Source: Halorubrum lacusprofundi ATCC 49239 (GTDB lineage: Archaea; Halobacteriota; Halobacteria; Halobacteriales; Haloferacaceae). Taken from it: a stretch of DNA of 64,000 nt. The notes below the pieces were generated by a model, which was not told where the DNA came from, searched no databases, and saw nothing but the letters and a program-made list of their open reading frames with translations. Positions within the stretch are counted from its first letter, which is position 1, and each line of letters starts with the position of its first letter. Positions 1 to 64,000 of this stretch are shown in pieces. The stretch covers positions 310,001-374,000 of the forward strand of contig NC_012029.1 of NCBI RefSeq assembly GCF_000022205.1, in the 5' to 3' direction. The translations under genes were made by a program, and so were the position numbers.

Positions 1-28
1 CGTCGGCTCAGTCGGCTCTCTCCTCGTC

Positions 29-406
29 TCAGCCGTCGTCGTCGATATCGATCCCGTCCGGGTCGTTCCACTCGTCTTCCGCTTCGTCTTCGCCTTCGTC
101 AGCGTCGTCCGCCTCGGTCCCGGCCGGACCGAGCCCCTTCTCCCCGCGCCGCCGCTCGTGGACCGCAAATCCGGCCGTACGCGCGTCGCTTCCCTGCGCG
201 TAGGGGTCCTCGGACGGGTCGTAGTCGCGCTCGCCGCGCTCGAACACGTACGCGAAGAAGCCGAAAAGCGGGACGAAAAAGCAGATGAGCGCCCATTTCC
301 GGCGGTCCATCCCGTGATTCGGCGCGTCGAGGTACGCGTAGGCCGCGAAGACGACGAGCCACGCGAGCGGGACGCCGACGAGGATGACGGCGACGAGCGG
401 TTGCAT
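29..406 (-). CDS. small membrane protein with acidic tail (PLDc_N-like)
   Basis: The 125-residue product has two hydrophobic segments (about residues 4-24 and 37-54), followed by a charged stretch with the pattern ERGERDYD and then a strongly acidic tail from about residue 95. Two helices plus a short charged segment resemble the PLDc_N two-helix membrane domain, but I see no catalytic domain, so a function cannot be assigned. The start is supported by a CTTAAG TATA-like box at 430-436, about 27 bases upstream, which implies a leaderless transcript. It is divergent from the photolyase gene at 553. An alternative description is simply a haloarchaeal two-helix membrane protein. Confidence 0.7.
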   Translation of the reverse strand: MQPLVAVILVGVPLAWLVVFAAYAYLDAPNHGMDRRKWALICFFVPLFGFFAYVFERGERDYDPSEDPYAQGSDARTAGFAVHERRRGEKGLGPAGTEADDADEGEDEAEDEWNDPDGIDIDDDG

Positions 407-429
407 ATCTCCCGCTTCGGGCTCTTCGG

Positions 430-436
430 CTTAAGC
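430..436 (-). promoter_or_regulatory. TATA-like box for the leftward membrane protein gene
   Basis: CTTAAGC is centred about 27 bases before the ATG at 406, the spacing expected of a leaderless archaeal transcript. Confidence 0.45.
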
Positions 437-552
437 GCACGGGTGGATTTCGGGTGGAGCGCGGCCGTGCTCGTCCTCATGCGAGCCCGCGGTCGGATGT
501 CCGCGATCCGGCCGGCCGAAGGACAGTAGCCGGTAGAATCCGTACCGATCGC

Positions 553-1950
553 ATGCAGCTATTTTGGCACCGACGCGATCCGCGCACCCGGGACAACGTC
601 GGACTCGCGGCGGCCGCACGGACGGGGACCGTCGTCCCCGTCTTCGTCTACGACACCGACCTGTTCGGGACGATGGGTGCACGCCAGCGGGCCTTCTTCC
701 TCCGACACGTAAAGCGACTGAAGGAGCGCTACCGAGAGTTCGGAAGCGACCTCGTCGTCCGCGCGGGCGACCCGGAGAAGGTCCTCGTCGATCTCGCCGA
801 CGAGTACGACGCGGAGGCGGTCTTCTACAACGAGTACTACCGTCCCGCGAGGCGGAACCGCCAGCGGGCCGTCGAGGGGGCGCTCGAGGGCTTCGGTGTC
901 GAAACGAATGCACGGACCGATGCCGTGTTAGTCGATCCCGGCCGGCTGGAGGAGCGCTACGCGAATCACGGTCGATTTCACGATGAGTGGGAGACCGTCC
1001 CTAAGCCCGAGCCGTCCCCGGAACCAGACGCGGACGCGCTCGTGAACATGCGCGACGAAAAAACGGTCTCTGAGATTGACCCCGACATCGACCCCGACAT
1101 CGACCTGCCGGCGACCGGCTACCGGGCCGCACGCGAGCGGTTCGACGGCTTCCTCGAACACGGAATCCGGTCGTACGCCGACACGCGCGACGACCTTGCC
1201 CGGGCCGTCGAGGCGCCGACGCACGCGGTCTCGCGAATGTCGCCGTACCTCGCAACGGGGGCGATCGGGATCCGGGAGATGTGGGCGGACGCGACCGACG
1301 CGTTCGAGGCGGCGACGGGCGACGAGCGCCGCAACGTCGACAAGTACCGCGACGAGCTGTCGTGGCGCGAGCAGATGTACCACCTGCTGTACTACACCCC
1401 CGATCTGGCCGTCGCGAACTACAAATCGTTCCCGAACGAGATCGCGTGGCGCGAGGACGACACGGCGTTCGAGGCGTGGACGCGCGGCGAGACCGGCTAC
1501 CCGCTCGTCGACGCCGGGATGCGCCAGCTGAACGCGGAGGGGTACGTCCACAACCGCCCGCGACAGGTGGTCGCGAGCTTTCTCACGAAACACCTCCTGA
1601 TCGACTGGCGGCGCGGGGCGCGCTACTTCACCACACAGCTGATCGACCACGACCACGCCTCGAACCACGGCGCGTGGCAGTGGACCGCCTCCACCGGCAC
1701 CGATTCGGTGGATGTGCGCATCTTCGATCCGGTGGCACAGATGGCGAAGTACGACGCTGACGCGACGTTTGTGAAAGAATACGTCCCCGAACTGCGAGAC
1801 GTGCCCGCCGAGGAGATAGTCGACTGGCCGACTCTCTCGCGGGTCGAGCGCGAGACGCTGGCGCCGGAGTACCCGCATCCGATCGTCGACCGGAACGAGG
1901 GGTACGAGCGGGCGCAGCGGGTGTTCGAGGAAGCGCTCGGGAAGCGGTGA
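553..1950 (+). CDS. phr: deoxyribodipyrimidine photolyase (cryptochrome/photolyase family)
   Basis: The 465-residue protein belongs to the FAD-dependent photolyase/cryptochrome family, which repairs UV-induced cyclobutane dimers with blue light. The N-terminal Rossmann antenna domain begins MQLFWHRRDPRTRDN. The FAD-binding C-terminal half contains the motifs SWREQMYHLLYY, LVDAGMRQLNAEGYVHNRPR and the HASNHGAWQWTASTGTD segment, all typical of CPD photolyases. The ATG at 553 is preferred over an upstream in-frame ATG at 454 because the upstream 33 residues are arginine-rich, unlike the family, and the family starts exactly at this motif. The length is normal. It stands alone, 62 bases before threonine ammonia-lyase. 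It could be a photosensory cryptochrome, but CPD repair is more likely. Confidence 0.92.
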   Translation: MQLFWHRRDPRTRDNVGLAAAARTGTVVPVFVYDTDLFGTMGARQRAFFLRHVKRLKERYREFGSDLVVRAGDPEKVLVDLADEYDAEAVFYNEYYRPARRNRQRAVEGALEGFGVETNARTDAVLVDPGRLEERYANHGRFHDEWETVPKPEPSPEPDADALVNMRDEKTVSEIDPDIDPDIDLPATGYRAARERFDGFLEHGIRSYADTRDDLARAVEAPTHAVSRMSPYLATGAIGIREMWADATDAFEAATGDERRNVDKYRDELSWREQMYHLLYYTPDLAVANYKSFPNEIAWREDDTAFEAWTRGETGYPLVDAGMRQLNAEGYVHNRPRQVVASFLTKHLLIDWRRGARYFTTQLIDHDHASNHGAWQWTASTGTDSVDVRIFDPVAQMAKYDADATFVKEYVPELRDVPAEEIVDWPTLSRVERETLAPEYPHPIVDRNEGYERAQRVFEEALGKR

Positions 1951-2012
1951 AACCGATCCGACTCCGTTCCGCAACCGAGTCCTTTTCTGGGATCCCCGAG
2001 AACACCGCGCTC

Positions 2013-3275
2013 ATGTCCTCCGTCACGATCGCGGACGTCGAGGCCGCCGCGGCCCGGCTCGAACCGGCGGCGATCGTCCAGCGCACGCCCGTCGAGCGCA
2101 GCCGGTCGCTGAGCGAGCGGTGCGGCGCCGACGTGCGCCTGAAGATGGAACACCTCCAGCGCACCGGCTCGTTTAAAACGCGCGGTGCGTATAACGCGAT
2201 CTCGCGGGCAGTTGAGCAGGCGGCGGAACGAGCCGATGAGTCCGAGCTCGACCGGGTCGTGGCCGCGAGCGCGGGCAACCACGCGCAGGGGGTCGCCCTG
2301 GCGGCGTCGGGCACCGGGATCGACGCGACGATCGTGATGCCGGAGTCGGCGCCGGCAGCGAAGATCGAGGCGACCCGCGGGTACGGCGCCGAGGTCGTGC
2401 TCCGCGGGAGCGCGTTCCCGGAGGCGATGGCGCACGCGCAGACGCTGATCGACGACCCCGGAACGCGGTTCGTCCACGCGTTCGACGATCCGGACGTGGT
2501 CGCCGGGCAGGGAACGCTCGGGCTGGAGGTGCTCGACCAAGTGCCAGACGTGGACACCGTGCTCGTCCCGGTCGGGGGCGGCGGGCTGGCAGGCGGGGTC
2601 GCGACCGCGATCAAAGCGCGCTCGCCCGAGACGCGGGTGATCGGGGTCCAGACCGAGGGCGCCTCGACGCTCTCGGAGAGCCTCGCGGCCGGCGAACTCG
2701 TGACGCGCGAGGAGCCGGACACCATCGCGGACGGGATCGCGACCGGCGGGCTGAGCGAGCTCACCTTCGGCCTGTTGAAAGAGCACCTCGACGACGTGGT
2801 CGTCGTGAGCGACGACGACGTGGCCGCCGCGATTCTGCTCCTCTTGGAGCGCGCGAAACAGATGATCGAGGGCGCGGGCGCGACCGCGGCGGCCACCCTT
2901 TTAAATGACGACGCTCTCGACGAGCTCGATCTGGCCGGCGAGACGGTGGTGCCGCTGCTCTGTGGCGGCAACATCGACGTCACGACGCTGAAGGAGGTGG
3001 TGACGCACGCCCTCGTGGAACGTGACCAACTGATCGAACTTGCCGTCCGGATCGACGACACGCCCGGGACGATGGGCGAGATATCCACCCTGATCGGCGC
3101 GGAGCGCGCGAACATCCGGACGGTGCGCCACGAGCGCAGCCGGCCGGACCTGCCGGTCGGCGACGCCGACCTCGTGTTCGAGGTGGAGACCAACGGGCCG
3201 GCCCACGTCGATCGGGTCCTGAAGGCGGTGCGCGAGGCGGGCTACGAGGTGGAGTGGACGACGCAGGAAGGGTGA
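2013..3275 (+). CDS. ilvA: threonine ammonia-lyase (threonine dehydratase), ACT-domain type
   Basis: The 420-residue fold-type II PLP enzyme converts threonine to 2-oxobutanoate plus ammonia, the first step of isoleucine synthesis. Visible motifs are TGSFKTRGAYNA with the Schiff-base lysine (about residue 54), SAGNHAQGVA (substrate loop) and the glycine-rich PLP-phosphate loop VGGGGLAGG. The last 80 residues, from about ELAVRIDDTPGTMGEIS, form an ACT domain, so allosteric control by an amino acid is likely. An in-frame ATG at 1947 overlaps the photolyase stop and adds a non-conserved 22-residue leader; ATG 2013 fits the family. A second paralogue lies at 59667-60878. Serine dehydratase activity is also possible. 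Confidence 0.88.
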   Translation: MSSVTIADVEAAAARLEPAAIVQRTPVERSRSLSERCGADVRLKMEHLQRTGSFKTRGAYNAISRAVEQAAERADESELDRVVAASAGNHAQGVALAASGTGIDATIVMPESAPAAKIEATRGYGAEVVLRGSAFPEAMAHAQTLIDDPGTRFVHAFDDPDVVAGQGTLGLEVLDQVPDVDTVLVPVGGGGLAGGVATAIKARSPETRVIGVQTEGASTLSESLAAGELVTREEPDTIADGIATGGLSELTFGLLKEHLDDVVVVSDDDVAAAILLLLERAKQMIEGAGATAAATLLNDDALDELDLAGETVVPLLCGGNIDVTTLKEVVTHALVERDQLIELAVRIDDTPGTMGEISTLIGAERANIRTVRHERSRPDLPVGDADLVFEVETNGPAHVDRVLKAVREAGYEVEWTTQEG

Positions 3276-3290
3276 GGAACGGCGTCGTTG

Positions 3291-3622
3291 ACTTATAACT
3301 GAACTGCGGTGGCGTGAGGCTGCGAGCGCCCATCGGCGCGAGCAGCCCGCACGAGGGAGTCGGTCCGGCGCTTATAAGCGCCGGACCGACGAGGCTGGGG
3401 AGGCGTGAGGCTGCGGTTGCGGTCGGGTGGGACTCAAAGGGGCAGCCGCGAGGACGACGCTCGACGACGCAAGCACTGGAAGGAGCGAACGAAGTGAGCG
3501 ACTGAAGCGCACAGCGAGTCGCGTGAGTCCTCGTGGCTGGGGCTTTGGAGGCCTTGACCGACGGATCGAGGTCAGATACTTATAAGCGAGCGGCTGGGGA
3601 TTTGGAAGTGTTCGCTGTGCCG
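3291..3622 (-). repeat. composite intergenic repeat, copy A (inverted orientation)
   Basis: Read on the minus strand, this stretch carries the same ordered modules as copies B-D: two CCAAAGCCCCAG-type blocks (one near 3530-3553, a diverged one near 3591-3612), an arginine-codon-like block near 3450-3530, CCCTTTGAGTCCCACC (about 3423-3442), CTCACGCCTCCCCAGCC (about 3391-3411), a perfect 32-base palindrome at 3359-3390 centred on TTATAA, and a terminal TTATAA box at 3291-3300. It lies between ilvA and the HTH-membrane gene. No coding frame within it looks real. Confidence 0.8.
3359..3390. repeat. 32-base perfect palindrome inside repeat copy A
   Basis: The two 11-base arms (GTCGGTCCGGC and its complement) flank the centre GCTTATAAGC with no mismatch. 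The same slot in copy C has different arms but the same centre. Confidence 0.9.
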
Positions 3623-3748
3623 TCGTTGGCCATATATAACCAGACAATTCGTAATTTAGCGGGGTACCCAATCGATCCAGTCAACTACTATTCTCGGCCA
3701 TATTCTTTTGTAGAAAATACTATCAAGGAAAAGTGAATTATCGCAAAT

Positions 3749-4129
3749 ATGGGTAATAGTTCCAAAACGGATCTGCAACGAGACATTCTCCTCACGTGGT
3801 GGGAAAGTCCGAATGCAACAAATCAGGAGATTGCGGGCGCGTGTGACTGTTCGTCATCCTATGTCAGCCAGACCAAAAATCGGTTCGACGATTACAACGA
3901 GTTCGAGGCGATGATGGACAGACAGGACGCCGAGTTAGAGCAGATGTTCGGTGAGAACATATTCGAAAACAGCGGGACGACATCGGCGACAGTAGAGTCG
4001 GAAGGGCCCGGAATTGCAGAGCAATGGAACGAGATCCCGAACAACATCCCGGGACTGCTGATCAAGCACATTGTCGTGATGGTACTTGGATACGCAGCGA
4101 TCCAAGTCGGGATAACGCTCTTTCTCTGA
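3749..4129 (+). CDS. HTH protein with C-terminal membrane anchor, in an AT-rich islet
   Basis: The 126-residue product has an N-terminal helix-turn-helix (about residues 8-50, motif ATNQEIAGACDCSSSYVSQ), an acidic linker, and one C-terminal hydrophobic helix (about residues 104-125, HIVVMVLGYAAIQVGITLF). This suggests a membrane-tethered DNA-binding protein. Base composition is clearly lower in GC than its neighbours, with codons such as AAA, AAT, ATA and TTA that are rare elsewhere in the window, and the 120 bases upstream are very AT-rich, consistent with recent acquisition (virus or plasmid origin is inference). I do not recognise a named family. The ATG at 3749 is the first in frame after the stop-rich AT tract. 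Confidence 0.7.
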   Translation: MGNSSKTDLQRDILLTWWESPNATNQEIAGACDCSSSYVSQTKNRFDDYNEFEAMMDRQDAELEQMFGENIFENSGTTSATVESEGPGIAEQWNEIPNNIPGLLIKHIVVMVLGYAAIQVGITLFL

Positions 4130-4186
4130 TTTCTTCTGAGATACAACACAGGATAACGGACAGCTTCAGTCTACTCGATCCGACGG

Positions 4187-4193
4187 TTTAAAA
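4187..4193 (+). promoter_or_regulatory. TATA box of cysS
   Basis: TTTAAAA is centred 29 bases before the cysS ATG at 4219, indicating a leaderless or nearly leaderless message. A GGAGGT at 4202-4207 sits 12 bases before the ATG but would fall upstream of the predicted transcription start. Confidence 0.55.
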
Positions 4194-4218
4194 GGCTCTC
4201 CGGAGGTACGAGCCGGTA

Positions 4219-5712
4219 ATGAGTCTCGTCGTTACCGACACCCTGGCAGACGAGCGCGTCGAGTTCACGGCCGACGGCGACGTCACGCTGTACGTCTGCG
4301 GCCTGACGGTGTCGGACGACCCCCACCTCGGACACGCCCGCCTGTGGTTCCACGCCGATGTCCTCCACCGCTGGCTCGACCACGTCGGCTACGACGTGCG
4401 CCACGTCGAGAACGTCACCGACGTCAACGAGAAGATCACGGCCCGCATCGGCGAGCGCGACGCGTGGACCGACGAGCGCGACGTGGCCGAGACGTTCACC
4501 GCGACCACCTTCGACGCGATGCGCGGGCTAAACCTGTTGCGCGCCGAGGTGTACCCCCGCGTCACCGAGCACGTCCCGGAGATCGTCGACCTCGTCGAGA
4601 CGCTGATCGAGAAGGGGTACGCCTACGAGTCGAACGGCTCCGTCTACTTCGACGTGACCGCGTTCGACGACTACGGGAAGCTCTCGAACCAGAACGTCCA
4701 AGACCTCGAAGCGCAGGGCGAGCCCGACGAGCGGTCGGAGAAGCGCAACCCGTCGGACTTCGCGCTGTGGAAGGCCGACGGCGTGAGCGAGACCGCCGCG
4801 CGCGAACACGCGAAGCACGACCACGGTGACGAGACCCCCTCTGGCGAAATCTGGAACTCCCCGTGGAGCGAAGGGCGACCCGGATGGCACGTCGAGTGCT
4901 CGGCGATGTCGACGACGCATCTCGGCGACACGCTCGATATCCATATGGGTGGACGCGATCTGGTCTTCCCGCACCACGAAAACGAGATCGCACAGTCGGA
5001 GGCGGCCACCGGCGAGACGTTCGCGCGCCACTGGCTCCACGTCGGCCTGCTCGCGATGGAGGGCGAGAAGATGTCCTCCTCGATCGGCAACTTCTGGACC
5101 GTACCGGACGCCCTCGACGAACTCGGCGTCAACGTGATCCGCACCTTCTACGCCGGGGCGGCTTACCGCTCCGAGCAGGCGCTCACCGAGGAGACGATCG
5201 CGGAGGCCGAGGAGCGCTGGGAGCGGCTCTCGCGCACCTACGACCGCGCCGTCGAGGCGCTCGACTCCACCGAGGCCCGCGCGAAGGCCGAGGACGAGGA
5301 GCTTCGCGGGGCCGTCGAAACCGCTCGTGACGACCTCGCGACCGCGATGAACGACGACCTGAACCTCCGGGAGGCGACCGCGGCGCTGCTGGATCTCACT
5401 GACGCGGTGAACCGGCACGTGGACGACGTGGAGGATGGCGATACCGAGTCCGCCTACGACTACCGCGGCCTCCGCGAGGCGGTCGAGGCGTTCGAAAACC
5501 TCGCTGGCGACGTGTTGGGCCTCCAGTTCGAGTCGACGACCGACGGCGACGTGGATCTGGCCGGCGAGCTGGTCGACCTCGTTCTGGACGTGCGCGAGGC
5601 CGAACGCGAGGCCGGCAACTACGAGCGCGCCGACGAACTCCGGGACGCGCTCCGTGAGGTCGGCGTCGAGATCGAGGACGGGCCGGACGGGGCGACGTAC
5701 CGGTTTGAGTAG
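4219..5712 (+). CDS. cysS: cysteine--tRNA ligase
   Basis: The 497-residue class I aminoacyl-tRNA synthetase charges tRNA-Cys. Visible are the zinc-binding Cys near the N-terminus (LYVCGLTVSDDPHLGHAR, with the HIGH-like PHLGH), the WHVECSAMS and HMGGRDLVFPHHENEIAQ zinc/substrate motifs, and the class I signature KMSSSIGNF (about residue 281). The C-terminal helical DALR-like tRNA-binding region follows and carries acidic haloadaptation. Length and motif order match the family. The N-terminus is slightly shorter than bacterial CysRS, as in other haloarchaea. It is monocistronic, followed by repeat copy B. Confidence 0.97.
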   Translation: MSLVVTDTLADERVEFTADGDVTLYVCGLTVSDDPHLGHARLWFHADVLHRWLDHVGYDVRHVENVTDVNEKITARIGERDAWTDERDVAETFTATTFDAMRGLNLLRAEVYPRVTEHVPEIVDLVETLIEKGYAYESNGSVYFDVTAFDDYGKLSNQNVQDLEAQGEPDERSEKRNPSDFALWKADGVSETAAREHAKHDHGDETPSGEIWNSPWSEGRPGWHVECSAMSTTHLGDTLDIHMGGRDLVFPHHENEIAQSEAATGETFARHWLHVGLLAMEGEKMSSSIGNFWTVPDALDELGVNVIRTFYAGAAYRSEQALTEETIAEAEERWERLSRTYDRAVEALDSTEARAKAEDEELRGAVETARDDLATAMNDDLNLREATAALLDLTDAVNRHVDDVEDGDTESAYDYRGLREAVEAFENLAGDVLGLQFESTTDGDVDLAGELVDLVLDVREAEREAGNYERADELRDALREVGVEIEDGPDGATYRFE

Positions 5713-5789
5713 CGTGCATACTCGGGTTCTGTTGGGAGCAGCGTTCTCGATCTCGGGGGACTGCGACGTAGTCGGTTCTGATGAGACGG

Positions 5790-6070
5790 TCGATCGCTTA
5801 TAAGTAGTTGACGACGACTCGGTGAACGCCGCCGAAGCCCCAGCCGGGAGGCGGGCCCTTTGAGTCCCACCCGCACCGCACAGCACCACTGGAAGACGGT
5901 CACGCGATTTCACCGCGTGAGCAAGCAAGACCTCCGGTCTCGCCCTGTTCCTGCTTGCGTCGTTACGCGGGCTGCGACTTCCGTGCACCCGCTCGTTGCA
6001 TCGCCGTCGACCTCGCACGCGCTCGTCGTGACCGCTTATAAGCGGCCACTCGGAGGCACGCGCCACCGCG
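5790..6070 (+). repeat. composite intergenic repeat, copy B
   Basis: Starting at a CTTATAAG box (5797-5804), it carries a diverged CCGAAGCCCCAGCCG block (5832-5846), CCCTTTGAGTCCCACC (5856-5871) with CGCACCGCACAGC, a copy-specific insert of about 130 bases, then CTCGCACGCGCTCGTCG and the palindromic core CCGCTTATAAGCGG (6032-6045), ending in GGCACGCGCCACCGC. It fills the gap between the converging cysS and dolichol kinase genes. No supported reading frame is present. Confidence 0.75.
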
Positions 6071-6092
6071 GTTCGGTTTTTCTATGGTCCTC

Positions 6093-6719
6093 TCAAACGC
6101 CTACCCCCAACACCGTGACCGCGAGGAGCATGCCACCAGCCGCGGCGGGCGGGATGGTGAGGTTGTCGTCGACGGCGACGCCGCGGATGATCGGCGGGAG
6201 CCCGTCGGCGATCGCCGCGAGGACCGCGCCGGCGAGCGCGACGGCGATGCCGACGCCGGTCCCGAACGCCGGCACGGTGAAGAGGAGCGCCAACGAGAGA
6301 CTGACGAGGAACATCGCGATCCACGCGGCGGGGCGCTTCGCCTCGGTCGCGTCGTTGTCCCCGAGCGCGCCGCTGACGGGGTCACCGAGCGACAGCATCC
6401 ACATCGCGGGGATCGCGAGCGTCGGATTCAAGAGGAGGACCACGCCGGTCATGCTCACCTGGTACAGCGCGTAGCCGGCGATCGAGTCCGTCTCGTACTC
6501 CCGAATGAGCTTTTGGTAGAGGGCGTGGTCAAACCCGACGACGAGCCGGAGGAACTCCAGCGTAAGGACGACGGCGAGCGCGGCCACGAGGAAGTATCGC
6601 GTCTCCGTCCACGTGAACCAGCCGAGCAGATACGGTACCGGGTAGAGGGTCCCTCCGGAGTGGACCAGCCGTCGCTCGAACTCCACCTCGGCCCGCCACT
6701 CCGCCGCCGGAAGGGGCAC
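6093..6719 (-). CDS. dolichol kinase / phosphatidate cytidylyltransferase-like membrane protein
   Basis: The 208-residue polytopic protein has about six hydrophobic segments. It resembles the Sec59/dolichol-kinase branch of the CDP-alcohol cytidylyltransferase superfamily: an N-terminal RRLVHSGGTLYPVPYL motif and a later LSLGDPVSGALGDN motif, whose Asp residues are the usual nucleotide/metal ligands. The likely role is CTP-dependent phosphorylation of dolichol, the lipid carrier of archaeal N-glycosylation. It begins 3 bases after the glyS stop, so it is the last gene of a CBS-glyS-dolichol kinase operon. Substrate assignment is inference; another isoprenoid alcohol is possible. Confidence 0.75.
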   Translation of the reverse strand: MPLPAAEWRAEVEFERRLVHSGGTLYPVPYLLGWFTWTETRYFLVAALAVVLTLEFLRLVVGFDHALYQKLIREYETDSIAGYALYQVSMTGVVLLLNPTLAIPAMWMLSLGDPVSGALGDNDATEAKRPAAWIAMFLVSLSLALLFTVPAFGTGVGIAVALAGAVLAAIADGLPPIIRGVAVDDNLTIPPAAAGGMLLAVTVLGVGV

Positions 6720-6722
6720 GGG

Positions 6723-8507
6723 TCAGTTGGTCTCGACGTCGGTCGCGACTGTCTCGTAACGGTCCACCAGCGCGTCGAACTCGCCGCCGGTGCGGAGCGC
6801 GGTCAGCTCCGTGGCCAGCTCTTCGGCCGGGACCCGGACCTGCACCGCGGAGTCGCGCTCGCGGACGGTCACCGTCTCTGGGCCGTCGCCCTCGATCCCG
6901 TCGCGGTCGATCGTGACGCAGAACGGAGTCCCGATCTCGTCTTGGCGGCGATAGCGCCGCCCGATCGAGCCGGAGTCGTCGTACGCGACCGCCACCCCCG
7001 CCTCGCGGAGGTCGGCTGCGACGCGGTCGGCCAGCTCGGTGAGCCGGTCGTCGTTGGTCACGAGCGGGAAGACGGCGGCGTCCTGCGGCGCGACCTCGGG
7101 CTCTAAGGAGAGGTACGTTCGCTCCTCGCCGTCGACCTCGTCCTCGCTGTAGGCGTGCGCCAGCAGGGTCTGGACTGTCCGGCCCACGCCGAAGGACGGT
7201 TCGACGACGTGCGGCGTGAGGTGCTCGCCGTTCTCGGTCACCGTCTCGACCGAGAAGTTCGCCACGTCGGTGTCGACGGTCTGGTCGTCGCCGTTCACCT
7301 CGACCGACACCGTCTCGCTGTCGAACGCGTCGGGATCGCGCTCGGCGAGGGTTTCGAGGGCCTCGGCGACCGCGGCGGCGTCCCCGCCGAATTCGGGGCC
7401 GAGCACGGACATGTCGGGGTCGACGGTTGCGCGCTCGACCGTCTTCGGCTCGTCGTAGCGCTTGAACACGGTGAACGCGTCGTCGCCGTACTCGTCGTGT
7501 TTCGAGAGGTCGTAGTCGGCGCGGTACGAGAAGCCCGCGATCTCGATCCAGTCGCCGTCGACTTCGCTCTCCGCATCCCAGCAGTCGGACGCGTAGTGGG
7601 CGCGCTCGCCCGCGAGGTGCTGGCGGAACCGGAAGCGGTCGAGGTCGACGCCGATCCGGTCGTACCACTCCTTCGCGACGCCGAGGTAGTAGCCGACCCA
7701 CGGGGAGCCGATGATCTCCTCGTCGACCGCCTCGCCGATCGTGGTCTCGACGTACTCGCCGTCCTCGGCCTGCTGTTCGGTCGCGGGGTACAGCCGGACC
7801 GACACGTCGCGCACGCGGTCCAGCGGCGGCTCGTCCTCTTCGGGGTCGATGAACTGCTCCAGTTCCGCCTGCGTGAACTCACGCAGCCGGAGGAGCCCGC
7901 CGCGCGGCGAGATCTCGTTGCGGTAGGCCGGACCGATCTGGGTGATCCCGAACGGGAGGTTCCCGCGGGCGTACTCCTTCAGCCGCGGGAACTCCACGAA
8001 GATACCTTGTGCCGTCTCCGGCCGCAGGTAGCCGGGCTGGCCGTCGCCGGGACCGATGTCGGTCGCGAACATGAGGTTGAAGTCCTCGACCGTCACGCCC
8101 GCAAGCGGGGTGCCACAGGACGGGCAGGCGATGTCGTTGTCGGCGATGAGCTCCTCGACTTCCGACCCGGGCAGCGCCTCGGCGTCCTCGATCTCTGTGA
8201 CCGCCTCGACGAGGTGGTCGGCGCGGTGGGACTCGCCGCACTCGGGACACTCGACGAGCATGTCGTCGAACCCCTCTAGGTGGCCGGACGCCTCGAAGAC
8301 GGCTTCCGGCATGATCGTCGGGGCCTCGATCTCGCGGTTCCCCTCTCGGATGGTGAACCGGTCGCGCCACGCGTCCTCGACGTTCTTCTTCAGCGCCGCG
8401 CCCTGCGGACCGAAGGTGTAGAATCCGGCGGTGCCGCCGTACGCACCGTTCGAGCCGAAGAAGAACCCGCGCCGCTTCGCCAGCTCGCCGATCTCCTCGG
8501 ACGCCAT
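6723..8507 (-). CDS. glyS: glycine--tRNA ligase, class II (archaeal/eukaryotic type)
   Basis: The 594-residue alpha-2 type GlyRS charges tRNA-Gly. It starts with the family motif AKRRGFFFGSNGAYGG, has a CPECGESHRADHL and CPSCGTPL cysteine pair expected to bind zinc in the insertion, the class II motif 2 region YRNEISPRGGLLRLREFTQ, motif 3 near FGVGRTVQTLL, and a C-terminal anticodon-binding domain (VFPLVTNDDRLTELADRV). The ATG follows immediately after the stop codon of the upstream CBS gene (8508-8510), so the two are probably translationally coupled. The length is normal for archaea. Confidence 0.97.
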   Translation of the reverse strand: MASEEIGELAKRRGFFFGSNGAYGGTAGFYTFGPQGAALKKNVEDAWRDRFTIREGNREIEAPTIMPEAVFEASGHLEGFDDMLVECPECGESHRADHLVEAVTEIEDAEALPGSEVEELIADNDIACPSCGTPLAGVTVEDFNLMFATDIGPGDGQPGYLRPETAQGIFVEFPRLKEYARGNLPFGITQIGPAYRNEISPRGGLLRLREFTQAELEQFIDPEEDEPPLDRVRDVSVRLYPATEQQAEDGEYVETTIGEAVDEEIIGSPWVGYYLGVAKEWYDRIGVDLDRFRFRQHLAGERAHYASDCWDAESEVDGDWIEIAGFSYRADYDLSKHDEYGDDAFTVFKRYDEPKTVERATVDPDMSVLGPEFGGDAAAVAEALETLAERDPDAFDSETVSVEVNGDDQTVDTDVANFSVETVTENGEHLTPHVVEPSFGVGRTVQTLLAHAYSEDEVDGEERTYLSLEPEVAPQDAAVFPLVTNDDRLTELADRVAADLREAGVAVAYDDSGSIGRRYRRQDEIGTPFCVTIDRDGIEGDGPETVTVRERDSAVQVRVPAEELATELTALRTGGEFDALVDRYETVATDVETN

Positions 8508-9356
8508 TTATAAGCCCTCCAGCAGGTCCACGTCGCGCACGATGCCGTCGAGGTCGGTGCCGTTGACCAGCGGCACCTGCTCGATGTCGTTGCTGATGAG
8601 TTCCTTCGCGACCTCCTTCGCGGTCCGTGTGTCGCTGACCGTGACGAGGTCCGCGGTCATGAAGTGGTGGACCGGCCCCACGGGCAGCTCCACGTTGCGG
8701 GTCGGGAGGTAGCGGGCACCGGTCGCCTTGATTCCCTCCCACGACCACTCAGAGTCCTGTTCGGCGATGGAGTCGCCCGTGCTGGCCTCGCCCTCGACGA
8801 CGCGGGCGACCGCCAGTACGTCGACCTCGGTGAGGATGCCGGCGAGTCCGGCGTCATCGTCGAGTACCACGGCGTAGGGAACGTTCGCCAGCCCGATCTC
8901 GCGCTCGGCGACCGACAGCGGGGTCTCCGTGTAGGTCGCGTTGACCGCGCGTGTCGCGAGCCCGCCGACCTCGGTGTCGCCGTCGATTTCGCCGCGAGCG
9001 ATGGCCCGAACCACGTCGGTGACGGTGAGAATGCCGACGAGTCGGTCGCCGTCGACGACCGGGAGCCGGCGCGAGTCCTCGGCGACCATCGTGGCGGCGG
9101 CGTCGCCGATCGCGTCGTCGGCGTCAACCGTCGGCACCTCGCGCATCAGCAGCGCGAGCTGGTCTTCGTCCGGCTGCTCGATCAGGTCGTTGCGGGAGAC
9201 GAGCCCGCGGTACACCTCGTCGCCGTCGACGTCTTTCACGACCGGCACCGACGAGAAGCCGAACTCCTGGATGTACTCCAACACGTCGTTCCGGCTCCCC
9301 GGGATCTCGACGACGACGAGATCCGAACGCGGCGTCATGGCGTCTGATACGTTCAT
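8508..9356 (-). CDS. four-CBS-domain protein
   Basis: The 282-residue protein consists of two tandem CBS pairs. CBS units begin near residues 3 (VSDAMTPRSDLVVVE), 70 (EVPTVDADDAIGDAAATM), 134 (AVNATYTETPLSVAE) and 228 (HHFMTADLVTVSDTRTAKE). CBS pairs bind adenosine nucleotides or S-adenosylmethionine and act as sensors; no effector domain is attached. It is the first gene of the operon with glyS and the dolichol kinase. A GTATAC TATA-like element at 9384-9389, about 30 bases upstream, supports the ATG at 9356. Its ligand and partner cannot be told from sequence. Confidence 0.88.
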   Translation of the reverse strand: MNVSDAMTPRSDLVVVEIPGSRNDVLEYIQEFGFSSVPVVKDVDGDEVYRGLVSRNDLIEQPDEDQLALLMREVPTVDADDAIGDAAATMVAEDSRRLPVVDGDRLVGILTVTDVVRAIARGEIDGDTEVGGLATRAVNATYTETPLSVAEREIGLANVPYAVVLDDDAGLAGILTEVDVLAVARVVEGEASTGDSIAEQDSEWSWEGIKATGARYLPTRNVELPVGPVHHFMTADLVTVSDTRTAKEVAKELISNDIEQVPLVNGTDLDGIVRDVDLLEGL

Positions 9357-9627
9357 GCACCGTCTTACTCCGTGCCACCTCTTGTATACTGCGAAGGTGG
9401 TTCACGAGGAGTCGGCGGCGAACAGCCCAGAAGCACGGGTACCTCGCCAGATGGGCGGGACTCTCGCCGGCCCGTCTCGGGAACAATGACAACGAAACAA
9501 TTAGTCCGTAAGATCGACGCCCCAATCCAGTAATTACCCTATGATCGACGACGGACACAGGCTCTCGTCCCCGATTATTTCCTCAGACCACTGATCTGCC
9601 GACGGCGGACGATCTCGGTCCGGAACG
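9357..9627. other. intergenic region between divergent genes
   Basis: Apart from the GTATAC element serving the leftward CBS gene, I see no gene, RNA or repeat in this stretch of divergent upstream sequence. Confidence 0.4.
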
Positions 9628-9653
9628 CTTATACGTACTGTGAGCAATTCACA
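9628..9653 (+). promoter_or_regulatory. TATA box with overlapping operator-like palindrome
   Basis: CTTATA (9628-9633) lies 26 bases before the ATG at 9657. Directly after it, 9639-9653 reads TGTGAGCAATTCACA, an inverted repeat with 5-base arms covering the position where transcription would start. This is the place for a repressor operator; the regulator is unknown. Confidence 0.55.
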
Positions 9654-9656
9654 ATC

Positions 9657-9878
9657 ATGTCACGGAGTTCCACCCCATGGGACGAGCCGGACCCCGATCA
9701 CCGTCGGACGGCGCTGCCGACAGATCCGGTCCTTGACGCCACGGACTCGCCGGACATCATGGCGTCCATTGACTCCTCGTCGTCGCGATCGGAACTCGTG
9801 ATCGCTGACGTCTCCCGGGAGAACGCGTGGGTCTCGGTCGACGAGACCGACGCCACCGTCCTCGAAGAGTGGTGTTGA
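9657..9878 (+). CDS. small conserved haloarchaeal protein (DUF7556-like)
   Basis: The 73-residue protein has a C-terminal core, from MASIDSSSSRSELVIADVS onward, that looks like a small haloarchaeal family I associate with DUF7556; its end is DATVLEEWC. The function is unknown and no membrane segment is visible. The promoter spacing (CTTATA 26 bases before ATG 9657) supports the long form as a leaderless gene; an internal ATG at 9759 would give only the 39-residue conserved core. It ends before a T-rich tract at 9914-9918 and converges with panE. Confidence 0.6.
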   Translation: MSRSSTPWDEPDPDHRRTALPTDPVLDATDSPDIMASIDSSSSRSELVIADVSRENAWVSVDETDATVLEEWC

Positions 9879-9913
9879 ATCCGCTGTAGAAGACGCTCAA
9901 TTTCGCTCCGACC

Positions 9914-9918
9914 GTTTT
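9914..9918 (+). terminator. T-run after the small DUF7556-like gene
   Basis: Five consecutive T residues 36 bases after the stop codon, in the converging interval before panE, fit an archaeal T-rich termination signal. Confidence 0.3.
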
Positions 9919-9929
9919 TCCGCCAGCTC

Positions 9930-10859
9930 TCACTCCTCGCTCGCCTTTGTAGTGTCTTCTCCCGGACGAACCCCGATTCCGACCTCCCACGCCCGGATCA
10001 GCGACGCGATCGCCCGGCACGTCGGCACCGGCACCCCGAACCGATCGGCGCGATCGATCGCTGCGCCGTAGATCGCGTCGACCTCGGTCCGGCGGTCGGC
10101 GGCGACGTCTTCGCACATCGACGACCGGTTGGCAGCGGTGTCGGCGGCGACGCGCTCGACGGCGTCGACCGCCGCGTCCTCGTCGAGCGTGACCCCGTCG
10201 GCCCGCGCAACCCGCGCGACCTCGCGGGCCGCCTCGCGGGCCGCCTCGCCACCCGGCCCGTCGAGGGTCGCCCCGTTCGAGAGCCGCGCGAGCGCCGAGG
10301 GACCGTTGATACCCGCGTTGACCGCGAGCTTCTCGTACCGGCGCCGGGGCATGTCCGTGGCGACGGTCGTCTCGATCTCCGCCTCGTCGAACGCGCTCCC
10401 GACGCGCTTCGCGAGGGGATCGTCGCCCCCCGAGAGCGCCCCGACGACGACCTCGCCGACGCCGGTGCAGGTCACCCGGCCGGGCTCGATGAACCGGGCG
10501 CCGTAGCTCGCGGTGCCCGCGAGCACGGTTGGGTCGAGCGCCGCGACCAGCCGCTCCTCCGTGAACCCGTTCTGAAGCGAGCAGACCGCGTCGTACTCGC
10601 CGGTCGCGAGCGCCCGCGCGGCCGCGTCCGTGTCGTACGCCTTCGTCGTGACCACCGCGAGGTCGGCCGACCGGTGTGTCCCGTCGGTGAGCGCACGGGG
10701 GCGGACGTGAGCCTCGATCTCGCCGTCGATCCGGAGCCCGTCCTCGCGGATCCGTCGCATGTGCGGGTCGCGCCCGACGAGCGTGACCTCGTGGACCCGC
10801 GCCAGCAACCCCCCGACGAGGCTCCCGAGCGCGCCTGCGCCGTAGACGAGGACTTCCAT
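9930..10859 (-). CDS. panE: 2-dehydropantoate 2-reductase family (ketopantoate reductase)
   Basis: The 309-residue NADPH-dependent oxidoreductase is expected to reduce 2-dehydropantoate to pantoate for CoA synthesis. The N-terminal Rossmann motif VYGAGALGSLVGGLLARV (GxGxxG, residues 6-11) is followed by LVGRDPH and SLQNGF. The catalytic lysine is visible in RRRYEKLAVNAGINGPSAL, with the helical substrate domain (EDVAADRRTEVDAIYGA) after it. It is the last gene of a leftward group after the broken threonine synthase, 63 bases downstream. Paralogues exist in many genomes, so the physiological substrate could be another branched 2-oxoacid. Confidence 0.88.
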   Translation of the reverse strand: MEVLVYGAGALGSLVGGLLARVHEVTLVGRDPHMRRIREDGLRIDGEIEAHVRPRALTDGTHRSADLAVVTTKAYDTDAAARALATGEYDAVCSLQNGFTEERLVAALDPTVLAGTASYGARFIEPGRVTCTGVGEVVVGALSGGDDPLAKRVGSAFDEAEIETTVATDMPRRRYEKLAVNAGINGPSALARLSNGATLDGPGGEAAREAAREVARVARADGVTLDEDAAVDAVERVAADTAANRSSMCEDVAADRRTEVDAIYGAAIDRADRFGVPVPTCRAIASLIRAWEVGIGVRPGEDTTKASEE

Positions 10860-10922
10860 ACGCCTCTCTACGGGATGAGACTGAAAAGAGATGACGGTAA
10901 AGCGGTCGATCGAACGACGCGC

Positions 10923-12134
10923 TCAGCCCTTCAGTCCGCTCCCGGTCAGGGGAACGACCACGTCGTCGTTGGGCGCGAGGACCCCGCGCTCGCGGAGTTC
11001 ACGCAGCGCTGCCGGCGCGACGGCGCAGGTCGGCTCGGTGTAAAAGCCCGCGGCGTGGAGTCGGTCGAGCTCCCAATCGGTCGCTGCCTGCGTGACCGCG
11101 AGGGCGTCGCCGTCGGTGTCGGCGATGGCATCGAAGATCTCCCGCTTCCGGACCGGCTCGGCGATCTGGATCCCGTCGGCGGCCGCGTTGACGCGCCTCT
11201 CGGGGTCGGCCGCGTCCGCACCGTGGAGCTCGCGGACGATCGGCGCGATCCCGGCCGCCTGCGCGCCGAACAGCCGCGGAACCTCGTCGATCCAGCCCGC
11301 GCGCTTCAGCCGACGGAACCCCCGGTAGGCGCCGAGAAACAGGGTGCCGTGGCCGAGCGGGGTCACGACCGCGTCGGGGGCCTCCCAGTCGCGCTGGAAC
11401 GCGATCTCGTAGGCGACGGTGGCGGTCCCCTCGAAGAACGCCGGATTCCACGCGTGGCTGGCGTACCACGCGGAGTCGGCGGAATCGCCTTTTCGTCCGC
11501 CCCTGCCGCCCCTGCCGCCCCCGCCACCCCCGTCGCCCTCGCCGAGCGCGGCCACGCACGCCTCGGTCACGTCCGCGCGGGACCCCTCGATCCGGACCGG
11601 CTCGGCGCCGGCTCGGCGGATCGCGCGGAGCTTCGAATCTTTGACGTCGGCCGGGACGTACACCGCGGCGTCGATCCCGGCGCGCGCGGCGTACGTCGCG
11701 ATCGCGGCGCCGGCGTTGCCGGAGGAGTCCTCGACGACGCGCTCGACGCCCAGTTCACGAGCCCGCGTGAGCGTCGTCGTCGCGCCGCGGTCCTTAAACT
11801 AGCCGGTTGGGAAGACGTACTCCAGCTTGAACGCGGCGTTCCAGTCGTCGGCGTCGGGCGAGTCGTCCCCATCCGCCTTCGCGTCCGCGTCGACCAGCGG
11901 CGTCATCCCCTCGCCGAGCGTCACCCGGTCGGCCGGATCGTCGCCGACGGCGAGGAACGACTCGAACGCCCAGAGTCCGTTGCGAGCGTCTATCGCGTCG
12001 CGATCTCCCTCCTCCGGGATCGCCGGATCGGCGAACTCCAGCGGGGCACCGCACTCGCAACGCCATCGGTCCCGCACGGTCGCGCCGCACGCGGGACAGA
12101 CGAGGTTGCGAGCCGGGTCCCGGTCGCCGACCAT
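10923..12134 (-). pseudogene. thrC: threonine synthase-like PLP enzyme interrupted by one in-frame TAG
   Basis: The frame reads through 403 residues of a threonine synthase-like protein except for a TAG at 11801-11799 (codon 112). Upstream is an N-terminal zinc ribbon (CPACGATVRDRWRCECGAPL) ending in EYVFPTG. Directly after the stop the same frame continues FKDRGATTTLTRA, then EDSSGNAGAAIATYAAR and GLKG at the end. The family motif is PTGSFKDRGA, so the stop replaces the serine just before FK, where K is the PLP lysine; TCG to TAG is one base change. A glycine-rich insert (GGGGRGGRGGRKG) lies near residues 205-225. Its ATG overlaps the stop of the deacylase gene (TGATG). It is either a real nonsense mutation or a sequencing error. 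Confidence 0.85.
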
Positions 12135-13090
12135 CAGTATTTGTCGACGTTGGTGCCGACCGAACAGACGTACTCGCCGGCGGCGACCTGCGGGAGCCGT
12201 CGCGTGCGCCAGAAGACGCCGTCGTCGTCGGCGGTCACCCGGGCTTTCAACTCACCGAACACGTCGGTCACCTCGTAGAGGAGGTCGCCGGTCGAGACGC
12301 GCTCGCCGAGTTCTCGCTCGAACCGGACCAGCCCGCCGGCTGGCGACCCGTACTGATCGAAGCCGCGCGCCCTGACCTGTCGTTCGAGCTCGATGTCGCC
12401 GTCGAGGAAGCCGTAATGGCGGAGCACGTTGAACACGCCCTCGACCCCGTACCGGATCGACTCCTCGTCCCATCCGACGCAGCCGCCGAGTTCGGGGTCG
12501 ACGGTCGGGATACCGTGTTCCGGGCCGGCGCGCGCGAGCTGTCCGTCCGGCCCCTTGATGTCGAGGACGTGGCCACAGCCGAAGGCCTTCGCCAGCTCTA
12601 AGCAGTCGCCGTGGAGGTGGTGGCGGACCCCGCAGCGCACCCGCGTCTCGTTTATCATCCGGCTGGTCGACCCCTGATGGAGGTCTAGAATGAGGTCCGC
12701 CTGCTTTGCGGCCTGGAACGTCGCGTGGGCGATCCGTTCGCTCGTCGTCCCGCCCTCGTTGCCGGGATACCCGCGGTTCATTTTCCGGTCGTCGATCGGA
12801 TTCCGGTGTTCCGCGACCTGAAACGCGAAGTAGTTGACGACGCCGACGACGAGAACGGTCCCCGACAGCTCCGCCGGATCGAGTCGGGGAACGACGCGGT
12901 TGACGACGCCGAGCCCGTTGAGCTCGTCACCGTCGCTGACTGCCTGCAGGTACAGCGTCTCGCCGTCCTCGGCGCCGTTGATGACTGCTACCGGCAGCCG
13001 GACGGGACTCCCGTCCCGCGTCTCACCAACCTCGAGACGGCCCGTGTCCGTCTCGCCCGGCGGGGCGCGAGCCGTTCCAAGCGTAATCAT
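12134..13090 (-). CDS. succinylglutamate desuccinylase/aspartoacylase family zinc deacylase
   Basis: The 318-residue protein has the M14-like AstE/AspA fold. It shows NGAEDGETL, a NYFAFQVAEHRNPIDDRKMNR segment with the metal-binding His and Asp-rich loop, and LILDLHQGS, which supplies the second metal ligand. The C-terminal part (LVRFERELGERVSTGDLLYEVTD) is a biotinyl-lipoyl-like beta domain usual in the family. It probably hydrolyses an N-acyl amino acid. The ATG at 13090 is chosen because the family starts near MITLGTARAPPGETDTGRL; longer upstream frame is arginine-rich noise. Its stop overlaps the start of threonine synthase, indicating translational coupling. The exact substrate is unknown. 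Confidence 0.8.
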   Translation of the reverse strand: MITLGTARAPPGETDTGRLEVGETRDGSPVRLPVAVINGAEDGETLYLQAVSDGDELNGLGVVNRVVPRLDPAELSGTVLVVGVVNYFAFQVAEHRNPIDDRKMNRGYPGNEGGTTSERIAHATFQAAKQADLILDLHQGSTSRMINETRVRCGVRHHLHGDCLELAKAFGCGHVLDIKGPDGQLARAGPEHGIPTVDPELGGCVGWDEESIRYGVEGVFNVLRHYGFLDGDIELERQVRARGFDQYGSPAGGLVRFERELGERVSTGDLLYEVTDVFGELKARVTADDDGVFWRTRRLPQVAAGEYVCSVGTNVDKY

Positions 13091-13246
13091 TACGCGAATG
13101 TGGGCCGGGCGGCCCTTTATCCGTTCGGTCCGCGGCGATCCCCCGACACAACCTTTATCGCCGCATCGCTCTAGATGTCGGTAACGACGGCCGCGGCGCA
13201 CCGCCGCCGCGGCGACCCCGCTGCCGACCGAACGCGGTCTTCCCCC

Positions 13247-15379
13247 ATGAGCATCGACATCGACCCGCTGTCCGACGCGGCCGGGCTCACCGTCACGGAC
13301 CACATCGAGAACACGCAGTTCGAGGTGTACACCGACCGACCGGTCGAGCCGGCCGCGAGCCCCGAGGACGCCCACTACTTCCCGGTCGACGCGAGCGTGA
13401 CCGTCGAGACCGGGGCCATCGAGATCCCTCGCGTCGCTGTTGTCGAGACCCGCTGCGGCGACGGCACGCTGCTCACCCGCGGCGACTCCTACGCGATGCC
13501 CGCGGGGACGTACCACGTCGGGATCGACCCCGCCCCGACGAAGCTGTACCTCGCGTTCGCGTCGCCGTTCTCCGTGTCGACGACGGAGCGGACGACCCGG
13601 ATCGACCTCGACGCCCCCGCAGAGGTCACGCTCGGGTTCCGGTCGCTCCACCAAGTTCCCGCAGGGACGATCGAGACCCCGACCGACCCCGAGTCGCTGA
13701 TGGACGCCGTGTCGCTACTCGGCTCCGCTCTCCAGACGACGAGCCCGGAGCGGTCGTTCCCCACCCTTCGCGGGCACCCACCGCTGATCGAGCCGGGCGA
13801 GGAGTTCCGCGTCCCCGACCGAGTCGAACCGGTCGACTCCGGCATTCGGATCGTCGTCCCTCCGGAGTACCGCTACCTCTACCCGGTGGTCTCGCTCGCG
13901 TACTACTTCGCCGCCGACGTGGTCCCCGGCGATCCTCCCCGGATCGAGGGCGACGGCTGGACGCACCCTTTGGAGCCCGACTTCGAACGGCGGACCGGTG
14001 AGGTGCTCCGACAGGCGTTCCACTTTGACTGTCTCGCGCGCACGGAGGGGTTCTACCCGGTCGATCTCCACGAGCGCGAGACCACCGACCTCGACCTCGA
14101 CTGGGGCCGGTTGTACGACCTCCCGCTGGCGGAGCGACTCGGCGAGTACCTCGCGGTTCCGTTCGAGCGCGTCGAGCCGGAGCTTCCCCAGTGGACATTA
14201 ACGACCGACGTGCGCCCCGACCCCGAGAACGTGGAGCTGCTCCCGTTCGTCGCCGGCGAGCTGTCGATCGTCCGGTCTCCGGAGACGGTGACCCCCGCGA
14301 TGGCCAGTGGGGGCGATGGGCTCGGGTTCTTCCGCGCTCCGCGTGCCGACACGGCGTCGCTCGATCGAGACGAGTTCGTTCGGAGTACCGCCGGGACCGA
14401 ACCTACTCGCGGCGCCGACGCCTCGGCGGACCGCGGCGCGGTGGCGGCCGACACCGACTTCGTGCGACCCGAACCCGTCGACACGGTCGAGCACGCGTGG
14501 GTCGGCGCCGGCGTCCCGCTCGACGCCAACAAGGCCACCCTCGACGCGTACCACCGGCGACTGGAGGCCGGCGCGGTCGAGCAGTCGCGAATCTCCGTGC
14601 TCGTCGTCTGTAACGACGAGCAGATGCGCGAGGAGGGCGAGGTCGCGGACTTATACGGCCTCCGCGACATGGTCCAGTTCGACATCGAAGTGCGCCACGA
14701 CCTCACCCGCGAGGAGATGCGCGAGACGCTCCAGTCCGACGTCGACTTCCTCCACTACATCGGCCACGTCGACGACCGCGGAATGCAGTGTACCGACGAC
14801 TACCTCGATCTCACGGCCGAGGACCTCGACGTCGGCGTCAGCGCCTTCCTGCTCAACGCCTGCCAATCATACCAGCAGGGCGAGGCCTTGGTCCACCGCG
14901 GCTCCCGCGGCGGCATCGTCACCCTCTCCGACGTGGCGAACTCGCCGGCGACCCAGCTCGGCCGGATCATCGCTCGCCTGATGAACAGTGGGTTCAACCT
15001 TCGTGCCGCGCTTTACGTCGCGAAGCGAGAGCTGATCACCGGCCACCAGTACATCGTCGTCGGCGACGGCGGGACGACGATCTGTCATAGTCGGAGTGGA
15101 ATCGCACTTGTTCTCAATTTGGGTATAAATGAGTCCAATAGCTGGGATCTGGTCGCTGAGGGCTACCCCAACGGTCCGTATGGCGTCGGAACTATGAGTA
15201 ACTTAAACCTAGAAAAAGATGAATGTGAGCACGTTATTCCCTTTCAGATACACATATCAGATATAAAAATGGAAGAAATTGACTATTTCCTTGATCTCGA
15301 AAATACTCCGATCTTCTTTAATGACGACTTAATTTGGAACGACGAGCCTGCGCGACTCAGGGCCCTGCAACAGAGGTAG
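13247..15379 (+). CDS. CHAT-domain (caspase-like) protein with AT-rich C-terminus
   Basis: The 710-residue protein has a long N-terminal region of unknown function (residues 1-400) and a CHAT peptidase domain around residues 420-610. The catalytic dyad is visible: FLHYIGHVDDRG (His507) and FLLNACQSYQQG (Cys539), followed by RGGIVTLSDVANSPA. CHAT peptidases are clan CD cysteine proteases related to caspases. From about base 15085 (residue 613) the sequence changes abruptly to AT-rich codons through to the stop, unlike the GC-rich body. A TATA-like CTTTAT at 13153-13158 would start transcription near 13181, so ATG 13247 is preferred over ATG 13175. The last 23 bases overlap a convergent 43-residue gene. 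Substrate unknown. Confidence 0.82.
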   Translation: MSIDIDPLSDAAGLTVTDHIENTQFEVYTDRPVEPAASPEDAHYFPVDASVTVETGAIEIPRVAVVETRCGDGTLLTRGDSYAMPAGTYHVGIDPAPTKLYLAFASPFSVSTTERTTRIDLDAPAEVTLGFRSLHQVPAGTIETPTDPESLMDAVSLLGSALQTTSPERSFPTLRGHPPLIEPGEEFRVPDRVEPVDSGIRIVVPPEYRYLYPVVSLAYYFAADVVPGDPPRIEGDGWTHPLEPDFERRTGEVLRQAFHFDCLARTEGFYPVDLHERETTDLDLDWGRLYDLPLAERLGEYLAVPFERVEPELPQWTLTTDVRPDPENVELLPFVAGELSIVRSPETVTPAMASGGDGLGFFRAPRADTASLDRDEFVRSTAGTEPTRGADASADRGAVAADTDFVRPEPVDTVEHAWVGAGVPLDANKATLDAYHRRLEAGAVEQSRISVLVVCNDEQMREEGEVADLYGLRDMVQFDIEVRHDLTREEMRETLQSDVDFLHYIGHVDDRGMQCTDDYLDLTAEDLDVGVSAFLLNACQSYQQGEALVHRGSRGGIVTLSDVANSPATQLGRIIARLMNSGFNLRAALYVAKRELITGHQYIVVGDGGTTICHSRSGIALVLNLGINESNSWDLVAEGYPNGPYGVGTMSNLNLEKDECEHVIPFQIHISDIKMEEIDYFLDLENTPIFFNDDLIWNDEPARLRALQQR

Positions 15380-15488
15380 CTTGGTTCGCCGCCGCGGGCG
15401 CCGCCTGCGTCAGCAGGAGAAGCGCGGTGAACAGGACGCCGGCCATCTTGGGGTGCTCTGCCACGTAGTCTGCAACACTTTCGTGCAT
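15357..15488 (-). CDS. 43-residue single-helix membrane protein (DUF7503-like)
   Basis: This short gene is read on the minus strand from ATG 15488: MHESVADYVAEHPKMAGVLF, then a hydrophobic segment TALLLLTQAAPAAA and the tail NQATSVAGP before TGA. The pattern of acidic/amphipathic start, KMAGVLFTALLLLTQA helix and GP end fits my recollection of small haloarchaeal proteins grouped as DUF7503. A TATTAA element (minus-strand TTAATA) at 15510-15515 lies about 24 bases before the ATG, so the gene has its own leaderless promoter. Its 3' end overlaps the CHAT gene by 23 bases on the opposite strand. Function unknown; a partner, substrate or target of the CHAT protease is a hypothesis. Confidence 0.72.
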   Translation of the reverse strand: MHESVADYVAEHPKMAGVLFTALLLLTQAAPAAANQATSVAGP

Positions 15489-15509
15489 ATTACACAGAAT
15501 ATCGCGTGA

Positions 15510-15515
15510 TATTAA
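15510..15515 (-). promoter_or_regulatory. TATA box of the 43-residue membrane protein gene
   Basis: On the minus strand the AT-rich block reads TTAATA, centred about 24 bases before ATG 15488, in an otherwise AT-rich interval (15489-15590). Confidence 0.45.
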
Positions 15516-15697
15516 CATCAAAGCCGTTTTGCGACAACTGTTTTTAGATATTTAAATGCTTAAAAATAGTAAATTAATTGGCCGTCACCCAACGCCTTCC
15601 TGCTCGATCGCTTCGTCACCCCGACGGCGAGCGTCGCGAATCCGGTCTTGGGGCTCCGCCCCACCGTTTTTTCCGCCTCCCCGACGGAGGTAGGGTC

Positions 15698-15946
15698 ATG
15701 ATTGACATCGACGCGACGCTCCGTGACGCGTTCGAGCACACCGACTACGACCTCGGCGACGTCGCCGTCAACCGGAAGCAGGTCCGGGTACCGGTGCTCC
15801 AGCAGGGTGCCGACCCCGACGCGCTCACCGCGGTGATCGAAGAGGCGCTCGGCGCGGACGCGGTCGTCGCCGCGACCGTCACCACCGAGGCCATCGACGG
15901 CGAGGACACCATCGGCACCGTCGTCTCGTTCCGGTACCAGCCGTGA
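15698..15946 (+). CDS. small conserved protein of unknown function
   Basis: The 82-residue acidic protein begins MIDIDATLRDAFEHTDYDLG and ends GTVVSFRYQP. It looks like a soluble alpha/beta domain with no cysteines and no membrane segment. I do not recognise a named family. The ATG at 15698 is chosen because the in-frame extension upstream (from 15578) is proline/arginine-rich and overlaps AT-rich non-coding sequence. ACGGAGGTAGGGTC before the start contains GGAGGT about 9 bases upstream, a good ribosome-binding site, so this message probably has a leader. The next gene on the same strand starts 84 bases later. Confidence 0.65.
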   Translation: MIDIDATLRDAFEHTDYDLGDVAVNRKQVRVPVLQQGADPDALTAVIEEALGADAVVAATVTTEAIDGEDTIGTVVSFRYQP

Positions 15947-16030
15947 ACGGGTTGCGGGGCTGATCGGCGCCGCCTGAACCGCTCTCCCGCGGTGGAACGC
16001 GGTACGGTTAACAGTGCGGTCTCCGTACAC

Positions 16031-16840
16031 ATGGCTCAGACGATGACGGCCGACGACGGACACGACGGCGTACAGTACCTCGCCGGATCCCCCGTCCGGG
16101 TCGCGATGCTCCGAGCGCTTCGGAGCGAACCGCGGCGTCCGGCGAGTCTCACGGCTGCGGTCGACGCGACGCGGACGACGATCCAGCGCATCCTCTCCGG
16201 GTTCCGCGAGCGGGACTGGGTCGTCAAGCGCGGCGCGGCCTACCACGTGACCCCGACCGGGAAACGGGTTCACGACGCGTACGAGGAGTTGCTCGACGAG
16301 GTTGAGCTCGCCGATCGGTACGGACAGTTCGCCGCCGACCTCGAACGCGTCGGCGCCGATTTCCCTCCCTCGGCGCTCGACACCGGAGAGTTGACCGTCG
16401 CGGCCGACCGGAACCCCCTCGCCGCCGTCGACCGACTCACCGAACTGCTACGCGAGGGGAGCGGCTCGGAAATCCGCGCCGTCTCGCCCGTCGTCATCCA
16501 GCAGTTCAACAATGCCGCGGCAGAGGCGCTCGACGCGGGCGCTGAGGTCGAACTCGTTATCGACCGCGACGTGGTCGAGGAATCGATCGCGGAGTTCGGC
16601 CCGGCGACCGATCGGGCGCTCCACGACGACGGCGCGACGGTGTACGTCTCCCCCGAACCGATCGAATACGGGGTCTTCCGGTACGACGATCTCGCGTGCG
16701 TGACCGCCTACGACAGCAGAAACAACCCCCGATGCGTGCTTGAATCGACGGACTCGGGAGTGGTCGACTGGGTCGACGACAAATTCGAGTCGTTCGTCGC
16801 CGAGGCTCAGTGCCTCTCCGGGGTCGTCGAGAACACTTGA
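16031..16840 (+). CDS. winged-helix regulator with FilR1-type C-terminal domain
   Basis: The 269-residue regulator has an N-terminal winged helix (about residues 12-75; RVAMLRALRSEPRRPASLTA, then VDATRTTIQRILSGFRERDW) and a C-terminal alpha/beta domain of the kind found in methanogenesis regulator FilR1 (DUF1724), ending CVTAYDSRNNPRCVLESTDS then VVDWVDDKFESF. Such haloarchaeal proteins are one-component transcription factors; the ligand is unknown. ATG 16031 (MAQTMTADDG) follows a GGTTAACAG stretch; ATG 16046 is an alternative. It is transcribed alone. Confidence 0.78.
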   Translation: MAQTMTADDGHDGVQYLAGSPVRVAMLRALRSEPRRPASLTAAVDATRTTIQRILSGFRERDWVVKRGAAYHVTPTGKRVHDAYEELLDEVELADRYGQFAADLERVGADFPPSALDTGELTVAADRNPLAAVDRLTELLREGSGSEIRAVSPVVIQQFNNAAAEALDAGAEVELVIDRDVVEESIAEFGPATDRALHDDGATVYVSPEPIEYGVFRYDDLACVTAYDSRNNPRCVLESTDSGVVDWVDDKFESFVAEAQCLSGVVENT

Positions 16841-16845
16841 GTCGG

Positions 16846-16986
16846 CTACCGTTCCGCCCGTCCGTCGTCCGCCCGTTCGTCGTCCGCCACGCCTGCGTGG
16901 TCGTCGGCGTCGTCTTCGGCCTCGAAGTTGGCAGGGACGACCGTCGGGTGATCGATGCCGACGGACGGCTGGCTGTGTGCACTCAT
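16846..16986 (-). CDS. possible 46-residue acidic protein
   Basis: Reading leftward from ATG 16986 gives MSAHSQPSVGIDHPTVVPAN followed by an Asp/Glu-rich tail (EAEDDADDHAGVADDERADD) and a stop at 16846. The composition is typical of haloarchaeal coding sequence, but the length, lack of recognised homology and absence of a clear TATA box leave it uncertain. It converges on the FilR1-type regulator, whose stop is 5 bases away. Confidence 0.35.
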   Translation of the reverse strand: MSAHSQPSVGIDHPTVVPANFEAEDDADDHAGVADDERADDGRAER

Positions 16987-17151
16987 GGCTCTACCAACGC
17001 GTAGGCGACCCATCCCCTAAAAATTACTCATAGGCATAACGCATCCGCGGTGCGGATGGGTATGTCCGGGAGTTATTCGCCGCGGTGAGGTCAGTGCCGG
17101 CGCGTTGACGGTGGGCGGGGGCGTCGGCGCCGTCTCGGGTCCTCGTTCGGA

Positions 17152-17685
17152 TTACTGGAATTCCTCGTCGTACAGATCCTGCGCGTGTTCGATCGCGTCC
17201 CTCGCGGCCTGCTTGTCCTCCCATCCGAGAGTCTCGACCTCCTTGCCTGCCTCGAGGTTCTTGTACGTCGAGAAGAACTCGTCTATCTCGTCGAGCGTCT
17301 GCTGGGGGAGGTCTGACAGGTCCTCGATGTGGTCGAACCGCGGGTCCTCGGTGGGCACCGCGATCACCTTGTCGTCCTGCTCGCCGTCGTCGTCCATCTT
17401 CATCAGTGCGACGGGACGGGCTTCGATCACGCAGCCGGGGAACGTCTGGTCTTCGACGAGCACCATCACGTCGAAGGGGTCCTCGTCGTCGTAGTACGAC
17501 TGCGGGATGAAGCCGTAGTCGTACGGGTAGTGGACGTTCGAGTGGAGCACCCGGTCGAGGACGACGCTCGGGATGTCCTTGTCGTACTCGTACTTGTTCC
17601 GCTCACCTTTGAGACACTCTACGACCGCGTAGATCTCGTCTGGCGCGTTCGGTCCCGTCTCGAGATCTTCCCAGAGATTGACCAT
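17152..17685 (-). CDS. ppa: inorganic pyrophosphatase (soluble, family I)
   Basis: The 177-residue enzyme hydrolyses pyrophosphate to phosphate, driving biosynthetic reactions in the cytoplasm. Motifs are VVECLKGERNKYEYDK (substrate lysines/arginine), VHYPYDYGFIPQSYYDDEDP and the family signature DDEDPFDVMVL with metal-binding aspartates, then AVPTEDPRFDHI. The length is typical of archaeal family I enzymes. The ATG at 17685 (MVNLWEDLETGPNAPDEIYA) is the family start; upstream in-frame sequence runs through a tandem repeat and is not coding. The gene is divergent from the PadR-type regulator. Confidence 0.95.
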   Translation of the reverse strand: MVNLWEDLETGPNAPDEIYAVVECLKGERNKYEYDKDIPSVVLDRVLHSNVHYPYDYGFIPQSYYDDEDPFDVMVLVEDQTFPGCVIEARPVALMKMDDDGEQDDKVIAVPTEDPRFDHIEDLSDLPQQTLDEIDEFFSTYKNLEAGKEVETLGWEDKQAARDAIEHAQDLYDEEFQ

Positions 17686-17746
17686 GTGGGGTGTACTCCG
17701 TCCATGGCTCGCAAAGTCTTTTCGGGTTCCTGCCGCGACCGGTGCC

Positions 17747-17839
17747 GTCGAACGTTCCCGCGTTCCGGTTCGGCACCGTCGAACGCCCGGGATTTCTGGT
17801 TCAGTTCCGTCGAACGCCCGAGATTTGCGGTTCGGTACC
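17747..17839. repeat. three-copy 31-base tandem repeat upstream of ppa
   Basis: Three head-to-tail 31-base units (17747-17777, 17778-17808, 17809-17839) each begin GTCGAACG and end GGTTCrGywCC; units 2 and 3 are nearly identical and unit 1 is diverged. The array lies 62 bases before the ppa start in the interval shared with the PadR-type gene. Repeated 31-base spacing, about three helical turns, could place protein sites on one face of the DNA. Confidence 0.85.
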
Positions 17840-18096
17840 GCTTCAGCGCGTCCGTTTGTGTCCTCCCGGATGGCACCGCTCTCGGCGAGAAACACCGATA
17901 GATCGGATGACACATCCGGTCTGAACGACCCGGTTCAGTCGATGATTTGTCACGCATCTACAGTCATGATCGGAGATCGTTCGATTGCGAAGTTCACCCG
18001 GATCAGCGTGTTCCGACTCGCTCTCACCGGTAAAGCCGTGATTCGCCGGTTTTCTTCTCGATGGGGTATTTAAACGTTCGTAAATCTTGAGAAAGG

Positions 18097-18103
18097 TTAT
18101 AAG
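18097..18103 (+). promoter_or_regulatory. TATA box of the PadR-type regulator
   Basis: TTATAAG is centred about 26 bases before ATG 18126 with a GAAA purine element just upstream, a clear leaderless haloarchaeal promoter. Confidence 0.6.
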
Positions 18104-18125
18104 TTCAGGTTCCCTCCACTCAACT

Positions 18126-18485
18126 ATGTCAGAGGCACAATCAGTCACTGATGAATCAACGACGCAGACGGCGTCAGACCTGACTGCGTTCCAACAGAAT
18201 ATCCTCGCGATCCTCTCGGAAGAAGCCATGTACGGGCTCGCGATCAAACGCGAGCTGGAGTCGTACTACGACTCCGAGGTGAACCACGGGCGGCTCTACC
18301 CGAACCTCGACGACCTCGTCGAGGACGGGCTCGTCGAGAAGAGCGAGCTCGACAAGCGGACGAATCAGTACGAGCTCACCGAGGCGGGCCACGACGCCGT
18401 CCTCGGCCAGCTGGAGTGGGTTCTCGACCGGTTCGTCACCGACGAAACCCGCGCTGACGAGGTCCGCGCGCTCCTCACCGAGTAA
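18126..18485 (+). CDS. PadR family transcriptional regulator
   Basis: The 119-residue protein has a PadR-type winged helix. The N-terminal DLTAFQQNILAILSEEAMYG is followed by LAIKRELESYYDSEVNHGRL and the wing (YPNLDDLVEDGLVEKSELDKR), then the short C-terminal helix ELTEAGHDAVLGQLEWVLDR used for dimerisation. PadR proteins are repressors. An upstream in-frame ATG at 18087 would precede the transcription start predicted by the TTATAAG box, so ATG 18126 is preferred. Its target is not apparent; the nearest genes are divergent ppa and the convergent rnhA pair. Confidence 0.88.
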   Translation: MSEAQSVTDESTTQTASDLTAFQQNILAILSEEAMYGLAIKRELESYYDSEVNHGRLYPNLDDLVEDGLVEKSELDKRTNQYELTEAGHDAVLGQLEWVLDRFVTDETRADEVRALLTE

Positions 18486-18604
18486 CGACGACCGCGTCGC
18501 TGGCGTCCCGAGCGGCAACCGACACATTTTGGCACACGCGCGCGGTGAAAACCGTGCACGCTCACTCGGACAGCGACGGCTCTGCGGGGTCTCCGGGCCT
18601 TTCC

Positions 18605-19324
18605 CTACGATTCCTCGGGACCGTCCACGTCCGCCGCGACCGACTCGATCGCGTCTAGCGACTCGTCGACGACCGCTAGCTGCTCGTCGGTCGGCCAGCC
18701 GTTCCGCGGGAAGTACTCCTCACGGAACTCCGCGCGCATGTCGGCGGTCGCGTCGTCGACCGCGCGCACGTAGTGGTTACTCATGAACGCCGCGAAACTC
18801 CGGGCGGTGTCGGCGTGGACCGCGTCGTGCGCGTCGGCGACCGCGTCGGCGACCGCGTCGTTGTACGCGGCGATCTCGCGGTATCTGCCGGCGTCGCCCG
18901 GTCCCGACAGCGACACCTCGACGGCCCGGTCGGTGGTCTCGATCCGGTCGAGCTGGACCGTCCCGTCGTCCATCCACTCGTCGGGGTACAACACGAGCGT
19001 GTCGTCCTCCTCGCGGAGCCGCGGGACGTAGTCGTGATCGGTGACTAGTTCGTCGCGCCGCTCGCGGTAGAACGCGGCGGCCGCCTCGTCCTCGGTCCGT
19101 CGGGCGAGCCGGGTGAGCCGCTCCGCCTCGTCGACGGTATCGGCCGGTACGTCCGGGACGCGGTCGTCGTCCGCGTCGGCATCGCGTTCGCCGTCACCCT
19201 CCTCCGTCTCCCCACCGTCGCCTTTCTCCGTCTCTTCGTCGTCGCTCGGTTCCTCCGCCGCCATCATTTCGCGGGCCTGCTCTTTCGCCCACTCCGGTGG
19301 CTCGTCGTCGTTAGTTCGCGTCAT
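18605..19324 (-). CDS. rnhA-operon conserved protein
   Basis: The 239-residue acidic protein is encoded directly after RNase HI, overlapping it by 14 bases. It begins MTRTNDDEPPEWAKEQAREM, has a low-complexity Asp/Glu linker (residues 25-55), and a conserved C-terminal part with RTEDEAAAAFYRERRDELVT and RAEFREEYFPRNGWPTDEQL. It is the family usually labelled rnhA operon protein in haloarchaea (I associate it with DUF7108). The conserved overlap with rnhA argues for a joint role, but the biochemical function is unknown. Confidence 0.75.
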   Translation of the reverse strand: MTRTNDDEPPEWAKEQAREMMAAEEPSDDEETEKGDGGETEEGDGERDADADDDRVPDVPADTVDEAERLTRLARRTEDEAAAAFYRERRDELVTDHDYVPRLREEDDTLVLYPDEWMDDGTVQLDRIETTDRAVEVSLSGPGDAGRYREIAAYNDAVADAVADAHDAVHADTARSFAAFMSNHYVRAVDDATADMRAEFREEYFPRNGWPTDEQLAVVDESLDAIESVAADVDGPEES

Positions 19325-19907
19325 CGAGTGCCTCGTTCGCCAGATCGTCGGCGCGTTCGTTTATCTCTCGCGGAACGTGGCCGATAGACCATCGGTCGAA
19401 CCGCTCTAACAGCTCTCGGACGCGGACCCGCCGCTCGCGGAGTTCGGGGTCGTTGGCGTTCCATTCTCCGCGCACCTGCTTGACGATCAGCTGGGAGTCG
19501 CCGCGAACGTCGATCTCGTCGAAGTCATACTCGTCGGCGGCCTCAAGCGCCCGGATCAGCGCGGCGTACTCGGCCTGATTGTTGGTGACGCGGCCGATCC
19601 GCTCGCCGCCCTCGGCCACGATTCCGTCCGCGGTGACCAGACACCACCCGACCGCGCCCGGACCGGGGTTCCCGCGCGAGGCGCCGTCGAAGTAGACGTG
19701 CGCGCGCCCGCCACCCTCGCTTAACAGGGCTGTCAGGCGGGTCGGGTCGCTTCCCTGCACGACAACCTTGTCGTCGTACGCGACAGCGACGGCGCCTTCG
19801 CGCTCGGCGCGCCACCGCTCGTGGGCGGTATTTCCGTCGTCGATCCGGACGCCGGCGTCCTCCAGATGGGCCCGCGCGGTCGCCGGATCGCAGTCGATCG
19901 TCGGCAT
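19311..19907 (-). CDS. rnhA: ribonuclease HI with N-terminal extension
   Basis: The 198-residue protein degrades RNA in RNA-DNA hybrids. An N-terminal domain of about 65 residues (TIDCDPATARAHLEDAGVRI) precedes the catalytic domain. The active-site acids are visible: Asp in VYFDGASRGNPGPGAVGWCL, Glu in TNNQAEYAALIRAL, Asp in VRGDSQLIVKQV, and the final Asp in HVPREINERADDLANEAL. This is the archaeal Sto-RNase HI/YpdQ-like type lacking the basic protrusion. It overlaps the next gene by 14 bases, so the two are co-translated. Confidence 0.93.
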   Translation of the reverse strand: MPTIDCDPATARAHLEDAGVRIDDGNTAHERWRAEREGAVAVAYDDKVVVQGSDPTRLTALLSEGGGRAHVYFDGASRGNPGPGAVGWCLVTADGIVAEGGERIGRVTNNQAEYAALIRALEAADEYDFDEIDVRGDSQLIVKQVRGEWNANDPELRERRVRVRELLERFDRWSIGHVPREINERADDLANEALDDAN

Positions 19908-20020
19908 TCGTTCGCAGTCAGCGGTCGCGCGACAAAGCCTTGTCCGTCGCGTTCGCCGGTCACGTCGGCACGGCTGCGTGCCTCCCCACGACGCGGGCGC
20001 TCACCGCTCCCGCCAACTGC

Positions 20021-20326
20021 TCACCGTTCCTGCTCGGTCGCGAACTGCTCTCCCTCGGTCACAGACCGCTCTCTTTCGGTTACAGACTGCTCCCCCTCGG
20101 TCGCGGACTGCTGGAGCCGGTTCAGGCCGAGCGTCGCGACGAACAGGGCGCTTCCCACGTACAGGAACGACTGAGGGTCGGCGATGAGCCGCGAGACGAG
20201 GGCGTTTCCGTACCCGATGACGGTCGTAAGATAACCGAGGAGGGAGACGGTCCAGCCGACCCCGGTGACGCCGCCTAGTTGATCGAGTGAGTCTGCGTCG
20301 AGAAGCGAGAGCCGAGCCGCTTTCAT
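20021..20326 (-). CDS. small membrane protein with heptapeptide tail repeats
   Basis: The 101-residue protein has two hydrophobic stretches (about residues 19-37, VTGVGWTVSLLGYLTTVIGY; and 50-68, SFLYVGSALFVATLGL). The C-terminus then holds four imperfect seven-residue repeats: SATEGEQ, SVTERER, SVTEGEQ, FATEQER. The repeats are encoded by 21-base tandem DNA units, so their number may vary between strains. I recognise no family. The ATG at 20326 is the only reasonable start. The gene lies between rnhA and the tfb gene and is divergent from the latter. Confidence 0.6.
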   Translation of the reverse strand: MKAARLSLLDADSLDQLGGVTGVGWTVSLLGYLTTVIGYGNALVSRLIADPQSFLYVGSALFVATLGLNRLQQSATEGEQSVTERERSVTEGEQFATEQER

Positions 20327-20459
20327 GAGTTTCCCACGGTAGGTCGTACCTACCGCCGAGCGGGTAATGAACCTATTTTCGGTAACCTTACCGAATACTT
20401 ACCAGGTCGTTTCCGATCGACGTCGGTCGGCCGATCGTAAACAGTCGATCCTCACGAAC

Positions 20460-20466
20460 TTTTAAG
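20460..20466 (+). promoter_or_regulatory. TATA box of the tfb gene
   Basis: TTTTAAG lies about 33 bases before ATG 20496. A second AT block (20481-20491) is too close to the start to be the TATA box. Confidence 0.45.
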
Positions 20467-20495
20467 TCAATCCGTTTGCATATTATATAAATGCG

Positions 20496-21497
20496 ATGAC
20501 ACGGCCAACCCGGCAACGGGATCACGACCGGCAGCGTGTGCGGAGCGAGGACGCCGACGAGACTGAAACCGACGCCGAGGGGGTCGAGGGAGCCGACGCC
20601 GGTGAGTTGGACCCCGAAGACTTCGACCCGGAGGAGCTCACTCGAACGGCCGACGGGGAGCTGATACACGAGGAGACGGGACTCATTGTCGAGGAGGAAC
20701 AGATCGATCCCGGTCCGGAGTGGCGCGCGTTCAACCACTCGGAGCGCCAGTCGAAATCGCGCGTCGGCGCCCCGACGACGAAGACGATGCACGACAAAGG
20801 GCTGACGACGACGATCGACTGGAAGGATAAGGACGCGTACGGTCGCTCCATCTCCTCGAAGAAGCGATCGCAGATGCACCGCCTGCGCAAGTGGCAGGAG
20901 CGCATTCGGACGAAAGACGCGGGCGAGCGTAACCTCCAGTTCGCGCTCTCGGAGATTGATCGGATGGCGAGCGCCCTAGGCGTCCCGCGATCCGTCCGTG
21001 AGGTCGCCTCGGTCATCTACCGACGCGCGCTGAACGAGGACTTGATCCGCGGGCGGTCGATCGAGGGCGTCTCCACCGCTGCCCTCTATGCCGCCTGTCG
21101 CAAGGAGGGGATCCCGCGCTCGCTCGAAGAGATCTCCGACGTGTCGCGGGTGGAGCGGAAGGAGATCGGTCGCACGTACCGCTACATCTCTCAGGAGCTC
21201 GGCTTAGAGATGCGGCCGGTCGACCCGAAGAAGTATGTCCCCCGCTTCTCCTCCGAGCTCGAACTGAGCGAGGAGGTCCAGTCGAAGGCCAACGAGATCA
21301 TCGAGACGACCGCCGAAAAGGGACTCCTCTCCGGGAAATCTCCCACCGGGTACGCCGCCGCCGCCATCTACGCGGCATCGCTTCTGTGTAACGAGAAGAA
21401 GACCCAGCGCGAGGTCGCCGACGTCGCGCAGGTCACCGAGGTCACCATCCGCAACCGGTATCAAGAGCAGATCGAAGCGATGGGGATCCACACCTAG
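20496..21497 (+). CDS. tfb: transcription initiation factor B (TFB) lacking zinc-ribbon cysteines
   Basis: The 333-residue archaeal TFIIB homologue bridges TBP-DNA and RNA polymerase. Two cyclin folds are clear: residues about 140-225 ([20 protein letters not shown], then [20 protein letters not shown]) and 230-325 ([20 protein letters not shown], then [17 protein letters not shown]). The B-reader/linker region [20 protein letters not shown] is conserved. The N-terminal zinc ribbon, normally two CxxC pairs, is replaced by [20 protein letters not shown], which keeps the G-L-I-V-E-E frame but has no cysteine. Haloarchaea hold several TFBs, and this form may have altered polymerase contact. The preceding acidic extension is about 45 residues. 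Confidence 0.93.
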
Positions 21498-21615
21498 GCC
21501 ACGCGGGGACGACCGCTGTTCGTGTTTTCTACCGTCCGGTTCGCGTTTTCCACCGCTCGCGTTTTCGACCGCCGCCAGCAACGTTCAAGCCGGCGCGGGA
21601 CCAACCCCGATTCGA

Positions 21616-22908
21616 ATGCGGCTCGACGAGTTCATTGAATTCGAAGCGGACGAGCGCGCCGAGCGGCGGCGCCTCGCCGCCGAGAAGGACTACGGCATCC
21701 TCGATCACCTCGACTCCTTCGAGCGGCGCTTCGAGGAGCACGTCTCCGACGACGCCGTGGTCGGCAGCGTCTCCCCCTCCATCTTCGTCGGGCGCTCGAA
21801 CTACCCGAACGTCTCGACCGGGCTGCTCTCGCCGGTCGGCCGCGAGGAGCGCGCAGCGCGCTTCGAAACCTCCGCGGCGTGGTACGACGAGGGCGTCTCC
21901 ATCGCCGACGTGTTCGACCGGCGGACGAGCCTGCTCAACTCGACCCGCGGGGCCGACGTGGCGGACGCCGGACGCGACGGGGGCGGCGTCCACGACGCGT
22001 GGAACGGCTGGCTCGGGGTCCAGCGCGAGGTCGCGATCGCGGACCGGCCGGTCGACGTCGAGATAGGGTTGGACGGTACCCCCGACCTCGACTTCGATAT
22101 CGGCACGGAGGACATCAAGACGCCGACCGGCCCGCGCGCCGCGGCTCGGACCGCCGACCTCGGCGAGAACCCGCACGTCCCGCGCCCGGTGAAAAAGACG
22201 CTCGAAGACGACGACTGGCGCGCCGAGGGCGCGATGACGTATCTCTACCGCCGCGGATTCGACGTGTACGACATCAACACGATCCTCTCCGCGGGCGCAC
22301 TCGGGCGCGGGAAGAACCGCCGGCTCGTCCCGACGCGCTGGTCGATCACGGCCGTCGACGACACGGTCGGACAGTTTCTCCGCGGATCGATCCGCGACAA
22401 TCCGACGGTTAACCGGATCGAAGTCCACCGAAACGAGTACCTCGGCAACGCCTTCTGGGTGATCTTGGTTCCGGGACAGTGGGAGTACGAGCTTGTCGAG
22501 ATGAAGTCGCCCGGCTCGATCTGGAACCCCGACCCTGGGGCGGGCGTGTATCTCTCGGCCGCGAGCGAGGGCCGCGAAGGTCGGACCGGCTACGTCGAGG
22601 AGACCGCGGGCGCCTACTACGCGGCCCGGATGGGGGTTCTGGAACACCTCGACGACCGCGGACGGCAGGCGAAGGCGCTCGTGTTGCGGCACGTCTCCGA
22701 CGACTACTGGGGTCCGGTCGGCGTCTGGCAGGTGCGCGAGGCGGTCCGGAACGCCTTCGAGGGGGAACACGGGACCGCCGAGACGTTCGGCGAGGCAGTT
22801 CGCGGCGTCGCTGACCACCTCCCGGTCCCGCTCGGTCGCCTCCGACGAAAATCGACGATGGCGGCCGGACTACAGGCGAACCTCGGCGACTTCGTCGACG
22901 CCGGGTGA
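21616..22908 (+). CDS. nreA: NreA-like DNA repair protein
   Basis: The 430-residue protein matches the archaeal Nre family linked to UvrABC-type repair after mitomycin or UV damage. It contains SVSPSIFVGRSNYPNVSTGL near the N-terminus, GLDGTPDLDFDIGTEDIKTP, RRLVPTRWSITAVDDTVGQF and GPVGVWQVREAVRNAF. The extreme C-terminus QANLGDFVDAG is a PCNA-interacting (PIP-like) motif QxxLxxF. There is no N-terminal cysteine zinc finger, matching NreA rather than the finger-bearing form. It follows the tfb gene by 118 bases on the same strand. Confidence 0.88.
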   Translation: MRLDEFIEFEADERAERRRLAAEKDYGILDHLDSFERRFEEHVSDDAVVGSVSPSIFVGRSNYPNVSTGLLSPVGREERAARFETSAAWYDEGVSIADVFDRRTSLLNSTRGADVADAGRDGGGVHDAWNGWLGVQREVAIADRPVDVEIGLDGTPDLDFDIGTEDIKTPTGPRAAARTADLGENPHVPRPVKKTLEDDDWRAEGAMTYLYRRGFDVYDINTILSAGALGRGKNRRLVPTRWSITAVDDTVGQFLRGSIRDNPTVNRIEVHRNEYLGNAFWVILVPGQWEYELVEMKSPGSIWNPDPGAGVYLSAASEGREGRTGYVEETAGAYYAARMGVLEHLDDRGRQAKALVLRHVSDDYWGPVGVWQVREAVRNAFEGEHGTAETFGEAVRGVADHLPVPLGRLRRKSTMAAGLQANLGDFVDAG

Positions 22909-22980
22909 GCGCGACGGCAGCGAGGAACAACGCTCGTCACGCCCGATCCGCTTTAGTCCCGTCGTCGAGTGGGTGGGAGC

Positions 22981-23241
22981 ATGGTTCCCACAGTTCCCGC
23001 GTTCGGCGGCGTCCCCGCCGGTCCTGAACTCGTGATCATCCTGATGATCCTCGTACTGCTCTTTGGCGTTCCCACCGTCGTCATCGCGGGAGTGGTGCTG
23101 TTCCTCAAACTGCGCTCCGACGGCGAGGAGGCAGACACTGACCGTATCGCGGAGCTGGAGGCGGAGGTCGAACGACTCCGCGAGAAGGTGGACGACGAAC
23201 GGTACGAGAAAGACGAGAGCGACGGCGACGATCACTTATAA
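22981..23241 (+). CDS. single-helix membrane protein with coiled-coil tail (TatA-like N-terminus)
   Basis: The 86-residue protein has one strong transmembrane helix (about residues 13-38, LVIILMILVLLFGVPTVVIA) followed by an acidic coiled coil (DRIAELEAEVERLREKVDDE). The start PAFGGVPAGPELVIIL resembles TatA, but the amphipathic helix after the membrane span is replaced by a coiled coil, so export function is doubtful. ATG 22981 is preferred to 22969 because a GGTGGGAG purine block precedes it. The stop codon lies within a TTATAA motif that begins a fragment of the composite repeat. Confidence 0.6.
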   Translation: MVPTVPAFGGVPAGPELVIILMILVLLFGVPTVVIAGVVLFLKLRSDGEEADTDRIAELEAEVERLREKVDDERYEKDESDGDDHL

Positions 23242-23258
23242 CTGAACGGTGCGGTGGC
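23232..23258 (-). repeat. fragment of the composite intergenic repeat
   Basis: The stretch ACTTATAACTGAAC followed by GCGGTGGCGT matches the terminal module of copy A (3291-3314) with a two-base difference. It overlaps the stop codon of the preceding small membrane protein gene. Confidence 0.5.
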
Positions 23259-23291
23259 GTCGTCGTCGGCGATCGCACGCGCTAACTGCAC

Positions 23292-23297
23292 AAAAAA
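23292..23297 (-). terminator. T-run after the radical SAM gene
   Basis: Six A residues on the plus strand give a T6 tract 6 bases after the radical SAM stop codon, a typical archaeal termination signal. Confidence 0.4.
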
Positions 23298-23302
23298 CCG
23301 AT

Positions 23303-24301
23303 TCAGGCCACCGGCGTGCGCTCGACGACGGTGCCGTCGGTGGTCGGGTACTGCTCGACGATTTCGCCACGATCGAGGTCGCCGTCTTCGACCATCTCCT
23401 CCAGGAGCCACCACGCGACCTCGACGTGGTCCGATTTGACGGTGTAGAACTCCTCGGGAACGCCGAGCGCCTCGAAGCGGTCGGCGTCGGCGAACGCCTT
23501 CCCGTAGACGAGGGTGCCGTCGTCGGTCACCTCGTCGAACTCACGTCGGATGTTCTTCGCCATCCGCTTGAGCCGGTTGCGGTGTTGGGCGGCGTCCTTG
23601 AACACGGAGGTACAGAAGTACACCTTCTCGTGGCTCGCCATCTCGGAAACGATCGAATCGTCTTTCGACCCCTCGACGGCGGACATGTGGCCCTCCTGCA
23701 GTTCGAAGCCCTCCTCCTGCATCCGGCGGTAGTTCCCGTCGGACATCTCGAACTCGTTAATATTGCAGAACTCGGCTGCGCCCTCGTCGAGGAACTCTAG
23801 GAACTCCGGCTCCGCGCGGATACCGGGAATCTCGAAGGCGGGCGTGAGCCCCTCCTCGCGGGCAATGTGGAGAATATCCTCCCACTCGGTGCCGTGCATG
23901 TCGCCCCACATCTCTAGCGGCGGGTGGAAGCGAATCTCGTCGAGGCCGGCCTCCGAGAGGCGGCGCATGTTCTCGCGCCCGCCCGTGATCCCGGTGTAGA
24001 GGTGCGTGTGGTGGTCCTCGCCGAACTCGTCTTTCAGCAGTTCGAGGTACCGGCACGTCTTCGCCATCGCCTCCTGCGGCTCGCCGCCGGTGATCGAGGT
24101 GCCGAGCGCGCTCATGCGCTTGGCCTCCGCGATCACGTCCTCGTTGGACTCGACTTTCCGCTCGTTGGCGTACACGTCGGTGACGTTCTTCCGGTTTTCT
24201 CCGAGGGGACAGTAGAAGCAATCCCGCTGGTCGCAGTAGCCGTAGACGAAAAGCACCATCTTGCCGCCCTTGGCGCACTGTTCACAGCCCTTGGAGATCA
24301 T
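23303..24301 (-). CDS. radical SAM protein (COG2108-type) with CX4CX2C cluster motif
   Basis: The 332-residue protein has an N-terminal GCEQCAKGGKMVLFVYGYCD followed by QRDCFYCPLGE. The cluster cysteines are spaced CX4CX2C (C-DQRD-C-FY-C) rather than the usual CX3CX2C, and an extra CEQC pair precedes them. Further radical SAM features are TSITGGEPQEA (GGE motif) and the TIM-barrel strands HLYTGITGGREN, DEIRFHPPLEMW and PAFEIPGIRAE. It is related to pyruvate formate-lyase activating enzymes, but the substrate is unknown. It is divergent from the lipoprotein gene. A T6 tract follows the stop. Confidence 0.8.
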   Translation of the reverse strand: MISKGCEQCAKGGKMVLFVYGYCDQRDCFYCPLGENRKNVTDVYANERKVESNEDVIAEAKRMSALGTSITGGEPQEAMAKTCRYLELLKDEFGEDHHTHLYTGITGGRENMRRLSEAGLDEIRFHPPLEMWGDMHGTEWEDILHIAREEGLTPAFEIPGIRAEPEFLEFLDEGAAEFCNINEFEMSDGNYRRMQEEGFELQEGHMSAVEGSKDDSIVSEMASHEKVYFCTSVFKDAAQHRNRLKRMAKNIRREFDEVTDDGTLVYGKAFADADRFEALGVPEEFYTVKSDHVEVAWWLLEEMVEDGDLDRGEIVEQYPTTDGTVVERTPVA

Positions 24302-24454
24302 CTACCCCACTCTACCGGCCGCGGCCTCAAAAAGCGTCCGAACCGCGCGTTCCCGGGGGATTCGTTGTCACGGAGGCGCTCCGCGGAGCCGCATATCGTT
24401 TCTGTTTCCCGAAACAAACACAAAGTATGTACCTCAGCCCGCGTGACGACGGGT

Positions 24455-25165
24455 ATGACCAGAGAGCCGACCGCCGACGAGATGACCGACATCGACGCGC
24501 TCACCCGCCGCCGCGCGCTCACCGCCGCCGGAGGGGCCGCGCTCGCCGGGCTCGCCGGCTGTACCGCGCTCGACGTCGCCACCGGCGAGCCGGCCGAGTT
24601 CACCGCGGGCACCGCGACGGTCGCGGACGCGGCGCTCGACGAGAGCGGATACGAGCTCAACGAGGTCACCGAGAACACGCAGACTCGCGAGTTCGACGTG
24701 GCCGGATCGACCCGCGAAGTGCGGGTGACGAGCACGATCGCCGAGTACGACAAAGCCGTCGAACTCTTCGGCGAGCGGTATCAGGCGGCGGTGTTCGCCG
24801 TGCTGACGACCCCGCGCGTCGAGGTGCTCGGGCAGGCGTTCAACCCCGTCGGAGAGCTCGACGACGAGGAGCGCGCCCGGCTGATCGTGGACCGGTACGA
24901 GAGCGTCAGCAACCTGGAACGCAGTTCGGAGTACACGACAGATATCCTCGGTACCGACGCGCGGGTCGTGGTGTACACGGCCGACGGGGAGATCAAGGGC
25001 ACCGGCGTGAGCGTCGAGCTCGAGTTCCACGTCGCAGAGGCGGTCGAGGCCGGCGCCGACTACGTCGTCCCGCTAGCCGCGTACCCGGCGGCGTTCGGGG
25101 ACGGCGAGAACGTCCGCCGGATGTTGAACGGAATCGAGCACGAGCCGGCGTCGGAAGACGACTGA
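24455..25165 (+). CDS. Tat-exported lipoprotein (DUF6517-like)
   Basis: The 236-residue protein has a twin-arginine/lipoprotein signal: ALTRRRALTAAGGAALAGLA followed by GC, where LAGC is the lipobox and the Cys (about residue 34) would be lipidated. The mature part (DESGYELNEVTENTQTREFD onward) is an alpha/beta domain I associate with DUF6517, a haloarchaeal family of unknown function. The start may be ATG 24455 or the second ATG at 24482, which gives a more usual signal length. It is attached to the outer face of the membrane. The DUF373 gene follows after 98 bases. Confidence 0.72.
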   Translation: MTREPTADEMTDIDALTRRRALTAAGGAALAGLAGCTALDVATGEPAEFTAGTATVADAALDESGYELNEVTENTQTREFDVAGSTREVRVTSTIAEYDKAVELFGERYQAAVFAVLTTPRVEVLGQAFNPVGELDDEERARLIVDRYESVSNLERSSEYTTDILGTDARVVVYTADGEIKGTGVSVELEFHVAEAVEAGADYVVPLAAYPAAFGDGENVRRMLNGIEHEPASEDD

Positions 25166-25263
25166 AGAGACGTGACAGGATGAATCGATCGGGAGACGAG
25201 GCTCGCACGCCGCCGGCGGGCCGAGCCGAAAACATATGCCGGCCCCTCGCGTAGTCCTCCCTA

Positions 25264-26373
25264 ATGCTGCTCGTCCTCTGTGTCGACCTCGACGACGACC
25301 TCGGCCGGAAGACGGGGATCCCCACTCCCGTCATCGGTGCCGACGACGTTACCGAGGCCGCGGTCGCGCTCGCGACCGCCGACCCGGAGGACTCCGACGT
25401 GAACGTTCTCTTTCAGGGTGTCAACGTCCATGACGAGTTGGCGGCCGGCGGCGAGGCGGTCGAGGTCGCGGCGGTCACCGGCGTCGACGGCTCCGACGTG
25501 AAGGCGAATCGCGCAGTGGGTCAGGAGGTCGACCGCGTGCTGGCGGAGCTATCGACCGGCGAGGAAGTCTCGGCAGTCGTCATCACCGACGGCGCGCAAG
25601 ATGAGTCGGTGCTCCCGGTGATCCGCTCGCGAATGCCGATCGACGGGATGCGTCGGGTGGTCGTGCGGCAGGCGCAGGACCTCGAATCGCTTTACTACAC
25701 GATCAAGCAGGTGCTCGCAGACCCGGAGACCCGTGGCACGATTTTGGTGCCGCTCGGCGTGCTCCTTTTGATCTACCCGCTCGTCGTCGTCGCCAACCTG
25801 TTCGACATCGCGGGCGCGGCCGTCCTCGGGATCCTCTCCGGAGTTGTCGGGCTCTACTCGCTGTTCCGTGGGCTCGGGTTGGAGGAGACGATCGACGGCG
25901 CGGCCGCGTCCGTCCGCAACGTGCTCTACACCGGCCGGGTGACGCTCGTCACCTACGTCGTCGCGCTCGCGCTGATCGTCGTCGGCGGGGTTCAGGGGAT
26001 GGACACGATCGAGACTGTCCGTAGCGTCCGCGGCGGGGGCGTCACCGTCGGCATCGCGCTCGCGGCGTTCGTCCACGGCTTCGTCCAGTGGCTCGCGGTC
26101 GCCGGGGTCACCTCCAGCCTCGGTCAGATAACCGACGAGTACCTGGCTGGCCGGTTCCGATGGCGGTACCTCAACGCGCCCTTTTACGTGCTCTCGATCG
26201 CTGTCGTGCTGTACGCCGTCTCCGGGTTCTTCCTGCCGGCGGCCCCGGGCGTGACGTCGCTCGGACTCCCCGACCTCGCGATGGCGCTCGCGGCCGGGAC
26301 GCTCACCGCCGTGTTGAGCACGCTCGCGTTCGCAGTTGCGGAGTCACAGCTCCCGTCAGCGGATCCGACGTAA
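25264..26373 (+). CDS. DUF373 family membrane protein
   Basis: The 369-residue protein has a soluble N-terminal domain (residues 1-155) with CVDLDDDLGRKTGIPTPVIG and SAVVITDGAQDESVLPVI, and about six C-terminal transmembrane helices starting near residue 158 (LVPLGVLLLIYPLVVVANLF). This architecture is the archaeal DUF373 family. Aspartate-rich motifs at the N-terminus suggest nucleotide or metal binding, but the role is not known. The ATG at 25264 starts directly at the conserved motif LLVLCVDLDDD. It converges on the DUF7139-like gene. Confidence 0.88.
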   Translation: MLLVLCVDLDDDLGRKTGIPTPVIGADDVTEAAVALATADPEDSDVNVLFQGVNVHDELAAGGEAVEVAAVTGVDGSDVKANRAVGQEVDRVLAELSTGEEVSAVVITDGAQDESVLPVIRSRMPIDGMRRVVVRQAQDLESLYYTIKQVLADPETRGTILVPLGVLLLIYPLVVVANLFDIAGAAVLGILSGVVGLYSLFRGLGLEETIDGAAASVRNVLYTGRVTLVTYVVALALIVVGGVQGMDTIETVRSVRGGGVTVGIALAAFVHGFVQWLAVAGVTSSLGQITDEYLAGRFRWRYLNAPFYVLSIAVVLYAVSGFFLPAAPGVTSLGLPDLAMALAAGTLTAVLSTLAFAVAESQLPSADPT

Positions 26374-26380
26374 CGTACGT

Positions 26381-26385
26381 AAAAA
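26381..26385 (-). terminator. T-run between converging genes
   Basis: A5 on the plus strand gives a T5 tract 20 bases after the stop of the leftward membrane/zinc-binding gene. Confidence 0.3.
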
Positions 26386-26405
26386 GCGTCAGTCTCCCGA
26401 CCTGG

Positions 26406-27377
26406 TCACCGCGGCGTCCACTCCTCGCAGGCGTCCATGTCGTCCATCAGCTCGTCGTGATGATCGCAGTACGGCTGCATCCCTTGTTCCGTGCGGGCGT
26501 AGTCGAACTGCGCGCAGTTCCCGCAGTAGGTGTCGCCCGGGCCGTCGCGTGCGGCGGGCGAGACGCCGGGAGTGACCGGACCGTTCGGCTCGGCCGGTCC
26601 GGTCTGGTCATCGGAGCCGCCTGTCTCGACGTCGACTCCGCCATCTTCGTCGAGCGGAGACCGGATGCCGGTCGCGGTCGCGCCGCCGTCGCTCATGCCC
26701 GCGGGCTGGGCGCTACCGGGCGAGCGCGACTTGCTGGCCGAACCCGATCCGGAGCCGGAGCCGCTCCCCTCCTGTCGATTCGTCTGGGTCTCCACGTCGC
26801 CGTCGGGGGTGCCGCCGAGGAGCCCGACGCCGCCGCCTCGGTTGAGCTGGGCGCGGTCGACCTCGACCACCTTCGTCTCGCCTTTGTGGGTCACTTCCAT
26901 CGTGACGGTGCCGCCGGGATCGTTCCGGGTCTTGAAGTTGGCGACGCCGACGAACACGCTCCACAGCGTCGTCGCGGCGCCGACGAAGTACAGCCCCGCG
27001 GTCGGCAGTGTGAGGTCCCTCAGTTCCGGGTGCGGCCCGCCGACCCACTGGTTGGGGTACGCGTACGCGAACAACGCGACGCCGAGACACATCACGGCCG
27101 CGCCGACGATCGCGGCGACGCGGGTGTTGCGGTCCGCCGGGAGGACGGTCATTACGCCGAGAAACACGAGAGGGACGCCCACGCCGCCGAGTACGCCGCC
27201 GAGGCGCCGCGCCTCGCCGGAACTGTAGCCGCTCGGGAGGACGACCTCCGCGGCGACGAAGAGTCCGACGACGAGAAGCAGCGTTCCGGCGACGAACGAG
27301 CCCACACCAAGGTACACCCGGCGCGGGTCGACCTCGGAGCGCCCCCGTCCACCGTACGCCTCCGAGAGACTGGTCAT
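26406..27377 (-). CDS. membrane protein with cytoplasmic Cys/His-rich tail (DUF7139-like)
   Basis: The 323-residue protein has about five transmembrane helices in residues 20-170 (YLGVGSFVAGTLLLVVGLFV, then GVPLVFLGVMTVLP). A flexible linker rich in Gly/Ser (GSGSGSGSASKSRSPGS) follows, and the C-terminal module DTYCGNCAQFDYAR plus PYCDHHDELMDDMDACEEW contains four cysteines and two histidines, a likely zinc knuckle. I associate it with haloarchaeal DUF7139. It is the last gene of a leftward group after acetate-CoA ligase and its partner (94-base gap). The function is unknown. Confidence 0.72.
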   Translation of the reverse strand: MTSLSEAYGGRGRSEVDPRRVYLGVGSFVAGTLLLVVGLFVAAEVVLPSGYSSGEARRLGGVLGGVGVPLVFLGVMTVLPADRNTRVAAIVGAAVMCLGVALFAYAYPNQWVGGPHPELRDLTLPTAGLYFVGAATTLWSVFVGVANFKTRNDPGGTVTMEVTHKGETKVVEVDRAQLNRGGGVGLLGGTPDGDVETQTNRQEGSGSGSGSGSASKSRSPGSAQPAGMSDGGATATGIRSPLDEDGGVDVETGGSDDQTGPAEPNGPVTPGVSPAARDGPGDTYCGNCAQFDYARTEQGMQPYCDHHDELMDDMDACEEWTPR

Positions 27378-27471
27378 ACGCCGCCTACGTTGTCCTCCCT
27401 GAAAACAGTATGTCAGACGTTCGCCCGTAGCGGGGGATGGAACGAGCCTGATCGGTGGGCGCTCCCCTCGA

Positions 27472-28533
27472 TCAGACTAACGCGTCCACGTCGACGTGGG
27501 CGGCGAGCAGCTCCGCCATCCGCTCGACGGTGCGCGCGTCGCGGGTCCGCCCGCCGCGGACGACCCCCTCGGCGCGGTCAATCGCGGTGACCGTATCGGT
27601 GTTCACCGCGAGGACGGGCTTGCCGGCGTCGGCGGCCTTTCCGAGTACGGCGCCCGAGGGGCGGTGACCGCCGGTCAACACGAGGCACGCGACGCCGGAG
27701 GCCTCGAGCGCCGCGGTCTGGACGTCGGCGCGGTCGCCGCCGGTGATGACGGCGGCGTCGCGGGCGCGCCGGAAGTAGCGGAGCGCCTCGTCGCCGCCCA
27801 TCGCGCCCACCAGGAAGCGCTCGACGAAGCCGTCGGTTGGGGCGTCCGTCAGGAGTTCCGCGCCGAGTTCGTCGGCGAGCTCACCGACGGTGACGCCAGC
27901 TAGCTCCTTCTCGGACGGGATCGCGCCGAAGACGGTGATCCCCTTCGATTCGAGGAACGGGATCCCGTCCTGATCGAGCGACTCGAACGCGTCGTCGGAG
28001 ACCTTGTTGAACACGACGCCGGCGAGCCGGTCGCCGAACGCGTCGGCTGCCGCCAGCACCTCGTCGAGGTCGTTCGGCGAGTCGTACCCGGCGACCAGCA
28101 CGACCCGCGCGTCGAGCAGCTCCGCCACGTCGACATCGGTGAGGTCGACGACGCCGCCGGTGGTCCAGCGGCCGCCGCCCTCCACGAACATCTGGTCGCG
28201 GTCGGCGGCCAGTTCATCGAACTCCTCGCGGATCCGGTCGCGGAGCGCGTCCGCATCCTCGGTGCCGCGGATCGCGCCCTCGACGAATGTCGGCGAGTAG
28301 ACGATGGGCTCCATCTGGTGCATCTCGGCGTCGAGGCCGAGCACCTCGCGGGCGAGCATGGGGTCCTGATCGAGCGTTTTGCCGACGTTCGACTGGAGTC
28401 GCGTCCCCTTCGGCTTCATATAGCCGACGCTGCGGTCGCGGTCGGCGGCGAGCCGCGCGAGCGCGACGGTGATCGCTGTCTTTCCGGCGCCTTCTCCGGT
28501 CGCGGTGACGAGTGTCGTGGGTGTATCTGTCAT
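27472..28533 (-). CDS. phosphotransacetylase-like protein: BioD-type ATPase plus DRTGG domain
   Basis: The 353-residue protein has an N-terminal BioD-like P-loop (TLVTATGEGAGKTAITVALA, residues 5-24) with FVEGGGRWTTGGVVDL, and a C-terminal DRTGG domain (VGAMGGDEALRYFRR, then VITGGDRADVQTAALEASGV). This is the N-terminal arrangement of Pta proteins without the acetyltransferase domain. Its ATG overlaps the stop of ADP-forming acetate-CoA ligase (ATGA), so it is co-translated with it and may regulate or assist acyl-CoA/acetate metabolism; that role is inference from context. Confidence 0.8.
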   Translation of the reverse strand: MTDTPTTLVTATGEGAGKTAITVALARLAADRDRSVGYMKPKGTRLQSNVGKTLDQDPMLAREVLGLDAEMHQMEPIVYSPTFVEGAIRGTEDADALRDRIREEFDELAADRDQMFVEGGGRWTTGGVVDLTDVDVAELLDARVVLVAGYDSPNDLDEVLAAADAFGDRLAGVVFNKVSDDAFESLDQDGIPFLESKGITVFGAIPSEKELAGVTVGELADELGAELLTDAPTDGFVERFLVGAMGGDEALRYFRRARDAAVITGGDRADVQTAALEASGVACLVLTGGHRPSGAVLGKAADAGKPVLAVNTDTVTAIDRAEGVVRGGRTRDARTVERMAELLAAHVDVDALV

Positions 28534-30644
28534 GGTTCGAGTTTCTCCGGGTCAACCGTAAGTCTCACGTCGACGGCGGCGGCGTTCGTGCCGCCGTCGG
28601 CGTCGGGCAGTGCGACGAGCGGGTTGATGTCGAGTTCGAGGATGGCCGGGAAATCGGTGACCAGCTGTGAGAGCCGACCGATCGTCTCGATCACGGCGTC
28701 AACGTCCACCGGATCGCGGCCCCGGGCGCCGCGTAGCAGCGGCGCCGACTGGATCTCCTCGGTCATCTCGCGGGCCTCCGGCTCCGAGACGGGGGCGACG
28801 CGGAAGGTGGTGTCTTCCATCACCTCCACGAAGATGCCGCCGAGCCCGAACATCAGCAGCGGGCCGAACTGCGGATCGCGGTTCATGCCGACGATCGTCT
28901 CGACGCCGTCGTCGAGGTCGACCATCTCCTGTACCTGCACGCCGAGCACGGTCGCGTCCGGCTGGTAGTTACGCGCGCGGGTGATCAGGTCCTCGTAGGT
29001 GTCCGTCACATCCGCGTCCGAGACGCCGACGGCGACGCCGCCGATGTCGGACTTGTGGAGGATGTCCGGCGAGACGATCTTCATGACCACGTCGCCACCG
29101 ATGTCGGCCGCGACTTCGGCGGCGCGCTCGGGGGAGTCGACAATCTCGCCGGCGGGCGTTGGGATCCCGTACGCGTCGAGCAGCTCCATCGCCTCGACGC
29201 CGAGGCGGTTGTCGTCGCGGTCGCGAACCGTTTCGAGGATCTCGCGAGCGCGCTTACGGTCGACATCGAACGACATCGGGTCGGCGTACTCGCGCGCCTT
29301 GATGTCGCGGTATCTCCCGAGCGTCGCGAGGCTCTCGATCCCGCGGGCTGGGTCGAAGTAACAGGGGATTCCCTTCGCCTGAAGTTGCTGTTTCGGTTCG
29401 CGGGTCCGGTCGCCGCCCATCAGACAGGCGGCGACGGGGGCGTCCATCTCGTCGCTGACCTCGCCGATCGCGTCCGCGAGGTCGTCGAAGTCGATCGTCG
29501 CCGTCGGCGCGGCCAACACGAGGGCGGCCCCGACGTTGTCGTCGTCGACGGTGATTTCGAGGGCCTCGCGGAACCGTTCCACGTCGGCGTCGCCGATCAC
29601 GTCGACCGGGTTGTGGATGTTCGCCTCGTCGGGCATCGACTCGCGGAGCGCGTCGCTCGTCTTCTTCGTGAACGACGCCATGTCGAGGTCGGCGTCGCCG
29701 ACCGCGTCGGTCGCCATCACGCCAGGGCCGCCGGCGTTGGTGACGATCGCGACGCTGTCGGTGTCCGGGAGCGGCTGGCTCCCGAGAATGCCGGCCGAGT
29801 CGAACAGCTCGTCGACCGACTCGGCGCGGATGACGCCCGCCTGATCGAGGCCGGCCTCATACGCCTTATCGGAGCCGGCGAGGGTGCCGGTGTGCGAGGA
29901 GGCGGCCTGTGCGCCGGCGCTCGTCCGCCCCGACTTCACGGCGACGATCGGGGTGTCTTGGGTCGTCTCGCGGGCGGCCTCGATGAACTCGCGGCCGTCC
30001 TCGATCCCTTCGAGGTAGCCGATAATCACGTCGGTCTCCTCGTCGTTCCCCCAGTGGTCGACGAAGTCGGTCTCGTCGAGGACGGCCTTGTTGCCCAGCG
30101 AGACCACGTCTTTGAAGCCGATTCCGTTGTCGTTGGCCCAGTCGAGGACCGCGGTGACGAACGCGCCGGACTGGCTCATAAAGGAGAGCCCGCCCGGGAG
30201 CGCGTTCTCCGGGCCGAACGTCGCGTTCATGCCCGAGGGCGTCGACATGATCCCCAGGCTGTTGGGGCCGACGAGGTTGAGGTCGTACTCGTCGGCTATC
30301 TCCGCGAGGCGCCGCTCCCTCGCTGCCCCGTCCTCTCCCGTCTCGCCGAATCCGGCGGTGATCACGACGACGTTCCGGACGCCCGCCTCGCCGCACGCCT
30401 CGATCGCATCCAATACGATCGACGGCGGGACGACGATCACGGCGACGTCAGCGTCCGCGTCGGCCACCTCGTCGACGCAGGGCGTCCCGAGCACCTCGTC
30501 GTAGTTCGGGTTGACGGGAACGGTGTCGCCGTCGAAGTCGTCGAGCAGATTCGACGTGACAGCGCGACCGACGGCTCCCTCTCGGGAGGTCGCGCCGACG
30601 ACGGCGACCCGATCCGGGTCGAACATCTCGTTGAGCGTACCCAT
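28530..30644 (-). CDS. acdA: acetate--CoA ligase (ADP-forming), fused alpha-beta
   Basis: The 704-residue enzyme converts acetyl-CoA plus ADP and phosphate to acetate, CoA and ATP. The N-terminal CoA-binding Rossmann domain (MGTLNEMFDPDRVAVVGATS) is followed by the succinyl-CoA-ligase-like part with phosphohistidine motif SSHTGTLAGSDKAYEAG (about residue 250), and the C-terminal ATP-grasp subunit (VVMKIVSPDILHKSDIGGVA, then LLMFGLGGIFVEVMEDTTFR). Both subunits in one chain is the usual haloarchaeal form. It is first in an operon with the BioD/DRTGG protein. Confidence 0.95.
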   Translation of the reverse strand: MGTLNEMFDPDRVAVVGATSREGAVGRAVTSNLLDDFDGDTVPVNPNYDEVLGTPCVDEVADADADVAVIVVPPSIVLDAIEACGEAGVRNVVVITAGFGETGEDGAARERRLAEIADEYDLNLVGPNSLGIMSTPSGMNATFGPENALPGGLSFMSQSGAFVTAVLDWANDNGIGFKDVVSLGNKAVLDETDFVDHWGNDEETDVIIGYLEGIEDGREFIEAARETTQDTPIVAVKSGRTSAGAQAASSHTGTLAGSDKAYEAGLDQAGVIRAESVDELFDSAGILGSQPLPDTDSVAIVTNAGGPGVMATDAVGDADLDMASFTKKTSDALRESMPDEANIHNPVDVIGDADVERFREALEITVDDDNVGAALVLAAPTATIDFDDLADAIGEVSDEMDAPVAACLMGGDRTREPKQQLQAKGIPCYFDPARGIESLATLGRYRDIKAREYADPMSFDVDRKRAREILETVRDRDDNRLGVEAMELLDAYGIPTPAGEIVDSPERAAEVAADIGGDVVMKIVSPDILHKSDIGGVAVGVSDADVTDTYEDLITRARNYQPDATVLGVQVQEMVDLDDGVETIVGMNRDPQFGPLLMFGLGGIFVEVMEDTTFRVAPVSEPEAREMTEEIQSAPLLRGARGRDPVDVDAVIETIGRLSQLVTDFPAILELDINPLVALPDADGGTNAAAVDVRLTVDPEKLEP

Positions 30645-30892
30645 CAGTACGTAATTACACGCACCGACCGTTTAACATCGACGGGAGCGTTCTCATACTC
30701 TGGTTATTAATGAACAACCGATCGGATCGACTCGGGCTCGTTTGTGGACCGACGAGTCGATTCGGATCTCGGTTCCGTATTCTACCGCTTCGGGGCGATC
30801 TGTCGATCGCCGATCTATCCCCGTGTCTCGCTCCGTCTCTGTGTCTCGGTTCGCGTTCGCGTCTCGCCCCGCCGCTAGCCTGACTCGCCCGT

Positions 30893-32665
30893 TCAGTCCG
30901 TCTCGTCGCGCCGTTTCGGTTCCGAGGTGGTGGATCCGTCGGTCCGAATGCGCGTGTCTGCCCCCTCGACTGCGGCGGTCATCGGGCGGTTTGACAGGGT
31001 CGTCTCCCGTGGATCCTCGTTGATCGTGCCACACTTCGCGTTCGGAACGGAGAGCGTCACGACGTTCCCGTCGGCGTGGGTGTCGAAGGTCAGGTCGCCG
31101 CCCGACCGGTTTGCGACCCAGTACACCAGCCACAAGCCCATCCCCCCGGTGTGACGGAGGTCGTCCATCTCCCATCGGTCGGTGATTACGTATCGCTCCT
31201 CGACCGGGATCGGCGGGCAGTTGTCGCGGATCGACACCTCGATCGACTCGTCGGTTGTACACACGTCGATCCGGATCCGCGGCGTCGACTCCGCGTGTTC
31301 GAGGGCGTTCTCGACCAACTCCGCGATCGCGTAGTCGAGCTCCGGATGCGTGAACGCCTTCGCGTTCGGCGGGTACGAGACCGATACCCGCGGGAGTGTC
31401 GAGTTGTCGCCCGCCGTCTCCTCGCCTGCCGTCTCCTCATTCGTCGTCCCCTCGCCTGCCGTCTCCTCACTCGCCATCCCGTCCACGTTCTCGGTCTCGT
31501 CTCCGGGCTCGCCTTCCCTCGCGCCCTCTCCGTCGACCGGCTCGCGGTAGGTGACGTCGACCGTCTCGTCGCAGTCGTCGACGACCATTCCGAGCGCCTC
31601 CTCGACCACGGGCGCCACCTCGACCGCTCGGGGTGACCCGCGCTGTCGCAGCAGGTCGATCACCCCGCGCTGTTTCTCTGCCGTCGCCAACAGGTCGGAG
31701 GCGATCCGTCGGATCGTCTCCGCGTGCTCCTGTAGGTCCGCCCCGAGTTCGGCGAGGGCGTCAGGACCAATCTCGGCGTTACCCTCCGCGGCCGCGACGC
31801 TGTCGCCCCACGCCTCCGGATCGAACGCGTCCGCGGCAGCGACGGCGTCAACGATGCGCTCCGCGGTCCCGTCGACGATGTTCATGTCGTTGCGGATCGT
31901 GTGTCGCAGAAGGTTGTCCATCACGGCGAGCTGTCGCTCGCGGCGGTACTCGTCGGTGACATCGCGGGCGAAGCCCGTGACCGCCACGACCGTGCCGTTC
32001 TCGATCACTGGCTCGCCGGGCACGCGGACCCACTTCGTGGTCCCGTCGGCGGACCCCAGTCGGTAGTCGATCAGCGTCGATTCGCCGTTCGAGAGTCGGT
32101 CCATCGCTCGCTCGACGTATGAGCGGTCATCGGGATGGACAACGTCGAGGAACCGATTTGGCTGCCGTTCGAGCGTGTCCCTCGACACGCCGAAGACCTC
32201 CTCGACGATGTCGCTGATGAACAGCAGCTCGTCCCACTCGGCGGAGAACATCCAGAACACGTCGGACGAGGCCGATGCGATCGTCTCCAGTCGGCGCCGG
32301 GACTCGACCTCGCTCGTGATGTCCCGCGAGGTCAGGACGTACCCGTCGATTTCCGTCTCCTCGGGCGGGTGCACCGTCGTCCGGAGCCATACCCACCCAC
32401 CGTCGGCGGTGCGATACCGGTACTCCAGTGGCTCGTCGGGTGTCAGCTCCCCGGAGACGATCCGCGCGAAGGTCTCTTGGAGCCGCTCCTCGTTGTCGGG
32501 GTGGACGAGCGCGAATGCGTCCGTCCCGACGAGGTCGTCCGAGTGGAACCCGAGCAAGTCGGCGACGGCCGCGTTGAGGTGCCGGAAGATCCCGTCTTCG
32601 TCGAGGACGGCGATCTTGTCTCCTGCGAGATCCAAAAGGACTGCAGGATCCGGCGAATCGGACAT
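30893..32665 (-). CDS. PAS-PAS sensor histidine kinase
   Basis: The 590-residue cytoplasmic kinase has PAS1 (residues about 10-118, DEDGIFRHLNAAVADLLGFH), PAS2 (about 125-240, DRSYVERAMDRLSNGESTLI), and a haloarchaeal H-box MDNLLRHTIRNDMNIVDG (His about residue 252). The HATPase domain begins with the N-box YAIAELVENALEHAE and has GMGLWLVYWVANRSGGDLTF. An acidic repetitive linker (EETAG/EGTTNEETAG units) splits the dimerisation and catalytic parts. There is no transmembrane segment and no response regulator next to it. The C-terminal 40 residues after the ATPase are low-complexity. Confidence 0.88.
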   Translation of the reverse strand: MSDSPDPAVLLDLAGDKIAVLDEDGIFRHLNAAVADLLGFHSDDLVGTDAFALVHPDNEERLQETFARIVSGELTPDEPLEYRYRTADGGWVWLRTTVHPPEETEIDGYVLTSRDITSEVESRRRLETIASASSDVFWMFSAEWDELLFISDIVEEVFGVSRDTLERQPNRFLDVVHPDDRSYVERAMDRLSNGESTLIDYRLGSADGTTKWVRVPGEPVIENGTVVAVTGFARDVTDEYRRERQLAVMDNLLRHTIRNDMNIVDGTAERIVDAVAAADAFDPEAWGDSVAAAEGNAEIGPDALAELGADLQEHAETIRRIASDLLATAEKQRGVIDLLRQRGSPRAVEVAPVVEEALGMVVDDCDETVDVTYREPVDGEGAREGEPGDETENVDGMASEETAGEGTTNEETAGEETAGDNSTLPRVSVSYPPNAKAFTHPELDYAIAELVENALEHAESTPRIRIDVCTTDESIEVSIRDNCPPIPVEERYVITDRWEMDDLRHTGGMGLWLVYWVANRSGGDLTFDTHADGNVVTLSVPNAKCGTINEDPRETTLSNRPMTAAVEGADTRIRTDGSTTSEPKRRDETD

Positions 32666-32765
32666 ATCGTACCGCTTTTCGAGGCAATTGATAAGACTGA
32701 TCGCCCGATTATCACGTAAGAAATCCCCAGACGGCGCGATCAGTCGGCCGTCGTCGGCGAAGCGA

Positions 32766-33155
32766 TCAGTCGGCCGAGACGCTGGTGGTGTCGAACGCGG
32801 CGCTCACCGGATCGGCCGCCGAGTCGTCGACGGTCAGCGTGACGCCGTCGTCGCCGAGCTCGATGGTGGCGTCGGTCGCTCCACGCGTGTACTCCGCCGC
32901 GTGGTCTCCGTCCGAGTCGAAGCGGACGCCTTCGACCAGCAGCGGGGTTTCGCTGAGCCGCTCGACCTTGCGGTAGGCGGTCGAGAGCGCGATGTCGCAC
33001 GCATCGGCCAACTCGCTCGTCGTCATCGCCGTGTCGGCGGCCCCGAGGATCGCCCGGCAGTCGGGGTCAGCGAGCGCATCGAACGTGTCGTCGAGTGTCT
33101 CGTCGCCTTCCGTCGCGGTCGTCGGGCCGGTGGCCTGCGGCACGTTTCGCTTCAT
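32766..33155 (-). CDS. ArsR-like winged-helix regulator
   Basis: The 129-residue protein has a winged helix (DTFDALADPDCRAILGAADT, TTSELADACDIALSTAYRKV and ERLSETPLLVEGVRF), followed by a short beta domain with EYTRGATDATIELGDDGVTL. Haloarchaeal proteins of this type usually sit head-to-head with a Bat/HTH-10 regulator, as here: the next gene, at 33310, is divergent with 154 bases between. ATG 33155 (MKRNVPQATGPTT) is chosen; upstream frame is not conserved in character. The pair may be co-regulated or cross-regulate. Confidence 0.78.
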   Translation of the reverse strand: MKRNVPQATGPTTATEGDETLDDTFDALADPDCRAILGAADTAMTTSELADACDIALSTAYRKVERLSETPLLVEGVRFDSDGDHAAEYTRGATDATIELGDDGVTLTVDDSAADPVSAAFDTTSVSAD

Positions 33156-33309
33156 GGATGTAGGTAGTGGCTCCGTCCACCCCAATACCGGCCCTGCATA
33201 TGTGGGGTGTTTTATAAGGAATCGCCGATCGGTGGCGCCTGTGTGCGAGCGACGACGACGCGCGGACGGCGTCAACGTTTTGTCCGACGGCGGACACGAA
33301 CGGACGCAG

Positions 33310-33945
33310 ATGGGATCCGGAATTAGGGCGGAGGTCTCGCTCCCGACGGCGTCGCCGTCCCCGTTCGACGGCGTGGTCGACGGGTCGACGCCGATCTACA
33401 GCGTCGCGCGTAGCTCGTCGAACGGCGATCCGGAGACGGTCGTCCTCGAGTTCATCGCCGATGCGGACCTCCCGGTCTCCGAAGGGGTCGAGGTCGTGTT
33501 CGACTACGGCGCTAAGGCGGCCTATCGCTTCAAGGTACCCCGCGTCGAGGCGTCGCCGTTCGCGATACTCGATCGCCACAGCGTCCCCGTCTCGGAGACC
33601 ACGATCCGGGACGGACGACTGGTCGTCACCTTCCACGCGACCGACCTGCCGACGCTCCGTTCCGTGCTCGACGAGTTTCGGGAGTCCTGCTCCGACATGC
33701 AGGTGTTGCGGCTCCTCCAGTCGTCGTCGACGCCCGAGGAGTCGGACTTGGTCACTGTCGACCGAAGCGAACTGACCGAGCGCCAGCGCGAGGTGCTCAC
33801 CGCCGCCTACGACGCCGGCTACTTCGACCACCCGAAGGGGGCCAACGCCGGCGAGGTCGCCGAATCACTCGGTATCGACCGGTCGACGTTTTCGGAGCAT
33901 ATGGCGGCCGCACAGCGAAAACTCCTCTCGGCACTGCTCGACTAA
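33310..33945 (+). CDS. bacterio-opsin activator-type HTH regulator (HTH-10)
   Basis: The 211-residue protein has an N-terminal beta-rich sensory domain (EVSLPTASPSPFDGVVDGST) and a C-terminal HTH-10 domain (ELTERQREVLTAAYDAGYFD, HPKGANAGEVAESLGIDRST and FSEHMAAAQRKLL), the hallmark of Bat-type haloarchaeal transcription factors. It lacks the PAS/GAF modules of Bat itself. It is divergent from the ArsR-like regulator. The ATG at 33310 directly precedes the conserved MGSGIRAEVSLPTA. The signal sensed is unknown. Confidence 0.85.
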   Translation: MGSGIRAEVSLPTASPSPFDGVVDGSTPIYSVARSSSNGDPETVVLEFIADADLPVSEGVEVVFDYGAKAAYRFKVPRVEASPFAILDRHSVPVSETTIRDGRLVVTFHATDLPTLRSVLDEFRESCSDMQVLRLLQSSSTPEESDLVTVDRSELTERQREVLTAAYDAGYFDHPKGANAGEVAESLGIDRSTFSEHMAAAQRKLLSALLD

Positions 33946-34093
33946 GTCGGGATCCGCGCTCCGTCGCTCGCCGCCGTTCTCGCCTGTTCTCCGGGTTCCC
34001 AGACTCGATCCGTCAGCGTTCCCGGGCCGTCGGATTCCTGTGGGCTCGGAATCCGATCCATCCTTCATGTGGATCGCTGTCGTACTCGCAGCC

Positions 34094-34249
34094 ATGACGA
34101 GTCAACGGACGCACACCTTCGTCTGTCCGGAGTGCCGCCGGTCGATCGAGGTGGACGACGCAATGCGGGCGACGCTGCTCGAGACGGGCTGTGTCGTCTG
34201 CGGCGCTCCCGTCACCGAGGGCGACATCGCGGACTCGCAGACTGCGTAG
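34094..34249 (+). CDS. mini zinc-ribbon protein (DUF7560-like), paralogue 1
   Basis: The 51-residue protein consists of one zinc ribbon: FVCPECRRSIEVDDAMR, then ETGCVVCGAPVTEGD. The two CxxC knuckles are separated by about 20 residues. ATG 34094 gives MTSQRTHTFVCPECRR, matching the layout of the second copy at 42639. An ATG at 34040 would add a hydrophobic leader not seen in the paralogue. It could bind nucleic acid or a protein partner; the function is unknown. I associate it with DUF7560. Confidence 0.7.
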   Translation: MTSQRTHTFVCPECRRSIEVDDAMRATLLETGCVVCGAPVTEGDIADSQTA

Positions 34250-34337
34250 CGGTCGTCATCCCCTCCACCTCTCACCCCTCCCGCCGCGGGCCACCCCTCC
34301 CGACAGCCGGCGCCGTCCTCTCACCCGGTCTCGTGTC

Positions 34338-34344
34338 CTTTATC
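34338..34344 (+). promoter_or_regulatory. TATA box of the PPOX-fold gene
   Basis: CTTTATC is centred 28 bases before ATG 34369, a leaderless promoter arrangement. Confidence 0.45.
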
Positions 34345-34368
34345 CCCTCGTACCCAGAGAGGTAGCGT

Positions 34369-34836
34369 ATGGCGACGAGAAGCGAGGTCGAGATGTCCGA
34401 CGCGGAGGTCGACGCGCTCCTGTCCCGGCACGAGACAGGAGTGTTGGCCCTCGCGCGCGACGAGACCCCGTATGCGATCCCGATCTCGTACGGATTCGAC
34501 AAGGAGTCGCGGACCGCCTTCCTCCGGCTCGTTTCGACGCCCGACAGCGAGAAGCGGGAGTTCCTCGCGTCCGACCCGCAAGCCCGGATCGTGGTGTACG
34601 AGGAGGGCGATAAGGGAGGTAGCGAGGAGTACGCCAGCGTCGTCGGCGTCGGGACGCTCCACCGGGTCGACCTCGACGATCTCACGCCCGAGACGATCGC
34701 GCAGTACGGCAAGACCCAACGCCCCCTGTTCGAGATCTGGGCCGACGGGAAGGAAGACCTCGACATCGAGCTGTACCGGTTCGAACCTAAGCGACTCACC
34801 GGCCGTACGGTCGTCGTCGACCGCGACGAAGCGTAG
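34369..34836 (+). CDS. pyridoxamine 5'-phosphate oxidase family protein
   Basis: The 155-residue protein has a split-barrel flavin/heme-binding fold. It shows EVDALLSRHETGVLALARDE near the N-terminus, PYAIPISYGFDKESRTAFLR as the core strands, and ARIVVYEEGDKGGSEEYASV, which correspond to the FMN-binding region of this family. No N-terminal membrane segment is present. Members bind FMN, F420 or heme; which cofactor is used here cannot be told. The leaderless promoter supports ATG 34369. Repeat copy C follows. Confidence 0.82.
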   Translation: MATRSEVEMSDAEVDALLSRHETGVLALARDETPYAIPISYGFDKESRTAFLRLVSTPDSEKREFLASDPQARIVVYEEGDKGGSEEYASVVGVGTLHRVDLDDLTPETIAQYGKTQRPLFEIWADGKEDLDIELYRFEPKRLTGRTVVVDRDEA

Positions 34837-34866
34837 GGATTCGTCAGCTTGGGTCGAGGTCTCGTC

Positions 34867-35143
34867 AATCGCTTATAAATGGTGTTCGTGGATCGTCGAT
34901 TGGCTGTTGTACCGTCCTCGCTACCGCTTATAAATGATTGCCGGCACCCCTGCGATGAAGACCTCCAAAGCCCCCAGCCGGTGAGTCCCACCCGACCGCA
35001 CCGCACAGCCCCGCAGCCTCACGCCTCCCCAGCCTCGTCGCGGCCGCTTATAAGCGGCCGCGACTCCCTCGCACGCGCTGACTCGCGGCCGCCGTGGCGG
35101 CCGCTCGCAGGCGCGCGCCGACCGTAGATCAGTTTATAAAGAG
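34867..35143 (+). repeat. composite intergenic repeat, copy C
   Basis: Two GCTTATAAAT boxes (34871 and 34926) are followed by ACCTCCAAAGCCCCCAGCCG (34961-34980), GTGAGTCCCACCCG with ACCGCACCGCACAGCC, CTCACGCCTCCCCAGCCTCG (35019-35038), a perfect 28-base palindrome (35037-35064) centred on TTATAA, CTCCCTCGCACGCGCTG, CTCGCAGGCGCGCGCCGACC and a terminal TTTATAAA box (35133-35140). The large middle module of copies A and D is absent. It lies between the converging PPOX-fold and trxB genes. Confidence 0.8.
35037..35064. repeat. 28-base perfect palindrome inside repeat copy C
   Basis: Nine-base arms (GTCGCGGCC and its complement) flank GCTTATAAGC without mismatch. The arms differ from copy A yet remain fully complementary. 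Confidence 0.9.
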
Positions 35144-35188
35144 TCGTTGGCACTGTCGCTCGGTGGTTCCACCCCAACGTCGGCTGCG

Positions 35189-35193
35189 TAAAA
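35189..35193 (-). terminator. T-run after trxB
   Basis: A5 on the plus strand is a T5 tract about 25 bases past the trxB stop codon, just before repeat copy C. Confidence 0.35.
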
Positions 35194-35217
35194 AGGTGCT
35201 CGTCGGTCAGTCGTCGG

Positions 35218-36288
35218 TCAGTCGTCCGCGGTCGCGGCGTCGGCGGTCGGCTCGTACAGCTCACCGGCGCGCTCGCGCTCGGTGAGGTACTCGTCGGCGT
35301 CGAGCGCGGCCTGACACCCCATCCCGGCCGCGGTGACGGCCTGCTGGTAGTGGAAATCGACCACGTCGCCCGCGCCGAACAACCCCTCGACGCCGGTCGC
35401 GGTCTGGTTCCCGCCGCGGCCGCCCTCGGTGAGCAGGTACCCCTCGTCGTCGGTCTCGACCTCGGTCCCCTCCAGGAATTCCGTGTTCGGTGTGTGGCCG
35501 ATGGCAAAGAAGACGGCGCCCACGTCGAAATCGTACTCGTCGACCTCGTCGGCGGTCGCCGGATCGTCGAGCTTCTCCGTGGGATGCCCGTCCGGGTGCT
35601 CGACGAGGGTGACGTGGTCGATCCCGTCCTCGGGCGTGCCGTGGATCTCGGTGAGTTCGGTGTTGAGGAGGAGCTCGATCTCGCCGTCCTCGACCTTCTC
35701 CATCGTGCGCTCGATCCACACGTCCTCGGCGCGGAACTCCTCGCGGCGGTGGGCGATGTAGACGGTGTCCGCGAACTTCGTCAGGAAGTTCGCCTCCTCC
35801 ATCGCGGCGTCGCCGCCGCCGACGACGAGCATGTCCTCGTCGCGGAAGAACGCGCCGTCGCAGGTCGCACACGTCGAGAGCCCGTATCCCATCAGCTCGT
35901 CCTCGCCGGGGACGCCGAGGGTGCGGGCGCTGGCACCCGAGGCGGCGATGAACGCGTCGGCGGTGTACACGTCGCCGTCGGAGAGTTCGACGCGGAAGTG
36001 GCCTGCGGGCTCTTTCGAGACGTCCACGATGATTCCGTTTCGAGCCTCGGCGCCGAACTTCGTCGCCTGCGCTTTCATGTTGTTGATCAGCTCCGGCCCG
36101 GAGATTCCCTCGGGGAAGCCGGGGTAGTTCTCCACGTCGGTAGTGAGCGTGAGCTGGCCGCCCGGCTCGTCGCCCTCGACGAGCAGCGGATCGTTGTTCG
36201 ACCGCGCGGCGTAGATAGCTGCCGTGAGTCCGGCGATCCCGGTGCCGGCGATAATCAGCCGGCGGTGTTCGACGACGTCGTCGGTCAT
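35218..36288 (-). CDS. trxB: thioredoxin reductase (NAD(P)H-dependent flavoprotein)
   Basis: The 356-residue flavoprotein reduces thioredoxin. It has the FAD-binding Rossmann motif IIAGTGIAGLTAAIYAARSN (residues 11-30), the redox-active CATC centre in LSTCATCDGAFF (about residues 145-150), the NAD(P)H-binding motif VVGGGDAAMEEANFL, and the C-terminal FAD loop LFGAGDVVDFHYQQAVTAAG. ATG 36288 gives the family N-terminus; the frame continues upstream for more than 100 residues of low-complexity sequence that is not part of the family. The C-terminal tail is short and acidic. Confidence 0.93.
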   Translation of the reverse strand: MTDDVVEHRRLIIAGTGIAGLTAAIYAARSNNDPLLVEGDEPGGQLTLTTDVENYPGFPEGISGPELINNMKAQATKFGAEARNGIIVDVSKEPAGHFRVELSDGDVYTADAFIAASGASARTLGVPGEDELMGYGLSTCATCDGAFFRDEDMLVVGGGDAAMEEANFLTKFADTVYIAHRREEFRAEDVWIERTMEKVEDGEIELLLNTELTEIHGTPEDGIDHVTLVEHPDGHPTEKLDDPATADEVDEYDFDVGAVFFAIGHTPNTEFLEGTEVETDDEGYLLTEGGRGGNQTATGVEGLFGAGDVVDFHYQQAVTAAGMGCQAALDADEYLTERERAGELYEPTADAATADD

Positions 36289-36430
36289 GGCTACTGGTTC
36301 GCCGTCGCGAAGTATGTAGGTTGCGCCCTCGGGCGCGGCGGGCGGGACAGCGAGAGGGGCTGGGGGCCGGGACACCAGAAGAACTGGAGGCCGGGATAGC
36401 GGAACGCTGGGAGTCGGTGACGAGCCGCCG

Positions 36431-37867
36431 TCACTCTCTCGAAAACTCCGGTAACGGGCCTGTCGGCGGCGAGGGAGCGTCGTCGAGCGCCTCGAAGAAG
36501 CGCCCGGCAACGAACGCCTCGACGACGTCTTCGAGCGACTCTGACTCCGAAACCTCTTGAAGGATTCCGAGCGGGACCTGCGCGCCGGCCATGGTCGCGT
36601 GTCCGCCGGCGGAGCCGACCGGGTCGAGCGCATCCCGGAGCAGTTCGCCCACGTCGAGGTCCGCACCGCGGGCACGAGCGGAGCCGTAGATCACCCCGTC
36701 CATGTAGCCGAACACGAACGTCACCGCGATCCCGTCCAGGTCGAGGAGGCGCTCTGCCGCCTGCGAGAGGGCATCGCGGTCGCCGATCTCGCCGACGCAG
36801 GAGGCGACGGTCGAGCCGCGCACGTCCCGTCCCTCGATGGCGCGTGCGAGCACGCGGAGCGTCTCCGGGCTCACGCTCGGGCTCTCGACGCGTTCGAGCG
36901 TCGACTCGTCGGCGTGCGGCGACAGCGACGCGGCCGCTTCGAAGTCCGGGATCGACGTCGCCCGCGTGAAGTCCTTCGTGTCGATCCGGATCCCGTACAG
37001 GAGGGCGGTCGCGAGGTCCCGGTCCGGCTCGATCCCGACCCGTGAGAGGTACTCTTCGATCAGCGTACTCGTCGCGCCGACGTCGGGCCTGATGTCCACG
37101 AACTCCCCCGCCACGGGCCCGCGCGGTGGATGGTGATCGACGACGATGTCGACCGGGTGGCCCTCCGGGAGGCTGTCGTTGATCCCGGCGCGCGAGTGGT
37201 CGACGAGGGCGACCCCGCCGTAGTCGTCGAGGTCGATCCCGTCGAAGGTCCGCAGCGAGAGGTCGAGTAAGTTCACCATCGCGCGGTTCTCCTGATGGGC
37301 GATCTCGCCGCCGTAACAGGCGTCAGCGGGGATACCGACCGACTCGGCGATCCGCGCCAGCCCGAGTGCGCTCGCGATGGCGTCGGGATCGGGGTTGTCG
37401 TGCGCGACGACCAACAGCGGTCCGGTGAGGCTTCGGAGGACTCGCAACAGTCGCACCGGCTCCTCATCGGCGTCGACACCGGTCGCCTCGCAGACTCGCG
37501 AGACGACGGCCTCGACCGGATCGACGACGCGGTCGGCGACCGCCTCCAGCGCCTCCTGCTGGGCCGCGGTCGGGTTCGTGCCCACGTGCGCGACGATCAT
37601 TGCGTCCGGGTAGTGGCGCCGTGCGGCCTCCGCGGCGGCGACGTTCCGCGCCGGGTCGTCGCTCGCAACCAAGACGACCGCGGCGCTCTCTGGGTACGTC
37701 GCGGGGTCGGTCGGGTCGGCCTCCACGGTGGCGACGTTGCGGTCGCGCAGGGTCGAGGCCCACCCGGTGTCGTCGGTGATCGCGATGAGCTCGCCGCGTG
37801 CCTCGCGGGTGCGCTCGACGAGCGTGTTCCCGACCGCGCTACAGCCGAGCAGCAGACGCCGGGCCAT
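36431..37867 (-). CDS. DHH/DHHA1 phosphoesterase with N-terminal TrkA-N-like domain
   Basis: The 478-residue protein begins with a Rossmann domain (residues 1-120, LLLGCSAVGNTLVERTRE) like TrkA-N. The DHH phosphoesterase domain follows: VVAHDNPDPDAIASALGL, VALVDHSRAGIND and the name-giving VDIVVDHHPPRG, with Asp/His metal ligands. The C-terminal DHHA1 domain carries GSAGGHATMAGAQVPLG. Relatives include RecJ-like nucleases and cyclic-dinucleotide or oligoribonucleotide phosphodiesterases; the Rossmann fusion suggests a nucleotide-sensing role. It follows FolC-FolP by 36 bases and is probably co-transcribed. Confidence 0.88.
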   Translation of the reverse strand: MARRLLLGCSAVGNTLVERTREARGELIAITDDTGWASTLRDRNVATVEADPTDPATYPESAAVVLVASDDPARNVAAAEAARRHYPDAMIVAHVGTNPTAAQQEALEAVADRVVDPVEAVVSRVCEATGVDADEEPVRLLRVLRSLTGPLLVVAHDNPDPDAIASALGLARIAESVGIPADACYGGEIAHQENRAMVNLLDLSLRTFDGIDLDDYGGVALVDHSRAGINDSLPEGHPVDIVVDHHPPRGPVAGEFVDIRPDVGATSTLIEEYLSRVGIEPDRDLATALLYGIRIDTKDFTRATSIPDFEAAASLSPHADESTLERVESPSVSPETLRVLARAIEGRDVRGSTVASCVGEIGDRDALSQAAERLLDLDGIAVTFVFGYMDGVIYGSARARGADLDVGELLRDALDPVGSAGGHATMAGAQVPLGILQEVSESESLEDVVEAFVAGRFFEALDDAPSPPTGPLPEFSRE

Positions 37868-37903
37868 ACCGACGTGAGGGGGTCGCGACGCAAAACGCTG
37901 CCG

Positions 37904-40540
37904 TCATTCGCCGGCGGCGTTCCCCTTGGCGCCCCCCTCGGGGTCGCCGTCGCCGTTCTCGTCGGCGCCCCCGCGCTCGCGAAGGGACCCGTTCACCGCG
38001 GCGGCGACGTCGACCGCGGCGCGGTTCTCGGCGATGTCGTGGGCCCGAACGATGTCGGCACCGCGGTCGGCGGCGAGCGCGGTCGCGGCGACGGTGGCGT
38101 GCTCGCGGTCGTCTTCCCCTCGGCCGACCGCGCCGTACATCGACTTGTGGGAGTGACCGATCAACACCGGACAGTCGAGCGCGGCGAACTCCCCGACGCG
38201 GTCGATCAGATCGAACGCCTCGGTGGCCGACTTACCGAAGCCGAGCCCGGGGTCGACGATTACCTTCTCTCGGTCGATCCCGGCGGTCTCGGCCAGCGCG
38301 AGTCGCTCGCGAAGGGCCGCGATCACGTCGTCGACCACGTCGTCGTACTCGGGGTCGTTTGTCGGGTCGACAGGCGCGTCGAGGCTATGCATCACCACGA
38401 CCGGGCAGCCGGCGTCGGCGACGACCTCCCGCATCTCCGGGTCCGCCAGCCCGGTCACGTCGTTGATGATGTCGGCGCCGGCGTCGAGCGCAGCCGCCGC
38501 GACGGCTGGCTTCCGCGTATCCACCGAGATTAGCACGTTGCTGTCGGCGACCGCCGGCACTGATTGGATCGCCTCAAGCGTCGGGACGACCCGGTCGATC
38601 TCCTCGTCGACCGGCACGGGCTCGGCGCCCGGCCGAGTCGACTCGCCGCCGACATCCACGACATCGACGCCCGCCTCGACCATGCGCTCGACGCCCGCGA
38701 CCGCGTCGTCGGGGCCCGCGTGTCTCCCCCCGTCGTGGAAGGAGTCCGGCGTGACGTTGAGCACGCCCATGATCGCGGTACCGTCGATCCAGGGGTAGTC
38801 GTCGGGGGCGGAGTCGGCGGCGTCGGAATCGTCGATCCCGACCCGGTCCGCGATGTCGCCTGCGATCCCCGCGAACTCCTCACCCTCGCGCTCGCGGAGC
38901 CGGCCGAGCAGCTCGCGGTACTCCCCCACCGTTCCCGCGAGCGTGACGGGGACGTACTCGCCGCCCGGGACGCGACCCTCGCCGGCGCCGAGGCCCCCGA
39001 TCGCGGCGTCGCCGCCGGCCTCGCGGAGGGCGGCCGTGAGGCGCTCCGCGCGGTCGCCGCGCAGTCGGAGGGAGAGGACGCGGTGGTCGATCCCCTCGCG
39101 TCGCCGTCGGCTCGCGCCGGATTCGTCGCCGGTTGGGACGCCGCCGATGTCCAGCGCGCGCGCTGCGTTCGCGTCCGGGTCGCTCCCGCTGACGGTCCGA
39201 GGGGTCACGGTCCGCATGCGCGCCGCGCGGGCCTCCGCGACCGCGAACAGCGAGCCGACGAGCAGCACGCAGTCGCCGAGGTCGGCGCGTTCGACTGCGG
39301 TCTCGAGCGCGGCGGCCACGTCGTCGCCGGCGGTCACGTCGTCGACGCCAGCGGTCCGAAGCGCGGCGGCCAACACCTCGGGGTCCTCCGCGCGGTCGAG
39401 GTCCGGGCGACAGGTGACCGCAGAGTCGGCGTCGGGGAGCGCGCTCGCGGCGCCCACGTGGTCCTTGTCGTGCATGGCGCCGTACACGAGGTGGAGGTCG
39501 TCGTAGTCGTACTCGGCGAGGGTCCCCGCGAGCGTTCGGCAGGCCGCCGGGTTGTGCGCGCCGTCGAGCACCGTCAGCGGGGCGGTGTCGACCACCTCGA
39601 ACCGACCGGGCCACGTCGCCCGCGCGAGGCCGTCGCGGACCGCTTCGTCGGGGAGGGAGGCGTCGGTTCCGTTCCCGAGGGCGCCCGCGGTGCGTCGGGC
39701 CAGCGCGACCGCGATTCCCGCGTTCGTCGCCTGGTGGTCGCCGACCAGCGGGATCCGGTAGGTCCCGTCTACCTCGCCGGCCAGCGTCACCTCGGCGTCG
39801 GTCGGGCTCACGCGGCCCTCGTAGGCGACGGAGAGGGTCTGGTCGTCGGTCTCGCCGTTCCCGCTACTGCCACTCGCCCTCGCGACCGTCGCGATCGGGG
39901 CGCCCGCGTCGTTGGCGACCTCGCGAACGACCGACAGGGCCTCGCCCTCACAGGCGGTGACGAGAGGAACGCCCGCGTCGGCGATCCGCGCTTTGGTGCG
40001 GGCGATCTCCGCGATCGTGTCGCCGAGGACCGCGGTGTGTTCGAGCGAGACGTTGGTGACCGCGGTCGCGACGGGGTCGACCGCGCTGGTGGCGTCGTAC
40101 TCGCCGCCGAGTCCGACCTCCAAGACGGCCACGTCGACCTCGCGGCGCGCGAAGTCGTGGATCGCCATCGCCGTCACGACCTCGAAGAAGGTGAGGGGTT
40201 CGCCGTTGGCAGCGCGTTCGACGAGCCACGGCTTCACCTCCTCGACGAAGTCGGCGATCGCCGCTTCGGTCATCGCCAGCCCGTCGACCCGGACCCGATC
40301 GGCGAGCGCGGAGAGGTGCGGCGAGGTGTAGAGGCCGACGGAGAGCCCGGCCTCACGCAGGATCGACTCGGTCATGCGCGCGGTGCTTCCCTTCCCGTTC
40401 GAGCCCGCGACCTGCACGAACGACACGTCTTCTTCCGGGTTCCCGACCTGATCGAGGAGGGCCGCCACGCGCTCGGTCCCCGGCTTCACCGAGAAACGGC
40501 GGAGGTCGAAGAGGAACGCCGCCGCCTCGTGGTAGTGCAT
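37904..40540 (-). CDS. folCP: fused dihydrofolate/folylpolyglutamate synthase - dihydropteroate synthase
   Basis: The 878-residue bifunctional protein is involved in folate synthesis. The FolC part (residues 1-430) has the P-loop VAGSNGKGSTARMTES, SPHLSALADRVRVDG and VLDGAHNPAACRT. A linker of about 150 residues (with DHRVLSLRLRGDRAERLTA) precedes the DHPS part (about 590-860): IMGVLNVTPDSFHDGG, VDVGGESTRPGAEPV, DTRKPAVAAAALDAGADIIN, VIVDPGLGFGKSATEAFDL and VLIGHSHKSMYG. FolC-FolP fusion is known in haloarchaea. The start MHYHEAAAFLFDLRRFSVKP is family-like. It is divergent from the ABC transporter genes. Confidence 0.93.
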   Translation of the reverse strand: MHYHEAAAFLFDLRRFSVKPGTERVAALLDQVGNPEEDVSFVQVAGSNGKGSTARMTESILREAGLSVGLYTSPHLSALADRVRVDGLAMTEAAIADFVEEVKPWLVERAANGEPLTFFEVVTAMAIHDFARREVDVAVLEVGLGGEYDATSAVDPVATAVTNVSLEHTAVLGDTIAEIARTKARIADAGVPLVTACEGEALSVVREVANDAGAPIATVARASGSSGNGETDDQTLSVAYEGRVSPTDAEVTLAGEVDGTYRIPLVGDHQATNAGIAVALARRTAGALGNGTDASLPDEAVRDGLARATWPGRFEVVDTAPLTVLDGAHNPAACRTLAGTLAEYDYDDLHLVYGAMHDKDHVGAASALPDADSAVTCRPDLDRAEDPEVLAAALRTAGVDDVTAGDDVAAALETAVERADLGDCVLLVGSLFAVAEARAARMRTVTPRTVSGSDPDANAARALDIGGVPTGDESGASRRRREGIDHRVLSLRLRGDRAERLTAALREAGGDAAIGGLGAGEGRVPGGEYVPVTLAGTVGEYRELLGRLREREGEEFAGIAGDIADRVGIDDSDAADSAPDDYPWIDGTAIMGVLNVTPDSFHDGGRHAGPDDAVAGVERMVEAGVDVVDVGGESTRPGAEPVPVDEEIDRVVPTLEAIQSVPAVADSNVLISVDTRKPAVAAAALDAGADIINDVTGLADPEMREVVADAGCPVVVMHSLDAPVDPTNDPEYDDVVDDVIAALRERLALAETAGIDREKVIVDPGLGFGKSATEAFDLIDRVGEFAALDCPVLIGHSHKSMYGAVGRGEDDREHATVAATALAADRGADIVRAHDIAENRAAVDVAAAVNGSLRERGGADENGDGDPEGGAKGNAAGE

Positions 40541-40680
40541 ACGCCGTGGGTCGGCTCGCCGTCGCTTAGGCGTAACGGACCGGGACGATCGCGGACTCTA
40601 CCCTGTCGTCGAGACGGGTGAGAGCGTTTCCCCCGACTGGAAGAGCAACCCTTACGCGCGCGGCACCCGGATCCGTTCGC

Positions 40681-41760
40681 ATGAACGAGACTACGGCCGC
40701 GGACGTCGACGCGGCCGACGACGCGACGCGGGGGCGCGACGCCGCCGGTGCCGACGCCGCCGATCCCGACGCGGTCGTCGTCGGCGAAGGCGTCCGCAAG
40801 TCGTACGGCGACGTCGTCGCGCTCGACGGCGTCGACATCCGGGTCGAGTCCGGCGAGGTGTTCGGACTCATCGGCCCAAACGGCGCGGGGAAGACGACGC
40901 TGGTCCGCGCGCTGACGGGGACGACCGAGGCCGAGGGCGACCTGCGGGTGTTCGGTGTCCCGCCGCGCGAGGTCGACCCGCAGCGGATCGGGCTGCTCCC
41001 GCAGTCGTTCGACCCGCCGGAGCGGCTCACGGCGACCGAACTGGTCGGCTACTACGGCGGGCTCTACGACGCGGCGCGCGACGCCGAGTCCGTCCTGCGG
41101 GACGTGGGGATGGCCGACGACGCGGACGTGTGGTACGAGACGCTCTCGGGCGGGCAGAAGCGCCGGACCTGCGTCGCCACCGCCATCGTCAACGACCCCG
41201 ACCTCCTCTTCCTTGACGAGCCGACCACGGGGATCGACCCGGCCGGCCGGCGATCGATCCACCGATTGATAGAGCGACTCGCGGGCGGCGGAACGACCGT
41301 CTTCCTCACGAGTCACGCGATGGACGAGGTCGAGCGGCTGGCCGACCGCGTCGCGCTCCTCCGGGACGGGAAAATCGTCGCTGTCGGCGCTCCCGAGGAA
41401 CTGATCGCCGATCACGGAGGCGAGCCGCGCTTGGAGGTCAAGCTGGACGGTCCCGCGTCCGAGGCGGACTGCGAGGCGGTTCAGGAAGCGATCCGGGAGG
41501 CGCTCTCGGACGAATCGGCGGGGGAGAGCGAGGACGCGCCCGCGGTCGAGTCCACCCGCAAGGGCCTCCGGATCGGGGGCGTCCGACCCGAGGGGATCGG
41601 AGACGCCGTCGACGCACTGGAGACGGCCGAGATCGACTTCGAGTCGCTCGCGTGGTCCGAGCCCTCGTTGGAAGACGTGTACCTCCGGCTCACGGGCGAA
41701 GAGTACTCGCCGCGGTCGGAGCCGCTTGACGAGGTCGCACCCGACGGAGGCGACCGATGA
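40681..41760 (+). CDS. ABC transporter ATP-binding protein (ABC-2 exporter type)
   Basis: The 359-residue ATPase has an acidic N-terminal extension of about 38 residues, then Walker A LIGPNGAGKTTLVRALTG (about residue 63), the Q-loop LLPQSFDPPERLTATELVGY, the signature ETLSGGQKRRTCVATAIVND, Walker B LLFLDEPTTGIDPAGRRS and the H-loop FLTSHAMDEVERL. The C-terminal DUF4162-like domain (LEVKLDGPASEADCEAVQE) follows. Its stop overlaps the start of the permease gene (ATGA at 41757). ATG 40681 is chosen over 40618. It energises an export system; the substrate (drug, lipid or polysaccharide) is unknown. Confidence 0.92.
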   Translation: MNETTAADVDAADDATRGRDAAGADAADPDAVVVGEGVRKSYGDVVALDGVDIRVESGEVFGLIGPNGAGKTTLVRALTGTTEAEGDLRVFGVPPREVDPQRIGLLPQSFDPPERLTATELVGYYGGLYDAARDAESVLRDVGMADDADVWYETLSGGQKRRTCVATAIVNDPDLLFLDEPTTGIDPAGRRSIHRLIERLAGGGTTVFLTSHAMDEVERLADRVALLRDGKIVAVGAPEELIADHGGEPRLEVKLDGPASEADCEAVQEAIREALSDESAGESEDAPAVESTRKGLRIGGVRPEGIGDAVDALETAEIDFESLAWSEPSLEDVYLRLTGEEYSPRSEPLDEVAPDGGDR

Positions 41761-42512
41761 GCCGCTTCGGGCGGATCACGACCGAGGCGACGGCGGCGGC
41801 GCGGTCGTTCCTCCGGCGGCGGACGGCGGTGTTTTTCACCTTCTTCTTCCCCGTAATCTTAGTGGTCATCTTCGGTGCGCTGGTCCAGACGCAGCCCACC
41901 GGGGGCGGGCTGTTCGCGGAGCCGGCCGGCTACTACATCCCCGGCTACCTCGCGGTCGTCGTGCTGTTCACGCCGCTGTCGCGGGTCGGCTCCGAGATCG
42001 CCCGTCACCGCGACGGTGGCCGGTTCGAGAAGCTGGCGACGACGCCGCTCTCGCGTGTCGAGTGGCTGCTCGCGCACACGCTGGTCAACGTCGCGATCAT
42101 CGGCGCGGCGAGCCTGCTCATCCTCGGACTCGTGCTGGCGGTGACCGACGCGGAGCCGGTCGTCTCGCCGGCGCTCGCGGCGCTGCCGGTCTTCGTCGCC
42201 GTCGCCGTCGCGCTCTTCTGTGGGCTCGGGGCGCTGCTCGGCGCGCTCGCGGACTCGCAGGACGGCGTGATCGCCGCGAGCAACACGGTCGCGCTCCCCC
42301 TGCTGTTCCTCTCGGAAACGTTCGTTTCCCCCGACCTACTGCCGGAGTGGTTCCTACCCGCTGTCGCGGCCTCACCGCTGACGTACTTCGCCCGCGGGAC
42401 GCGAGCGATCATCTACGAGCCGGGGGCGTGGCTCGGCGATCTGGCGGTGCTTTCGGTCCTCGCCGTCGCGTTCCTCGCGCTGGGTGCGTACGCAATCCCG
42501 CGGACTGACTGA
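41757..42512 (+). CDS. ABC-2 type transporter permease
   Basis: The 251-residue permease has six predicted transmembrane helices, starting RRRTAVFFTFFFPVILVVIF (residues 18-37) and ending VLAVAFLALGAYAIPRTD. The ABC-2 architecture (short N-terminal cytoplasmic segment, large gap between helices 1 and 2, motif PLLFLSETFVSPDLLPEWFL before the last helices) is clear. It overlaps the ATPase gene by four bases, so the two form one exporter with probable homodimeric permease. The substrate is unknown. Confidence 0.9.
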   Translation: MSRFGRITTEATAAARSFLRRRTAVFFTFFFPVILVVIFGALVQTQPTGGGLFAEPAGYYIPGYLAVVVLFTPLSRVGSEIARHRDGGRFEKLATTPLSRVEWLLAHTLVNVAIIGAASLLILGLVLAVTDAEPVVSPALAALPVFVAVAVALFCGLGALLGALADSQDGVIAASNTVALPLLFLSETFVSPDLLPEWFLPAVAASPLTYFARGTRAIIYEPGAWLGDLAVLSVLAVAFLALGAYAIPRTD

Positions 42513-42638
42513 GGGAACGGGGTGGTCGTGGTGAGCGGGAACGAGTTGGTAGTGAGAGGGAGCCGAGTGGCGGCGGGCGGCTCGGAAGCCGGTCATTTAT
42601 ATCGCCCGCCGCCGTCCCCGACAACGAGAGGGAAAGCG

Positions 42639-42776
42639 TTGCCCACCGTTCAATTCACCTGTTCCGACTGTGCGCAGACCATCGAGGTCAACGACGAAAT
42701 GCGGGAGACGATCCTCGCCACCGGCTGTCCGGTCTGTACGACCGCGGCCAGCGAGGGCGACTTCGGCGACGAGTAG
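42639..42776 (+). CDS. mini zinc-ribbon protein (DUF7560-like), paralogue 2, TTG start
   Basis: The 45-residue protein begins MPTVQFTCSDCAQTIEVNDE and continues with ATGCPVCTTAASEGD, having two CxxC knuckles spaced as in the paralogue at 34094. No ATG exists at the right place; a TTG at 42639 is preceded by GAGAGG about 8 bases upstream, and a TTTATAT box at 42595-42601 lies about 40 bases before it, giving a short leader. This ribosome site decides the TTG start. The function is unknown. Confidence 0.65.
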   Translation: MPTVQFTCSDCAQTIEVNDEMRETILATGCPVCTTAASEGDFGDE

Positions 42777-42903
42777 CAGCTTCGGCGTCGCGACCTCGGC
42801 GTCGCCGCCCCGGCGCCACGGCCCTCGGCGTCGGTTCGAGAGACGAGAGCGTTCGCGTTCGGCCGTTTATAACTGAGACCAACGGCGCCGCCTCGGGGCG
42901 CGA

Positions 42904-42910
42904 TTTTTAA
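42904..42910 (+). promoter_or_regulatory. TATA box of the metallophosphoesterase gene
   Basis: TTTTTAA is centred about 26 bases before ATG 42933, giving a leaderless message. Confidence 0.5.
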
Positions 42911-42932
42911 GCCCGGCGCGCGCAGTGAGCGT

Positions 42933-43451
42933 ATGCTTGTCGTCGTCTCCGACACCCACTCGCGCGAGGAGTCGAAGCTGCAGGGACGGACCGCAGAAGC
43001 GGTCCGTGAGGCCGACGTCGTCGTTCACGCGGGTGACTTCTACCGCGAGCCGGTTCTCAACGCGTTCGAGTCGGCCACTCGGAGTCTGCGGGCCGTCTAC
43101 GGTAACAACGACGACGCGGGGATCCGCGACCGCGTCCCCGAGGTACGGACGGTGGAGTACGCCGGCGTTCGGTTCGCGGTCACCCACCGGCACCGCAACG
43201 GCGACACCGGACTCGTGATGCTCGCCCGGGAGCGCGACGCGGACGCGGTGATCTGCGGGCACAGCCACCGCCCCCGGTTCGACGACGACGGTGCGCTCCC
43301 GATACTAAATCCTGGAAGTCACGCGCAGCCGCGCGGAAACCGGCCGGCGCACGCCGAGCTCGAACCCGCCTCCGAGGGTGAGAGTACCCTGAACGGACGG
43401 CTCGTCACGCCAGATGGGCAGATATTCGGTGAGTTCCAAATCGCGCCGTAG
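42933..43451 (+). CDS. YfcE/MJ0936-type metallophosphoesterase
   Basis: The 172-residue calcineurin-like phosphodiesterase shows all metal-ligand motifs: VVSDTHSREESK (D-x-H), VVHAGDFYREP (GD), AVYGNNDDAGIR (GNND), FAVTHRHRNGD (H) and ICGHSHRPRFDDDG (GHxH). The fold matches the small archaeal enzyme MJ0936 and bacterial YfcE, manganese-dependent phosphodiesterases of unclear physiological substrate. The leaderless promoter supports ATG 42933. The gene is followed by a hairpin (43496-43529). Confidence 0.9.
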   Translation: MLVVVSDTHSREESKLQGRTAEAVREADVVVHAGDFYREPVLNAFESATRSLRAVYGNNDDAGIRDRVPEVRTVEYAGVRFAVTHRHRNGDTGLVMLARERDADAVICGHSHRPRFDDDGALPILNPGSHAQPRGNRPAHAELEPASEGESTLNGRLVTPDGQIFGEFQIAP

Positions 43452-43861
43452 TCGGCGTCGCGGCCAGACGATGCGATCCGGCGTCGGAGAAATGACGCCC
43501 GCCGAACGGGAGGGCGGATTCGGCGGGCGAACGCGACGCCCCGCCTGTCGGTCACGCCGGGAGGTAGGGGAACGGCAGGGAAGCGGAAGGAGAGTAGTGG
43601 GGGCGTGGGGAGAGACCTGAGCGAGCGGGTATTGTGTGCCGTCGCGGCTCGCCGGCCGGTGACCGATCGTGGGGTTGAGGGCCGAAGCGGGGGTCGCATC
43701 GACACCTTACGCTGGAGATAACTTATAGGTAGCTTAGACACAAAGGCGCGTTTTAGTCACTGGTCGACAGCGGCCGGAACCGACGGCCAGAGCCGACGAC
43801 CGGAACCGGTGGACGACCGGCCTGCCGAAACGCATAACACCGTCCCGACGGATTCGAGTGT
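43452..43861. other. 410-base intergenic region with hairpin and G-rich strand
   Basis: No convincing gene is present. The region holds an 11-base-pair perfect hairpin (43496-43529), a purine/G-rich stretch on the plus strand (43559-43618) with five G runs of three or more, and an ACTTATAG TATA-like element near 43722-43730 that does not lead into an obvious reading frame. Confidence 0.45.
43496..43529 (+). repeat. perfect inverted repeat (11-base arms, 12-base loop)
   Basis: CGCCCGCCGAA at 43496-43506 is exactly complementary to TTCGGCGGGCG at 43519-43529. It starts 45 bases after the metallophosphoesterase stop. It could be an RNA hairpin at the transcript end or part of a non-coding RNA; no T-run follows it directly. 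Confidence 0.7.
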
Positions 43862-43990
43862 ATGCTCCCGGTCGAACCGTTGTTCGTCGTGATCCTTGCC
43901 ATCCTGCTCGGATTCTTCTTCTTCGCATTTCTGTTGGTCCGGCGCACTCTAACGGGGCTCCGCGAAGGGTACGACGACGGGCAGCGATAA
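43862..43990 (+). CDS. 42-residue single-helix membrane protein upstream of PiT transporter (DUF7859-like)
   Basis: Reading from ATG 43862 gives MLPVEPLFVVILAILLGFFF, continuing FAFLLVRRTLTGLREGYDDG and QR before TAA. One hydrophobic helix (residues 7-26) is followed by a basic RR and an amphipathic end. The stop is one base before the ATG of the phosphate transporter, so the two are almost certainly one operon, and the peptide is a candidate accessory subunit. I associate it with haloarchaeal DUF7859. Function is inferred only from context. Confidence 0.7.
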   Translation: MLPVEPLFVVILAILLGFFFFAFLLVRRTLTGLREGYDDGQR

Positions 43991-43991
43991 C

Positions 43992-45167
43992 ATGGTTGTC
44001 GTAACTGTCGCCACCCTCGGTGTCGCCGCCGCCGCCAGCCTCTTTATGGCGTGGTCGATCGGCGCCGGATCCTCCGGATCGACACCGTTCTCTCCGGCGG
44101 TCGGTGCCAACGCCATCTCCGTGATGCGCGCGGGGCTCGTGGTCGGTGTGTTGGGGTTAATGGGCGCGATCCTCCAGGGCGCGAACGTGACAGAGGCGGT
44201 GGGAACCGAGCTGATCGGCGGCGTCACCCTCACCGCCGGCGCGGCCATCGTCGCGCTGCTCACTGCGGCCGCGCTCGTCGCGATCGGCGTGTTCGCGGGG
44301 TACCCGATCGCGACCGCCTTTACCGTCACCGGCGCGGTCGTCGGCGTCGGGCTCGCGATGGGCGGCGACCCGGCGTGGCCGAAGTACACCGAGATCCTCA
44401 CGCTGTGGATCCTCACCCCGTTCGTCGGCGGCGGCGTCGCCTACGGCGTCGCGCGGATGCTCATCGGCGAGCGGCTTCCCGAGCGAGCGCTCACCGCGGC
44501 GCTCGCCGGGCTGGTCGGCGCGATCGTCGCGAACGTCGGGTTCGCGCTGCTCGGGCCGGCGGGCCAGCAGGCGTCGCTGTCGGAGGCGTTCGGTTCCGGG
44601 CTCGGGATCGGCGCGATCGGCACGCCTCTGGTCACGGTCGCGGTGGCGGCGGTCGTCGCGCTCGCGGTGTACGCCGACCTCGGTCGCGACCGCGAGGGCG
44701 CCCAGCGCCGATTCCTCCTCGCGATGGGCGGACTGGTCGCGTTCTCGGCCGGCGGCTCGCAGGTCGGGCTCGCGATCGGCCCGCTCGTCCCGATCTTCAG
44801 CGATGTCGGGGTCCCGCTGTGGGCGCTGCTCGTCGGCGGCGGCGTGGGACTCCTCGTCGGATCGTGGACCGGCGCGCCGCGGATGATCAAAGCGATCTCG
44901 CAGGACTACGCCTCGATGGGGCCGCGGCGGTCGATCTCGGCGCTCATCCCGTCGTTCGCGATCGCGCAGATCGCGGTCGCGTTCGGGATCCCCGTCTCGT
45001 TCAACGAGATCATCGTCTCCGCCATCGTCGGCGCGGGTTACGCCGCGGGCGACGCGGGCGTGAGCCGGTCGAAGATGGGGTACACCGTGTTCGCGTGGAT
45101 CGCGTCGCTCGTCGGGTCGCTGGCGCTCGGGTTCGGCGTATACTCCGCCGTGCAGTTCGTGCTCTGA
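43992..45167 (+). CDS. pit: PiT family inorganic phosphate transporter
   Basis: The 391-residue membrane protein has about ten hydrophobic helices in two halves. The PHO4 signature is seen in inverted-repeat form: FSPAVGANAISVMRAGLVVG near the N-terminus and PVSFNEIIVSAIVGAGYAAG near the C-terminus. In the first motif the usual GxND is GANA, so the classical aspartate is replaced by alanine; in the second, NE takes its place. The protein is expected to import phosphate using H+ or Na+. It follows the 42-residue membrane peptide by one base. Confidence 0.85.
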   Translation: MVVVTVATLGVAAAASLFMAWSIGAGSSGSTPFSPAVGANAISVMRAGLVVGVLGLMGAILQGANVTEAVGTELIGGVTLTAGAAIVALLTAAALVAIGVFAGYPIATAFTVTGAVVGVGLAMGGDPAWPKYTEILTLWILTPFVGGGVAYGVARMLIGERLPERALTAALAGLVGAIVANVGFALLGPAGQQASLSEAFGSGLGIGAIGTPLVTVAVAAVVALAVYADLGRDREGAQRRFLLAMGGLVAFSAGGSQVGLAIGPLVPIFSDVGVPLWALLVGGGVGLLVGSWTGAPRMIKAISQDYASMGPRRSISALIPSFAIAQIAVAFGIPVSFNEIIVSAIVGAGYAAGDAGVSRSKMGYTVFAWIASLVGSLALGFGVYSAVQFVL

Positions 45168-45204
45168 GCGGTGTGACGAGCGGCTAGATCGGTTAAGTGC
45201 GGAG

Positions 45205-45665
45205 GTTCGGTTATAAACGGTTGTCGCTGGCGGATCGGCGGTGAACGCCTCCAAAGCCCCAGCCGCTCGGTAATACGCGATCGGTGACTCGACGACGAAC
45301 ACCTCCAAAGCCCCAGTCGCGACGACTCGCGCGGTTCGCTGTCGTTCGAAAGGCGCGAAGCGCCTTTCGTGATGACGAGACGCCTTCGGCGTCTCGAACC
45401 ACGCTCCTCAGTCACTCGCTCCGCTCGTTCCTTGCGGTCCTTGTGTCACCGTGCTTCGTCCTCGCGACAGCGAGGCGCTTCGCGCCTCTGGCAGCCGGCG
45501 GCAAAGCCGCCGGCGACTGCCCCTTTGAGTCCCACCCGCACCGCACAACAACCGCACCTCACGCCTCCCCAGCCTCGCGGTTCGCGCTCTTCGAGCGCTC
45601 ACCGCGTCCCTCGCGCGTGCTCCTCGCACCCTTCGGGCGCTCGCAGGCACGCGCCGACCGCAACA
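45205..45665 (+). repeat. composite intergenic repeat, copy D (longest)
   Basis: It starts at a TTATAA box (45211-45216), with two CCTCCAAAGCCCCAG blocks (45248-45262 and 45302-45316). A middle module contains four short hairpins and a CTCGCTCCGCTCGTTCCTTG block (about 45415-45434). Then come GCCCCTTTGAGTCCCACCCG (45519-45538), CTCACGCCTCCCCAGCCTCG (45558-45577), an inverted repeat without TTATAA (45576-45606), CTCCCTCGCGCG-like sequence and CTCGCAGGCACGCGCCGACC. It fills the gap between converging pit and ygfZ-like genes. Confidence 0.8.
45347..45514 (+). repeat. array of four short three-base-loop hairpins in copy D
   Basis: Perfect hairpins lie at 45347-45369 (10-base arms, GAA loop), 45376-45396 (9-base arms, TTC loop), 45472-45488 (7-base arms, TTC loop) and 45494-45514 (9-base arms, AAA loop). 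The arms of different hairpins are unrelated in sequence. Confidence 0.75.
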
Positions 45666-45678
45666 GCGACCGTGGCGA

Positions 45679-46839
45679 CTACTCGTCGCTCGGATACGTC
45701 GGCAGCCGCGCGGACTGCGCGCTCCCGTCGACGGACGGGAACGGGAGGTCGGAGCGCGTCGCCGCGACTTCTTCGCCGTCGACGCGCACGGTGGGATCGA
45801 CGAGGTCGGCGTCGAACCGGGCGAACGCCAACGCGATCGGGTCGCCGGCGGCCGGTCCGACCGCCGCGCGGGTCACCTCGCCGACCGCCTCGTCGCCGTC
45901 GAACACGGCCGCGCCGGGAGACGGCAGGATCTCGTCGTACCCCTCCGGGTCGGCGTCGCCGTCGATGTCGGCGGTCGCGTCGGCAAGCCCGTCGAGGTCG
46001 AGTCCGATGAGACGCCGGCTCGGCCGTCCCTGATTCTCAACGCGGGAGACGACCTCCTGACCGACGTAACACCCCTTCTCGAAGTCCAAGGCGTTGCGGA
46101 GTCCGAGGACGTTCGGCACCGTTCCTTCAAGCTCGTACTCGAAGAGGGGCGTGCCGGCTTCGAGCGAGAGCGCGTCCCACGTCCGGTAGCCGAACGGGGC
46201 CGCGTTGAGGCCCCGGTTGAGCAGGGTGTCGAGCACCTCTTCTGCGTCCTCGGCGGCGCAGACGACCTCGTATCCCTCCTCGCCGAGTGGCGCATCGCTC
46301 GCGATCACGGTGACGCCGGCGTCGACCATCGATCCGCGGACGAACGAGAGCGGTTTCTCGGGTGCGCCCGGTCCGCCGAGTACCGAGGCGACCTTCTCGG
46401 TCGACTTGGGGCCGTGGACTCCGAAGACGCCGAGCTCGTCGGAGATGTCGTCGATCGTCACGTCCTGAATGAACACCTTGCTCGCCCAGTCCTCGGCGAC
46501 CGCCTCGGTGCGCTCGGGCGGGAGGAAGACGAGGAGGCGCTCGTCGGCGTTGTACACGTACATGTCCGTCTCGATGCCGCCCTGGGGATCGAGCAGGAGT
46601 GCGTACACGCCCTGACCGTCTGCCTCCGGAATTCGGTTGGAGACGGCGTTGTCGATGAACTCGACGCGGTCCTCGCCCGTGATCGCGAGCACGCCGTACC
46701 CCATCTCGATTGCGCCGACGACGTTGCGGACCGCCTTGCCGACGCGCTCGGGCTTCCTGTAGTGATCCACCACCCGGCGGCCACCGCGGTCGCGGTACAC
46801 CGCGCCGTGGGCACCGTGGGTGTCGGAGACGAGAGTCAT
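45679..46839 (-). CDS. ygfZ: YgfZ/GcvT-like folate-binding protein
   Basis: The 386-residue protein has the aminomethyltransferase fold. The conserved YgfZ/GcvT signature is visible as FEKGCYVGQEVVSRVENQGR (about residues 255-275); KGCYxGQE is diagnostic of the YgfZ subgroup, which aids Fe-S enzyme maturation through a folate. The glycine-cleavage neighbours expected for true GcvT are absent. ATG 46839 (MTLVSDTHGAHGAVYRDRGG) is chosen over 46866 as the family start. It is annotated elsewhere as aminomethyltransferase, but YgfZ-type function is more likely here. Confidence 0.82.
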   Translation of the reverse strand: MTLVSDTHGAHGAVYRDRGGRRVVDHYRKPERVGKAVRNVVGAIEMGYGVLAITGEDRVEFIDNAVSNRIPEADGQGVYALLLDPQGGIETDMYVYNADERLLVFLPPERTEAVAEDWASKVFIQDVTIDDISDELGVFGVHGPKSTEKVASVLGGPGAPEKPLSFVRGSMVDAGVTVIASDAPLGEEGYEVVCAAEDAEEVLDTLLNRGLNAAPFGYRTWDALSLEAGTPLFEYELEGTVPNVLGLRNALDFEKGCYVGQEVVSRVENQGRPSRRLIGLDLDGLADATADIDGDADPEGYDEILPSPGAAVFDGDEAVGEVTRAAVGPAAGDPIALAFARFDADLVDPTVRVDGEEVAATRSDLPFPSVDGSAQSARLPTYPSDE

Positions 46840-46930
46840 ACCGGTAGAGAGTCGGGGGAGCGGCAAAAGGTCGCTGGCTTCGGTGCGGGTACGGGCGGTT
46901 AATTCTCGCGTTCACGTACGCACCGTGTCG

Positions 46931-47230
46931 CTACAGTCCGAGCCGGTCGCGGACGGCGTCGACGAGGGTGTCCGAGCCGTCCTCGATCTGGTCTTCGGGA
47001 TCGGGAACGACGCGGTCGTGCGGGTACACGCGCACCCGTTCTTCGCTCTCGACGGTGATGAGCGAGTCCGCCTTCAGCGCCGATAACGCCTCCTCGACGG
47101 CGTCGATGTTGGCGTCGACAGCCGCGCGCAGCTCCAGCACCGTCATGCCCTCGTCGCCGCGGTCGACGAGCGCGTCCAGCAGTGCGACCTCGACGTCCGG
47201 CCGGTCGCGGTATTCCGGCTTTGCGGCCAT
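46931..47230 (-). CDS. small winged-helix-like protein (DUF6432-like)
   Basis: The 99-residue protein begins MAAKPEYRDRPDVEVALLDA and contains DRGDEGMTVLELRAAVDANI and ALSALKADSLITVESEERVR, a pattern of a MarR/IclR-like winged helix with wing strands. The tail is acidic. I associate it with DUF6432. It is transcribed leftward between archaemetzincin and the YgfZ-like gene (gaps of 71 and 91 bases). DNA binding is suggested by the fold but not proven. ATG 47230 follows the natural family start; upstream frame is arginine-rich. Confidence 0.7.
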   Translation of the reverse strand: MAAKPEYRDRPDVEVALLDALVDRGDEGMTVLELRAAVDANIDAVEEALSALKADSLITVESEERVRVYPHDRVVPDPEDQIEDGSDTLVDAVRDRLGL

Positions 47231-47301
47231 ACGCCGTAGTTGGACAGGATGCGGTTTACGTCTACCGGCGAGAAACGAGTCGCCCCTAGCTGACGGAACC
47301 G

Positions 47302-47823
47302 CTACCGCACGAGTCGCGAACAGGTTCCACAGAGGTTCTCCTCTTTCACGTCGACCTCGCGAACGGTCGGCGAGAAGGACATGACGCACTTGCTGTTGTC
47401 GCAGTGCTCTAGTCCGAGCGTGTGGCCAATCTCGTGGACGACCTCCTTGCGGACGCGGTCGGCGAACACGTCGACCGCGGGCTTGGTCGAGACGCCCCCG
47501 TCGGAGGAGGTGCGAAGCCGGTGGGTCGAAATCACGGAGCCGTTACCGTTGAGGTAGGCGAGCCCAAACACGTAGTTCCGACGGCGGTAGTAGAGGTCGC
47601 GCGGAGTGATCCCGATATTCTTTTCGCCGCCGCCGACGCGGCCGACCGTTTCGATGAGGTCCTCGGCGCGGTACTGATCGCGGCCTTCGTCGTAGGCCGT
47701 CCCGGGGATCGGCTGATCGTCGTGGACGGTCACGTCGCAGTCGTATACCGAACGGAGCGCGGCGGAGGCCTCGCGTTTCACGCGGGGGGTGACCTCCCCG
47801 ACTGGGACGATGTCCACGAGCAT
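47302..47823 (-). CDS. amzA: archaemetzincin family zinc metalloprotease
   Basis: The 173-residue protein has the archaemetzincin motif VHEIGHTLGLEHCDNSKCVM (HExxHxxGxxH followed by the extra cysteines), with further CGTC near the C-terminus, giving the two structural zinc-binding cysteine pairs. The N-terminal MLVDIVPVGEV strand is typical. The proteolytic activity is family knowledge; natural substrates are unknown. ATG 47823 is chosen over 47850. It is divergent from UPF0146 with only 39 bases between the starts. Confidence 0.92.
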   Translation of the reverse strand: MLVDIVPVGEVTPRVKREASAALRSVYDCDVTVHDDQPIPGTAYDEGRDQYRAEDLIETVGRVGGGEKNIGITPRDLYYRRRNYVFGLAYLNGNGSVISTHRLRTSSDGGVSTKPAVDVFADRVRKEVVHEIGHTLGLEHCDNSKCVMSFSPTVREVDVKEENLCGTCSRLVR

Positions 47824-47862
47824 GGAACAGCTTTTGACCGCCGCAATCATAAAGCCCGCGCC

Positions 47863-48363
47863 GTGGTTTCACACTCACGTCGCGCGCTGGTCGACGAACT
47901 CGCGGAACACGACCGCCTCGTGGAAGTCGGCGTCGGAGACCGTCTGGCGGTCGCGCGGGCGCTTGCGGAGCGAGGCTGTCGCGTCGTCGCCGTCGATGTC
48001 GATCCCGGAGACAGATCGCGAGCGGCAGCACAAGAGGTCCGAGACGAGGCGGTCGACGGGTCGATTCGCGTCCGGCGGGGAGATGTGCTGGCGCTCGCCG
48101 ATCAAGTGAGCGGGAGCGAAACCGCTCCCCTCGCCGACGCAGACGGCCGCGTCGCGATCGATGCGGTGTACGCGTGTAACCTCCCGGCCGAACTCCAGCG
48201 TCCGACAGTCGCCCTCGCCGACCGTCTCGACGCTACCTGCGTATTCACCACCCTCGGGTTTGAGGAACCGGTCGTCCCGGTCCGGCGTCGCTTCGTCTCG
48301 GGAACCGCGCTGTACGTTGCGCGGGACGGCGGGCGCGGGAAGCGGTCGTCCGGCCCCGAGTGA
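47863..48363 (+). CDS. UPF0146 family protein, GTG start
   Basis: The 166-residue protein has a methyltransferase-like Rossmann core: HDRLVEVGVGDRLAVARALA (glycine-rich motif I), VVAVDVDPGDR (acidic end of strand 2) and DAVYACNLPAELQRPTVALA. This matches the archaeal UPF0146 family, which may bind SAM or NAD without a known reaction. No ATG fits; GTG 47863 gives MVSHSRRALVDELAEHDRLV. It is divergent from archaemetzincin and 72 bases before the HAD gene. The C-terminal basic tail is not conserved. Confidence 0.8.
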   Translation: MVSHSRRALVDELAEHDRLVEVGVGDRLAVARALAERGCRVVAVDVDPGDRSRAAAQEVRDEAVDGSIRVRRGDVLALADQVSGSETAPLADADGRVAIDAVYACNLPAELQRPTVALADRLDATCVFTTLGFEEPVVPVRRRFVSGTALYVARDGGRGKRSSGPE

Positions 48364-48435
48364 AGCGCGGGGTCGAGAGCCGGCCGATTCGGCGAGAATC
48401 CGAACGTTCTTTCCCACCCCTGCCGGCGTACGGGT

Positions 48436-49299
48436 ATGCAGGTCGACGCAGTCGTCCTCGACATCGACGGGGTGTTGGTCGACGTAGCGGACTCCTACCG
48501 GCGGGCGATCATCGAGTCCGTCGAACGGGTGTGTGACAAGACGATCGATCGCGACGCGATTCAGTTGTTCAAGGACGCCGGTGGGTTCAACAACGACTGG
48601 GAGCTGACTGACGCGGCCGCCCTCTACGTGCTGGCCCGCCGGGAGGGGCTCGGGATGGATGTCGAGACCTTCACCGGTCGGATCGCCGAGGGCGGGGGCG
48701 GGCTTGACGCTGCGAAGGAGGTCGTCGGCGACCTCCCCCGAGTCGCGCAGGCGCGGGTCCGCGACCAGTGGGATACCGAGCGACTCCGCGAGACGTTTCA
48801 GGCGCTGTACCTCGGCGAGGAGCTGTACCGCGAGCTGGAGGGCGGCGCCCCCCCGCTGTCGGCGCCGGGGTACATCCACGACGAGCCGACCTTGGTGGAG
48901 CCGGAGACGATCGCTGACCTGACCGACCGGTTCGACGTTGGCGTGTTGACGGGGCGGCCCGCCGCCGAGGCGGAGATCGCCTTGGAGCGCGTCGGCCTCG
49001 ACGTGCCCGAAGATCGGCGGTTCACGATGGACGACTGGGAGGAGGGGAAGCCGCATCCGCGGGCGCTGGTGACTCTCGCGGAGCGGTTCGACGCCGACCG
49101 GATCGCCTTCATCGGGGACACCCTCGACGACGTGCGAACCGCGCGCAACGCCGACGATGAAGACGCGAGCCGCGTCTACTACGGGATCGGCGTCCTCACC
49201 GGCGGCCTGACCGGTGACGAGGGGCGCCGGAAGTTCGCCGAAAACGGAGCCGACGCGGTCGTCGAGGACGTGAACGAACTCGTCGAGCTGTTGGAGTAA
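48436..49299 (+). CDS. HAD superfamily hydrolase (TIGR01548-like)
   Basis: The 287-residue HAD phosphatase shows motif [21 protein letters not shown] (nucleophile and acid-base Asp), motif [22 protein letters not shown] (Thr/Ser), the lysine [10 protein letters not shown] and motif [18 protein letters not shown] (metal-binding Asp). The large helical cap in between ([19 protein letters not shown]) is the type seen in the haloarchaeal TIGR01548 family. The substrate is unknown. It is followed immediately by the convergent tRNA gene. ATG 48436 is supported by the motif's position. Confidence 0.87.
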
Positions 49300-49303
49300 G
49301 AAA

Positions 49304-49378
49304 TGGGCCTTGCCGGATTCGAACCGGCGATCGACTCGTTATGAGCGAGTCGCTTTAACCGGACTAAGCTAAAGGCCC
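49304..49378 (-). tRNA. tRNA with CAU anticodon (probably Ile2, possibly Met)
   Basis: The 75-base cloverleaf reads leftward: acceptor GGGCCTT pairing AAGGCCC with A73, D-stem GCTT/AAGC, anticodon stem ACTCG/CGAGT with loop CTCATAA (anticodon CAT), variable loop of 5, and T-arm GCCGG-TTCGAAT-CCGGC. Acceptor sequence GGGCC and A73 suggest the isoleucine AUA reader (agmatidine-modified), but elongator Met cannot be excluded from sequence. No intron is present. The gene ends 5 bases from the HAD gene stop. Confidence 0.88.
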
Positions 49379-49516
49379 GTAATTCGGGGTAAACGGGACG
49401 AACCCTTTAGCGTACCGAATCCGTACGATCGCCGGACGAAACCGTGAAACCTTGAGTAGGATCGACGACACCGCAGAAGCCACACCTAACGCTACGAGGT
49501 GTAGGAAACAGAGAGA

Positions 49517-49589
49517 CGCCGAAGCCAGGACTCGAACCTGGGACCGCCTCGTTAACAGCGAGGCGCTCTACCAGCTGAGCTACTTCGGC
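49517..49589 (-). tRNA. tRNA-Asn (GUU)
   Basis: The 73-base cloverleaf reads leftward: acceptor GCCGAAG pairing CTTCGGC with G73, D-arm GCTC...GAGC, anticodon stem GCCTCG/CGAGGC with loop CTGTTAA (anticodon GTT), and T-arm CCAGG-TTCGAGT-CCTGG. No intron and no encoded CCA; the CCA-adding enzyme is encoded nearby. It shares the direction of the CAU tRNA gene 138 bases away. Confidence 0.95.
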
Positions 49590-49761
49590 TCGATTCAGCG
49601 TACTCGATTCGTTTTGATAGGGCTTTCGTTTCCGCCCGACCCGAGTGCGATCAGTTGGCGCGGCGCATTCACGCCCGATCGTCATCTCCCGCTCGCCTCC
49701 CGAATCGCACCGTTCGTCCGGTGACCGACACGTTTTCGGCCGGACCGCGAGAAGTCGATCC

Positions 49762-51150
49762 ATGGACGATCTCGAGGCGGTGCTGTCGCGCGTTCGCGAC
49801 CGGGCGGTCCCCGAGCCCGCGGAGCGCGACCGCCTGCGAACGGTCGCCGTCGAGCTCGCCGATCGGACGCGCGAGGCGATTGCCGACCTCCCCGTCGACG
49901 CCGATGTGGTACAGGTGGGGTCGACCGCTCGCGACACGTGGGTCTCCGGCGACCGCGACATCGATCTCTTCGTGCGGTTCGACGCCGCCCTCGACCGCGA
50001 ACAGCTAGAGGAGTACGGGCTCGCCGTCGGCCACGCCGTCCTCCCGGACGGCCACGAGGAGTACGCGGAACACCCCTACGTGAAAGGCACTTACGAGGGG
50101 TTCGACGTGGATCTGGTCCCCTGTCACGACGTGGAGACCGCCGGCGACCTGATCTCCGCCGTCGACCGGACCCCGTTCCACGACGCATACCTCTCCGCGC
50201 GGCTGGATGAGGGACTCGCCGACGACGTGGTGCTTGCGAAGGCGTTCCTGAAGGGAATCGGCGCGTACGGGAGCGACCTCCGCACCGAGGGGTTCTCGGG
50301 GTACCTCACCGAGCTGCTCGTCTTGGAACTGGGCGGGTTCGTCCCCCTCGTGGAGTCCGCCCGGAGCTGGCACCCGCCCGTGGAATTCGATCCCGAAGGG
50401 CACGCCGAGCGGACCTTCGACGACCCGCTCGTCGTGGTCGATCCGACCGATCCGACGCGGAACGTCGCGGCCGTCCTCTCGGCCGAGAACCTCGCTCGGT
50501 TCCAGCACTACGCCCGCGAACTGCTTGCAGCCCCGAGCGAGGCGCCGTTCGAACCGGTGGATCCGGCTCCGCTGGACCCTACCGACGTTCGCGACCATCT
50601 CGACCGACGGGAAACGACTCCGGTAGCCGTCGTGTTCGACGCGCCCGACCTAGTTGACGACCAGCTGTGGCCGCAGCTCCGTCGGTCGCTTGACGGGATC
50701 GTTCGGGGGTTGAACGATCGCGGCTTCGACGTGCTCCGTGCGCGCGCGATGACGGACGGGAGCGGTCCGGAGGCTGACGGAGACGGAGCCAAGCGCGCCG
50801 CGCTGTACGCCGAACTGGAAGTCGCAGAGCGGCCGGCCGTCACACGCCACGAAGGGCCGCCGGTCGCGGTGCGGAAACACGCCGCGAGCTTCTACGAGTC
50901 GTACGCCGACGACGTTGATCCGGAGACGTACGGCCCGTTCATCGACGGCGACCGGTACGTCGTCGAGCGCGAACGGGAGTTCACGACGGTCCGCGAGTAC
51001 CTCGAAAGCGACGCGGCCGGCGATGTCGCGCTCGGTGCGCAGGTAGAACGAGAGTTCGCCGAGCGCGACGTGCTGGTCGGGGACGCGGTGGCGACGCTCG
51101 CGCCCGCGTTCGGGGTGCCGCTCAGGGAGTTCTACGAGCCGCACCCGTGA
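49762..51150 (+). CDS. cca: CCA tRNA nucleotidyltransferase (class I, archaeal)
   Basis: The 462-residue class I enzyme adds or repairs the 3' CCA of tRNAs. The nucleotidyltransferase core is visible: VVQVGSTARDTWVSGDRDID (GS plus the metal-binding D-x-D) and GFDVDLVPCHDVETAG (third Asp). The central and C-terminal RNA-binding parts follow (LLVLELGGFVPLVESARSWH, then AVRKHAASFYESYADDVDPE). ATG 49762 is the family start; the upstream frame is arginine-rich. It stands next to two tRNA genes that do not encode CCA, which suits its job. Confidence 0.95.
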   Translation: MDDLEAVLSRVRDRAVPEPAERDRLRTVAVELADRTREAIADLPVDADVVQVGSTARDTWVSGDRDIDLFVRFDAALDREQLEEYGLAVGHAVLPDGHEEYAEHPYVKGTYEGFDVDLVPCHDVETAGDLISAVDRTPFHDAYLSARLDEGLADDVVLAKAFLKGIGAYGSDLRTEGFSGYLTELLVLELGGFVPLVESARSWHPPVEFDPEGHAERTFDDPLVVVDPTDPTRNVAAVLSAENLARFQHYARELLAAPSEAPFEPVDPAPLDPTDVRDHLDRRETTPVAVVFDAPDLVDDQLWPQLRRSLDGIVRGLNDRGFDVLRARAMTDGSGPEADGDGAKRAALYAELEVAERPAVTRHEGPPVAVRKHAASFYESYADDVDPETYGPFIDGDRYVVEREREFTTVREYLESDAAGDVALGAQVEREFAERDVLVGDAVATLAPAFGVPLREFYEPHP

Positions 51151-51259
51151 GGCGCGCGGGCGGACACCATCGTACAAGAGCGTCGCTCACCGACGGAAAG
51201 GAGGGCGGAGACAAGGACCCAGACGGGAGAGCCGGCGGTTGGGAGAAGCGACAGGCAGA

Positions 51260-51604
51260 CTACCGAGACAGACGGTCCGAGACGAGGTAGACGAGCGCGA
51301 CGATCCCGAGCAGCACAGCGCCGATCACAGACATGAACGCCGCAACCTGCGGAAAGACCAGCCAGAAGGCGACATAAAACGAGAACGCGAACGCGAGCAG
51401 GCCGACGATCACGACCCCGCGTGTCGGGTTCTGGACGGCCGCGACGAACGCGCGTTGCGGAAGCGAGAGGTCGCCGAAATCGACCGGTACGTCGGGGTTG
51501 TTTGGACCGTCGGGCGGAGTATCGCCGGGTGAGGCGTCGACTGCGGATCCGTCGGCGTCGATCTGATCTCCGACATCGACCCGGTCCTCGGCGTCGTCAG
51601 TCAC
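51260..51604 (-). CDS. two-helix membrane protein, GTG start
   Basis: The 114-residue protein has an acidic N-terminal half (DDAEDRVDVGDQIDADGSAV) and two hydrophobic helices near the C-terminus (GVVIVGLLAFAFSFYVAFWL and MSVIGAVLLGIVALVYLVSD). No ATG lies in the right place; GTG 51604 gives MTDDAEDRVDVG, consistent with haloarchaeal starts. It follows the second crcB gene by 52 bases and may belong to the same transcript. I recognise no named family. Confidence 0.65.
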   Translation of the reverse strand: MTDDAEDRVDVGDQIDADGSAVDASPGDTPPDGPNNPDVPVDFGDLSLPQRAFVAAVQNPTRGVVIVGLLAFAFSFYVAFWLVFPQVAAFMSVIGAVLLGIVALVYLVSDRLSR

Positions 51605-51656
51605 GCGCTTTGGTACGATCCGGATGCGCCTGTACCTGTCGTTCCCCGAGCCCCGA

Positions 51657-52013
51657 TCAGCCGAAAACCCCGCCGACCGCCGCGCCGACGAGGAACGCCA
51701 GCACCCCGGCCGCCAGGTTTGCGGCCGCGAACCCGGCCGCGGTTCGACCCTCTCCGTCGGCTGCGGTCGAGACCGTCTCGACGGCGAACGAGGAGAACGT
51801 CGTGAAGGCGCCACAGAATCCGACGACAGCCAGGAACGTCGCTTCCGAGCCGATCGGCGCGGCGAGGAGGGCGCCGAGCGTGAGGCTCCCGAGCGTGTTG
51901 ACGGCCAAGACCGACCCGCGCCCCTCGATACGGAGGCCAACCACGTGTCGCGCCACTGCGCCGCCCGCCCCGCCGAGACCCACGAGGACGAGCGCGAGCA
52001 GGGGATCGGTCAC
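51657..52013 (-). CDS. crcB: CrcB (Fluc) fluoride channel subunit 2
   Basis: The 118-residue membrane protein has four helices. Fluc/CrcB motifs are visible: GLGGAGGAVARHVVGL, VNTLGSLTLGALLAA (conserved Asn-Thr-x-Gly) and GFCGAFTTFSSFAVETV (the GxxGxxTTFSSF fluoride-pore motif). It expels fluoride as part of a dual-topology dimer. Its start overlaps the stop of the other crcB gene by four bases (ATGA), so the pair probably forms a heterodimer of oppositely oriented subunits. Length is normal. Confidence 0.93.
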   Translation of the reverse strand: MTDPLLALVLVGLGGAGGAVARHVVGLRIEGRGSVLAVNTLGSLTLGALLAAPIGSEATFLAVVGFCGAFTTFSSFAVETVSTAADGEGRTAAGFAAANLAAGVLAFLVGAAVGGVFG

Positions 52014-52357
52014 ACTCGCCCTCCGACGAACAGGCCGGCCGCGGCGGCCGCAAAGCCGGCGGCGTAGCTCACGGCGACGTAGGCGGCGCCAGCAGTCGTC
52101 CCGAGCGTCACGGCGTTGCCAACGAAGGTGCTGTACGTGGTGAACGAGGAAAGCATGCCGGTGCCGACGAACAGCCGCGTTCGGTGGCGCGCGGCGCGTG
52201 TGACTAACACTCCCAGCGCGAAGGAGCCGAGGACGTTCACGAGGAGCGTTGCGGCCCCAGTTGCGTCACCGACGGCGATGTCGATCCCGTGTCTGGCGAC
52301 GGCGCCGACGAATCCCCCGAGCGCGACGAGGAAGAACCCGAGCGGTGTCCGTTCCAT
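52010..52357 (-). CDS. crcB: CrcB (Fluc) fluoride channel subunit 1
   Basis: The 115-residue paralogue of the adjacent subunit starts MERTPLGFFLVALGGFVGAV and has ARHGID, VNVLGSFALGVLV and GTGMLSSFTTYSTFVGNAVT (pore motif). Four membrane helices are evident. Two different crcB genes in tandem is the known heterodimer arrangement. It begins 19 bases after the stop of the HerA-like ATPase gene, so it is likely read from the same message. ATG 52357 matches the family; upstream frame is proline-rich noise. Confidence 0.92.
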   Translation of the reverse strand: MERTPLGFFLVALGGFVGAVARHGIDIAVGDATGAATLLVNVLGSFALGVLVTRAARHRTRLFVGTGMLSSFTTYSTFVGNAVTLGTTAGAAYVAVSYAAGFAAAAAGLFVGGRV

Positions 52358-52376
52358 GTCGGAGCGTCGCAGGCGG

Positions 52377-53516
52377 TTATCTTGGGTCTTCGGACTTCGC
52401 GGCGGCGGTCCCGCTTGCGCTGGGACTTCCGCCACCGTGTGGAGTCCGTCGCTCTCGGATCCGAACTGTGTGAGCCGTCTCCGTCGCGTCGTCGACGACG
52501 AGCGCCTCGCCGGTTTCAGTCGGGAGCCGGGAAGCGAGGTCGCCGGCGAGGTAGGTCGCCTCCGCCTCGGCGAGCCGGTCGAGGTCGCGCTCGGCGGTGA
52601 GCCGGTGGGCGACGAGCAGGTCCGACTGCGAGACGGCGACGCTCGGCAGCGCACCGGGTCGCTGCGTCGCACAGACCAGCGAGACGCCGGGTGCGCGACC
52701 ACGGGTCAGGAGCGTTCGGAGCGCGGGATCAGCGACGCCGCCGAAGAAAGCGTGCGCCTCGTCGACGAGGAGCCACGGGAGCCGATCGAGGTCGCCGTCG
52801 ATCCGGGCGTCGTAGAGCCCGCGAGCGACCGCCCTGACGACTGCAGCCGCGGCTGCCTCCGGAACGCCGGCGAGATCGAGTACGGTCGGCTCCCCGCCAC
52901 CGACGAGCCGGACGGTCGGCGGTGCGTCCGCGTCGAACACGCCCCACGACTCCGCGAGCCGCAGGTGGTTTGCGGCCGCGCGGCGATCTGCAGCGGGCGC
53001 GTCTGCGGCGTCGACTCGATCGCGGAGCGTCGCGAGCGACGGCGATTCGTCCGATTCACCCGAACCCCCCGCCTCAGGGGATTTGAGGGCGTCAGCGACG
53101 ACGCGCCACACCAGACTTCCCGGCCCGCTCGCCGGGTCGAGCCCGAGCAGGTCCGGCCACGCCTCTGGGGGAATCGCCGCTGGGCGGACCCGTGGTTCGA
53201 CGACCTGTCCGCCAGTCGCCCGAAGCCCGTCGAAGACGCCCATTGGATCGACCACAACCGGCGCGACGCCGCTGGCCGCCGCGAGCCCCTCCGCAAGGAC
53301 GCCGAGTGTGTACGACTTGCCGGTGCCCCGCTTACCGAAGACGACGCCGGCGTGCGGGCTGTCGGCGTCAATCCCGACCGCGGCCCCGGCGCTGCCGTCG
53401 CGTGCGAGGAACGACCCGAGCTGGACGGTTGGGAGCCGTTCGTCGCCGATCTCGCCGTTCGTGCCGGCTGACCCGGTCCCATCATCCGAGCCGGTGTCGC
53501 GTCCGAGCACATACAT
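52377..53516 (-). CDS. HerA/VirB4-like ATPase
   Basis: The 379-residue protein is a RecA-fold ATPase of the HerA/FtsK type. Walker A is VVFGKRGTGKSYTLGVLAEG (about residue 60), Walker B LPWLLVDEAHAFFGG (about 255), and a sensor/arginine-rich segment TRGRAPGVSLVCATQRPGAL follows, the latter typical of HerA. No nuclease partner (NurA) is adjacent. The DNA-translocation role is therefore only suggested. ATG 53516 (MYVLGRDTGSDDG) is preferred; an ATG at 53660 adds 48 residues of non-conserved sequence that would overlap the divergent gene's upstream region. Confidence 0.85.
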   Translation of the reverse strand: MYVLGRDTGSDDGTGSAGTNGEIGDERLPTVQLGSFLARDGSAGAAVGIDADSPHAGVVFGKRGTGKSYTLGVLAEGLAAASGVAPVVVDPMGVFDGLRATGGQVVEPRVRPAAIPPEAWPDLLGLDPASGPGSLVWRVVADALKSPEAGGSGESDESPSLATLRDRVDAADAPAADRRAAANHLRLAESWGVFDADAPPTVRLVGGGEPTVLDLAGVPEAAAAAVVRAVARGLYDARIDGDLDRLPWLLVDEAHAFFGGVADPALRTLLTRGRAPGVSLVCATQRPGALPSVAVSQSDLLVAHRLTAERDLDRLAEAEATYLAGDLASRLPTETGEALVVDDATETAHTVRIRERRTPHGGGSPSASGTAAAKSEDPR

Positions 53517-53651
53517 AGCCGCGGTGGCCCCGGTATCATACAAAAAGGTCGGGACGAGCGTGAACGCGACGGCCCGTTCGGGCGAGGGCGCACTCGATCG
53601 CTCGTTCGACCCGTCCAATCTTTTATCAGTGATACCGCGGCCACCGACGGT

Positions 53652-54128
53652 ATGCCTCACTCGAAGCGGGACGAACGCACCGCGAACGACCGATCTTTTT
53701 GCTCGGACCGTCGGGCCATCGAGGGCCTACCGGTCAGGCTGGTTATCGCGCTCGTCGTCGGCGTCGCGAGCCTCAGCGTAATGATGGGGATGATCGGCGA
53801 CATCGATGGGCTGGCCGCGACAGAGCTCGACGCGCAGCCGCAGCCGGAGGTGACGACCCCGGGCGAGCAGTCGCTCGACGTCGCCGTCCTCGATCCGGAC
53901 GGCTCTCGCGTCGCGGACGCGACGGTGATCGTCCGGAGCGGGTCGGCACAGATCGACGGTGTCGCCACCGGAACAACTGGATCCGACGGAACCGCGACTG
54001 TCGATGTCGACCCGGAGCTCGGACCGAACCAGCCGGACGGAACCCTCACTGTGGAGGTAAAACCGCCGGCGGAGGGCGACTACGTCGACGAGCGAAGGAA
54101 CACGGAGGTGCTGGTGGTCGCGGAGTGA
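53652..54128 (+). CDS. membrane-anchored protein with Ig-like domain (DUF7382-like)
   Basis: The 158-residue protein has a basic N-terminus, one hydrophobic helix (about residues 27-47, LVIALVVGVASLSVMMGMI) and an extracellular beta-rich domain (SLDVAVLDPDGSRVADATVI, then GTTGSDGTATVDVD) resembling the carboxypeptidase regulatory-like fold. The N-terminal arrangement resembles archaeal pilin-like/type IV signal-anchored proteins, but no clear cleavage motif is certain. I associate it with DUF7382. The stop codon abuts the stop of the convergent methyltransferase gene. Confidence 0.68.
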   Translation: MPHSKRDERTANDRSFCSDRRAIEGLPVRLVIALVVGVASLSVMMGMIGDIDGLAATELDAQPQPEVTTPGEQSLDVAVLDPDGSRVADATVIVRSGSAQIDGVATGTTGSDGTATVDVDPELGPNQPDGTLTVEVKPPAEGDYVDERRNTEVLVVAE

Positions 54129-54926
54129 TCAAATCCGGTCGTCCCAGTCGATCCAGTCTTGCTCCCAGCCGTGACGTGCGAAGTGCCCTTGCTCGGCGCG
54201 CTCGGCGTCTTCGCGGCGCGTGCGGTTCCGCTCGACGCCGCGCTGCTCGCCGTCGACGAGCATTGGCTGGAGCCGCGTCGGACCGGCCGTCTCGGTCGTC
54301 CGGAACCCGGTCGGAGCGTCGTCACCGTCGTCCGCCGAGTCTCCCCCTGAGTCGGGTTCGATCGCGGCGATCGTCTGGACTGCCGTCCCGCGGGGGTAGA
54401 CGATCCGACCCCCCTCGGCCAGCTGCTCGCGGAGTGCCCGCGGCGGCTTGACGACGCTCGCTTCGAGAAGGATTCGGTCGTACGGGGCGTACTCGGGAAG
54501 CCCGTTCACTCCGTCACGTCGGTCGACGAGGACGGCGTCGTATCCGGCTGTCGAGAGGTTCGATCGGGCGATCGCCACCGCCTCTCGGTCGATATCGATC
54601 GCGTGAATGTGTCTTGCACCCGCTATCTCGGCGAGCAGCGCGACCGAGTAGCCGACGCCCGCGCCCACGACGAGCACCTCGTCGCCCGCGTCGGCGTCGA
54701 GTGCGGATATCAGTCGGACCACCGTCGCCAGCGTGAGCGACCGGTCTCCGTTCCCACCGCTCCCGCCACCTCGGCCGGTCTCGCCCCCGGCCGCAGTCGC
54801 CCCGTCGTCGACGAACGGGTCCCGGGAGACGCGCTGAAGCGCCGTCAGTACGGGCTCATCCAGCGTCTCGCCGATCTGGTGTTCGAGCCCCTCGATCATG
54901 TCGGCCCGAAGCGACGCCTCGTCCAT
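54129..54926 (-). CDS. pcm: protein-L-isoaspartate O-methyltransferase family, copy 2
   Basis: The 265-residue SAM-dependent methyltransferase contains motif I EVLVVGAGVGYSVALLAEIA (GxGxG) with HIHAIDIDREAV (acidic end of strand 2), LLEASVVKPPRALREQLAEG and GRIVYPRG, the PCMT order. Compared with the upstream copy, it lacks the conserved Thr/Ser-rich start region (QTVSAPHMVALM), so its substrate may differ from L-isoaspartyl residues. It follows the canonical pcm by 70 bases in the same direction. A C-terminal charged extension (residues 230-265) is unusual. Confidence 0.82.
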   Translation of the reverse strand: MDEASLRADMIEGLEHQIGETLDEPVLTALQRVSRDPFVDDGATAAGGETGRGGGSGGNGDRSLTLATVVRLISALDADAGDEVLVVGAGVGYSVALLAEIAGARHIHAIDIDREAVAIARSNLSTAGYDAVLVDRRDGVNGLPEYAPYDRILLEASVVKPPRALREQLAEGGRIVYPRGTAVQTIAAIEPDSGGDSADDGDDAPTGFRTTETAGPTRLQPMLVDGEQRGVERNRTRREDAERAEQGHFARHGWEQDWIDWDDRI

Positions 54927-54996
54927 AGTCGGACTCGGTGCTCATCCCTCTAAAACCGCTCGCTCGTCGCCGCATCACTCGTCGACGCATCTGTTG

Positions 54997-55629
54997 TCAC
55001 CGCATCGGAACGAACCGGACCCCGCCGTGGTCCTCGCGCTCGACGCCCTCCTCTTTGACCGTCAGTCGGACGAGCCGCTGTGCGCCGACACGGCCGACTG
55101 GCGCGACAACCCGGCCGCCAGTCTGTACGCGGTCGACGATCGAGTCGGGGACGCCGTCTGCCGGTGCGCAGGTCAAGTATGCAACGTCGAAGGGCGCCTC
55201 GTCTCGGAAGGCAATCTGCCCGTCGCCGGCCCAGACGGTCACGTCGTATCCGAGCTGCCGGAGCCGCTTGCGGGCCGACTCGGCTAGTTCTGGAACGTAC
55301 TCAACGCTGTAGACGTTTCCCGGGCCGACGATCTCGGCCACGACCGCGGCGTGGTAGCCGCACCCTGTGCCGACCTCGAACACCCTGTCGCCGGGTTCGA
55401 TGTCGAGCAGATCGGTCATGAGCGCGACCATGTGTGGCGCGCTGACCGTCTGATCGTGGCCGATCGGGAGCGGCCGATCCGCGTAGGCACGCGACCGGTG
55501 GCGCTCCGGGACGAACGCGTGTCGCGGGACCGACTCGATCGCCGCGAGCGTTCGCTCGTCGATATCGCTCCGGCGGCGGAGTCCGTCGACAAGCTCGCGG
55601 CGGGCCGCGGCGTGGTCGGCGTCGTCCAT
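54997..55629 (-). CDS. pcm: protein-L-isoaspartate O-methyltransferase, canonical copy
   Basis: The 210-residue repair enzyme methylates L-isoaspartyl residues in aged proteins. The substrate-binding N-terminal motif GHDQTVSAPHMVALMTDLLD precedes motif I VFEVGTGCGYHAAVVAEIVG. Later motifs VTVWAGDGQIAFRDEAPFDV and GGRVVAPVG complete the family pattern. Length is typical (about 210). It is the first gene of a two-gene pcm cluster, next to the Hsp20 genes, so the region groups protein-damage functions. ATG 55629 is well placed. Confidence 0.93.
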   Translation of the reverse strand: MDDADHAAARRELVDGLRRRSDIDERTLAAIESVPRHAFVPERHRSRAYADRPLPIGHDQTVSAPHMVALMTDLLDIEPGDRVFEVGTGCGYHAAVVAEIVGPGNVYSVEYVPELAESARKRLRQLGYDVTVWAGDGQIAFRDEAPFDVAYLTCAPADGVPDSIVDRVQTGGRVVAPVGRVGAQRLVRLTVKEEGVEREDHGGVRFVPMR

Positions 55630-55676
55630 GCGTGATCATATCATGCGGTGTGTGGAGAAGCTGTCGGCAGGGGGCG

Positions 55677-55683
55677 AAAAAAA
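55677..55683 (-). terminator. T-run after the first Hsp20 gene
   Basis: A7 on the plus strand is a T7 tract 31 bases past the Hsp20 stop at 55714, a strong archaeal termination signal. Confidence 0.45.
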
Positions 55684-55713
55684 CAGGGAGCGCGCAAAAA
55701 CCGAATAACGCTC

Positions 55714-56127
55714 TTACGCCACGTCGATCCGGTGGCCGTCGTCCGTCTCGTCGGCAGCCTTCGGGAGCGTGATCGTGAGGACGCCGTGGCGGTACGTCGC
55801 GCTCGCGTCCTCGTCGACGACGGGTCCCGGAAGGTCGACGGACCGAGTGACCGACTCGTGGCGCCGCTCGCGCCGGAGATACCGTCGGTCCGCGTCCTCG
55901 CTCGCCGCATCGTGCTCGGCGGTAATCGTAAGCCGCCCCTCCGTCGCCCGCACGTCGATGTCTTCGCGGTCGTATCCCGGGAGGTCGGCCATGACCACGA
56001 ACTCGTCGTCGTACTCGGCCACATCGATGTCGGTGGCCCGGAGGTCACGCCCCCACGTGCGGTCGCCGCCGAAGGGGGCGCGGCCGAGGAACTGCTCGAT
56101 CTCGTCGAAGGGGCTGTTTCTGTTCAT
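55714..56127 (-). CDS. hsp20: Hsp20/alpha-crystallin small heat shock protein 1
   Basis: The 137-residue chaperone has a short N-terminal arm (NRNSPFDEIEQFLGRAPFGG) and an alpha-crystallin domain with VVMADLPGYDREDIDVRATE, RLTITAEHDAASED and the signature YRHGVLTITLPKAADETD. It binds unfolding proteins in oligomers. ATG 56127 is preferred over ATG 56139: the sequence GGTGATC lies 6-12 bases upstream and is complementary to the 3' end of archaeal 16S rRNA, so this message probably has a leader and Shine-Dalgarno initiation. A T7 terminator follows. Confidence 0.9.
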   Translation of the reverse strand: MNRNSPFDEIEQFLGRAPFGGDRTWGRDLRATDIDVAEYDDEFVVMADLPGYDREDIDVRATEGRLTITAEHDAASEDADRRYLRRERRHESVTRSVDLPGPVVDEDASATYRHGVLTITLPKAADETDDGHRIDVA

Positions 56128-56251
56128 GATGATCACCATTAGAGACGTACTCTGTGGTATTAAAGACGACAGGATAGTAGATAGCTTATGGCAGGGTATT
56201 CGAGGGTTCAGACCGATCACGGCGGTGACACTCGCTTCTCGACCGGCTACG

Positions 56252-56806
56252 TCACGACACGTCGATGTTGTGGCCGGCATCGTCCGACGACCGCTTGGGA
56301 AGGGTGACGGTGAGTACACCGTCGTCGTACGAGGCGGTCGCGCCGTCGCGGTCGACGGGCTCGGGGATCGGAATCCGACGCGACACCGCGCGGCGACGGC
56401 GCTCGCGACGGTGGTAGCGAACGTCGTCGCCGCCCCCGGCCTCGGAGCTGTCGTCGCCGCCCGTGTCGGCACCCTCGGCCGCGTCGCCCTCAACTGCGTC
56501 GTCCGCAGTGGCGTCGTCCTCGTCGACGGTCACCTCCGTGTCCCGCGTCTCGTCGTGGGTGGCCGTGATCGAGAGAGTCTCGTCGTGGAGTTCCACCTCG
56601 ATTCCGTCGGCGTCGAAGCCAGGGAGGTCGGCGAGCACAGTGATCGTCTCGTCGTCCTCGATGACATCGACGGCGATCTCGCGGGTGTCCGGGAAGCCGG
56701 GGACCCCGGGCCCCGGCGCGTCGAGCGTGCCGCCGAGCTCCTCGAACTCCCGTCCCATCCGTTCGATCAGGTCTTCTATCTCGGTAAATCGATCGCGGCG
56801 TGTCAT
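56252..56806 (-). CDS. hsp20: Hsp20-type small heat shock protein 2 with acidic loop insert
   Basis: The 184-residue protein has a DRFTEIEDLIERMGREFEEL start and an alpha-crystallin domain split by a long acidic insert. The first half has ITVLADLPGFDADGIEVELH and LSITATHDETRDTEV; then about 38 residues rich in Asp, Glu, Ala and Gly (DDAVEGDAAEGADTGGDDSS) are inserted before the second half DDVRYHRRERRRRAVSRRIP and DGVLTVTLPKRSSDD. The insert sits in the beta5-beta7 loop region used for dimerisation. ATG 56806 fits the family. It may work with the first Hsp20, 124 bases downstream. Confidence 0.87.
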   Translation of the reverse strand: MTRRDRFTEIEDLIERMGREFEELGGTLDAPGPGVPGFPDTREIAVDVIEDDETITVLADLPGFDADGIEVELHDETLSITATHDETRDTEVTVDEDDATADDAVEGDAAEGADTGGDDSSEAGGGDDVRYHRRERRRRAVSRRIPIPEPVDRDGATASYDDGVLTVTLPKRSSDDAGHNIDVS

Positions 56807-56925
56807 GCTGGTCAGGATTCGAGGCGGAGCGACTTGAACGTACGGGCGGGAGTTGCTGAACGGACGGGCGGGAGTTGCTGAACGGGCGGGAGATGGACGG
56901 AGACGGACCGCGAGGGACCGCGGGC

Positions 56926-58434
56926 CTAGAGGAACGGCTGCCAGTAGTACGGGCTGACGAACCCTTCGATGCACGCGGCGACCGCGATCAGCACGCCGAC
57001 GCCCATCAGTACCCAGAACGCGTTCTCAAGCGCGTCGGCGAACGCCTCGCGGGACAGACGACCGCGGAACGCCCGCCACGAGACGATCCCGAGGTGGATA
57101 CCCAGCGCTCCGGAGATGAAAAGCGCGGGAATTTCGAGGATTCCGTGGGGGGCGACGAACGCGAGCAGCGCGACGAGGTTCTCCTCTAGCGCCGCGGTGG
57201 CGCCGAGCGCAAGCCCGTTGAACGCGATCGACGAGAGCGCGGGAATCACGAACGCGACGCCGCCGAACGAGGTCGCGATCGCGACCGACCAGTTGTTTCC
57301 GAAGAAGTTGAGCGCGGCCGTCGGTGGGAGGTGACCGATAAGCCGCGACTCGATAGACGTGGTGACCGCGCCAACGAGGGGGTCGACCGCGAGCCACCCG
57401 ATCACGCCGAACCCGACACCGACGAGGATCGCGATCGCGTGCAAACCGGGAGTTCGTCGAACGAATCCGGTCATCTCCCGCCAGCCGCGGCGGATGCCTC
57501 CGACGAACTGATCGCGGAGGCGGGCGTCGACCGGCTCGACGGGGGCGACCGCGTCGCGGTGGTCGCCGTACAGGACGGTCTTGAGCAGGTCGAGCGCGGG
57601 AGCGGCGACGACCGCGCTGGCGAGCGCGACGACGGCCCCGCCCCCGAGAAACGCGAGCGCGGACGCAGCCGAGGAGATCGCCACGAGCACGCCGACGGCG
57701 ACGACGACGTACGCGAGGGCGTCGACAGGGTTCGACCGGATGAACCCGCCAGCGCCCTCGACGGCGCCGACCACACCCGTCTCGTCGACGACGACTGCGG
57801 CCGGCGCGAACGCGAACACCGCGCGGACGAGGAGCAGGACAGTTAGCCCGACGAGCAACGCGACGAGCGCGACCGCGGCCCCGAGGAAGGGGTTGACGAG
57901 GAATGCGCCGCCGATCGCGAGCCCGCCGAGCAGTGACACTCCGACCCACAGCAGAACCTCGGTGACGTAGAGGCCGAGGAACGTGAGCCAACGTCCCCGT
58001 ACGCCGGCGATTCCGGCGGTGAGCCCGCGGCGGCCGCGGACCCGGCCGGCGACCGCCGACATCTGTCCGGCGGAGACCGCGGCGTACGTCAGGAGCGCCA
58101 AGAGGAGCGTCGCGGCCGTGACGACGGTCAGAAGCAGGACCGCGGTCGGCGACGCGAGGGGTTCAAGCGCCGGGGCGACGGTCTCGACCCACGCCTGAAC
58201 CGCCTCGGGGTCCTGCGTGTCAGGCGGCGTCAGGTCCAGTTCGGTAAGCGCTCGACGCGCGTCGTCGAGCTGACCGGTCAGCTCGTAGTGGAGGTACGTC
58301 CCGGCGAGCGCGACGAAGAGGCCCATCCGGGCGATGACGGGGACCGCCGTGCCGAGGAGGTAAAACGGAAGCAGGTCGGCGGGGCGCCGTCGGAGGGTCG
58401 ACGCGGCGGCGGAGACGGCGGATGACAGGTCCAT
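56926..58434 (-). CDS. polytopic membrane protein: DUF7847-like region plus SpoIIM domain
   Basis: The 502-residue protein has about twelve hydrophobic helices. The N-terminal half (residues 1-300, SAVSAAASTLRRRPADLLPF start) is a haloarchaeal membrane domain I associate with DUF7847; the C-terminal half (from about 335, TPGLHAIAILVGVGFGVIGW) matches the stage II sporulation protein M/DUF95 family, with NNWSVAIATSFGGVAFVIPA and the PHGILEIPALFISGALGIHL motif characteristic of SpoIIM-like proteins. The function in archaea is unknown. ATG 58434 (MDLSSAVSAAASTLRRR) is chosen. It precedes the Hsp20 pair but with a 119-base gap. Confidence 0.83.
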   Translation of the reverse strand: MDLSSAVSAAASTLRRRPADLLPFYLLGTAVPVIARMGLFVALAGTYLHYELTGQLDDARRALTELDLTPPDTQDPEAVQAWVETVAPALEPLASPTAVLLLTVVTAATLLLALLTYAAVSAGQMSAVAGRVRGRRGLTAGIAGVRGRWLTFLGLYVTEVLLWVGVSLLGGLAIGGAFLVNPFLGAAVALVALLVGLTVLLLVRAVFAFAPAAVVVDETGVVGAVEGAGGFIRSNPVDALAYVVVAVGVLVAISSAASALAFLGGGAVVALASAVVAAPALDLLKTVLYGDHRDAVAPVEPVDARLRDQFVGGIRRGWREMTGFVRRTPGLHAIAILVGVGFGVIGWLAVDPLVGAVTTSIESRLIGHLPPTAALNFFGNNWSVAIATSFGGVAFVIPALSSIAFNGLALGATAALEENLVALLAFVAPHGILEIPALFISGALGIHLGIVSWRAFRGRLSREAFADALENAFWVLMGVGVLIAVAACIEGFVSPYYWQPFL

Positions 58435-58484
58435 GCGAACCGGTTCGGCCGTCCCATACTTAAAAACTCGAGCGATCCGGGCGT

Positions 58485-58758
58485 TCACTCGTCTGGTGTC
58501 GAAGCATCGCATTCGTCACCGGCCCCCCGCTCGGCCATCATCTCTGCGGCGCGGTCGGCCCACCCCGAGTACCGGAATCCCACGGTGACGACAAGTGCCA
58601 TCCACGCGTACGCGAGGGACACGCCGACGTACGTCCCCACCGGGCCAAATCCGGCCGTCCGCCCGAGCAGCCACGACGCTCCCAGAAGAGGCCGAACATC
58701 CCGGCCACGCGAGCGAGAACACCCGCGTCCAGACGCGTCGCCGCCGCGAGAGGTCCAT
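58485..58758 (-). pseudogene. deletion remnant of a MATE-family efflux transporter
   Basis: The stretch joins the two ends of a MATE transporter and lacks everything between. From ATG 58758 one frame reads MDLSRRRRVWTRVFSLAWPG, the typical haloarchaeal MATE start. The other frame ends GPVGTYVGVSLAYAWMALVV, TVGFRYSGWADRAAEMMAER and then an acidic tail, typical of its C-terminus (last helix plus cytoplasmic end). The junction lies near 58690-58700 and is out of frame. The roughly 1.2 kb core of a normal gene is gone. The assignment rests on recognition of both ends, not on a search. Confidence 0.65.
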
Positions 58759-58865
58759 GTGTCACCGCGGAGAGACGGACGGGCTTTGACCCTCTCGGAG
58801 CCGGAGAGATCCGACGGATTCGACCCGTTCACCGAGACGAATCCCCAATCGCCCGCCGCCCGAAC

Positions 58866-58890
58866 ATTAAAACGTGTGAACGTTACACAC
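58866..58890 (+). promoter_or_regulatory. TATA box and operator-like inverted repeat
   Basis: ATTAAAA (58866-58872) is a TATA box 32 bases before ATG 58901. Immediately after it, GTGTG-AACGTT-A-CACAC (58874-58890) is an inverted repeat with 5-base arms around the palindrome AACGTT, positioned where a repressor would block transcription. Confidence 0.45.
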
Positions 58891-58900
58891 CCACACGAGA

Positions 58901-59395
58901 ATGGACGTGTTCGTGTACGGAACGTTGACCGAACCGGAACGGGTCGCCGAGGTGCTCGACTCGTACGTGTACGTTGGGCCGGCAACGTTGTTCGGGCTCC
59001 ATCTCGTCGAGGGACGGTACCCGACGCTCGCGCCGGGCGGTGAGACGGGCGGGCGGCTCCTCCGGACCGAGGAGCTGGACGCCCTCGACGAGTACGAGCG
59101 TGTCGAGACGGGATTGTACCGACAAGTGACAATCCCGCTCGACGCGCCCGGCGGCCACCCGGACGAGGCGGCGGTGTACGTCGGGGATCCCGACCGACTC
59201 GGCGCGGACGCGGTGTGGTCGGAAGAGGGTATCGGCGGCGAGGGGAACGACGGCGACAGGAACGACGGCGACAGGAACGACGGCGACAGGAACGACGGCG
59301 ATAGTGACGAGAGAGACGACGGCGATCCCGGGTTCGCTGAGCGGGTCGACCAGTACCTCGAACAGGAAGCGGTTCGGGTGCGGTTAACCATCTGA
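58901..59395 (+). CDS. gamma-glutamylcyclotransferase-fold (AIG2-like) protein with acidic repeats
   Basis: The 164-residue protein starts MDVFVYGTLTEPERVAEVLD, with the YGTL motif of the AIG2/GGCT family, and has the substrate-glutamate region ELDALDEYERVETGLYRQVT. Near the C-terminus lies a run of repeats (NDGDR, four imperfect copies encoded by 15-base units) followed by an acidic segment. GGCT enzymes release 5-oxoproline from gamma-glutamyl dipeptides; in haloarchaea gamma-glutamylcysteine is a thiol buffer, so a role in its turnover is possible but unproven. Divergent from the MATE remnant. Confidence 0.82.
   Translation: MDVFVYGTLTEPERVAEVLDSYVYVGPATLFGLHLVEGRYPTLAPGGETGGRLLRTEELDALDEYERVETGLYRQVTIPLDAPGGHPDEAAVYVGDPDRLGADAVWSEEGIGGEGNDGDRNDGDRNDGDRNDGDSDERDDGDPGFAERVDQYLEQEAVRVRLTI
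59230..59310 (+). repeat. 15-base tandem repeat encoding NDGDR
   Basis: Four near-identical 15-base units (AACGACGGCGACAGG and variants) lie head to tail inside the AIG2-like gene (about 59246-59300); unit number is likely to vary between strains by slippage. Confidence 0.7.
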
Positions 59396-59666
59396 GATCC
59401 CGTCTGACGGAGCGATGACGGCGGTGCAGTCGTGCGGTTTTACTTTCACTCCGCTAGCCCCACCTTTTTGTATTCGGGTAGTCTCTCTTTACTTGCACGT
59501 CACACGCGTGCATTCCCCCTTTCACAGTCAGCGAGCCGTGGCTCGGTCTCGATCTGGTTTCGATCCAATGTTCGATCCAGTCGCGGTCAAATCTCGGCTC
59601 ATCCGATTCGACAGCGAAACGGAACGGACCGGAACCGATTAGCGGTCGGCGCGGCGATATCTGCGT

Positions 59667-60878
59667 ATGATCAGCCTCTCCGACGTTCGCGAAGCGCGCG
59701 AGCGCGTCGGCGACGTCGCTCGGCACACCCCCTTAGAGCGATCCCGAACCTTCTCAGAGATGAGCGGCGCGGACGTCCACCTCAAACTGGAGAACTTCCA
59801 ACGAACTGGAGCGTTCAAGATCCGCGGGGCGATGAACCGGATCGCCACGCTCTCCGAGAGCGAGCGCGAGGCCGGCGTGGTCACCGCGAGCGCGGGCAAT
59901 CACGCGCAGGGCGTCGCGCTCGCGGCCGACCGTGCAGGCGTCGACGCCACCGTCGTGATGCCGCGATTTGCGCCTGTCTCGAAGGTGAAGGCCACCCGCG
60001 GGTACGGCGCCAGCGTCCGGCTGGAGGGCGTCGACTACGACGAGGCGCAGGCGTACGCCCACGAGCTTGAACGGAAGGAGAGCCGGACCTACGTCCACGC
60101 GTTCGACGACCCCGTGGTGATGGCCGGACAGGGGACGATCGGCTTAGAGATCGTCGACGACTGCCCCGACCTCGACACGGTCGTCGTCCCGATCGGCGGC
60201 GGCGGGCTCATCTCGGGCGTCGCGGTCGCGATCAAAGAGCAGCTCCCCGACGTGCGTGTCGTCGGCGTGCAGGCCGAAGGGGCCGCCTCCGCGGGCGAGT
60301 CGCTGAAACGAGGCGAGGTCTACGAGATCGACAGCGTCGACACCATCGCCGACGGGATCGCCACCCGGTCGATCGGCGAGCAGACGCTGGAAGTGATGTC
60401 GGAGTACGTCGACGAGGTCGTCACGGTCGACGACCGCGAGATCGCCTTGGCGCTCACGCTCCTCTTAGAGCGCTCGAAGACGCTCGTCGAGGGGGCCGGC
60501 GCGGTCGCGCTCGCGGCCGTCCTCTCGGAGGCGTTCGAGTACGAGAACGACGAGACGATCGTCGCCGCGCTCTGTGGCGGCAACATCGACCTCAACCGCC
60601 TCGGCACCGTGATCCGACGGGGACTGGTCCAAATGGGCCGATACCTCAAGATCACGATCGACCTGAAAGACCGGCCGGGAGAGTTAGAGCGCGTCTCCAG
60701 TATCGTCGCTCGCACCGGCGCGAACGTGTACGCCGTTCACCACGACCGCACCTCGCGGGATGTGGCCGTCAACGCCGCCGAACTGGAGCTCGAACTGGAG
60801 ACCGACGACGCCGAACACGCCGCCGACATCGTCGACGCCCTCGAAGCCGACGGCTACGTGGTCGAAGTGCTCTCGTGA
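59667..60878 (+). CDS. ilvA: threonine ammonia-lyase, second paralogue (ACT-domain type)
   Basis: The 403-residue PLP enzyme shares its architecture with the paralogue at 2013. It has LENFQRTGAFKIRGAMNRIA with the PLP lysine, SAGNHAQGVALAADRAGVDA, PIGGGGLISGVAVAIKEQLP and the C-terminal ACT domain KITIDLKDRPGELERVSSIV. The first copy has GSFKTRGAY; this one has GAFKIRGAM, a visible difference next to the lysine. The two may divide biosynthetic and catabolic threonine deamination, or one may act on serine. It converges on carS with 16 bases between stops. Confidence 0.88.
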   Translation: MISLSDVREARERVGDVARHTPLERSRTFSEMSGADVHLKLENFQRTGAFKIRGAMNRIATLSESEREAGVVTASAGNHAQGVALAADRAGVDATVVMPRFAPVSKVKATRGYGASVRLEGVDYDEAQAYAHELERKESRTYVHAFDDPVVMAGQGTIGLEIVDDCPDLDTVVVPIGGGGLISGVAVAIKEQLPDVRVVGVQAEGAASAGESLKRGEVYEIDSVDTIADGIATRSIGEQTLEVMSEYVDEVVTVDDREIALALTLLLERSKTLVEGAGAVALAAVLSEAFEYENDETIVAALCGGNIDLNRLGTVIRRGLVQMGRYLKITIDLKDRPGELERVSSIVARTGANVYAVHHDRTSRDVAVNAAELELELETDDAEHAADIVDALEADGYVVEVLS

Positions 60879-60894
60879 GCGATAGCGACCGCGC

Positions 60895-61437
60895 TCACCA
60901 CGGCTCGTTCTTCAGCCCGAGCGCGTAGGCGCCGACGTTCGTGACGACGTGGAGGATCGGCGTCATCACGAGGACGACTACGAGGACGGAGGGCGTGAAC
61001 ACCGCGAGCGCCCAGTCGGTATCGACGACGAAGACGGCGGCGAGCGCGACGACGACGAAGTCGAGCTGGTCGAGTCCCGGGAACGCTGCCCCGCGCTCCC
61101 GGCCCGACCGACGCTTGAGGAACGAGGCACCGATGTCGCCGCACATCGCGCCGAACGCGAGCGCGAACGCGGCCGGGAGCGCGAACGTCGGAAGGTCGAC
61201 CCCGAGCGCGGCGCTCGCGGGCTCCGCGATACGGTTGAGCGCGAGCGCGAGGACGACCCCGGTCAGGGTGCCGACCGCGGTGCCGCGCCACGTCTTCCCG
61301 TCGCCGAGCAGGCGGGCGCCGCGCCAGTCGCGGCCGCCGTCGATGGGGCGGCCGCCGCCCGCGAGCACCGCGGCGTTGTTCGGTACGTAGGCGGGCAACA
61401 TCGCCCAGAACGCGGTCGCGACGAGCGAACCGATCAT
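60895..61437 (-). CDS. carS: CDP-archaeol synthase
   Basis: The 180-residue membrane protein makes CDP-archaeol from CTP and unsaturated archaetidic acid (DGGGP), central to archaeal phospholipids. It has about five hydrophobic helices, with the conserved polar motifs [20 protein letters not shown] (loop near residue 40) and [20 protein letters not shown], matching the CarS family. ATG 61437 is supported by a TATATAAA box about 28 bases upstream (leaderless). It is divergent from proline dehydrogenase and converges with threonine ammonia-lyase. Confidence 0.92.
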
Positions 61438-61461
61438 ACCCGCCCCTGCGCCCGACGGGGG

Positions 61462-61469
61462 TATATAAA
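61462..61469. promoter_or_regulatory. TATATAAA box for carS, possibly bidirectional
   Basis: The near-palindromic TATATAAA lies about 28 bases upstream of carS (leftward). In the rightward direction it would start transcription near 61490, 70 bases before ATG 61563 of proline dehydrogenase, so it could serve both. Confidence 0.5.
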
Positions 61470-61562
61470 TCCCGGATCGCGCTGGCGTCACGTGGTCACC
61501 GGCCGGTCCCGAAACCGTCCGGGTCGACAACAATGAAGTCGCTACCGCCGCGAGTGGAACGT

Positions 61563-62402
61563 ATGATTCCTCCCATCGCGCGACGGTTCGTCGCGGGCGA
61601 GAGCGCCCCGGAAGCCATCGAACACGCCCGAGCGCGCAACGAGGACGGCGTCGCCGTCATCCTGAACCTGCTCGGCGAGCACTACGACGATCCCGCCGAC
61701 GCGCGCGCCGACACCGACGCGTACCTCGCGCTCTTGACGGACATCGCCGACAGCGGGCTCGACGCCAGCATCTCGGTAAAACCCTCCCAGATCGGTCTCG
61801 ACGTGTCCGACGAGTGCTTCGAGGGGCACTATCGCGAAATCGTCGCCCGCGCACACGAACTCGACGCGTTCGTCTGGTGTGACATGGAGGACGCGGACAC
61901 CACCGACGCGACGCTCGACGCCTTCGAGTCGATCGCCGAGGAGTACCCGTGGAGCGTCGGCCAATGCATCCAGTCGAACCTCAAGCGCACCCGCGAGGAC
62001 CTCGACCGCCTCAGCGACGTGCCCGGCAAGATCAGGCTCGTGAAGGGCGCGTACGACGAGCCGGAGGCCATCGCTCATAAGGAACAGTCGCGGGTCGACG
62101 AGGCGTACCGCGAGGACCTCCGCTTCCTCTTCGAGCGCCGCGACCGCGGGATCGCCGTCGGCTCCCACGATCCCGCGATGATCTCGCTCGCCGACCGGCT
62201 CGCTCGGGAGCATGGGGCCGACTACGAGGTCCAGATGCTGATGGGCGTTCGGGAGGACGCCCAGCGCGACCTCGCCGCGCAGGGGGTGGACGTGGCCCAG
62301 TACGCTCCCTACGGGACCAAGTGGCTCTCTTACTTCTACCGACGGGTGCGCGAGCGCAGGCAGAACCTGGGGTTCGCCGTCCGCGCGGTGCTCGGGCGAT
62401 GA
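61563..62402 (+). CDS. proline dehydrogenase (PutA-type, monofunctional)
   Basis: The 279-residue flavoenzyme oxidises proline to pyrroline-5-carboxylate. It has the conserved sequence [20 protein letters not shown] near the N-terminus, [60 protein letters not shown], and the C-terminal [20 protein letters not shown], which holds the proline-carboxylate-binding arginines. The start could be ATG 61533 (ten residues longer) or ATG 61563 ([14 protein letters not shown]), which matches the usual N-terminus. It has no neighbour for P5C oxidation in the window. Confidence 0.9.
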
Positions 62403-62506
62403 GCGGCTTCGCCACCCACGCTACGGCGAGGACGCGGACGGCCGAGAACGCAAAGCCGTCGCGTAGAAGCCCTCTTAAGGGTCGCCGTCACATGCTTACT
62501 CGATAG

Positions 62507-63217
62507 ATGTCCACGTGGAAACGCGATTTCGCCAGCGGCCTCATCGTGCTGGCTCCCCTGTTGGTGCTGCTTCTCGTCCTCCAGTGGATCTACCAGTACA
62601 TCGCATCGATCCCGCTGATCGAGGGGCTCCAACCGGCGATCATTCCGGCGCCGCTGGAGCCGATCTCGCGGGTAATCATCGCGATGGCGGTGTTCGCGAC
62701 GGTCGTCCTCGCGGTCGGGTACTTCATGCGAACGACGTTCGGCCGGCTGGCAGAGTCAGCCGTCGACGGCGCGATAAATCGGATTCCGGCGCTGCGTGTG
62801 GTGTACAATGCCTCGAAGCTCGCGATCGAGACGGCCGTCTCCGGAACTGACGAGCTACAGAGCCCCGTCTACATCGAGACGTGGCCGGGGATCCGCATGA
62901 CCGCGTTCCGGACCGGGAAGAAGACCCGCGACGGGAAAATCGTCCTGTTCATGCCGACCGCGCCGAACATCACCACCGGGTTCGTCATCGAGGTCGAGCC
63001 GGAGCGCATCGAGGAGACCGGGGAGACCGTTGAGGAGGGGATGACGCGCGTCCTCTCGGCCGGGTTCGCCGAGTCCGCGCATCAGGTCCCCGTCGAGGAG
63101 GAGCGACCGCCCGAGGGGACCACCGGGCAGCCTGGGGGCGTCGGCGGCGTCCGCACCGACGGAACCCCGGGTGAGTCCGACCGTCCGTCCACGGACGGAG
63201 GCGGTGAAGGCGACTAA
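62507..63217 (+). CDS. DUF502 family membrane protein
   Basis: The 236-residue protein has two N-terminal transmembrane helices (residues 11-30, GLIVLAPLLVLLLVLQWIYQ; and 53-72, ISRVIIAMAVFATVVLAVGY) and a soluble beta-rich domain with PALRVVYNASKLAIETAV and MPTAPNITTGFVIEVEPERI, matching bacterial and haloarchaeal DUF502. Its C-terminal tail (about 45 residues) is acidic and Gly/Pro-rich and probably disordered. A CTCTTAAGG element about 33 bases upstream is a possible TATA box. It converges on ilvE. Role unknown. Confidence 0.87.
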   Translation: MSTWKRDFASGLIVLAPLLVLLLVLQWIYQYIASIPLIEGLQPAIIPAPLEPISRVIIAMAVFATVVLAVGYFMRTTFGRLAESAVDGAINRIPALRVVYNASKLAIETAVSGTDELQSPVYIETWPGIRMTAFRTGKKTRDGKIVLFMPTAPNITTGFVIEVEPERIEETGETVEEGMTRVLSAGFAESAHQVPVEEERPPEGTTGQPGGVGGVRTDGTPGESDRPSTDGGGEGD

Positions 63218-63227
63218 TCGGCGGCGG

Positions 63228-63233
63228 TAAAAA
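63228..63233 (-). terminator. T-run after ilvE
   Basis: A6 on the plus strand is a T6 tract about 17 bases past the ilvE stop, between the two converging genes. Confidence 0.4.
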
Positions 63234-63249
63234 ACGGCGAAAGAGCGAC

Positions 63250-64000
63250 CTACAGGTACGTGAACCAGTCGTCGTGGGCGTCGGTTCGCCGCTCCACGAG
63301 GTCGAAGAAGGCGCTTTGGAGTTCCTCGGTGACCGGGCCGCAAGTGCCCGAGCCGATCTCGGTGTCATCGACGGAGCGGATCGGAGTCACCTCGACGGCG
63401 GAGCCGGTGAAGAACAGCTCGTCGGCGGTGTACAGCTGTCCGCGGGAGATGACCGCCTCGTCGTGGACGGTGTAGCCGCGCTCCTTCGCCAGTTCGATGA
63501 CGGTGTCGCGGGTGATCCCTTCGAGGATCGACTGTGCGGGACCGGTGGTGTAGATCTCGCCGTCGTTAACCATGAAGATGTTCTCGCCCGGCCCCTCGGC
63601 GACGTTGCCCTCCTTGTTCAGGACGATGGCCTCGACGTAGCCGTTGCGGCGGGCCTCCTCGCCCGCGAGCATGGAGTTGACGTAGAGGCCGGTGGTCTTC
63701 ACGTTCGTCGGCACCTGCGAGGAGGCGTGTTTCCGCCACGAGGAGACCATCACGTCGACGCCCTCCTCTAACGCCTCCTCACCGAGGTACGCGCCCCACG
63801 GCCACGCCGCGAGCACGAGGTCGGTCGGGCAGTCCTTCGGCGAGACGCCGAGCGAGTCGTAGCCGAAGTAGGCGAGCGGCCGGATATACGCGGAGTCGAG
63901 GTCCTGCCGGTCGAGGAGTTCGAGGGTGGCCTCGGTGATCTCCTCGCGGGAGTATTCGATCTCCATGTCGTACATCTTCGCGGAGTCGAACAGCCGGTCG
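63250..64000 (-). CDS. ilvE: branched-chain amino acid aminotransferase (5' end outside window)
   Basis: This is the C-terminal 249 or so residues of a class IV PLP aminotransferase, which transfers the amino group between branched-chain amino acids and 2-oxoglutarate. Visible are SQVPTNVKTTGLYVNSML (PLP lysine in NVK), VEAIVLNKEGNVAEGPGENI (signature), ILEGITRDTVIELAKERGY and ADELFFTGSAVEVTPIRSVD. The frame stays open to the window edge (DRLFDSAKMYDMEIEYSREE), so its true start lies beyond 64000; ATG 63975 is internal. It acts after threonine ammonia-lyase in isoleucine synthesis. Confidence 0.95.
   Translation of the reverse strand, partial: DRLFDSAKMYDMEIEYSREEITEATLELLDRQDLDSAYIRPLAYFGYDSLGVSPKDCPTDLVLAAWPWGAYLGEEALEEGVDVMVSSWRKHASSQVPTNVKTTGLYVNSMLAGEEARRNGYVEAIVLNKEGNVAEGPGENIFMVNDGEIYTTGPAQSILEGITRDTVIELAKERGYTVHDEAVISRGQLYTADELFFTGSAVEVTPIRSVDDTEIGSGTCGPVTEELQSAFFDLVERRTDAHDDWFTYL

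Follow-up and report, generated by a model that had tools for sequence, protein, structure and literature searches.

A predicted tail-anchored helix-turn-helix protein encoded in an AT-rich islet upstream of cysS in Halorubrum lacusprofundi

Directly upstream of cysS on the main chromosome of Halorubrum lacusprofundi lies a conserved single-copy gene whose product is, as judged from its sequence, a helix-turn-helix (HTH) protein with a predicted and conserved C-terminal membrane anchor. We regard it, at a probability of roughly 0.55, as a minimal membrane-tethered one-component transcription regulator. A literature search among open-licence papers returned no description of this family; the family is thus undescribed in the literature found, but the combination of an HTH with a membrane helix is a design that is already known.

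The gene and its AT-rich islet

The window, i.e. the whole stretch of 64,000 nucleotides that was analysed, is located on the main chromosome (contig C2, 2.7 of 3.7 Mb). The gene begins with an ATG and is flanked by ilvA (1947-3275) and cysS (4219-5712), both names being readings of the sequence (Table 1). The first-pass annotation had described the gene and its upstream region as low in GC, and this is confirmed: the islet at 3615-4170 has a GC content of 0.478, whereas all 556-base stretches in the window average 0.678 (sd 0.040), which corresponds to a z of about -5; the value is 0.40 in the 150 bases upstream of the gene and 0.516 in the gene itself. Such a composition is not unique, as 34 of the 556-base stretches that do not overlap the islet, at about 14775-15814, are equal to or lower than it (minimum 0.477). 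A 734-aa ORF (13175-15379) has its 3′ end in this second AT-rich region, which also takes in the bases that follow.

Table 1. Features of the islet and its surroundings (positions in the window).
Feature	Position	Strand	Basis
Tail-anchored HTH protein gene	3749..4129	+	ORF of 126 aa; dN/dS 0.07-0.27 in 21 pairs
HTH domain (residues 7-46), which includes the invariant C32-x-C34-S-x-S-Y-V-S	3767..3886	+	Predicted structure, alignment, HTH models
Helix, residues 49-68, possibly for dimerisation	3893..3952	+	Predicted structure; conserved
Variable linker, residues 69-96, predicted disordered	3953..4036	+	pLDDT < 50 for residues 65-100; lowest conservation
Juxtamembrane signature P-[ND]-N-x2-G, residues 97-102	4037..4054	+	20-member alignment
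Predicted C-terminal membrane helix, residues 103-126, the protein's end; polar Q119 (4103-4105)	4055..4126	+	Hydropathy, model, alignment
AT-rich upstream region, likely with its own promoter	3616..3748	+	GC 0.40 in 150 bases upstream; alignment of 7 orthologues
Box CAACTACTATTC, which may be an operator or activator site	3682..3693	+	Alignment of orthologous upstream regions
GTAGAAAATACTATCA, interpreted as BRE/TATA (leaderless mRNA)	3710..3725	+	23 bases from its end to the ATG
cysS promoter-like GATCCGACGGTTTAAAA	4177..4193	+	Kept in filled and empty sites with small variations
Repeat copy A, chromosomal intergenic repeat, neighbour outside the islet	3290..3615	+	57 matching pieces on C2; 20/44 gene-less sites

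Protein anatomy

The predicted architecture, a DNA-binding domain with a membrane helix at the C-terminus, also found support. On the N-terminal side, HTH models match all 20 aligned members of the family at E <= 1 (best 8e-8), with the Lrp/AsnC- and MarR-type models PF13404, PF01047 and PF13412 matching 14, 20 and 19 of the 20, respectively; on the C-terminal side, the last 19 residues have a hydropathy of 2.3 and fall within a modelled helix. The window protein alone reaches 17.4 bits against Pfam HTH_23 (E 0.004), which is under the gathering cut-off of 24.6. Its Pfam matches are limited to the HTH part, no NCBIfam or PADLOC model matches it, and a Pfam scan of the 20 members gave no named full-length family among the matches listed (the matched stretches being displayed for the first member). 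The nearest solved folds are HTH domains of the Lrp/AsnC type, although the best of them (E 0.18, probability 0.99) is not significant by E, and a sequence search for solved relatives gave a single chance match (E 1.6).

An AlphaFold2 model built from seven sequences, weak overall (mean pLDDT 58.3, pTM 0.37), places helices at residues 4-19, 25-32 and 36-45, i.e. a three-helix HTH, followed by helices at 49-68 and 100-125. The pLDDT is 76-79 over residues 11-40 of the HTH, and confidence is low over helix 100-125. The model contains no strands, so that no wing is predicted.

Conservation across the 20-member alignment, ten rows of which come from one genus, differs between these segments: the mean majority fraction is 0.86 in the HTH, 0.78 in the following helix, 0.49 in the linker and 0.58 in the juxtamembrane segment and membrane helix together. 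Within the anchor, which unlike the linker is conserved, single positions stand out, namely P97 (19/20), N or D at 98, N99 and G102 (18/20 each), K or R at 106 (17/20) and Y115 (18/20). Position 119, inside an otherwise mostly hydrophobic helix, is polar (Q, E or R) in every member of the alignment. Two proteins from outside it, in genomes G452 and G428, carry P-D-N-x2-G, R and Y-x3-E in the corresponding positions and are polar at 119 as well; they were found with the profile of the 20-member alignment and are not fully independent, but bring the polar residue to all 22 members looked at.

C32 and C34 of the HTH are likewise invariant in 20/20 members, the C-x-C lying at 3842-3850 of the window. 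Cysteines are scarce in halophile proteins, and a redox or metal role of this pair is therefore possible.

Conservation in the genus and history of the ilvA-cysS site

Of 52 genomes of the genus, 11 match the window protein at E <= 0.001, ten of them over the full length and one (G025) in the HTH only. In seven genomes (H. lacusprofundi itself, G021, G027, G032, G036, G045 and G050) the gene stands directly upstream of cysS and co-directional with it, the six other in-place orthologues being 79-86% identical to the window protein. G001 and G033 have a 62-65% homologue about 3 kb upstream of ilvA, and a further homologue in G013 lies on another contig, with neighbours in common with G001 that include an apparent DNA polymerase II large subunit. 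Values of dN/dS between 0.07 and 0.27 in all 21 pairs of in-place orthologues indicate a real gene under purifying selection.

Homologues of normal composition in the same place across the genus would have spoken against the islet reading of the first-pass annotation, yet at the 51 cysS loci all seven in-place copies are AT-rich: their GC is 0.52-0.57, with a GC3 of 0.65-0.76 as compared with 0.92-0.96 in cysS of the same genomes. The homologues of the G001 group lie below even this (0.43-0.44). Low GC is not a property of the whole family, as the members in G286 and G309 reach 0.68 and 0.60, respectively.

cysS could be located in 51 of the 52 genomes, and at 44 of these loci the HTH gene is missing from this place, with G001, G013 and G033 carrying a copy elsewhere. 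Silent divergence among the seven in-place orthologues rises to about 1 and is above that of cysS in 19 of the 21 pairs, a comparison that is rough because the two genes differ in composition. A recent foreign insertion is rejected on these values, which mark the islet as old rather than as a recent arrival. The two pairs below cysS are G032-G045 (0.11 vs 0.23), for which the lower value suggests exchange, and G045-G050 (0.32 vs 0.35). Over all 21 pairs, the silent divergence of the HTH gene tracks that of cysS loosely (Spearman 0.31, p 0.17).

How the gene came to be present at some sites and missing from others was approached on a cysS tree, on which its presence needs about five to six changes; 112 of 500 label shuffles are as low, so that the clustering is no better than shuffled. 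The tree is weakly resolved, with 32 of 48 inner branches weak, and its starred branches force only two changes. In addition, 16 of the 44 gene-less loci, picked by eye, were aligned and proved to have in common a related stretch of about 75 bases before the cysS promoter, which the carriers lack wholly or partly. Simple deletion of the islet is accordingly not favoured as the origin of the empty sites and, on what is a loose alignment, recombination swapping filled and empty alleles appears likelier. Gene transfer and recombination are described as frequent in Halobacteria (PMC3990103).

The same gap has accepted other genes. In G003 it holds a different AT-rich gene (locus L098) for a protein of 201 aa with several hydrophobic stretches and no Pfam match above the cut-off, and in G001 and G033 a high-GC gene, so the site tolerates small inserts and may serve single genes as a small docking site. 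In G027 (contig C15; loci L118 and L119), ilvA is found about 50 kb from cysS and inverted, the islet having stayed with cysS, which puts one end of this rearrangement, as read from the sequence, between ilvA and the islet.

The islet had further been noted to lie directly against repeat copy A. The contact is real, but the repeat is present at so many gene-less sites that it must be considered coincidental: a piece of at least 140 bases precedes cysS at 20 of the 44 loci without the HTH gene, while the 899 bases preceding cysS in the carrier G027 yielded no match to repeat A. Its presence at many sites without the gene also rules out repeat A as the vehicle of the islet. The repeat is about 325 bases long, contains TTATAAG palindromes and has at least 57 matching pieces, every one of which lies on contig C2 (of 150 candidate places, 40 were scored); a region behind cysS (5783-6078) shows inverted similarity to it. 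No recombinase gene and no direct repeat were seen at the islet edges. The islet is bracketed by an inverted pair (3557-3570 and 4174-4187; 14 bases, 93%), the left arm of which lies inside repeat A and the right arm at the cysS promoter that empty sites have too. With 22 such pairs in 3 kb, it is taken as a chance occurrence.

Upstream region and promoters

The regions upstream of the seven in-place orthologues preserve a core, TAGAA-x-A-x-A-x-TATCA, which is invariant in all of them and lies within GTAGAAAATACTATCA in the window. Between the end of GTAGAAAATACTATCA and the ATG lie 23 bases, the spacing of a TATA region in leaderless transcripts. Further upstream, the box CAACTACTATTC has a [CT]TACTAT[TC]C-like core in six of the seven regions and is degenerate in G021. 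The islet therefore probably carries its own promoter, and autoregulation of the putative HTH regulator is possible. In its own genome, the TAGAA-x-A-x-A-x-TATCA pattern has one exact copy, which is the one upstream of the HTH gene itself, and four other sites when two mismatches are permitted (a reversed control pattern gave none), so that no regulon is evident.

The promoter-like stretch before cysS, GATCCGACG[AG]TTTAAAA, is preserved, apart from small variations, whether a site is filled or empty. This indicates that transcription of cysS has not been taken over by the islet.

The wider family and its neighbourhoods

At the level of the order, matches at E 0.001 occur in 32 of 392 genomes; 17 are nearly full-length and 15 are confined to the N-terminal part. 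The 20-row profile at E <= 1e-20 finds full-length members in 13 of 170 genomes of the host's own taxonomic family and in 7 of 125 genomes of a second one, always one per genome; the second family adds three profile matches to the HTH only. Of six named loci with a match, five are from Halorubrum and the sixth is from a Halobacteriales MAG.

No constant partner gene was seen in the neighbourhoods of members across lineages. The copy on plasmid pHTUR05, labelled a winged HTH domain protein in RefSeq, follows a gene for an Mrr-type restriction endonuclease and is near an integrase; a contig of G290 that carries a member has genes in common with pHTUR05, again with an integrase and a helix-hairpin-helix protein nearby. 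Elsewhere the neighbours, named by eye, include copA-like and lysyl-tRNA synthetase-like genes among others, and in G201 the member is flanked by an acetyltransferase-like gene on one side and a DUF402 gene on the other, an order repeated in G452.

More distant relatives keep the HTH and differ at the C-terminus, which consists of other membrane helices or is basic without a membrane-spanning stretch. The latter is the case at loci L063, L064, L065 and L131, where the basic stretch takes the place of the membrane helix and is perhaps a peripheral membrane anchor. By sequence, a membrane-spanning anchor is hence not universal in the wider HTH group, as these four relatives do without it. Two distant HTH-membrane relatives (L066, 5734-6168, and L067, 1999-2340) are divergent from genes that by eye are Orc1/Cdc6-like AAA+ genes; both stretches hold an integrase-like gene too, L067 in addition an MCM gene, and they may represent a replicon-linked branch. 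The H. lacusprofundi genome itself encodes a weak HTH relative (E 0.0012) of 180 aa with three hydrophobic stretches (L052, 5977-6519; about 1373700 on C2).

The first-pass annotation had also raised haloviruses and plasmids as places to look for homologues, an idea that is not supported for the viruses and is borne out once for the plasmids. Phage records held no relative of the window protein (one chance match at E 5), IMG/VR gave no confirmed relative, and a viral fold search reached a best E of 0.026; a viral origin is ruled against by the absence of relatives in phage records and IMG/VR. The plasmid search with the window protein yielded one homologue, and this homologue as query had pHTUR05 as its only match among plasmids. 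With a distant HTH-membrane relative as query, phages again gave chance matches (E 0.6-1), and plasmids gave pHTUR05 and an annotated endonuclease.

Comparison with known systems

The architecture as such is not the rarity it had been supposed to be. A 2023 survey of transmembrane transcription regulators (TTRs) puts their number at 1,384 in 367 of 404 archaeal species, or about four to an archaeal genome, approximately 56% of all such regulators having a single membrane pass and approximately 57% no other recognisable domain; very few of the predicted membrane-bound regulators are stated to have been validated experimentally (PMC10269533). On sequence grounds, the window protein fits the definition given there, a predicted DNA-binding domain together with one or more predicted membrane helices, and it shares the single pass and the lack of a further recognisable domain (PMC10269533). 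It departs from these regulators in ending inside the membrane with no outside domain, in having an anchor signature of its own and in being encoded on a single-gene AT-rich islet that is sporadically inherited.

ArnR and ArnR1 of Sulfolobus acidocaldarius are likewise archaeal proteins with an N-terminal HTH and a C-terminal membrane anchor; however, ArnR has a putative HAMP domain, a sensory domain and two membrane helices (PMC6396743), none of which the window protein, with its one helix, appears to possess. Between its HTH and anchor no Pfam match to a HAMP or sensory domain was found, a 20-residue helix and the variable linker taking that place, and the protein is, by its predicted domains, outside the ArnR group. 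Lrp/AsnC- and MarR-type regulators (PF13404, PF01047, PF13412) share the HTH fold, whereas the window protein has no match to a ligand-binding domain, no predicted wing and an anchor as its C-terminus.

Protein p16.7 of phage phi29 has its membrane anchor at the opposite end from that of the window protein. It too is a DNA-binding membrane protein (PMC4974454), with no relation to the window protein shown, and it differs in having a role in replication. R4 of the pL6-family plasmids, which is likewise haloarchaeal, has a membrane domain at its C-terminus and was seen in a membrane fraction (PMC11431627), but none of the five plasmid records matched by the window protein is pL6-sized.

Possible modes of action

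As a membrane-tethered one-component regulator, the protein would have a cytoplasmic N terminus and dimerise via helix 49-68 and via the membrane helix, where Y115 and the polar residue 119 would take part. Thanks to the linker of about 28 residues, the HTH would be able to contact nucleoid DNA without the protein leaving the membrane. The membrane helix would read a signal borne by the membrane, be it the state of the lipids or a partner protein, and DNA binding would change in response. An archaeal precedent is offered by ArnR and ArnR1, which bind the flaB promoter as full-length proteins (PMC6396743). The gene would travel as a single AT-rich islet, probably together with its promoter. Since it has no constant neighbour, the regulator would probably act on itself and on genes elsewhere rather than on cysS. 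A more specific proposal builds on the fact that the anchor ends at the last residue, leaving no outside domain: the sensor would be one membrane helix, such that the tail anchor itself reads the membrane, with the P-[ND]-N-x2-G hinge and polar residue 119 acting as an intramembrane switch by which the dimer state of the HTH is set. This part we put forward tentatively, as less likely than not.

The same anchor could instead be a substrate. Site-2-type proteases favour helix breakers near the inner end of a membrane helix, and a latent factor whose HTH domain is freed by intramembrane proteolysis to act in the cytoplasm, as the first-pass annotation had suggested, would agree with the probable N-in/C-out topology, with the helix breakers N98, N99 and G102 (and P101 in 10/20 members) at that end, and with the lack of an outside domain in need of prior trimming. 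Proteolytic release is nevertheless rather unlikely: the TTR survey has such regulators acting from the membrane and mentions proteolysis as something inhibited by partner proteins (PMC10269533), and ArnR and ArnR1 are reported solely in the membrane fraction when produced in E. coli (PMC6396743). Quite unlikely, too, is a cargo gene protecting against mobile elements or viruses, in the manner of a moron-like repressor or an exclusion protein. Its sporadic occurrence as a single AT-rich gene, the Mrr-type endonuclease gene ahead of the pHTUR05 copy and the other AT-rich membrane-protein gene in the gap of G003 speak for such a role, which fits poorly with virus collections (phage records and IMG/VR) that hold no relative, with PADLOC results that are nil for the window protein and weak both for one homologue (E 0.006 at best) and for the protein from G003 (E 0.042), and with the absence of any recognised defence gene from the other neighbours that were tested (ten proteins against Pfam, four against PADLOC).

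A tether between the membrane and a replicon or chromosome region, with a logic comparable to that of phi29 p16.7, would account for the members on pHTUR05 and the related G290 contig, close to an integrase and a helix-hairpin-helix protein, and for the distant relatives that, in our reading of the sequence, diverge from Orc1/Cdc6-like genes. It is likewise quite unlikely, given that other close members lie beside apparent housekeeping genes (mostly by eye) and that full-length members are missing from more than 90% of the genomes searched in the two taxonomic families, where the protein is thus dispensable for segregation. As for a local regulator of cysS or ilvA, to which the position of all seven in-place orthologues directly upstream of cysS might point, the preserved cysS promoter-like stretch, the 44 of 51 cysS loci that manage without the gene and the placement of the family beside other genes elsewhere make it very improbable indeed. 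The preferred reading hence remains the membrane-tethered one-component regulator.

Significance

The main point of interest is a conserved polar residue in a tail anchor without an outside domain. If the proposed intramembrane switch is true, the protein would rank with the smallest kinds of membrane-sensing transcription regulator and would represent a membrane sensor that has spread through the haloarchaea as a single-gene AT-rich islet. With about 126 residues, a sharp anchor signature, a single intramembrane polar residue, presence and absence at the same site and named Halorubrum strains at hand, it is well suited to testing if a tail anchor can sense and signal on its own.

Follow-up and report, generated by a model that had tools for sequence, protein, structure and literature searches.

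A CHAT gene converges on a DUF7503 gene

The window analysed here, a 64,000-nucleotide stretch of the Halorubrum lacusprofundi ATCC 49239 genome (contig NC_012029.1, positions 310,001 to 374,000), carries a gene for a 710-residue CHAT (caspase-like) protein that overlaps tail-to-tail by 23 bases with a gene for a 43-residue protein on the opposite strand (Table 1). The CHAT reading frame is already open from an ATG at 13175, and homologue alignments start near 13247. The Pfam CHAT match of the protein (17 bits, E = 0.0042) does not reach the 24-bit cut-off, and a profile search of PDB sequences retrieved no related chain. Its AlphaFold model (pLDDT 87, confident except in the linker) finds its best PDB matches in separase, SAVED-CHAT, Csx29 and gingipain R (E = 2.5e-6 to 1e-4), and the His507/Cys539 dyad, set in HxxGH and NAC motifs, is without variation among 55 aligned homologues. 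Modelled fold and dyad together mark the protein as a clan CD cysteine peptidase that is divergent by sequence. The N-terminal half (residues 1-353) is predicted to be first beta-rich and then helical, and contains the motifs PTLRGHPP and DC.RTEG...HER; a PDB fold search gave no convincing cover for this half. Pfam searches matched no TPR domain and no histidine kinase receptor feature, fold search describes the protein as CHAT plus a novel N-terminal half, and no export signal is visible.

Table 1 Features of the CHAT–DUF7503 locus, in window coordinates
Feature	Position	Strand	Basis or remarks
CHAT (caspase-like) protein, 710 aa	13247..15379	+	Stop 15377-15379
CHAT N-terminal conserved half, aa 1-353	13247..14305	+	Model, alignment, fold search
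CHAT low-confidence linker, aa 354-398	14306..14440	+	pLDDT < 50
CHAT catalytic domain, about aa 404-612	14456..15082	+	Pfam, model, fold search
His507 codon, HYIGH motif	14765..14767	+	Invariant
Cys539 codon, NAC.S motif	14861..14863	+	Invariant
CHAT C-terminal domain (CTD; putative specificity domain), about aa 613-710	15083..15376	+	Hypervariable, low GC3, invariant Trp697
Contiguous hypervariable cassette across both 3′ ends	15083..15383		Variability; local GC down to 0.32
DUF7503 partner, 43 aa	15357..15488	-	Pfam full-length match
DUF7503 leader, codons 1-35: HP(K/R), hydrophobic core, (A/V)xA motif	15384..15488	-	Conserved, synonymous sites too
DUF7503 tail QATSVA-GP, codons 36-43	15360..15383	-	Hypervariable six residues and near-invariant Gly-Pro
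Inverted repeat ATATC-ACGC-GATAT (ATATCACGCGATAT), just 5′ of the DUF7503 start	15499..15512	-	Candidate operator or hairpin

The small protein is a full-length member of Pfam family DUF7503 (PF24335; E = 8.9e-21, 73.7 bits against a cut-off of 27, profile positions 1-42 of 42). The initial annotation, made from the sequence of the window, had described a caspase-like CHAT protein with this dyad and a small converging 43-residue ORF overlapping it by 23 bases, and was right on both catalytic residues, the overlap and the ORF. Gly-Pro closes 155 of 159 distinct DUF7503 proteins, and charged residues make up 1.2% of their last nine positions; variants without the terminal Gly-Pro (loci L082, L084, L090, L158 and L220) end in, for example, VTID, CTID or GTVA. 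The basic residue of HP(K/R) is 99% conserved, and about 94% of sequences close the leader with an (A/V)xA pattern, which is typical of signal peptidase sites. In divergent long partners, basic residues precede the hydrophobic stretch and acidic residues follow it. This leader end and these flanks make export of the tail probable in most lineages; the likeness to signal peptides was judged from residue pattern rather than with a trained predictor. A role of Gly-Pro as a SecM-like translation-arrest signal is disfavoured, as some divergent partners carry it 3-7 residues before the end and a repeat-containing partner in Haloplanus, described below, carries internal copies.

The region 5′ of DUF7503 is AT-rich, with a TATA-like stretch and the inverted repeat, and is partly kept in Halorubrum, in line with a putative promoter. 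The repeat occurs once in the window (0.01 copies expected) and is retained in several Halorubrum species; an Rfam search gave no match. Just past DUF7503 lie an 82-residue ORF with no Pfam match (15698-15946, + strand) and then an HVO_A0261/FilR1-type regulator (15992-16840).

DUF7503 genes face CHAT genes across haloarchaea

Relatives of the CHAT protein are present in 365 of 391 haloarchaeal genomes, and 335 of these 365 also encode DUF7503, which all 26 CHAT-less genomes lack (20 listed ones plus G128, G217, G219, G285, G299 and G382, which are absent from both match tables). A convergent CHAT gene was found at all 60 DUF7503 loci checked, comprising 30 picked by DUF7503 score alone and 30 further ones that included paralogues. 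In seven multicopy genomes every DUF7503 gene faces a CHAT gene (33/33) and 33 of 60 CHAT genes have a DUF7503 partner, and DUF7503 is present at 73 of 79 named CHAT loci. As a control, we looked at the same loci for a hydrophobic convergent ORF after 236 other genes: the strict form, with an exact Gly-Pro end, occurred after none, and a looser form, in which Gly-Pro could also lie close to the end, after one. The pairing is thus far above chance, and for DUF7503 it is obligate. The survey strongly supports the earlier suggestion of a two-part system, in that DUF7503 is never found away from CHAT and CHATs of this subfamily are usually paired. Other classes of the phylum have no DUF7503 and no close CHAT homologue, just distant CHAT relatives without the same C terminus.

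Several CHAT genes whose partner gives no clear DUF7503 match are still opposed by a small hydrophobic protein that has Gly-Pro as its last residues or close to them. In genome G123, which belongs to the same family, there are about ten divergent CHAT genes (L246-L254, L097 and L114), mostly opposed by a hydrophobic protein whose acidic segment is longer and in which GP is terminal or nearly so (in some cases GPSNP or GPTNP). The window's own genome encodes a second, divergent CHAT protein (L276, G000:C2:1175500-1181000) with a different C terminus and no convergent partner, and its relatives elsewhere in Halorubrum resemble it. Tandem CHAT gene pairs with no detectable partner occur in Haladaptatus (L209, 5767-10306; L214, 5644-10331), and genome G012 has two identical tandem DUF7503 genes opposite one CHAT gene (L292, 223-500). 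In the plasmid records L161 and L162 the partner is present in the DNA at CHAT loci and absent from the public gene annotation.

The surroundings of the two genes vary from genus to genus, and the pair itself is therefore the unit. We rejected a conserved operon context, since DUF7503 alone is constant, and DUF7504 (PF24336) upstream and HalX regulators appear in subsets. DUF7504 adjoins the pair at L125-L128, L133, L136-L138, L141, L150 and L156-L158, mostly directly 5′ of CHAT on the same strand, and a HalX response regulator is frequently close to the pair in this subset; the two are possible third and fourth components. Spacing between the convergent genes is also variable: stop-to-stop gaps lie between -26 and +111 bases, and fewer than half of the measured pairs overlap. 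Stops lie at most 30 bases apart in 59 of 70 pairs, and a 4-base overlap is the commonest spacing.

Both 3′ ends form one hypervariable island

Comparison of 38 Halorubrum pairs reveals an island of about 300 bp with low GC that spans the CHAT CTD and the 6-8 DUF7503 residues preceding Gly-Pro. Up to residue 600, the linker excepted, CHAT proteins are about 85% identical, with a fourfold-site difference of about 0.35-0.38 and a GC3 of about 0.93; over the last 85 or so residues identity falls to 24-47%, the fourfold difference rises to 0.60-0.72 and GC3 drops to about 0.5. The same boundary divides DUF7503, with a fourfold difference of 0.22 in codons 1-35 and 0.70 in codons 36-43, the latter value including third positions in the Gly and Pro codons. 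Halorubrum species with 95% identical cores have CTDs that differ by about 62%, and divergence in a flanking control gene is uniform up to its end. The island is also present in genus g29 and is partial and less sharp in g42; across the three groups tabulated, GC3 is lower in the CTD than in the catalytic domain at 109 of 112 loci. A Trp is retained in 104 of 105 CTDs. Saturated synonymous change points to alleles that are old or were imported, or to a mutational process acting locally, rather than to plain loss of constraint; relaxed selection cannot account for the saturated synonymous sites, the low GC3 or the preserved Gly-Pro and Trp. The leader stands out in the other direction, its fourfold difference lying below that of CHAT, and this unusual synonymous conservation hints at a constraint at the RNA or DNA level.

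Within the island, tail and CTD vary together independently of the core. In 36 Halorubrum pairs, tail and CTD distances are correlated when core distance is controlled for (partial r = 0.24-0.27, p = 0.0002-0.001); tail distance is unrelated to core distance (r = 0.005) and leader distance follows it (r = 0.54). In an independent set of 74 pairs from outside Halorubrum the tail–CTD correlation given the catalytic domain is again 0.27 (p = 0.0005-0.001), and leader and CTD are uncorrelated (r = 0.00). An artefact of overlapping DNA is excluded, as the result is unchanged with the CTD cut ahead of the overlap. Allele groups are scattered on the core tree: tails starting with Gln form a single clade on the CTD tree and are split among three positions of the core tree, and tail classes require 9 changes on the CTD tree (shuffled mean 22, none of 500 as low) versus 17 on the core tree. 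Linkage of neighbouring DNA inherited as a block could explain part of this covariation. The preserved Gly-Pro of the tail and the CTD Trp would fit a pair of peptide and binding pocket.

A soluble repeat protein takes the partner position in Haloplanus

No DUF7503 was found in six g13 genomes, placed in Haloplanus by the named relative L237. A soluble repeat protein built from 2-13 copies of ADGN(G/S)(G/S)(G/A)(I/V)SGP-xx is encoded at the partner position in these genomes and again overlaps CHAT by 4 bases. This protein has no evident signal peptide, no membrane segment and no HP(K/R) site. The CTD of the Haloplanus CHAT protein evolves at the core rate, its hypervariability gone, and two sister genomes of Haloplanus still have DUF7503 and a similar SGP tail (L044, L048; L125). 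A soluble array at the same spot indicates that what must persist is the tail rather than the membrane segment, and the missing signal peptide indicates that export is not universal. Because diversification and leader were lost together, diversification is perhaps tied to export, as far as one lineage can suggest. The initial annotation had left effector, substrate and antidote as roles for the small protein; a general membrane effector is disfavoured, given a partner that is soluble yet kept, as is a general membrane toxin on the same ground. Among substrate, antidote and ligand, the ligand role fits best.

Proposed function and alternatives

We propose, with a probability of roughly 0.45, that CHAT and DUF7503 constitute one module in which the DUF7503 tail, probably exported, is the cognate ligand of the CTD and controls the protease. 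DUF7503 would be a small precursor in which a conserved signal-peptide- or anchor-like leader precedes a short tail, uncharged and closed by Gly-Pro; this tail would bind the CTD of the neighbouring CHAT protein and binding would control proteolysis, with specificity being allelic as tail and CTD diversify together. Since the genes converge, the presumptive specificity segments lie adjacent between conserved flanks and homologous recombination can replace both together, and it is this adjacency, rather than the overlap, that appears to be the kept feature of the layout.

The tail is nearly free of charge, unlike most haloarchaeal protein surfaces. This property, probable export and the lack of a visible CHAT export signal lead us to propose a secreted peptide that returns: the leader would be cleaved at AxA and the tail exported, and the peptide would then re-enter the cytosol, be read by the CTD and switch CHAT. 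By analogy with peptide pheromone systems, the most likely use of such a module would be self or kin recognition, or density sensing, through a secreted peptide and an intracellular receptor-protease. The fullest version, an archaeal peptide pheromone system spread widely among haloarchaea in which a secreted Gly-Pro-ending peptide of 8-10 residues is read by the CTD of an intracellular caspase-like protease and species-specific pherotypes are swapped between species as a single two-gene 3′-end cassette, is more speculative, and on sequence evidence we regard it as possible but doubtful.

Next best after the secreted peptide is a membrane-tethered antidote, which seems unlikely. Here the tail of the paired DUF7503 would hold a harmful CHAT protein at its CTD, tethering and silencing it at the membrane, or in Haloplanus a soluble multivalent inhibitor would silence it, and co-diversification would stop cross-neutralisation among modules. 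DUF7503 is always accompanied by CHAT, a genome can have several pairs, some of them plasmid-borne, pairs are allele-specific, one tandem DUF7503 duplication exists, and the soluble Haloplanus form is cytosolic, as is CHAT. However, 27 of the 60 CHATs encoded by multicopy genomes have no DUF7503 (many being of other subfamilies), near-universal presence is atypical for addiction modules, the leader resembles a signal peptide, and the end of diversification in Haloplanus is left unexplained.

Less probable again is an immune module, with CHAT as a defence protease whose interface with the tail diversifies away from virus-encoded inhibitors. CHAT proteases work in type III-E CRISPR (Csx29/Csx30) and SAVED-CHAT defence, to which the fold match points, and fast allelic turnover in multiple copies would suit an arms race. 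Against this, the pair has a near-core distribution in neighbourhoods that are not defence-like, PADLOC matched no known defence system, and 2.9 million viral contigs contained no match, which also counts against a virus origin. We consider it improbable that DUF7503 is a substrate or effector that CHAT cuts, for example after HP(K/R), freeing a membrane-active or signalling fragment much as caspases process gasdermins: separase and gingipain R, both fold neighbours, cleave after Arg and the basic residue of HP(K/R) is 99% conserved, but the covarying part is the tail and the Haloplanus partner remains in place without that site or a membrane segment. Mutual antisense control through an RNA duplex of the overlapping 3′ ends, suggested initially and in keeping with the closeness of most stops, is very improbable, being unsupported by a spacing that reaches 111 bases and leaves most pairs without overlap, and predicting neither the amino-acid constraint on Gly-Pro and the CTD Trp nor the covariation.

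Comparison with known systems

Our search of the open-licence literature found no function for DUF7503 (PF24335), an uncharacterised family, no link from it to CHAT, and no publication on CHAT in haloarchaea. The pair looks as if it were a conserved self-recognition or signalling module with lock-and-key-like parts, undescribed as far as we found. The secreted-ligand reading offers a testable function for two uncharacterised genes that almost all haloarchaea carry, one of which encodes an archaeal relative of caspases. In the architecture of the locus, the convergent orientation brings the apparent specificity segments of both proteins together in a single exchangeable stretch of DNA. Little is known of archaeal signal molecules or of the genes behind them (PMC12240190); were the tail secreted, it would represent a peptide signal encoded by an archaeal gene and found together with its receptor. 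The quorum signal of Haloferax volcanii is described as a proteinase-K-resistant small molecule (PMC12240190), and so we do not equate it with the DUF7503 tail. H. volcanii itself has DUF7503, which makes genetics feasible.

Several known systems resemble the pair in part. Caspase or protease–gasdermin pairs likewise place a caspase-like protease beside a membrane-associated protein, but the partner of CHAT lacks a pore-forming domain, and in one genus it lacks a membrane segment as well. TPR-CHAT Csx29/Csx30 of type III-E CRISPR and SAVED-CHAT share the CHAT catalytic fold and a dedicated neighbour protein, whereas the haloarchaeal locus has no CRISPR or SAVED component and its partner, of about 43 residues or a repeat array, belongs to a co-varying cassette. 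ComQXPA and the agr locus, which is polymorphic in a similar way, combine an adjacent hypervariable peptide and sensing segment with distinct groups among close relatives. In the ComQXPA pherotype locus of Bacillus subtilis, a short pre-peptide adjoins the part of its receptor that senses it, and the two are hypervariable and co-exchanged (PMC6334282). In the haloarchaeal pair, too, the peptide and the candidate receptor-sensing domain are hypervariable, contiguous and covarying. ComQXPA and agr differ in having a membrane histidine kinase, co-directional genes and a modifying enzyme, where here a cytosolic CHAT protein, encoded convergently, is the candidate receptor. Rap-Phr and other RRNPP systems differ in that their receptors are TPR proteins, whereas the CHAT module lacks TPR, its genes converge and peptide reimport is only proposed; they resemble it in having a cytosolic receptor, for which CHAT is the candidate here, an adjoining precursor of about 40 residues in which the specific part would be the last few, and many paralogous pairs per genome, some plasmid-borne. 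With its AxA-type leader end and variable tail, DUF7503 could correspond to the short exported precursor of RRNPP systems; the Haloplanus form lacks the leader.
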